From the IMG/VR virus record IMGVR_UViG_3300021378_000172, positions 1 through 23,124 of that record: DNA of 23,124 nt; one strand, 5' to 3'. Under the pieces are notes generated by a model. That model was not told the DNA's origin. It saw only the letters and a list, made by a program, of their open reading frames with translations, and did no database searches. Each line of letters starts with the position of its first letter. Position 1 is the first letter of the stretch. Made by a program: the position numbers and the translations under genes. Shown here piece after piece: positions 1 through 23,124 of this stretch. Origin of the DNA: a virus.

Positions 1-753
1 GTGAGCTACACTAATGTCAAAATTTACATCATCATCTTTTCTAAACCAACTCTTTAAAGCATGAGCTAAGTGAAAACCTGACTGATAATCGTGATTACTC
101 ATACTGTGTAACACATCTACTGGTGCTATGTGCCTTAACATTTCTATGCATTTAACATAAAGCATCAAAGCAATCTCAAAATGTTCCCACCACTTACCAT
201 CTACATCTTGTCTTGTACCTGCAGTAGTTTGGTTGTATACATTATCAATATGTAAAATATCGTTTCCTATGCAAAATAATACCTTTTCTATACCAAAACC
301 TGCTGACTTCTCTAAAAGTCCCTGTATGCCCTCTAAAACCCTCTCTACAGCAGTTTCACAGTCATATCCATTACCAGTTTCTAATTCTTTAGCATATTTA
401 CCAATATGTATGTCGGCAGGATTGATAACAAGTAAGTGATCATTATTAAAATCTCTGTCTATTTTTTTGTAGGTTGGTGAGTAATCTTCTATAAGACTTT
501 TTATCTTATCTAATATTTGCTCTTCATCTAAACCATACTCTTGTTTTGTAACTATAGAGAATCTTAGTTCTCCACCCATGTTTTGCCAATGCTTGACACT
601 AACAACATCTTCTTTGTTTATACCTCGTTCTTTTAAATGTAACTCTAAAGCTGTATTACCATTGATGTTTTCTACATCTACACCCCTAGATTCATTTATT
701 AATTCTACTTCTTCAGCAGAAAGTCTTAATCTTTTACCTTTTAATTTTGTCAT
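1..753 (-). CDS. Metallophosphoesterase (3' end cut by window)
   Basis: The 251 residues visible from the ATG at 753 form a calcineurin-like metallophosphoesterase; the frame is still open at base 1, so the C-terminal part is missing. Seen: a DxH motif (D114, H116, in ADIHIGK), a GND motif (163-165) followed by D170, and an NHD motif (220-222). These are the first three metal-binding blocks of the family, in the right order and spacing. The final GHxH block should lie outside the window. The first ~100 residues are charged and may form a separate small domain. Phage members are often annotated as DNA-repair-exonuclease-like phosphoesterases, but the substrate is unknown. The start follows an A-rich leader and is separated from the lysis genes by an intrinsic terminator, so this gene probably opens another transcription unit. 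Confidence 0.8.
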   Translation of the reverse strand, partial: MTKLKGKRLRLSAEEVELINESRGVDVENINGNTALELHLKERGINKEDVVSVKHWQNMGGELRFSIVTKQEYGLDEEQILDKIKSLIEDYSPTYKKIDRDFNNDHLLVINPADIHIGKYAKELETGNGYDCETAVERVLEGIQGLLEKSAGFGIEKVLFCIGNDILHIDNVYNQTTAGTRQDVDGKWWEHFEIALMLYVKCIEMLRHIAPVDVLHSMSNHDYQSGFHLAHALKSWFRKDDDVNFDISVAH

Positions 754-769
754 GTTTTTTAATTTTTAG

Positions 770-790
770 TTTTGCTAAATGTAAGCAAAA
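770..790 (-). repeat. Perfect 7-bp hairpin upstream of phosphoesterase start
   Basis: Bases 770-776 (TTTTGCT) and 784-790 (AGCAAAA) are exact inverted repeats around a 7-base loop. The minus-strand loop is TACATTT, which repeats most of the TACATTTG box at 891-884. It ends 17 bases before the start codon at 753, so it could affect translation or be a protein-binding site. Confidence 0.5.
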
Positions 791-796
791 TATTAG

Positions 797-884
797 GTGC
801 TTCTAAAACAAAAATGGGATGTTATTAACACCCCACTCTTGAAACTAAAAACAATTATCCAACCAGAAAGGTTGATAGAAGCAC
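797..884. repeat. 9-bp inverted repeat enclosing two hairpins
   Basis: GTGCTTCTA at 797-805 and TAGAAGCAC at 876-884 are perfect reverse complements 70 bases apart. Two local hairpins lie between them (816-834 and 860-874). In an RNA spanning the region the arms could close a multibranched structure. The arms do not extend on either side. Confidence 0.55.
805..834 (-). terminator. Intrinsic terminator after lysis genes
   Basis: On the minus strand, bases 834-816 form an 8-bp stem with three G-C pairs at its base, one G-T wobble and a 3-base loop. It is followed directly by a T-rich tract (ATTTTTGTTTT, 815-805). The plus strand has no T tract after the stem, so the terminator acts on minus-strand transcription. 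It ends the long late transcript after the membrane protein gene at 893-1177. Confidence 0.75.
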
Positions 885-911
885 AAATGTAACTATTTTT
901 TTAGATTACAA
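884..911 (-). promoter_or_regulatory. Candidate Bacteroidota-type promoter
   Basis: TACATTTG at 891-884 fits the -7 form TAnnTTTG known for the primary sigma factor of Bacteroidota. A TTG lies 17 bases upstream at 911-909, inside the end of the previous gene. A transcript from here would start near 877 and meet the terminator at 834-805, giving an RNA of about 70 bases unless it reads through. Such short motifs arise by chance in AT-rich DNA. Confidence 0.3.
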
Positions 912-1177
912 TTACACTTTTCACAATTTTTTTCAAATACTGAAAACAGTAATGGTAAGACTGCTAAAAAACTTAAACCCAAATTCATATATGTGATGCC
1001 ATTTAATGATATATCTGCACTAGCAGCTATAACTAACACCCCACTTATTGTTCTCTTAGAAGAATACTTACCCTTAGTGTCTTTAAACAATTCTAAAACT
1101 GACTTAACAATTTCAGTAATTGGACTTATAGCTTGTTTAACCAAGCTACCAGTAATCATATCTACTATTTTACTCAT
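893..1177 (-). CDS. Small membrane protein, holin candidate
   Basis: This 94-residue protein has an amphipathic N-terminal half (about residues 1-40), then two hydrophobic stretches (about 44-56 and 64-82), and a Cys-rich basic tail (CEKCNCNLKK). Its size, two probable membrane segments and position two genes after the M15 peptidase suggest a holin or accessory lysis protein acting in the inner membrane. No family-specific motif was recognised, so this is inference. The start overlaps the stop of the preceding gene (TAATG). It is the last gene before the terminator. Confidence 0.6.
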   Translation of the reverse strand: MSKIVDMITGSLVKQAISPITEIVKSVLELFKDTKGKYSSKRTISGVLVIAASADISLNGITYMNLGLSFLAVLPLLFSVFEKNCEKCNCNLKK

Positions 1178-1350
1178 TATTTCTTGATGTCAGCAATTCC
1201 CTGACCTAGAATTAAAGTAAGTATCGCATAGTAAACTTTCTCTACTTCTGCTTCTGATAGACCTAGCTTTGCTGCTGCAAACGGTACAAATACTGCAGAT
1301 ACTGCATACCAAAACTTTTTTGAGTCAAACATTTTTTTTAACATTTCCAT
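1177..1350 (-). CDS. 57-residue membrane-associated protein
   Basis: The ATG at 1350 follows an AT-rich leader and opens a 57-residue frame ending in TAA at 1177-1179, which overlaps the next ATG. Seen: a short basic N-terminus (MEMLKKMFDSKK), a hydrophobic stretch from about residue 13 to 30, a short acidic linker (SEAEVEKV), and a second hydrophobic stretch ending in a GQGIADIKK-like tail. That tail pattern recurs in small phage membrane proteins of unproven role. Together with the neighbouring 94-residue protein and the endolysin it looks like part of a lysis cassette. Holin, antiholin or another role cannot be told apart from sequence alone. Confidence 0.6.
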   Translation of the reverse strand: MEMLKKMFDSKKFWYAVSAVFVPFAAAKLGLSEAEVEKVYYAILTLILGQGIADIKK

Positions 1351-1373
1351 ATTTTATTTATTTTAATTATTAA

Positions 1374-1733
1374 TTAATACAACCAGATAACTGGCTGAAC
1401 CTTATCTTGATCTGAATCTACATGAATGAAGTTACCTTCTTTACTCAAACCAATTCTTACAAACCCTGCTTCTGCTAAACCACCTAAGATTAATGCTCTC
1501 TGGTAGCTATCTTTACATTCTATATCACAAGCAATTCCTTTTATATGGCTGCTTGTAGGGTTTTTTATTGACAGGGGGTGATTTGGACACCTGTACCCTG
1601 ATGTTATTTTATATTTAATATTACTAAAAGACCTAGCTCTATCTAAATCTTCTATAAAATCTAAGTCCATTAAGTTAGTCTTACAACCACACTTACAAGT
1701 AAACTCACTTTTTTTAAAGTAGCTAAATGTCAT
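1374..1733 (-). CDS. Endolysin-like M15 peptidase
   Basis: This 119-residue protein matches the Peptidase M15A/M15_3 group (VanY/DD-carboxypeptidase-like), which cuts peptide bonds in peptidoglycan cross-links. Seen: the SGYRCPNHP segment (45-53), the zinc motif SxHxxGxAxD with H63 and D70, and the second zinc site HVD at 104-106. A Cys-rich patch (C13, C15, C17) lies near the N-terminus. The length is normal for a single-domain phage M15 endolysin. There is no signal peptide, so release to the periplasm would need a holin; small membrane proteins are encoded next to it. The start overlaps the preceding stop (TAATG). Confidence 0.85.
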   Translation of the reverse strand: MTFSYFKKSEFTCKCGCKTNLMDLDFIEDLDRARSFSNIKYKITSGYRCPNHPLSIKNPTSSHIKGIACDIECKDSYQRALILGGLAEAGFVRIGLSKEGNFIHVDSDQDKVQPVIWLY

Positions 1734-1855
1734 TATTTTCCTTGACCTCTTTTTGGTTTCTTATAACCATTCTGACTTTTACTAGAATTTTTAGAATGTA
1801 TGCCTTTACGTTTCTTATTCTTAGTCTTTCTAAAAGTAAAAACTATTTTAGCCAT
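1733..1855 (-). CDS. 40-residue highly basic protein
   Basis: A short frame from the ATG at 1855 to the TAA at 1735-1733 fills the gap between the structural protein and the endolysin. The upstream stop is close by, and its own stop overlaps the next ATG (TAATG). About 40 percent of residues are Lys or Arg. The C-terminus reads YKKPKRGQGK, a pattern I associate with small basic proteins in marine phages. It could bind nucleic acid or be a virion-packaged basic peptide; the function is not known. The tight coupling to both neighbours is the main evidence that it is real. Confidence 0.6.
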   Translation of the reverse strand: MAKIVFTFRKTKNKKRKGIHSKNSSKSQNGYKKPKRGQGK

Positions 1856-1856
1856 A

Positions 1857-2300
1857 CTATGCTGTTACTGCAATAAATTCTACATCACAAGTTGCAGTAT
1901 CTGCTTGAGCTAATACAGAAGTTATATCTGCTAAAGCACCAAATGTAGTTCCTGTTGCTGCATCCATTTCATTGTTCATTAGCATTAAGCTCTCTCCTGC
2001 TGCAAGTTTATACCAAAAACTATCTGCACCATTATATAGTCTTAGTGTTACAAAATTAGTATCATCTAAATTAGTAATTCTAAAGTAAGCATAATCTGCT
2101 GCAACACCTACACCTGCACTATCTGCTGCTTCCCAGTTAAACAAAGCAGTTTCTGATGTAGCTACATTTAAAATTCTTTGGTCTACTTTACCTTTAGAAG
2201 TAAAAGTTTTCTCTACAGTATTACCATATGCCACACCATTCAAAGTGTATGATTCTACTATAGTTACTGTTAAATTTGCTGCTGTTACTGTACTTGCCAT
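1857..2300 (-). CDS. Virion structural protein (small beta-rich)
   Basis: This 147-residue protein is rich in Thr, Ala and Val and reads as a beta-sandwich: alternating hydrophobic strands, few charged residues and no membrane segment. The middle (YFRITNLDD to AGESLMLMNN, about residues 72-110) resembles short receptor-binding or decoration-type modules seen in marine phage virion proteins. It starts after an A-rich leader (AAAAAAATAAT). It sits in a run of small structural genes downstream of portal and connector, so head fibre, decoration or tail-tip roles are all possible. No enzyme motif is seen. Confidence 0.55.
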   Translation of the reverse strand: MASTVTAANLTVTIVESYTLNGVAYGNTVEKTFTSKGKVDQRILNVATSETALFNWEAADSAGVGVAADYAYFRITNLDDTNFVTLRLYNGADSFWYKLAAGESLMLMNNEMDAATGTTFGALADITSVLAQADTATCDVEFIAVTA

Positions 2301-2301
2301 A

Positions 2302-2457
2302 TTATTTTTTTGTTTTTGTAAATTTATAAATTGAGAATCCTATTGCAATAATTAAAGATATTGTTGTTAGTACTTCGTTTACTTGTGCTAACGATATTCC
2401 TATTGCTCCTGCATTTGCCATTCCCACCTGTATCGTATCTTCAATTGTATCTTTCAT
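2302..2457 (-). CDS. Small single-span membrane protein, holin-like
   Basis: From the ATG at 2457 the protein has 51 residues: a short acidic head (MKDTIEDTIQ), a glycine/alanine-rich stretch, then one strong hydrophobic segment (about residues 27-43) and a basic tail (YKFTKTKK). I chose 2457 because it follows a clear A-rich leader (AATAAACAAAATAAA) and lies just after the previous stop. An ATG at 2481 would add eight residues and overlap the upstream gene by 11 bases. The topology (head out, basic tail in the cytoplasm) fits small phage holins, but the gene lies four genes before the endolysin's neighbours, so a structural or accessory role is also possible. Confidence 0.55.
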   Translation of the reverse strand: MKDTIEDTIQVGMANAGAIGISLAQVNEVLTTISLIIAIGFSIYKFTKTKK

Positions 2458-2470
2458 TTTATTTTGTTTA

Positions 2471-3106
2471 TTAATTGTCATAGCCAACTTGTATACCTAA
2501 CTTAAAATATGTTGTTGCTGCTGTTGATGCTTTTACCATTGCAAATAATACATCTCCTGCTGCTAAACTTGTTTCTGGAGTTAAGTTCCTAGTTACTTGT
2601 AAATTATCTTCACTTGACTGTCCTGTTATTGTTAATTCGTTTAATAGTACTGGATCAATAGCACCAGTATTTCCTGCTACAAATGTCATCTTACATAAAG
2701 CTACTGTTATTGTTGCTGCACTTGTTGCATTTGCCCACATATACAAAGTGTTTACATTACAAGCATTGTGCATTACAAATGATTTTACTTTAAAAAAATC
2801 ACCTATATCTAAAGCTGTTTGACCAATAGTGCCTGAACCATAGTCTTGGTTGTATTCATTTGGTGATTGACCATCAGTCATATTTGCACCATAGTGATAA
2901 TTAGAATTACCTAATGTAGCATAACCTTGTATGTCAAATGTATCAGTTTTAATTAGGTTTTTCTTTGTCCATAACAAACTACCATCTGTGTTTCCTGTAC
3001 CACTACCAACAGTTTTACTTAGTAGTGTGTCATTACCTGCAGACTCAAAACCTTTTGGGTTGTGCCTGTTTACATCTGTTAAATTTTTGTGTTCGTTAGC
3101 AGCCAT
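2471..3106 (-). CDS. Virion fibre or tail structural protein
   Basis: The protein has 211 residues. The N-terminal part (AANEHKNLTDVNRHNPKGFE, residues 2-21) carries a pattern I recognise from fibre-like virion proteins of marine phages. The rest is rich in Thr, Asn and Gly with alternating beta strands, consistent with a trimeric or jelly-roll fibre fold. There is no signal peptide or membrane segment. It overlaps the stop of the preceding gene by 11 bases, so the two are translationally coupled. Receptor contact is a reasonable but unproven role. Confidence 0.55.
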   Translation of the reverse strand: MAANEHKNLTDVNRHNPKGFESAGNDTLLSKTVGSGTGNTDGSLLWTKKNLIKTDTFDIQGYATLGNSNYHYGANMTDGQSPNEYNQDYGSGTIGQTALDIGDFFKVKSFVMHNACNVNTLYMWANATSAATITVALCKMTFVAGNTGAIDPVLLNELTITGQSSEDNLQVTRNLTPETSLAAGDVLFAMVKASTAATTYFKLGIQVGYDN

Positions 3107-3554
3107 ATTTATTTAAGTAATCTTTAAACCTATCATCTAATTTATTTTTCTCTTTATCTATTTGGTCAAGTTTTTTTATTGCCCACTCAACACCACTTGT
3201 TCCACCCCAAGCATCCCACATTATACCTCCACAACCTTCATCATAAGGAACATCTTTGTGTTGCTGATGTCTTTTAAAAGATGCCATACGAGCTATAGTA
3301 TCTCTTGATAAACTTTCTCTATTTGCTAATTGCCTAGCTCTTGTCCACCCAACCTGTGTACCACAAGAACTACCATTTTCTTCTTTATACTTTATTGCTC
3401 TCTTTGCATTGTTAGTCGCAGATTGTGGATAGTCATTATATGTCTTTGCGTAATAGTCTTTGTTGGCAGTTTCACACGATTCTTTAGAATCATACTGACA
3501 GCTACCAGTTTCTCCAAATCTCCACATTCCATTTTCACATTCGTAACAAGGCAT
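3096..3554 (-). CDS. Phage structural-domain protein with Cys-rich N-terminus
   Basis: This 152-residue protein has two parts. The N-terminus (about 1-30) has four cysteines (C3, C6, C19, C27) around an ENGMWRFG segment, possibly metal-binding. Residues about 45-128 match a short helical module found in phage capsid-assembly or prohead-associated proteins: an NAKRAIKYKEE helix, a GWTRARQLANRE helix, TIARMASFKRHQQH, then a GIMWDAWGGTSGVEWA segment. The exact role of that module is not settled. Its position directly after the connector supports a head or neck role. The C-terminal residue is also Cys. Confidence 0.55.
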   Translation of the reverse strand: MPCYECENGMWRFGETGSCQYDSKESCETANKDYYAKTYNDYPQSATNNAKRAIKYKEENGSSCGTQVGWTRARQLANRESLSRDTIARMASFKRHQQHKDVPYDEGCGGIMWDAWGGTSGVEWAIKKLDQIDKEKNKLDDRFKDYLNKYGC

Positions 3555-3565
3555 ATCTTTATCTT

Positions 3566-4153
3566 TTAACAGTCATCACATGGACAAAAATCTCTCCAAC
3601 TATTATAATTATACGTTCTAGGTCGTGAGTAAATACTATCATACATTATTATACCATGATTCTTGTAAGCATAACCTCTAGCAGGTCTGTCTGATTCGTA
3701 GGTTGGATATAAACCATTCTGGTCAGAATCTTCCATGTAATCTAACATATCTTTTAAATATATCTCAGACTTTCTATATGTGTCTTGCTTATAAGAATTA
3801 AGCTCTGAAGGGTCTACTATAGTAGCAAACTCATCTACATTGTGTACAATACCCATACTACTACTATTGCTTTGTACCTCGTTTATAACTTCAAATCTTA
3901 CAAACCAACTTAAACATCTTACTAAAAAATCATCCATTAAAGTTTGGTTAGCAACAGTTAATGTGCCATTGTTATGCTGAGTCTTTAACTCTTCGTAAAA
4001 CTTTTTACCTAAAGCAGGTTTTATGTGTGCTAGTTCTGTAAGCAGAATAGTATTATTAGATATTAAAGCAGGGTCTGTATTAGCATTTGTAAAGCTATTA
4101 CTGATAACTTCTCCTGCACTTACTAGAGGTATATATTGATTTACGTTTGCCAT
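3566..4153 (-). CDS. Head-tail connector (adaptor) protein
   Basis: The protein has 195 residues. It is mostly helical, with an N-terminal half (about 30-110) that reads as the helical bundle of gp6/gp15-type head-tail adaptors (LLTELAHIKPALGKKFYEEL, then FLVRCLSWFVRFEVIN). It lies two bases after the portal gene, the usual place for the ring that attaches to the portal and opens the neck. The C-terminal third is Tyr- and Asp-rich and ends in CPCDDC, an unusual cysteine cluster. It may belong to the Bacteroidota phage connector family DUF6712, but I could not test this. Confidence 0.6.
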   Translation of the reverse strand: MANVNQYIPLVSAGEVISNSFTNANTDPALISNNTILLTELAHIKPALGKKFYEELKTQHNNGTLTVANQTLMDDFLVRCLSWFVRFEVINEVQSNSSSMGIVHNVDEFATIVDPSELNSYKQDTYRKSEIYLKDMLDYMEDSDQNGLYPTYESDRPARGYAYKNHGIIMYDSIYSRPRTYNYNSWRDFCPCDDC

Positions 4154-4154
4154 A

Positions 4155-5495
4155 TTATTGTTCTTCGTTTTGTGATTCTACTTCAGTTACTTGTAATTCG
4201 CTTTCACTATCTCCAATACCATCTTGGTCATCATCTCTTGTAACAATAATTTGTTCTCTATCTGTCAAGAACATATTACCCTCTTCTAGCATTGGGAAAT
4301 CTTCATCTAACATTTTTCTCTGCTCATTTATAGTAAGTATCTTAGTAGGATCAAGCTGAGTAGCAAATGATACTGGTGGCTCGTATTGTATTAATAATTC
4401 TTCTGAGATAAAACCCATCTCTCTATTTAGTATATCTTTTATACCATCTAAGATTAAATCAGAAGTATCTTTAATTACAGTTGTCATTGCCATATCATAA
4501 GCAATTCTAATCTCACTACCTGTGTTGTTCATCTTACCAGAACTAACAATACCTGCAAGAGCAGGTTGCCATCTATGTGCAGTAATAATATTTTGGTCAG
4601 TAATCTTTTGTAAATCTAACCAACTACCATCTTGGTCATCTTTTATAATAGAAACATTCGCAGGTGAAGTATCTCCATTCTTTACAATAAACATTATTTT
4701 TCCATTGTTTCCTTCTCCAACAAACTTTTTCTGTGCTTCTTTAACCAGTTTTTTCGCTTCTTCTTCACCCATATCACCAGAGATTTCAACGATTGCAGAT
4801 GGCTGAAAACCATTTTGGAATTTTGTATGATTCCACTTGCCGATTTCGTAATCAACTGCGATGTGATCCAATGCAGCAACATAGTCAGGTAAGCCATAGT
4901 AAGTAAATGTTGGTTCGTAATCTTTAAAATGCATCACAAATCTTTTACCTTTTACATTTGGGTATAGAGGTATAGTCTGTGTTTTGTCTTTCATAGTATT
5001 GTACTTTGCCCAGTCTGGGTGTACATATACTTCTTTCTTGTTTTTAGCCATTCTAACAGTAGTTGCATCTATATGGTATAGGTTTACCCCACCATCATAT
5101 AAAACGCCTTCTACATAAGCATTTCCAAAAGTGTAATAGTCATCAGCTAATTTCTTGTAAACTTGTCTTAAAGTTTCTTTATTAGCATTTACATCTTTTA
5201 TGTATGCTTTTATTTCTTGATTGCTTGTAACAAACTTAGCACCACTTGTAAATACAGTCTTTTGTGCAAGTACACTTCTATGTGTAGATGACTTACGTTT
5301 AAGCTCTGCTAAATATTGTGGAAATAAATTGTTGTTACCAAAAGGGATATACTTAGTAAGTACCTTTGATATATCTTGTGGTTCTTCTACACTTTGTGGT
5401 ACTGCTAAATCAAAAACACCAAACTCAAAAGTATTACTCTTTTGTTGAGTCTGCTTTCTTACTTGACTTTTTCTTGCTTGTTTTTTCTGACTCAT
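4155..5495 (-). CDS. Portal protein
   Basis: The 446-residue product matches HK97-type portal proteins in length and layout. A basic N-terminal arm (MSQKKQARKSQVRKQ) is followed by a wing domain (about 60-190, with LADDYYTFGNAYVEG and LYHIDATTVRM). Next come a stem-like segment and a C-terminal helical crown rich in acidic residues (from about 400). A portal forms the 12-fold ring through which DNA enters and leaves the capsid. It starts after an A-rich leader (AACAAAAACAAAAG) and overlaps the end of the preceding gene by 62 bases. Unusually, it is downstream of the capsid gene rather than between terminase and protease. Confidence 0.8.
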   Translation of the reverse strand: MSQKKQARKSQVRKQTQQKSNTFEFGVFDLAVPQSVEEPQDISKVLTKYIPFGNNNLFPQYLAELKRKSSTHRSVLAQKTVFTSGAKFVTSNQEIKAYIKDVNANKETLRQVYKKLADDYYTFGNAYVEGVLYDGGVNLYHIDATTVRMAKNKKEVYVHPDWAKYNTMKDKTQTIPLYPNVKGKRFVMHFKDYEPTFTYYGLPDYVAALDHIAVDYEIGKWNHTKFQNGFQPSAIVEISGDMGEEEAKKLVKEAQKKFVGEGNNGKIMFIVKNGDTSPANVSIIKDDQDGSWLDLQKITDQNIITAHRWQPALAGIVSSGKMNNTGSEIRIAYDMAMTTVIKDTSDLILDGIKDILNREMGFISEELLIQYEPPVSFATQLDPTKILTINEQRKMLDEDFPMLEEGNMFLTDREQIIVTRDDDQDGIGDSESELQVTEVESQNEEQ

Positions 5496-5646
5496 CTTTT
5501 GTTTTTGTTATTTTTTCTATTAAATTATTTAAACCTACTTCTTCATAAGCATAAGCCAATTCTTCTTGTGTCGCTGTTGCCCAAGTAATTTTAAAATCTC
5601 CTTTGTAAGTTGAACCAGAAGATAGTCTTGCTTTGTATGTTGCCAT
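5434..5646 (-). CDS. Small protein with Lys-rich tail, upstream of portal
   Basis: From the ATG at 5646 the product has 70 residues: a beta-rich N-terminal half (ATYKARLSSGSTYKGDFKI), an acidic helix (QEELAYAYEEVG), and a Lys/Ser tail. An ATG at 5703 would add 19 residues (MCDCDKK start). I prefer 5646 because its leader is A-rich like that of neighbouring genes, whereas the 5703 ATG sits four bases after a T8 run of a likely terminator, and the stretch between holds an inverted repeat (GTGTGAT/ATCACAC). The last 62 bases overlap the portal frame. Function unknown; possible head or neck accessory protein. Confidence 0.5.
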   Translation of the reverse strand: MATYKARLSSGSTYKGDFKITWATATQEELAYAYEEVGLNNLIEKITKTKDESEKTSKKKSSKKADSTKE

Positions 5647-5706
5647 AATTGTATAAATTTTTAAGTGTGATAAATCTACAATTTTTTTGTCGCAATCACA
5701 CATATT

Positions 5707-5755
5707 AAAAAAAAGATATTAATAGGGTTTACAAAACCTAAGTTTATACCTATTA
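5707..5755 (-). terminator. Candidate intrinsic terminator after tail-tube gene
   Basis: On the minus strand an outer 6-bp stem (5755-5750 with 5725-5720) encloses a 5-bp hairpin (5738-5734 with 5730-5726, loop TGT), with an 11-base bulge on the upstream side. A T8 run follows at 5714-5707, five bases after the stem. The stem is weak, so partial read-through is likely. It separates the capsid/tail-tube genes from the portal group. Confidence 0.45.
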
Positions 5756-5770
5756 TTTATCTAATTAGTA

Positions 5771-6349
5771 TTAAGCTCCAGTAGTTGCAGTTAATGCAGA
5801 AGTATCTACAGTAATTGTACCTGCATACTCTCTTGGCAATTCAAATTGTCTTGCCATTAAACTAACTGTTATACCATTCTCATCTGAATAAGCTGCTCCA
5901 GTACCACCTTCCATACTTGCTAAATTCAAGAATGTTTGATTTTTTGAAGGAACATCTTCATTAGCATATTTCTCACTAACACCTATAACAAATGCTTTGT
6001 CATTAGTGTCAATAGCGATTCCCATCATGCAAGTATCTAATAAGCCTTGTAGCTCACTAAATTTTGTAACATCCATTTTTGGTAACATAAAAGATAAACC
6101 ACACTCAAATGCAGTTGAACCATTTTCTTTAGTTGCATTTATAGTTAATGCAGGAGTTTCGTTTTTAAACTCATACACAAACCAGTTAGCATCTGCAGCA
6201 GTTTCTAGTATGCTTACAATAGAATGAGTACCTGCAGCACCATATGTTACTGCATCACCAGTAGCCCATGATCTTAGAAGAATTTGCTTAATACCACCTG
6301 TTGCTTGTAAATCTGCACAAGTAACACCTAAACCTGTATCTATAGCCAT
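5771..6349 (-). CDS. Probable major tail (tube) protein
   Basis: The protein has 192 residues, is beta-rich and carries no enzyme motif. It follows the capsid gene after a hairpin and an A-rich leader, which suits an abundant virion protein. The middle (LTINATKENGSTAFECGLSFMLPK, about 69-92, then KFSELQGLLDTCMMGIAID) and the C-terminal Gly-rich turns followed by a FELPREYAG segment resemble tail-tube proteins of Bacteroidota phages, which stack as hexameric rings around the tape measure. A head decoration protein is the main alternative, given its place next to the capsid gene. Confidence 0.5.
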   Translation of the reverse strand: MAIDTGLGVTCADLQATGGIKQILLRSWATGDAVTYGAAGTHSIVSILETAADANWFVYEFKNETPALTINATKENGSTAFECGLSFMLPKMDVTKFSELQGLLDTCMMGIAIDTNDKAFVIGVSEKYANEDVPSKNQTFLNLASMEGGTGAAYSDENGITVSLMARQFELPREYAGTITVDTSALTATTGA

Positions 6350-6387
6350 ATTATTATTATTTTTTATAAATTATTAAAAGGTAAATA

Positions 6388-6411
6388 AGAGAGAGCTTTT
6401 ACACTCTCTCT
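6388..6411 (-). terminator. Hairpin between capsid and tail-tube genes
   Basis: AGAGAGAG (6388-6395) and CTCTCTCT (6404-6411) form a perfect 8-bp stem with an 8-base loop. The bases after it on the minus strand are T-rich but broken (TATTTACCTTTT), so at best it is a leaky terminator. It could also be an RNA-stability or processing structure at the 3' end of the capsid message. Confidence 0.4.
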
Positions 6412-6427
6412 ATCTACATTATTGTTA

Positions 6428-7462
6428 TTACTCAATGATTCCCCATTGTACAAGTGAAGAGTACAAGAATTGTACACCTAACTTGAAGTAACCTCTAAAG
6501 AACATTTTTTCTTCTAAATCATCATAGAATACTTTAAATGAACCTTCTGGGTCAGTTACATCAGAACCTATTATTAAGTTATCTGTTGCAACATAACAAG
6601 CACCATTAGTAAAGTTAGTACCACCTTTTTCAAAAATTGTAGGGTTAGTATCAGCTAAGATAGTATCCCACTCATACATAGCTACAACTTCAACACCTCT
6701 AAAGCTAACAGCATTATAACCTCTTTGTGTGTTAGTAATAGCTAAGTCAGAAGTTCCTATAGTATCATTAGTTTCTAAGTTTGCTAAATATGCATTAAAG
6801 ATTTTTGGAGTTACAAAAAACTTCTTGTCAGAAGAAGGAACTTGTTGTAAACTTGCAGGAGCTGTATCATACATTGTTCTTAAAAGACCAATTGCATCTG
6901 CTGCTGTTGGAGCTGCTTCTACACCTGCATATTCAGTTCTAGCTGCTAATACAGTTGCATCTGCACCCATTAACTTCATCCATCCATCCATATTACCATA
7001 TCCTGCTACTGCAGAACCTCCTGTTAGTGAAGTATCATCACCCCAAGCTAGTCTTACTACATCTTGTCCAATACCCTTAACTGCACGATTTACAATTGCA
7101 TCAGCTAATTGAGTACCTTCAATATTCATTACATCTACACCATTTCTATACATTTCTTCAATGTAAGTTCCAAAGAATGCATCTGTACATTGCTCTAAAG
7201 CAACTCTCATTCTACCTGCAGTAATTACTTTGTCATCAATGTTAAAGTTTTGTGAACCACTTAGATTAGAACAACCATCATATTTTTCTACAATTTTTGT
7301 TAGAGCAGCAGAAGTGTAAACATTCATTTTATGCTTAACATTAGGAATTACTCTGTAGTTACGCATTAAATCATCACTTCTAAATACTGGCTCATAAAAA
7401 ATTTCGTTTAAGTTAGCACCACCATAAGTTGCTGCTATACTATTTAAAGCTACGTTTGCCAT
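6428..7462 (-). CDS. Major capsid protein
   Basis: The protein has 344 residues and lies directly downstream of the protease-scaffold gene, the standard position for an HK97-fold capsid protein. The N-terminus (ANLNEIFYEPVFRSDDLMRN) is followed by a GRMRVALEQCTDAFFGTYIEEM region, a long helical segment (about 107-140), the DGWMKLM loop, and an A-domain-like C-terminal half with KKFFVTPKIFNAYL. It ends in a FKVFYDDLEEKMFFRGYFKLG strand region typical of capsid proteins. The start follows the strongest A-rich leader in the window (AATAAATAAAAAA). No long N-terminal delta domain is seen, consistent with scaffold being supplied by the protease gene. Confidence 0.75.
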   Translation of the reverse strand: MANVALNSIAATYGGANLNEIFYEPVFRSDDLMRNYRVIPNVKHKMNVYTSAALTKIVEKYDGCSNLSGSQNFNIDDKVITAGRMRVALEQCTDAFFGTYIEEMYRNGVDVMNIEGTQLADAIVNRAVKGIGQDVVRLAWGDDTSLTGGSAVAGYGNMDGWMKLMGADATVLAARTEYAGVEAAPTAADAIGLLRTMYDTAPASLQQVPSSDKKFFVTPKIFNAYLANLETNDTIGTSDLAITNTQRGYNAVSFRGVEVVAMYEWDTILADTNPTIFEKGGTNFTNGACYVATDNLIIGSDVTDPEGSFKVFYDDLEEKMFFRGYFKLGVQFLYSSLVQWGIIE

Positions 7463-7483
7463 TTTTTTATTTATTTTAGATTA

Positions 7484-7888
7484 TTAATTATTAAATTTTG
7501 CTCTTACTCTTTCAGCCATTGCATTGTAAAAAGTTGCATTAGCATCAACAGTTTTATTTTCAACTACAGCAGGGTCGCCTTCAGTTACCACTTCAGTACC
7601 TTTAGCATCTGCTTTGTTCAATAAAGCATTTAGTCTTTCTATTTCAGTAGAAAGAGTTTCATTTTCTCCTTTAGTAGAAGTTAATTCTTCTTCTAAAGAA
7701 ACAATTTTTCCATTTAAGTCAGTTACACTTGCTTCAAAAGAAGATAATTTGTTTGATATTTCTTCATTATCTGAAAGCATAACATTAACCTCAGTTACAA
7801 CATCTTCTGATTTGTTGTCAGCTCCTTTTACAGAGTTTACAATTTCATCAACTTTGTTGTTAAACCAATTTTTTAACTCTTCAGTCAT
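7484..7888 (-). CDS. Possible nested scaffold protein (internal start)
   Basis: The in-frame ATG at 7888 (residue 210 of the protease) would give a 134-residue protein made only of the coiled-coil scaffold part. Its leader (TAAATAACAAAAAA just before the ATG) is almost the same as the leader of the capsid gene, and is better than the leader of the full-length protease. Phage lambda makes its scaffold Nu3 by the same nested arrangement inside the C protease gene. That analogy is established; its use here is inference. Confidence 0.5.
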   Translation of the reverse strand: MTEELKNWFNNKVDEIVNSVKGADNKSEDVVTEVNVMLSDNEEISNKLSSFEASVTDLNGKIVSLEEELTSTKGENETLSTEIERLNALLNKADAKGTEVVTEGDPAVVENKTVDANATFYNAMAERVRAKFNN

Positions 7889-8515
7889 TTTTTTGTTATT
7901 TACGTTAATATTTAATTTATTATGTATTTGTTCAGTAGTAATGTTTTTGAATTTAGAAACATCATACTTAGCTGCTACTTTAATAGAATCAGAAATAAGA
8001 TCAATAAAACCTAAATCATATGCTTCATTAGCATTTAACCAAGTTTCTTTATCCATCATTTCAACAATTCTATTTAACGACAATCTTGTTTTTCTCTCAT
8101 AAATATTAGCAATTTCACCACTAATCTTTTCTAAGATAGATGCAGTCTTTCTCATATCTTCAGCTTCACCCATTGCACCACCCCAAGCATTGTGTATCAT
8201 AAAAAGAGAATTTTCAGCCATGACAACTTCATCAGCAGCTAATGCAATAACACTACCCATACTTGCAGCTATACCCTCAATATAAGCAGTAGTTTTTGCT
8301 TCTCTCTTTTTTATTATGTTGTACATAGCCATCCCATCAAATACATCACCACCAATACAGTTGATTCGTAAATTAACAGGAGTATCTTTGTACTCTTTCA
8401 TCTCAGAAATAAAGTCTTGTGCAGTAATACCATAAGCACCTATTTCATCAAAGATGTAAACCTCTGCAACAGCATCTGTTGCTTTTCCTTGTATATTAAA
8501 CCATTTCTTATTCAT
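7484..8515 (-). CDS. ClpP-type prohead protease with scaffold domain
   Basis: The protein has 343 residues. Residues 1-180 are a ClpP/S49-like serine protease: the NCIGGDVFDGMAMYN oxyanion region (52-66), the catalytic serine S85 in GIAASMGS, the catalytic histidine H108 in MIHNAWGG, and a probable third residue D155 in MMDKETW. A linker leads to residues about 205-343, a charged coiled coil expected to act as the scaffolding (assembly) domain. The protease matures the prohead by removing scaffold. A second start at M210 could give free scaffold. The ATG at 8515 lacks the usual A-rich leader and sits just after a TAATTTTG box. Confidence 0.85.
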   Translation of the reverse strand: MNKKWFNIQGKATDAVAEVYIFDEIGAYGITAQDFISEMKEYKDTPVNLRINCIGGDVFDGMAMYNIIKKREAKTTAYIEGIAASMGSVIALAADEVVMAENSLFMIHNAWGGAMGEAEDMRKTASILEKISGEIANIYERKTRLSLNRIVEMMDKETWLNANEAYDLGFIDLISDSIKVAAKYDVSKFKNITTEQIHNKLNINVNNKKMTEELKNWFNNKVDEIVNSVKGADNKSEDVVTEVNVMLSDNEEISNKLSSFEASVTDLNGKIVSLEEELTSTKGENETLSTEIERLNALLNKADAKGTEVVTEGDPAVVENKTVDANATFYNAMAERVRAKFNN

Positions 8516-8520
8516 ACTTG

Positions 8521-8538
8521 CAAAATTAGAATCTAATT
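8521..8538 (-). promoter_or_regulatory. Palindrome overlapping a -7-like box before protease gene
   Basis: Bases 8524-8538 are a perfect 7+1+7 palindrome (AATTAGA, one base, TCTAATT). It overlaps TAATTTTG (8528-8521), a match to the Bacteroidota TAnnTTTG box, six bases before the ATG at 8515. No TTG element lies at the right spacing upstream. Palindromes this short are expected by chance a few times in DNA this AT-rich. Confidence 0.2.
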
Positions 8539-8572
8539 GACACTTTATCTACCTAATTTGTGGAAAAAACTT

Positions 8573-8896
8573 TTAGTAAGAGATATTCTCAGATGCTCTT
8601 GATTTTTTTCTGTATTTATATACTATGTTTTGTGCTTGACTTTCACTTATCTTATATTTATGTGATAAGTCCATAAAGGTATGTGTTCTGTTGCCTTTAT
8701 TAAAAGATAACCTTCTGTCAAAGTCAGCTATAATCATATAGTTTCTTAGTCGTTTAGGTTCTACCATACCCCTTTCTACTAAGTGTTTTAAAATATCTTT
8801 AGGTGTAGCAGTTTCACCGAACCTTTTAAATATTTCAATATCTAACAACTCTAAATAATCAAAAACTACATCTACTTTATTTTGTCTTTTTGACAT
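8573..8896 (-). CDS. Putative helix-turn-helix protein
   Basis: The 107-residue protein is basic and helical. Residues about 74-97 (FMDLSHKYKISESQAQNIVYKYR) have the spacing of a helix-turn-helix, with an ISES turn and a recognition helix ending in basic residues. The N-terminal part (VDVVFDYLELLDIEIFKRFG, then TPKDILKHLVERG) looks like a second small helical domain. It may bind DNA and regulate late genes, or be a small terminase-like or assembly factor. It lies just upstream of the protease gene and overlaps the previous gene by 20 bases. Confidence 0.5.
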   Translation of the reverse strand: MSKRQNKVDVVFDYLELLDIEIFKRFGETATPKDILKHLVERGMVEPKRLRNYMIIADFDRRLSFNKGNRTHTFMDLSHKYKISESQAQNIVYKYRKKSRASENISY

Positions 8897-9158
8897 TCTT
8901 TTTTTTCTTAGTGTTTTCTGTCAGCCATACCTCACACATTGTATTCCAGAACTTTACAACTGCATTTCTACATGATGAACAGTTTATGTCTTGTTTTTGT
9001 GTAGGAAAATATTTATGCCACAAACTATACATATTGTTTATGCATTGTCCTTTGTGTTGGCTAAAATTTGCCTTGTAAGCTCTGTTTTCTTCAACAGCTT
9101 TTATCATAAGCTCTCTGTCTGCCTTAACGACAGATTTAGCTATTTCTTGTAAATTCAT
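8877..9158 (-). CDS. Hypothetical protein with CSSC motif
   Basis: The 93-residue protein is not recognised. Seen: an N-terminal helix (LQEIAKSVVKADRELMIKAV), a central Tyr/Trp/His segment (MYSLWHKYFP, about 43-52), cysteines at about 39, 59, 62 and 74 including a CSSC pair, and a very basic Lys tail (KKKKNVKKTK). The cysteines could bind a metal or form disulfides. It lies between two other small genes and is co-transcribed with them. Its function and that of its neighbours are open. Confidence 0.5.
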   Translation of the reverse strand: MNLQEIAKSVVKADRELMIKAVEENRAYKANFSQHKGQCINNMYSLWHKYFPTQKQDINCSSCRNAVVKFWNTMCEVWLTENTKKKKNVKKTK

Positions 9159-9171
9159 ATTGTTATTTTAA

Positions 9172-9366
9172 TTACCATTTGCCTTCTGGACACTTACCAT
9201 ACCAGTCTGCAGAGAGAGATGTCTTTGCATCTAGGAAACAAGTGCATTTAGCACATCTTGATCCCCAATTTATTACTGGTTTTTTAAGCATCAAAAAATT
9301 TCTGTAAAAAGTACATTTTTTACAGATAGATAATCTTTCTAACTTTGTTTTTTTATTAACAAACAT
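9172..9366 (-). CDS. Small zinc-ribbon-like protein
   Basis: The 64-residue protein has six cysteines: C15 and C18 (CKKC), C38, C41 and C43 (CAKCTC), and C59 near the end (GKCPEGKW). The CxxC ... CxxC spacing suggests a zinc ribbon. The short RLSICKKCTFY start and CPEGKW end form a pattern seen in small proteins of Bacteroidota phages. It directly follows the tape measure gene. Role unknown; a zinc-stabilised tail or regulatory protein is possible. Confidence 0.55.
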   Translation of the reverse strand: MFVNKKTKLERLSICKKCTFYRNFLMLKKPVINWGSRCAKCTCFLDAKTSLSADWYGKCPEGKW

Positions 9367-9376
9367 TTGTTTAATT

Positions 9377-11959
9377 TTAAAATGTTGCTTCAGCTTCTAT
9401 AACTGAAACAGTATTCTGTGCAGTAGAAATATCTGATTCTACTACAACTACTCTTCCTCCTTGTCCTATTGCACCCATCATACCTGCCTGACTTGTTGCA
9501 CTAAATTGTGATTGTGCAAACGATGGCATATTCATTAAACCACCATCAGCAAACTTCACTCCACCACCTGCTGCATTCATTGCAGATAATTGATTTCTAA
9601 ACATAGATGTACTACGTTTATTTATAACTGCTTCACCACCTTCTAACTCTACTACTCTACCACCTACTGCAAACTTTTCACCACCATTTGCATGAGATTT
9701 ACCTTCTACCATACCACCATTAGCAAATTCTTGAATCACACCACCATCTTCAAATTTACTTAATTGCTTATCTATTAAACCCCCGACTGCAGCAGATGCT
9801 CCTGCAGCTAATATTAAATTAAGTGGGAAGGGAACGTTTTTAAATATAGATGCTATAAAACCTGATACAGCTTCCATAATTTGTGCTCTTACTACAGACT
9901 TCATAGCTTCTTCTGCTGTTTGACCAGAAAGTATTGCTCTTTTTACATCTGCTTGAAATGCTTTTTCTTTATCTTCTTGATTATCTTCTATTAATTTACC
10001 TTCTAATTCATTTATTTTTTTAATAATAGCTTCTCTATTAATACCTACACCTGTTTGTACTTCTAATAATTTTTTTAAATTTTTAATTTCTTCTTTAATT
10101 AAATTAACTCTAACTTGTGCTGCTTTTTCCTCACCTAATAAACCAAGACCCATTAAATACTCTTGATACGATAAAAGCTCTTTTTGCACATCATTTAATT
10201 TTGTAGTAGCATTAGCATTTTTTGTTTTTGCATCAGAATTTTCATCTAAATCTTCTGTGTTTTCTGGCACATATAAACCTAATTCTTTTTCTAAATCTAC
10301 AACATCTTGTTCTGCATCAGCATATTCTTTAGTGCTTTTTATTGCATTTTTTTGTGCATTATTTAATCCTATAAAATTATTTGTTAATTTTATAGCTTGT
10401 CTTCTAGCAGGATCTAAAACTCTACCAAGTCCATTAAACTCTAATTCTAATTGTTGAATTACTGTTTTATACTGCTGTTGAAAAGTTAAACCTTCTTGTA
10501 AAGTAATGTGATATTTTTCTTTAATTTCATTTAATCTTGCTAAAAACTTTTCTTCTTTATCATATTCTTTATTAACAGCTTTATCAGCTTTTTCTTCTGC
10601 TTTTTTAGCTTTTTCTATTTCTCTTTGTAATAAAATTCTGTTTTTGAATGATACGTTTAATTCTCTTAATCTATCTCTTAATTGAGTTGTAGTTACTTTT
10701 TCAGTATCTAAGTTTTTAAGAAAATCAGGATATTTAACTTGTATTTCACCAAGTAATTTTTTTCTTTCCTCTTCTTGAACATTAACATCAGTAAGTCTTC
10801 CAACTAATATATTTAACTCTACTCTTTGTTTTTCTAAAGTTTCTGATACTGGTATATCTATAAAATCACTTACTACATTTACTAAACCTGCAAATCTGTC
10901 AACTACGTTTTGCAAAGACCTACCTATAAATGACTCACTAAGATTTATCATTAAACCTTGTAAAGCAGAGTTTAACCTTTTAAAAGAACCTTCTAAAGTA
11001 TCACCTACAATTTCTGCCATTGCTTGTGCAGCACCAGAAGCTAATCTTAATTCATTTCTTAATTCTACAGTCCTTTCTTTACTTGTAATCATTTGCTCAA
11101 AAGCTGCAGCTTGTCTTAAATCTACAACTTCCATAATTTTAGCCAAATCACCACCTTCTTCAGAAAACTTTTTTAAAGCAGGAACTAATTGATCTAAGGA
11201 ATGTATAGTTTTACCAAAAGACTTTACCAAATCAGAATTTGGGTCTTGCATTTTAAGAAGTATGTTTCTTAAAGATGTACCTGCAATAGATGCTTCAATA
11301 CCTGCATCTGTAAGTTGTGCCATTATAGCTGTTGTATCTTCTATTGAAAAACCTGCTGATTTTGCAATAGGTGCAACTTTAGTCATGGATGTTTGAAACT
11401 TTTCTATATCAAGTGCAGAACTTGTAAATGCTACAGCCATTACATCTACCACTCTTTGTGTTTCTGCTGCATCTAAACCAAAACCTCTTACAGCAGCTCC
11501 TGCTACAATTGCTGCTCTTCCTAAATCTGTATCTGTTGCAGTTGCTAATTGTAAAGTTGCATCTTGTGCATTTAAAATTTCTTTTGTAGAAAAACCTAGT
11601 TTACCAAAATTAGTTTGTAGCTCTGCTACTTGCTGTGCAGTAAAGAATGTAGACCTACCTAAATCTTCAGCAGTTTTAGATAGTTGTGCAAAATCTTTAT
11701 TACTTGCACCAGTAGTTGCTCGTACTTTAGCCATTTGAAACTCGTAATCTCTAAATGTTCTAATTGACTTACCTACAACTTTATTAATGTTTCTAAATGC
11801 TTGAACAGCAGTAGCAATACCTAAAGTTAAAAAACCATATTGTTTTACTAAACCACCTACACTACCACTAGCTTTTTTAGTTGTTCCTTCTAAATTTTGT
11901 AAGTCTTTTTGTCCTTTAACGACTACCTGTACTACTATCTTTTCTGTATTTGTTGCCAT
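9377..11959 (-). CDS. Tail tape measure protein
   Basis: The protein has 860 residues. Residues about 60-345 match the TP901-type phage tail tape measure core (FQMAKVRATTGASNKDF, the TDLGRAAIVAGAAVRGFGLD helices, GIEASIAGTSLRNIL). Residues about 370-640 are charged and mostly coiled coil. A hydrophobic segment (about 712-730) could act as a membrane-inserting stretch. The C-terminus holds Gly-rich repeats (FEDGGVIQEFANGG, KFAVGGRVVELEGGEAVIN, KFADGG). Tape measure length sets tail length; at about 0.15 nm per residue this predicts roughly 130 nm, in the siphovirus range. Its usual chaperone gene is not adjacent but lies about 6 kb upstream. Confidence 0.9.
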   Translation of the reverse strand: MATNTEKIVVQVVVKGQKDLQNLEGTTKKASGSVGGLVKQYGFLTLGIATAVQAFRNINKVVGKSIRTFRDYEFQMAKVRATTGASNKDFAQLSKTAEDLGRSTFFTAQQVAELQTNFGKLGFSTKEILNAQDATLQLATATDTDLGRAAIVAGAAVRGFGLDAAETQRVVDVMAVAFTSSALDIEKFQTSMTKVAPIAKSAGFSIEDTTAIMAQLTDAGIEASIAGTSLRNILLKMQDPNSDLVKSFGKTIHSLDQLVPALKKFSEEGGDLAKIMEVVDLRQAAAFEQMITSKERTVELRNELRLASGAAQAMAEIVGDTLEGSFKRLNSALQGLMINLSESFIGRSLQNVVDRFAGLVNVVSDFIDIPVSETLEKQRVELNILVGRLTDVNVQEEERKKLLGEIQVKYPDFLKNLDTEKVTTTQLRDRLRELNVSFKNRILLQREIEKAKKAEEKADKAVNKEYDKEEKFLARLNEIKEKYHITLQEGLTFQQQYKTVIQQLELEFNGLGRVLDPARRQAIKLTNNFIGLNNAQKNAIKSTKEYADAEQDVVDLEKELGLYVPENTEDLDENSDAKTKNANATTKLNDVQKELLSYQEYLMGLGLLGEEKAAQVRVNLIKEEIKNLKKLLEVQTGVGINREAIIKKINELEGKLIEDNQEDKEKAFQADVKRAILSGQTAEEAMKSVVRAQIMEAVSGFIASIFKNVPFPLNLILAAGASAAVGGLIDKQLSKFEDGGVIQEFANGGMVEGKSHANGGEKFAVGGRVVELEGGEAVINKRSTSMFRNQLSAMNAAGGGVKFADGGLMNMPSFAQSQFSATSQAGMMGAIGQGGRVVVVESDISTAQNTVSVIEAEATF

Positions 11960-11965
11960 AATTTA

Positions 11966-12472
11966 TTAAGTTGTTTGTGCTGTTTTAACTTTACTAAGTT
12001 CTTTTCTTATCATATCTGCTACATCATCTCCGATAGATTGTGCAAGTTCTTCTCCTACTTTTTGTGAATTTTCTTTTGCAACAATACCTGCAAAGTTTGT
12101 TCTTTGTATAGTATTACCCTCTTTCCAATAAACGTATTTTTCTTTTTCTTTACCATATATACCTCTAGCTAATCTTTTATATATAGCATTAGCAAAATTT
12201 CTATCTAGTCCTTTTTTATTAACCCATCTAATAATGTTTTGTTTGTTTACAGTAAAAGCTACATTTGGATCATTTACAACTCTCCAATAATCCTTACTAG
12301 ATGTTATATTTAAAATTATATTATCACCACTTATTTTTTCTTGTACTCCAGTAAAACTTCTACTTAGCTTACCAGAAGCTATGTGTTTTTGTTCTTTTAA
12401 TTGACTTCTTAAATCTTTAATGATAAGTTTTGAGATTTTAGTAAATTCTTTATATGTATTATTAAATTTCAT
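11966..12472 (-). CDS. HK97 gp10-like tail completion protein
   Basis: The 168-residue protein resembles the HK97 gp10/tail-completion group, which sits at the neck between connector and tail. Seen: an N-terminal helix with LRSQLKEQKHIASGKLSRSF (about 21-40), where an SGKL(K/S)xS segment is a family hallmark, then a beta region (DNIILNITSSKDYWRVVN) and a C-terminal helix. I use the ATG at 12472; it overlaps the stop of the preceding gene (TGATG). A TTG three bases upstream is an unlikely start. It lies right before the tape measure. Confidence 0.55.
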   Translation of the reverse strand: MKFNNTYKEFTKISKLIIKDLRSQLKEQKHIASGKLSRSFTGVQEKISGDNIILNITSSKDYWRVVNDPNVAFTVNKQNIIRWVNKKGLDRNFANAIYKRLARGIYGKEKEKYVYWKEGNTIQRTNFAGIVAKENSQKVGEELAQSIGDDVADMIRKELSKVKTAQTT

Positions 12473-12651
12473 CAATCATCAATTTTTTCGTTCTCTCTTC
12501 TTCTTAAAACCTTATGTGCATTGCCAAAAGAATCAGTCATAGTAATTGGCATAAGATATTCTACAGAGTCTATAGTAACAATAATATATACTTCTAATCC
12601 ACTTTGATTAGCAATACCTTTATTTGATATTTGGTTTTTAGGTGTAGACAT
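12472..12651 (-). CDS. 59-residue conserved-position protein
   Basis: The gap between the large tail protein and the gp10-like gene holds a full frame: ATG at 12651, two bases after the previous stop, TGA at 12474-12472 overlapping the next ATG. The product starts MSTPKNQISNKGIANQ, has a central beta-like stretch (LEVYIIVTIDSVEYLMPITM) and a charged end (KVLRRRENEKIDD). No family is recognised. Exact fit between two genes with stop/start overlaps is the evidence that it is expressed. It may be a small tail-assembly or neck factor. Confidence 0.6.
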   Translation of the reverse strand: MSTPKNQISNKGIANQSGLEVYIIVTIDSVEYLMPITMTDSFGNAHKVLRRRENEKIDD

Positions 12652-12653
12652 AA

Positions 12654-15365
12654 TTAATTTCTTGTTATGTTTTGAACACCTCCTGTAGGTGGGTTATTAT
12701 TCCATTTACCATCATATTTATTTAAAGGTGGTTCATAAGCAGCAGTTTCACCAATATTTACCCATTCTACTAATTCTACTTTTGTTGTAGATTTAGTTAG
12801 GGGATTAAAATCTTTTATTTTATTTATTCTCCAATACACACCATCAATATATATAAGTTTTCTAAAATCTAAATTTACTATGTCTTTAATGTTTAGATTA
12901 ATATTTACATTTCTTACTCTTGGGTTTTGTTTTAGCATGTTAACCAAATTGTAATAATACGTTTGAAACAATCCCTCTTTAATAACTGCATCAGAATAAG
13001 TATTATTTACATCATCATAGTCAGTAACATATACATTGCCATAACTCAATACCATACTACCTTCATCCTCTCTATTTATAGATGTTGCTTGTGGGTATAC
13101 ATCTGACAACACATTACTAGCATTTTGTTGAGCAAAAATACCACTATATGTACTATTAAATAATTGTGCAGTAGCATATTTATAACATATTGCTGCAGGA
13201 TTGCTAGATAAATCTGGTGAGTATTTTTTCCAATATAAAAGTCTAGGTAGAAAATCATAACCTTTATCTGGTCTTGCTAAATCATTTGGCGATATAAAAC
13301 CACCATCTTCTTTTTCTTGCCATAAACAAGCATTATAAGCAGGATCAGAAGTTTTAGACACATCTCTATCTTTAGCATTAAAAGTACCTGCAAAGAAAGG
13401 GTTTTCAAATGTTGTTACACCTCTTTCAAACTCATCTGATAGTGTTTCTTTATATGGATATTCATCTAATATTTTTTCAAAATAATCATTACCTCTTTGT
13501 TCTACTTTTGAATCTTTACTATCTGTTTTGTATTTAAAAACTATATCTCTTTTAAAGCTATCTTTAATCCATACATCTTTTGTTTCTTGACTTGTATCTA
13601 CTTTGTATGTCCAATCTTCTGCTTCATAAAAAGATTTATAAAAAGTATCAAAAGGTTCTATAAATATTGTTTTGCTAGGTTCATCTGTAGTAAACTGCAG
13701 ATTAAAAGCATGAGCAACTCCTTTAATAAAATCTATTTGCTTGTATTCTTTATTTATTACATTTTTTAAATCATATGTTTGTCCATACTCAACAAATTCA
13801 GGATTAAATTTAATATTATATAAACCATCATAACTAGCATCAAATGTTAATGTTTGTGAATTATTAGCAGAAATATTACTAGCACCAAATAAATATAATT
13901 TAAAACCACAAGTAGTACCTGCACCACCACTATGCTTAAATACATTTTTTATTCTTAATCTAATCTTATCGTTTTTATTAAAATATCTATTAAAAGTTAA
14001 ATTAGGAAAATACCTTACACCCTCACTAGGCGATGTATTTGTACCAGTAGGATCATGTATAGTTAATTCATCATCTAACAATGCTTCTTGTATAGTATTC
14101 CAAGTTGATTCGCCAACAGTCTGTAATTGTATTTGAAATGAAGATGTTATAATATCTACTCCTGCATCAGAAGCACTAGGGTCAACTACATCATTATACC
14201 AATAACCAAAATTTTCTAGTTCTACATCATACTTACCATATTCTGGAAAAGTATATACACCACTTGCACTAAGACCACTATCATTTAATTCATCATCTTT
14301 TGTATAGCCAACTGAATCTGTAATGTCTACTAAATCAGTTTGTGTCAATTCAATACCTGAGTTACCAGACTGACTAATATTAAAATAATCACTTACACCA
14401 TCTTTTATTAAAGCATCATCATTAGCACTTATTTTTCTAAATCTGCTTTCAAAACCATATAGTAAATATCTATCACCTGCATTATTGTATTTAAAATTTG
14501 GTAAAGCAAATAATAGTTTTTTAAAATCAGCAGTTTCAACAAAATTTGAAGAAACAGTATATCCTGCTTGTGCAAATATCTCTTTAAATACATCGTATAC
14601 CCATAGGCAAGGTCGCCAATCTAAGACAGGTTCTGGATTACCATAATCTACACTACTACTATTGAAACCATAATAACCTAGTTTATTAACACCAAAACCA
14701 GTTTCTTCAAATGAACTATTTAATAATTGTATTGTTTGACCTTCACCAGATGGATTAAAATCACCATAAGATACTATTGGATATACTACAGGTATGTCGT
14801 TAGTAGTTTGATTACCATCTTTATATATAGCATTATCTTGCACCCAAGTAGATGTTATGCCAGTTTTATTTACTTTTAGATCTTTACCAGTATCTGTACC
14901 TTTAATGTTATCCCAACCATCACCATCTGTTCCTAAATCTTTTAGTAGATTTTCTCCAAGAAAAGATGCCCAAGTAATATTGTTGCCAAAAAACACACAT
15001 GAATAGTATTGTGGTTTATCATTACTACCTACACTTGTAAGCTCTAATAAGCCATGAATAGAGTATAAATTATTAATTAATATTCTACAATTTTTTTTAT
15101 TTAATAAATTATTATCAGAATAGCTATTTGCGTTATATATACTTTTGTATAACCTGTTATTATTTTTAGTTGCAGGTATTTTAAATGTTTTACTGAAACT
15201 ACCTTTACGAGCATTTATGTCTTTTATGTCTGCTATAGTAAAAGTAAGTGCTAAAGGAAACTCAGAATGTGATGTAACATCTAATTCACCAACAACACTT
15301 TTGTTCCAATCTAAATCAGCTCCATCATAAATATAATCTAATAATTGTAGTCTAACCTCTGCCAT
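12654..15365 (-). CDS. Large tail / baseplate protein
   Basis: The 903-residue protein is encoded between another tail protein and the tape measure region. The N-terminus (FPLALTFTIADIKDINARKGSFSKTFKIPAT, about 37-67) is a pattern seen in large tail proteins of Bacteroidota phages. Long beta-rich, Tyr/Asn/Asp-rich stretches follow, and the C-terminus (VRNVNINLNIKDIVNLDFRKLIYIDGVYWRINKIKDF, about 835-871) looks like a hub or tail-tip domain. No peptidase or lysozyme motif was seen. It probably forms part of the tail tip. The start overlaps the previous stop (TAATG), so production of the two proteins is likely coupled. Confidence 0.55.
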   Translation of the reverse strand: MAEVRLQLLDYIYDGADLDWNKSVVGELDVTSHSEFPLALTFTIADIKDINARKGSFSKTFKIPATKNNNRLYKSIYNANSYSDNNLLNKKNCRILINNLYSIHGLLELTSVGSNDKPQYYSCVFFGNNITWASFLGENLLKDLGTDGDGWDNIKGTDTGKDLKVNKTGITSTWVQDNAIYKDGNQTTNDIPVVYPIVSYGDFNPSGEGQTIQLLNSSFEETGFGVNKLGYYGFNSSSVDYGNPEPVLDWRPCLWVYDVFKEIFAQAGYTVSSNFVETADFKKLLFALPNFKYNNAGDRYLLYGFESRFRKISANDDALIKDGVSDYFNISQSGNSGIELTQTDLVDITDSVGYTKDDELNDSGLSASGVYTFPEYGKYDVELENFGYWYNDVVDPSASDAGVDIITSSFQIQLQTVGESTWNTIQEALLDDELTIHDPTGTNTSPSEGVRYFPNLTFNRYFNKNDKIRLRIKNVFKHSGGAGTTCGFKLYLFGASNISANNSQTLTFDASYDGLYNIKFNPEFVEYGQTYDLKNVINKEYKQIDFIKGVAHAFNLQFTTDEPSKTIFIEPFDTFYKSFYEAEDWTYKVDTSQETKDVWIKDSFKRDIVFKYKTDSKDSKVEQRGNDYFEKILDEYPYKETLSDEFERGVTTFENPFFAGTFNAKDRDVSKTSDPAYNACLWQEKEDGGFISPNDLARPDKGYDFLPRLLYWKKYSPDLSSNPAAICYKYATAQLFNSTYSGIFAQQNASNVLSDVYPQATSINREDEGSMVLSYGNVYVTDYDDVNNTYSDAVIKEGLFQTYYYNLVNMLKQNPRVRNVNINLNIKDIVNLDFRKLIYIDGVYWRINKIKDFNPLTKSTTKVELVEWVNIGETAAYEPPLNKYDGKWNNNPPTGGVQNITRN

Positions 15366-17152
15366 TAGTTGCTTTGTGTTTGTACTTTATGAGATAAAGT
15401 GTATTCTAAATTAAACTTAATTAAACCTGCTTCTTGATTAACAGTTTCAACATCACTATTAGTTATAATAACTGGTATGTATTCTTTTGTAGAAGGTCTT
15501 TGATAAGGGTTTACAGTATTACCTCTTGCAGTAGCATCTGTGTCCATTTCTATCCACACATTTGGTGAAGTCATAATTTCTTCTAACCATTTAGCTGTGT
15601 TTTTGTTTAATGGTTCTGTATATACACTATTGTTTCTTTCAGCATTTACATTTAAAACCTCTCTTCCACCTTTATATAAATTACCACCTCTCATTGTGTT
15701 AGATATATAATCTGCATCTGGTATTAGAGTACCAAACCTATCATCATTATCTTGATACCAAGTTCTATCGGCACTTTTTGTTTCTATAGTATTTCTGTTT
15801 ATAGACATACCTTCTAAAACACTTCTCTTAGCTGTATAGCTATCTATACCACCCATTCTATTTAGCCAATGAAATCTTACAAAATCATAAGGTAGTTTCT
15901 CATCTTCTCTGTCTATATTAAACCATCTATATTCAGACATTCTTGATTCAGTAAAACTACCACCAGTAAACCATAAACTTATTGTGTAATAAGTTGTTGA
16001 TGCTGTAATCTTATTACCAGTATATGCTGTGCCATCAGCTTGTTTTGCATTATTATTTAAGTAATCTACAGAAACATTTTGAACACACATTTTGTTTTGT
16101 TTTTCATAATAACTATCAAACATTTGCAGTTGTGTTTCTAAACAAGACTGAGATTCAAATACTCCTCCATCAGCAATAACTCTTGCTTGTAAAGCATTAG
16201 ATTGTTGTGTAGATACATCATTAAAATCTAAATTATCTTTAAAATCATTTACATAAAAAGTATTACCATCAGATGTATTTACTTTTAAATTTACTCTGTA
16301 TGCAACACCTGCAGCTTTTGCAGCCCTTCTTATATAAAAATATAACCATTCAGCAGTTTCATCAGCTCTTACAGATTTTTTTTGTTTTGGCAAAATTGCA
16401 ATAGAAGAACTGTCGTTTGGACAGTAACTTAAAAACCCTCCTGCACCATTACCTATTGGAAACCTATCAAATAACCACACCTCATCTTTTTCATATTGAT
16501 GTACTGAGTTTATTACAGTTATAGGTTCAAAATTAATTTGTTCTGTTGCTTCTACAATTAAACCTGTGCTTAATAATACTTCTGGTTTTGCAACTACTTT
16601 TATATGTCTATAACTGCCATTTGGTGTTACATTATATAGACTTACATCTTCTGCGACATTATCTTGTTCTGTTTGTCCACCATTCATTCCTCCCCATAAA
16701 CTACTTTGCCATGTTCCTTTGTTTATTGGTACTAAACTATAAGACAATAAGTCTTGACATATCTGGCTAATATCAACAGTAAATCTTTGATTAGCTAAAA
16801 TAGCATTACTATTATATTGTTTATTAGCAATATCTCTTGATTTTTTTATTGTTGCTACTAAGTCCCAATTAATTAAATTATTAGGAAAAATACCATTTTC
16901 AAATTTTGTTGTTGCATAAACATAAAAAACCATATTAATTATATCACCAGTTTGATTTGGAGCAACACCAGTACCATTTGCTTTAGATGGTGATTCATGT
17001 TCATTTAGACCATTCCACCTTACTTGGTATCTTTTAGGCACATTAGCACTTACTAAATAATTTGATCTCCAATTTAAACTTAAAGACTTAGCAGAATTAG
17101 AAAATGATATTGGGGAAAAAGAATCGTAAATATTTCCATTTATTGTAGCCAT
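15365..17152 (-). CDS. Tail / baseplate structural protein
   Basis: The 595-residue protein has a beta-rich composition with many Asn, Thr and Tyr. The N-terminus (SLSLNWRSNYLVSANVPKRYQVRW) and a C-terminal stretch (WLEEIMTSPNVWIE, then EYIPVIITNSDVET and FNLEYTLSHKVQT) resemble tail-tip proteins of flavophage-like phages. The C-terminal piece may be a distal-tail-like domain. There is no catalytic motif. It starts two bases after the preceding stop and its own stop overlaps the next start, so it belongs to the same tail operon. Confidence 0.5.
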   Translation of the reverse strand: MATINGNIYDSFSPISFSNSAKSLSLNWRSNYLVSANVPKRYQVRWNGLNEHESPSKANGTGVAPNQTGDIINMVFYVYATTKFENGIFPNNLINWDLVATIKKSRDIANKQYNSNAILANQRFTVDISQICQDLLSYSLVPINKGTWQSSLWGGMNGGQTEQDNVAEDVSLYNVTPNGSYRHIKVVAKPEVLLSTGLIVEATEQINFEPITVINSVHQYEKDEVWLFDRFPIGNGAGGFLSYCPNDSSSIAILPKQKKSVRADETAEWLYFYIRRAAKAAGVAYRVNLKVNTSDGNTFYVNDFKDNLDFNDVSTQQSNALQARVIADGGVFESQSCLETQLQMFDSYYEKQNKMCVQNVSVDYLNNNAKQADGTAYTGNKITASTTYYTISLWFTGGSFTESRMSEYRWFNIDREDEKLPYDFVRFHWLNRMGGIDSYTAKRSVLEGMSINRNTIETKSADRTWYQDNDDRFGTLIPDADYISNTMRGGNLYKGGREVLNVNAERNNSVYTEPLNKNTAKWLEEIMTSPNVWIEMDTDATARGNTVNPYQRPSTKEYIPVIITNSDVETVNQEAGLIKFNLEYTLSHKVQTQSN

Positions 17153-17154
17153 AA

Positions 17155-18303
17155 TTAATATATTTTGTATTTAGTATTTAAGTAAGATTTTACATTAGCA
17201 ATTTTAGTATTATCTAGCTCATGATTGTATATTATAACCTCTTGTATATTACCATCTAAATAATGCGTTGCATCTTCTGTTAATTTATAACCTATAGTAT
17301 ATGTAGCATCATTAAAAGTAGTATTATTGTCAAAACTAGATTCATTTACATGAGTACTTAATGTATTATTATATTCTAAATGCATATGCTTGTTATGAAA
17401 GTGAGCTACAGCAATATGATAGTTAGAAGTGTCAGAACCACTTAATGTTAAATTAGCACCATTACCACTTGCATCAGAAAAAGATACTCTTAATTCGTTA
17501 TTTGTGCTGCCTAAAGTTATTAGTTTACTACCATTAACAAAACTAAAGTAATCAGCATTTTCAGTAGCATCTGTATTTACTTGTGCTACAAAAAACATTG
17601 TAAAATCTCTTGTAATAGGACAGTTACCATCAGAAACAAAATAATTAGATGTGCCATTAAATTCTATTCTTGCTTTGTCATTAGCACCATCATAACCATA
17701 TCTTAGTGCTTGTTTAGATTTAGTAGCTTGTGCTACACTATTAGTGTTGCCTGATTGATCTGCCCAAGCAGAAATCTTTTTAGTAGGTATGTCAAATGTT
17801 AATCCACTATCTGCTCTTAGCCAAGTAACTAAGTTAGCAATGTCAGAAGGATATGTAGAGGTTGGTCTGAAGCATTTAGAAAATGCACTCATAGTGAAAG
17901 TAAACTTAATCTGTACTAATCTATCGTTAGCAACCTCTTTTACCCTCTCTATCTCTATACTCTCATCATTTAGGTATACATCTACTATATTGTCCTGATA
18001 GTTCTTTAAAACCATGTCAAACCACTCCATAGCCAAGTCTTGTAGGTTATCCCATCTATGTTGTAGTGTTACTGCAGACTGTGCTGCTTGTGGGTATAGG
18101 TTGTAAAAGTTTATTTCAAACTCATATTCTTCTCTACCAGAATATATCTCTGGCATAGTAGATAGTGGTGGGTTAATTAGTAACAGAGGATATTGTGTGC
18201 TATGTGATTCGTTTACCTCACCATCATAACCAAACTTACTATCACCAAAAGTCCATTTGTTTTCAAATACTGTTACTATGTCTTTTAATCTTGTTATTGC
18301 CAT
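17155..18303 (-). CDS. Tail-terminator-like protein fused to a lectin (LamG-like) domain
   Basis: The protein has 382 residues in two clear parts. Residues 1-150 form a compact alpha/beta domain (YPLLLINPPLSTMPE, then YEFEINFYNLYPQAAQS, and VQIKFTFTMSAFSKC) resembling tail-terminator or completion proteins encoded near tail chaperones. Residues about 155-382 are a concanavalin-A/LamG-like domain (LVTWLRADSGLTFD, ISAWADQSGN, ARIEFNGTSNYF, and the final HYLDGNIQEVIIYNHELD). Such domains bind sugars or proteins. The join is inside a single frame with no stop or shift. The lectin part would then hang on the upper tail; this placement is inference. Confidence 0.55.
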   Translation of the reverse strand: MAITRLKDIVTVFENKWTFGDSKFGYDGEVNESHSTQYPLLLINPPLSTMPEIYSGREEYEFEINFYNLYPQAAQSAVTLQHRWDNLQDLAMEWFDMVLKNYQDNIVDVYLNDESIEIERVKEVANDRLVQIKFTFTMSAFSKCFRPTSTYPSDIANLVTWLRADSGLTFDIPTKKISAWADQSGNTNSVAQATKSKQALRYGYDGANDKARIEFNGTSNYFVSDGNCPITRDFTMFFVAQVNTDATENADYFSFVNGSKLITLGSTNNELRVSFSDASGNGANLTLSGSDTSNYHIAVAHFHNKHMHLEYNNTLSTHVNESSFDNNTTFNDATYTIGYKLTEDATHYLDGNIQEVIIYNHELDNTKIANVKSYLNTKYKIY

Positions 18304-18310
18304 ATATATA

Positions 18311-18667
18311 TTACATTACTTTATTTGGGTTGTGAATCTTATCATTTACTGCTATCTCATAATCATTCTTCGCTGTATTCCAACTCAAATATGTTAAAAC
18401 TTTATATAGATTAGTATTCTTTACACTATCTACATCATTCATTCCCTCTACTCTAAAAATACCTTTCTCTGCAACCATATATAAGCTATTTAGCCAACCA
18501 TATGGTTTTATGAACTTGGTATAGAGTCCAACTGTAGAAACTCTTCCTTTGCCTGTTCCAATTCTTCCCCTTCCTTCCCCAAAAACATTTGGAAAGTCCT
18601 TGTTAATTTTACGCTTTGCATAGTCAAAAAAAAACTGAACTCCCAAACGATGTCCATAGTCAATTGC
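18311..18667 (-). CDS. Frameshift extension of tail assembly chaperone (gpGT-like)
   Basis: This frame is open from 18667 down to the stop at 18311 and lies -1 relative to the upstream gene. It has no ATG until about 58 residues after its first possible TTG start at 18646, so independent translation is unlikely. It shares a T9 run (18634-18626) with the upstream gene. A -1 slip on TTT TTT would join the first 190 residues of the upstream protein to 105 residues encoded here, giving a product of 295 residues. Downstream residues include basic stretches (DYAKRKINKDF) and a Gly-rich GEGRGRIGTGKGR segment. Confidence 0.65.
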   Translation of the reverse strand, partial: AIDYGHRLGVQFFFDYAKRKINKDFPNVFGEGRGRIGTGKGRVSTVGLYTKFIKPYGWLNSLYMVAEKGIFRVEGMNDVDSVKNTNLYKVLTYLSWNTAKNDYEIAVNDKIHNPNKVM

Positions 18668-19197
18668 TTAAACTTATCACTTTTTGAGGATATAATATCA
18701 TCATCGTATTCTTCATCTATCTTTCTGCATAATATCGCCATTTGTTCTGGTAAAACATCAAATTTACCATGCTTCATCATTTGTATAGTAGCATCTAACT
18801 GTGTAGACTCTATGTAATCTCCAAAAGTGTTTCTTTTTAGAAATTCCTTTGGAAAAAAGTACACATCACCATCAAATTCAAATCTATCTATACCTTGAGG
18901 TTTATATTCCTCCATCATTTGTCCTATAGTTCCAACAGCAGTATTTACACTTTCTAAATCTAATTGATTTAGCATAGCATCGTTTATACCAGTAACATAC
19001 TTAAATATTTCTCTATTCATTCGTAAAACCTTAACCTCATCTAACTTTGGCTCTACAACTTCTTCTTTTTCTTCTTCTTCAGCAGTTTCAGTATACTTTT
19101 TAATAATATTATATAGTCCACACCAATATTCAAGTGTAATATCCTTCCACTCAGTTGGTATATCGTATTTTTCTTCTTTGATTTGAATTTCTATCAT
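18508..19197 (-). CDS. Tail assembly chaperone, short form (gpG-like)
   Basis: The 229-residue protein is helical and acidic. The N-terminus (KYDIPTEWKDITLEYWCGLY, about 10-29) and the middle (FDGDVYFFPKEFLKRNTFGDYIESTQL, about 108-134) resemble tail assembly chaperones, which coat the tape measure during tail assembly. An acidic linker (EEEEKEEVVEP) lies near residue 40. The C-terminal part overlaps the next frame through a T9 slippery run, so a longer fused form is likely, as in lambda G/GT. The ATG overlaps the preceding stop (ATGA). It is not next to the tape measure, which is unusual. Confidence 0.6.
   Translation of the reverse strand: MIEIQIKEEKYDIPTEWKDITLEYWCGLYNIIKKYTETAEEEEKEEVVEPKLDEVKVLRMNREIFKYVTGINDAMLNQLDLESVNTAVGTIGQMMEEYKPQGIDRFEFDGDVYFFPKEFLKRNTFGDYIESTQLDATIQMMKHGKFDVLPEQMAILCRKIDEEYDDDIISSKSDKFKQLTMDIVWEFSFFLTMQSVKLTRTFQMFLGKEGEELEQAKEEFLQLDSIPSS
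18626..18634 (-). promoter_or_regulatory. T9 slippery site for -1 frameshift
   Basis: On the minus strand nine T residues read AGT TTT TTT TTG in the upstream frame and CAG TTT TTT TTT in the -1 frame. A tandem slip TTT TTT to TTT TTT keeps full pairing. The run is the only long homopolymer in the 160-base window where both frames are open (18667-18508). A 9-bp hairpin with one bulged G (18596-18574) lies 29 bases downstream, farther than classical stimulators. Confidence 0.65.
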
Positions 19198-19607
19198 GAT
19201 TCTATGTTTAGTTCTTCTATTATTTCTATTTTCTCTTTATTGTCAATCAGAATGTCAGTTAGCTCACCAGTTATGTTCTCAGTTTTCTTTGCTAACCTAT
19301 CAATGCACATTTCTATGTCTTTTGCATTATTTCTGTTCTTCAATCCTGTAAAAAACCCTACACTAAGGTAAAAAGCCATGTTTGGTATCAAAAACATAAA
19401 TTCTTCTACCATATGCTTCTTTTTTGTCATGGTATCGTAAAAATTATTAGAATACATAAAAACACTCTCTAATATCTCTGTATATTCCTGAAATTTCATG
19501 TTACCTGCATCTTCAGTAGCAAAATAAACCAACTTTTTTAAATACAGTACATATTGCTCAACAATAGCTTCGTGTTCCTTATTTATGTACTTATTTTCAG
19601 ACTCCAT
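19194..19607 (-). CDS. Small helical protein after terminase
   Basis: The 137-residue protein is almost fully helical and is not recognised. It has a charged N-terminal helix (NKYINKEHEAIVEQYVLYLKK), a Phe/Met-rich hydrophobic centre (EEFMFLIPNMAFYLSVGFFTG, about 68-88) that could be one membrane segment or a buried helix, and an acidic C-terminal coiled coil. It starts after an AT-rich gap that separates it from the terminase gene, and its stop overlaps the start of the chaperone gene (ATGA). Role unknown; head or tail assembly factor is possible from context. Confidence 0.5.
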   Translation of the reverse strand: MESENKYINKEHEAIVEQYVLYLKKLVYFATEDAGNMKFQEYTEILESVFMYSNNFYDTMTKKKHMVEEFMFLIPNMAFYLSVGFFTGLKNRNNAKDIEMCIDRLAKKTENITGELTDILIDNKEKIEIIEELNIES

Positions 19608-19640
19608 ACCTTATTTTATTATAATTTCTTCAAATCTATG

Positions 19641-19675
19641 CAAAATTACATACAAGTGCATAAATTGATACACAA
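19641..19675 (-). promoter_or_regulatory. Candidate promoter for tail module
   Basis: The 89-base gap after the terminase gene (19608-19696) holds TAATTTTG at 19648-19641, matching TAnnTTTG, with a TTG at 19675-19673. The 24-base spacing is one base longer than the range usually given for Flavobacterium promoters (17-23). The ATG of the next gene is 34 bases downstream. The gap holds no ORF and no clear terminator. Confidence 0.35.
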
Positions 19676-19696
19676 TTTTTAGAATTTCAGAAAAAT

Positions 19697-21130
19697 TTAA
19701 CTAAAGTATACTACTTTACCTTTTCCTGTCCAGATTTCTTTGTTTACAGCCATTACAAGACAGTCTACCATGTCATCGTGTTTAGCAGATGGAAATTTAG
19801 TCAATTGATCTAAAAATTCATTGTTCCACTTACCTTGTAACAGTCCTACTCTACCTGATTCTAGTGTTGCAGAAATATCTGCTACTCTTGCTACCTTATC
19901 TTTAGTTGGTGGTTTATCTTCTCTAACATTTAAACCAGTTTCTCTAATTAGTGTTTGTACTATAGACTTACCTGATGCTTTTGGTTCTACAAATATTCTG
20001 CTCTTGTTTGTATAGCCATTTTTAGTTACCCATTGTGGTATAAATTTTACTAAGTCAGGAAATTCTTTGTATACATTAGTACAATCTACTATTTGCCACT
20101 TATTGTCTTTGTAAATGTATGCTAGTAGTGCTGAAGGGTCGTTTTTTTGATTTGCAGTATATGCAGGGTCTATTACAAAGTTTACTACACCATCTTCTCT
20201 ATATCTATCTATCTTAAACCATTCTTGTTTTATCATACCACTATCTAGGGGTGTTGGTGTTTGCATAAGCTGACCTGCATAACCATAACTACCTAAAGAC
20301 TTTTTATAGTCATCTAAAACATCTTGACCAAACCTTTCTTCCCAAAACAAACCATTTTCATCGTAAAAGTTTTCTAGCTTTTTTGGTTTTACATCACCAT
20401 CTATAGTTGCAGGTATACATATGTGATTATAGTTTAGTCTTGTTTCTCTATCAAGCAAAAAACCACTTAAATCATCTTCGTGTACTCTTTGCATAATAAT
20501 TATTCTTACACCAATTTTTGGACTGTTAAGTCTTGAATAAAATGTTGTTCTATACCACTCATTAGCATTATCTCTCTCTGTTGCTGAGTTTGCCATTTGT
20601 GGTGATAGTGGATCATCTACAATAAGAAAATCTCCCCCTTGTCCTGTTACAGTACCACCAACAGATGTTGCTCTTCGCATACCCATATGGTTATTCTCGT
20701 ATCTTTCTTTTAGGTTTTGGTCTTTCTTAATATGAAATATTGTTCCCCACCTTGACTTAAACCACTCACTAAATATTATATCCCTACTCTTAGTAGCAAG
20801 TTCTATAGAAAGGTTAGCAGAATATGATGAGGTTATAAATCTTAGCTTAGGGTCTTTTATCCATGACCATACTGGAAACATTACAGTAACAATAAGTGAT
20901 TTAGTAGAACGAAAGGGTACATTTATTATTATATCCTTTGTTTTGGGTTTTTTAGCAATTATCCTCTCTGCTTCTTCTTGCAGAGCATCACAGATGTATT
21001 TATGATGCCAATTACTAGATAATTCTATAGCAGGTTCTACAATATGCCATGCTTGTTTAAAAAACTCATAGAAAGACATCTCGCATAGAGTTTTGTTAAG
21101 TGCATATTTAAGCTCTTGCTTTTTATTCAT
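19697..21130 (-). CDS. terL: Terminase large subunit
   Basis: The 477-residue DNA-packaging motor has an N-terminal ATPase and a C-terminal nuclease. Seen: a variant Walker A, VPFRSTKS (71-78), of the PxxxxKS type common in phage terminases; a Walker B, FLIVDDP (168-174), with acidic D172/D173; a coupling-type segment IMQRVHEDD (212-220); and nuclease acidic residues D321 (in VIDPAY) and D452/D453/D456 (in HDDMVD). Length is normal. It moves DNA through the portal and cuts concatemers. The start overlaps the small subunit by 8 bases. Confidence 0.92.
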   Translation of the reverse strand: MNKKQELKYALNKTLCEMSFYEFFKQAWHIVEPAIELSSNWHHKYICDALQEEAERIIAKKPKTKDIIINVPFRSTKSLIVTVMFPVWSWIKDPKLRFITSSYSANLSIELATKSRDIIFSEWFKSRWGTIFHIKKDQNLKERYENNHMGMRRATSVGGTVTGQGGDFLIVDDPLSPQMANSATERDNANEWYRTTFYSRLNSPKIGVRIIIMQRVHEDDLSGFLLDRETRLNYNHICIPATIDGDVKPKKLENFYDENGLFWEERFGQDVLDDYKKSLGSYGYAGQLMQTPTPLDSGMIKQEWFKIDRYREDGVVNFVIDPAYTANQKNDPSALLAYIYKDNKWQIVDCTNVYKEFPDLVKFIPQWVTKNGYTNKSRIFVEPKASGKSIVQTLIRETGLNVREDKPPTKDKVARVADISATLESGRVGLLQGKWNNEFLDQLTKFPSAKHDDMVDCLVMAVNKEIWTGKGKVVYFS

Positions 21131-21539
21131 TTATTTCTTCAAAATCAATATCACTAGCACTATCTTGCTCTATTTCTTTGAGTTGTCTTTTAATATCTTC
21201 AAGAGTAGCACCATCTTCTAATTTGATTTCAATTTTCTTATCTCCTTCGTGTTTTATTTCTGTAGAAGATAGTTTAGGTACTGCATAGTTCAGCAGTTTC
21301 GCTATAGCATCTATATAAGCTCTAGGGTCTTCATCAAACAACAAGTCTAAAGCCATCTTTATTTTTACTGGCTGTCCTTCTAAAGCATATGCTACAGAAG
21401 TCCTGCTAATCTTTGCCATCTCTCTAGCATGAGATTTTTTTGGTAGATTAGCTTTTGGGGTGTTATTATATACTTCATTAATTTTACCTCTTTTGGTTCT
21501 GGCAAGACCACCAAGTTCTTTGCTTTCTTGTTCACTCAT
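21123..21539 (-). CDS. terS: Terminase small subunit (putative)
   Basis: The 138-residue protein lies directly upstream of the large terminase, with an 8-base overlap. A basic N-terminus (LARTKRGKINEVYNN) is followed by a helical region (about 40-95, with REMAKISRTSVAYAL and PRAYIDAIAKLLNYAVP) that could form the DNA-recognition and oligomer ring, and an acidic C-terminal tail. Small terminases recognise the packaging site and feed DNA to the motor. The call rests on position, length and the DNA-binding-like N-terminus; sequence conservation in this family is low. Confidence 0.65.
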   Translation of the reverse strand: MSEQESKELGGLARTKRGKINEVYNNTPKANLPKKSHAREMAKISRTSVAYALEGQPVKIKMALDLLFDEDPRAYIDAIAKLLNYAVPKLSSTEIKHEGDKKIEIKLEDGATLEDIKRQLKEIEQDSASDIDFEEINE

Positions 21540-21568
21540 TAAGCAAATATAATAAAATTAAATAAATG

Positions 21569-21931
21569 TTATTCTTGATCTATTTCTACTTCAGGGTCTA
21601 CATCAGTACCCTCAGCATTTTTCTCATATCCTGCAAACGAATGTACGCAATCTGTTGGAAATATCTCATTAGTTCCAAAGTCAAATTCTTCTGTAGTCAT
21701 TAAGTCGTAGAATACTCCATCATAATAAACAGGAGGAGTAATCTCGTGTCCTTCATCATCATACGTTCCTGCTATCTCTACTATCTTACCTATATATACT
21801 ATAGCTTGTGTACCATTTCTGTAAACATCTTGTGTTACCCCCTCTTCAGTTACTACTTCATAAGTACCTTTAGATAGTAAGTCAGCATCTCCTGTTGCTT
21901 TGTCTGTGTATTGTAGTTTGTATATGTTCAT
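21569..21931 (-). CDS. Small acidic protein next to tail fibre
   Basis: The 120-residue acidic, beta-rich protein starts one base after the fibre stop. It has a repeated pattern of short strands (YKLQYTDKATGDADLLSKG, then AIVYIGKIVEIAGTYDDEG and YYDGVFYDLMTTEEFDFG) and an acidic C-terminus. Proteins of this size and position follow tail fibre genes in some marine phages and may be fibre chaperones or accessory structural parts. No established family is recognised. Confidence 0.5.
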   Translation of the reverse strand: MNIYKLQYTDKATGDADLLSKGTYEVVTEEGVTQDVYRNGTQAIVYIGKIVEIAGTYDDEGHEITPPVYYDGVFYDLMTTEEFDFGTNEIFPTDCVHSFAGYEKNAEGTDVDPEVEIDQE

Positions 21932-21932
21932 G

Positions 21933-23124
21933 TTATAATGATGTTAATGCTGCTAATCTTTCATCTGAAAGTGTTGCGTCATAAGGACTTCCCCCTAATG
22001 CAGTCTTATATACTTGTAGTTGTTTTACTTTTGCGTATAAATTATTTCCTCCATCCCCTTGTTCAAATGCTAATTCATTTAAAGTGTCAGCAGGAAGCAT
22101 AGTAGTATTACTATCAGTACCTACTTCAACTCCATTAATCCATAAAGAAAAATCTGCACTTTTCCACTTAAAAGCAATTTTATTAAAGTTAGTTATATTA
22201 CTGACAACAAATCCTATACTTGCTTCTGTTGTACCTGATACTCTGTAATTTACAGCTATTTCATTTGAAACAGAATGATAAAACATATGTATTCTGTTAG
22301 TATTACCTCCATCACTCAAACTAATCATTCTTGTTGTTAAATCATTATCAAGAGCAGCCATCTCTGCAAATAAAACCCCCTCCTCACTATTTATCTTATC
22401 ACTAATTCCTGTCTTTATGTATTGGTCTTGATTTCTAGTTACTGATGAGCCTTGTGTTTTTATGTAAGATGTAGGGTAAGATGCTTCTTCTGACTGACCT
22501 CCCCATATAATTAGTTCACTTAATGTTGTAGAATAATCTCTAAAATCTATAGCATAAAAATTTTGACTACCTGTTGCAATCGCACCTGTCAATTCAAATC
22601 TTTGCCATTCTTCAGTAATTGTAAAGGTATTATTAGTATTACCATGATAACTCATTAATTTTGCAGTACCTGTACCACTTACTGTTCTTGCATATATACT
22701 TCTTGAAGCAGTTGTTGAAGATTCATCTCTTGCAAATATACTTGTATTACCAATAACACCACTTACTTTTGTTGCAGTAAAAGTTCCATCAGGTGCTAAT
22801 TGACCTGTTGTTAAAGTTGGTGCAGTACTACCACCTGTATCATATTGACTAAAATCTTCACTATAAATAACTGTATTAGTCCTTTGAGGTTCTACTAATA
22901 AACTACCAGTACCATCTGTATAATCTACTCTTGCTAAACCATCTATTGTTGCTTCTTTTACTGATACGTTGTCTATTGAGCCATCAAATGAATTTGCAAT
23001 AATGTAAAAAGCTGTTGAAGGTGTGCAAGTTTGATAAAAAGTATAAGTTCCATTTGCAGTCATTGTACCTCTAGGACTTGCACCTGCTGAAACCTGAACA
23101 TTACCTGAAACATAATTAGAAACA
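21933..23124 (-). CDS. Tail fibre / lectin-like protein (5' end outside window)
   Basis: The frame is open to the window edge; the ATG at 23063 is internal, because 20 codons upstream of it are open and continuous. Visible: a carbohydrate-binding-like N-terminal part, a GLARVDYTDGTGSLLVEPQRTN stretch, a second beta-sandwich of the CBM type (SEDFSQYDTG to about residue 190), and a C-terminal concanavalin-A/LamG-like domain (EGVLFAEMAAL, ADFSLWINGVEVG, KVKQLQVYKTAL). This module series is typical of phage tail fibres that touch host surface sugars. It ends one base before the next gene's start. Confidence 0.7.
   Translation of the reverse strand, partial: VSNYVSGNVQVSAGASPRGTMTANGTYTFYQTCTPSTAFYIIANSFDGSIDNVSVKEATIDGLARVDYTDGTGSLLVEPQRTNTVIYSEDFSQYDTGGSTAPTLTTGQLAPDGTFTATKVSGVIGNTSIFARDESSTTASRSIYARTVSGTGTAKLMSYHGNTNNTFTITEEWQRFELTGAIATGSQNFYAIDFRDYSTTLSELIIWGGQSEEASYPTSYIKTQGSSVTRNQDQYIKTGISDKINSEEGVLFAEMAALDNDLTTRMISLSDGGNTNRIHMFYHSVSNEIAVNYRVSGTTEASIGFVVSNITNFNKIAFKWKSADFSLWINGVEVGTDSNTTMLPADTLNELAFEQGDGGNNLYAKVKQLQVYKTALGGSPYDATLSDERLAALTSL

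Follow-up and report, generated by a model that had tools for sequence, protein, structure and literature searches.

A probable programmed −1 ribosomal frameshift at an all-U slip site joins two frames of a likely tail-assembly chaperone gene in tailed Bacteroidota phages

The window analysed here is the whole 23,124-nt stretch of viral DNA (positions 1 to 23,124 of IMG/VR record IMGVR_UViG_3300021378_000172), whose minus strand carries two overlapping reading frames, A and B, that meet at a run of nine Ts. The features of the locus are as follows.

18508–19197 (−): ORF A, giving the unshifted product (gpG-like, 229 aa), with an ATG start and relatives down to ~20% identity
18311–18628 (−): frame B as read after the slip, 105 codons and a stop (gpT-like domain), in the −1 frame and open from 18667
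18626–18634 (−): the T9 run, with the in-phase slippery heptamer T_TTT_TTT at 18634–18628, kept in relatives
18508–18667 (−): the 160-nt overlap of the A and B frames, dual-coding 3′ of the run, with reduced synonymous change
18637–18642 (−): GAGTTC directly 5′ of the T run, a synonymously frozen cis element
9377–11959 (−): tape measure protein, the expected partner, matching PHROG tape-measure families with E values down to 5e-54

The codons of A around the run read TGG GAG TTC AGT TTT TTT TTG ACT ATG, and a slip of −1 there would join residues 1–190 of A to the 105 codons of B in a protein of 295 residues, against 229 without a shift. These lengths agree with the original prediction, whose 160-base overlap at 18508–18667, second frame at −1 (both in the window and wherever the frames of relatives were mapped) and T9 run at 18634–18626 shared by both frames, with an in-phase heptamer inside it, were also reproduced. 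Frame B terminates at 18313–18311 and, with the following gene starting 7 nt further on at 18303, takes up the available room. The T9 at the A/B junction is the sole run of nine or more Ts on the sense strand of the window, and such runs occur about once per 306 kb in the other coding sequence of these loci; this rarity, together with the retention of the arrangement in relatives, shows that the run is not at the junction by chance. Depletion of T9 elsewhere, considered as a sign of slippage, was uninformative (one observed, 1.1 expected).

T9 and a B frame at −1 were present in every one of the initial set of at least 98 distinct IMG/VR loci. Later scans seeded with more distant members enlarged this set to at least 234 distinct IMG/VR and phage junctions listed, with T9 in 230, T10 in one and no run in three, and with B in the −1 frame wherever it was mapped; the scans were ranked by similarity, and these counts are lower bounds over members that are not independent. 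The run and the two overlapping frames, whose conservation in related phages the original prediction had proposed to compare, are both kept in 231 of the 234 junctions listed, the other three being run-free in-frame fusions, and the 229 junctions with flank enough for clustering form at least 54 clusters at 80% nucleotide identity. The junctions use mainly two codon registers, xxT TTT TTT TTG/TTA and xTT TTT TTT TAY or TGG, with T_TTT_TTT in phase in both. Homologous A and B, T9 and B in the −1 frame also occur in the cultured Nonlabens phages P12024S/L, with a slip-site register (CTT TTT TTT TAT) unlike that of the window, and their A/B pair was deposited as two unrelated hypothetical proteins, P12024S_38 and P12024S_39 (PHROG 32199 and 38404). 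These phages and a Flavihumibacter MAG are the relatives on which assignment of the window's host to the Bacteroidota rests, making such a host probable.

Both frames evolve as protein-coding sequence. The dN/dS ratio was 0.07–0.30 in the part of A outside the overlap, 0.14–0.7 in the tail of A inside it, and 0.02–0.06 in B past the end of A where dS was measurable and not saturated, and the B protein contained an invariant FF and a GW motif. The ratio far below 1 in B and the constraint on the post-slip tail of A show that both ends are real proteins. Within the overlap of A and B, synonymous change is reduced. In 92 sequences of the window-type register, synonymous change is normal through codon −5 and then stops, with GAG in 90/92, TTC in 92/92 and xxT in 92/92, followed by TTT, TTT and TTG/TTA, with free variation at codons −5, −7 and −10. 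The freezing of GAGTTC in these 92 window-clade relatives thus begins abruptly after freely varying codons. Sequence comparison establishes the two-frame architecture, coding selection in both frames and conservation of the slip site.

In three relatives, A and B form one continuous frame without a T run:

L343, 847–1785: fused A–B, junction CTG TTC TAT GAA
L345, 910–1788: fused A–B, junction GCT TTC TTC GAA
L347, 895–1776: fused A–B, junction AGC TTC TTC GAG

The fused junctions encode FF or FY, one residue short of the FFF of the −1 slip product. All three fusions cluster with T9 relatives, and two changes are needed on the tree, which points to two origins, although the best-supported branches do not strictly bar a single one. 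L372 is another single frame lacking the run, and L414 may be one too, both matched at weak scores. These natural in-frame fusions show that the A–B product is real and functional and that the run was dropped once the shift was not needed; by this comparison the run is retained only where the shift is needed. The original prediction had looked to relatives in which the run was broken while B was kept with its own start codon, and the opposite was found, in that run-free relatives fuse A and B.

T9 alone leaves undecided whether the ribosome or RNA polymerase slips: nine Ts hold the heptamer in phase whatever the register, and polymerase slippage has its known threshold at nine as well. Run lengths in prophages of Bacteroidota genomes do separate the two mechanisms. 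A first group had T9 in the 13 matches listed, whereas a more distant prophage family had exactly T7 in 27 loci, T8 in four and T9 or T10 in the rest, giving a tally over 62 distinct genome loci of 29 with T9, 27 with T7, four with T8 and two with T10. Profile comparison by hhalign matched the distant prophage genes to the window family in both A (probability 98.3, E 2.3e-14) and B (probability 93.4), showing that they are homologous. Despite the varying run (T7–T10), T_TTT_TTT is always in phase in these prophages, and the 27 T7 loci sit in the ribosomal register. As read from these alignments, the whole family holds U_UUU_UUU constant in the ribosomal register but lets the length of the run vary, and this fits ribosomal −1 slippage better than polymerase slippage, which depends on length and not on phase. 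In E. coli, heptamers of the form U_UUU_UUY are prone to shifting (PMC4066793).

Taking these observations together, we consider it quite probable that the ribosome rather than RNA polymerase slips. Most ribosomes would read A through to its own stop and yield the 229-aa protein, while a minority, an efficiency that we infer, would move back by one base when TTT TTT of T_TTT_TTT occupies their P and A sites, pair anew with UUU UUU and go on in frame B to yield the 295-aa A–B protein. Comparison gives strong support to the originally predicted programmed −1 frameshift at the T run, through the two-frame architecture, selection, the frozen site, the run-free fusions and the invariant heptamer.

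Alternatively, RNA polymerase may slip on T9, so that A–B comes from ordinary translation of mRNAs carrying one U more or two Us fewer. The classical threshold for bacterial transcriptional slippage is nine A or T (PMC1088944; PMC5009743), and the run is 9 or 10 in all 231 of the 231 shifted viral junctions listed, across several codon registers; a near-exact T9 in the viral clades is not predicted by the heptamer alone. Neither is the complete absence of C from the last position of the heptamer, a change that one register would tolerate silently in both frames, because UUC is as shifty in E. coli. A terminator-like hairpin could also have GAGTTC as its 3′ arm, and the natural fusions join by FF or FY, not FFF. 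However, 27 homologous prophage genes have exactly T7 and four have T8, all in the ribosomal register and short for polymerase slippage, and the upstream hairpin is weak, favoured in only parts of the window clade and absent from other clades, so that it was rejected as a general element. Judged by the mxiE-type rule, a homopolymer of at least ~9 with phase irrelevant, the window and the viral clades (T9) fit and the family as a whole (T7 and T8 in phase) does not. The T run of Shigella mxiE and the nine-base run of Thermus dnaX likewise place a long homopolymer at the frame junction; in those genes the polymerase slips, whereas here the in-phase T7 homologues argue for the ribosome. Transcriptional slippage, which we once preferred on the strength of the 9-or-10 viral runs, was overturned by these prophages, and we now regard it as unlikely. 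A mixed form, in which the T9 clades make the long chaperone by polymerase slippage, or by polymerase and ribosome together at a single site, and the T7 relatives by the ribosome only, seems equally doubtful; if true, a phage tail gene family would have swapped its recoding machinery by a gain of two Ts.

In the search for a downstream stimulator, folding showed nothing significant (z 1.29 and −0.26) and consensus pairing had no support, so the original description of an all-U slippery run without a downstream stimulator holds. The GGGAG 5′ of the run was rejected as a Shine-Dalgarno-like stimulator, as it is not conserved where another residue takes the place of Trp (TAT GAG). Shine-Dalgarno sequences go unrecognised by the ribosomes of Bacteroidia (PMC9976891), so stimulation of this kind is not expected and the upstream element common in other bacteria should not be available.

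What the frameshift gene encodes is indicated by its architecture, its neighbours and its fold. A and B had no matches in Pfam, NCBIfam, PDB sequence or PDB fold searches, and a tail-chaperone match was sought in Pfam, NCBIfam and PHROG with none found. The AlphaFold model of A (mean pLDDT 77.5) matched many uncharacterised phage proteins (E values down to 1.7e-14), the P12024S protein among them, and its weak named BFVD fold matches include tail assembly chaperones (E 0.13–1.2); B is helical. Another fold match of A, gp10 of Flavobacterium phage 6H (L251, about 10050–10930), has T_TTT_TTC (T6C) near its end, where the −1 frame stops at once and a B-like frame joins only with another shift, which may reflect an error or different recoding. 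A/B lies in a block with HK97-gp10-like and tape measure genes, ~6.3 kb upstream of the tape measure gene and transcribed in the same direction.

Like lambda G/GT, the locus has a short protein with a −1 extension and a conserved overlap, and lies among tail genes upstream of the tape measure. Its second frame overlaps at −1 without a start of its own, an in-phase heptamer of the X_XXY_YYZ form (T_TTT_TTT) is conserved in the shifted homologues read, and the in-frame fusions L343, L345, L347 and L372 represent a functional fusion product. Xu and colleagues reportedly described −1 frameshifting in dsDNA phage tail genes in 2004. The lambda slip site is GGGAAAG, whereas here it is an all-U heptamer inside T9, with no detectable sequence similarity between the systems; moreover, other genes separate A/B from the tape measure gene, and some relatives ended the shift by A–B fusion. 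From the frameshift architecture, the tail-gene position and the weak fold matches, A/B is likely a tail-assembly chaperone, in which A would bind the tape measure and the B domain would recruit the tail-tube protein. The G/GT logic of the original prediction is plausible from the architecture, the position of the gene and a weak similarity of fold, and family models lend it no match. The frameshift could be real and the protein something else, a reading compatible with either slip mechanism and overlapping our preferred one; the missing family and PDB matches and the several genes between A/B and the tape measure gene speak for it, whereas the tail-module position, an overlapping −1 architecture typical of tail chaperones and the named fold matches make it improbable. 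We conclude that A and B are probably the two parts of a single frameshift gene in a tailed Bacteroidota phage, the likeliest identity being a chaperone pair of the lambda G/GT type made by a ribosomal slip.

It is very improbable that B is instead translated separately, from a start codon of its own or by re-initiation. Of 95 sequences in the window-type register, 85 have an NTG in frame B four codons 5′ of the run, but it follows from the V/I-Trp codons of A, and no start lies 5′ of the run in 10/95 window-type and 42/45 other-register sequences. As originally noted, no ATG is near the start of the second frame: none precedes the conserved domain of B, and a TTG at 18646 is the only pre-run candidate. 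The start annotated for B in P12024S/L falls deep inside the domain, so that B is truncated there, and the natural fusions join A and B. By these comparisons, B usually has no usable start codon. Long T runs are prone to error, but a homopolymer sequencing error or a decaying gene is excluded for practical purposes by comparison with relatives, as the same T9 recurs in hundreds of independent assemblies, isolate phages included, and purifying selection acts on both frames.

The A/B gene is a further case of a known frameshift-gene type, and its all-U site is widespread, unrecognised even in the cultured Nonlabens phages. The site is spread over phages and prophages of Bacteroidota, hosts without Shine-Dalgarno pairing, and the comparison corrects annotation, as B was missed or truncated even in those cultured phages. 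The natural T7, T8, T9, T10 and fused versions provide a ready experiment on the ratio of short to long chaperone and on the need for the short form.

Elsewhere in the window, the gene after B (17155–18303, −) appears to join an N-terminal part that resembles the small tail gene following B in relatives to a laminin-G-like C-terminal domain (Pfam Laminin_G_3, below cut-off). A 119-aa ORF at 1374–1733 (−) appears by eye to resemble an M15-type D-Ala-D-Ala carboxypeptidase endolysin. The head genes (ClpP-like protease, capsid and portal; 4155–8515, −) lie downstream of the tape measure gene, the usual order being head then tail.
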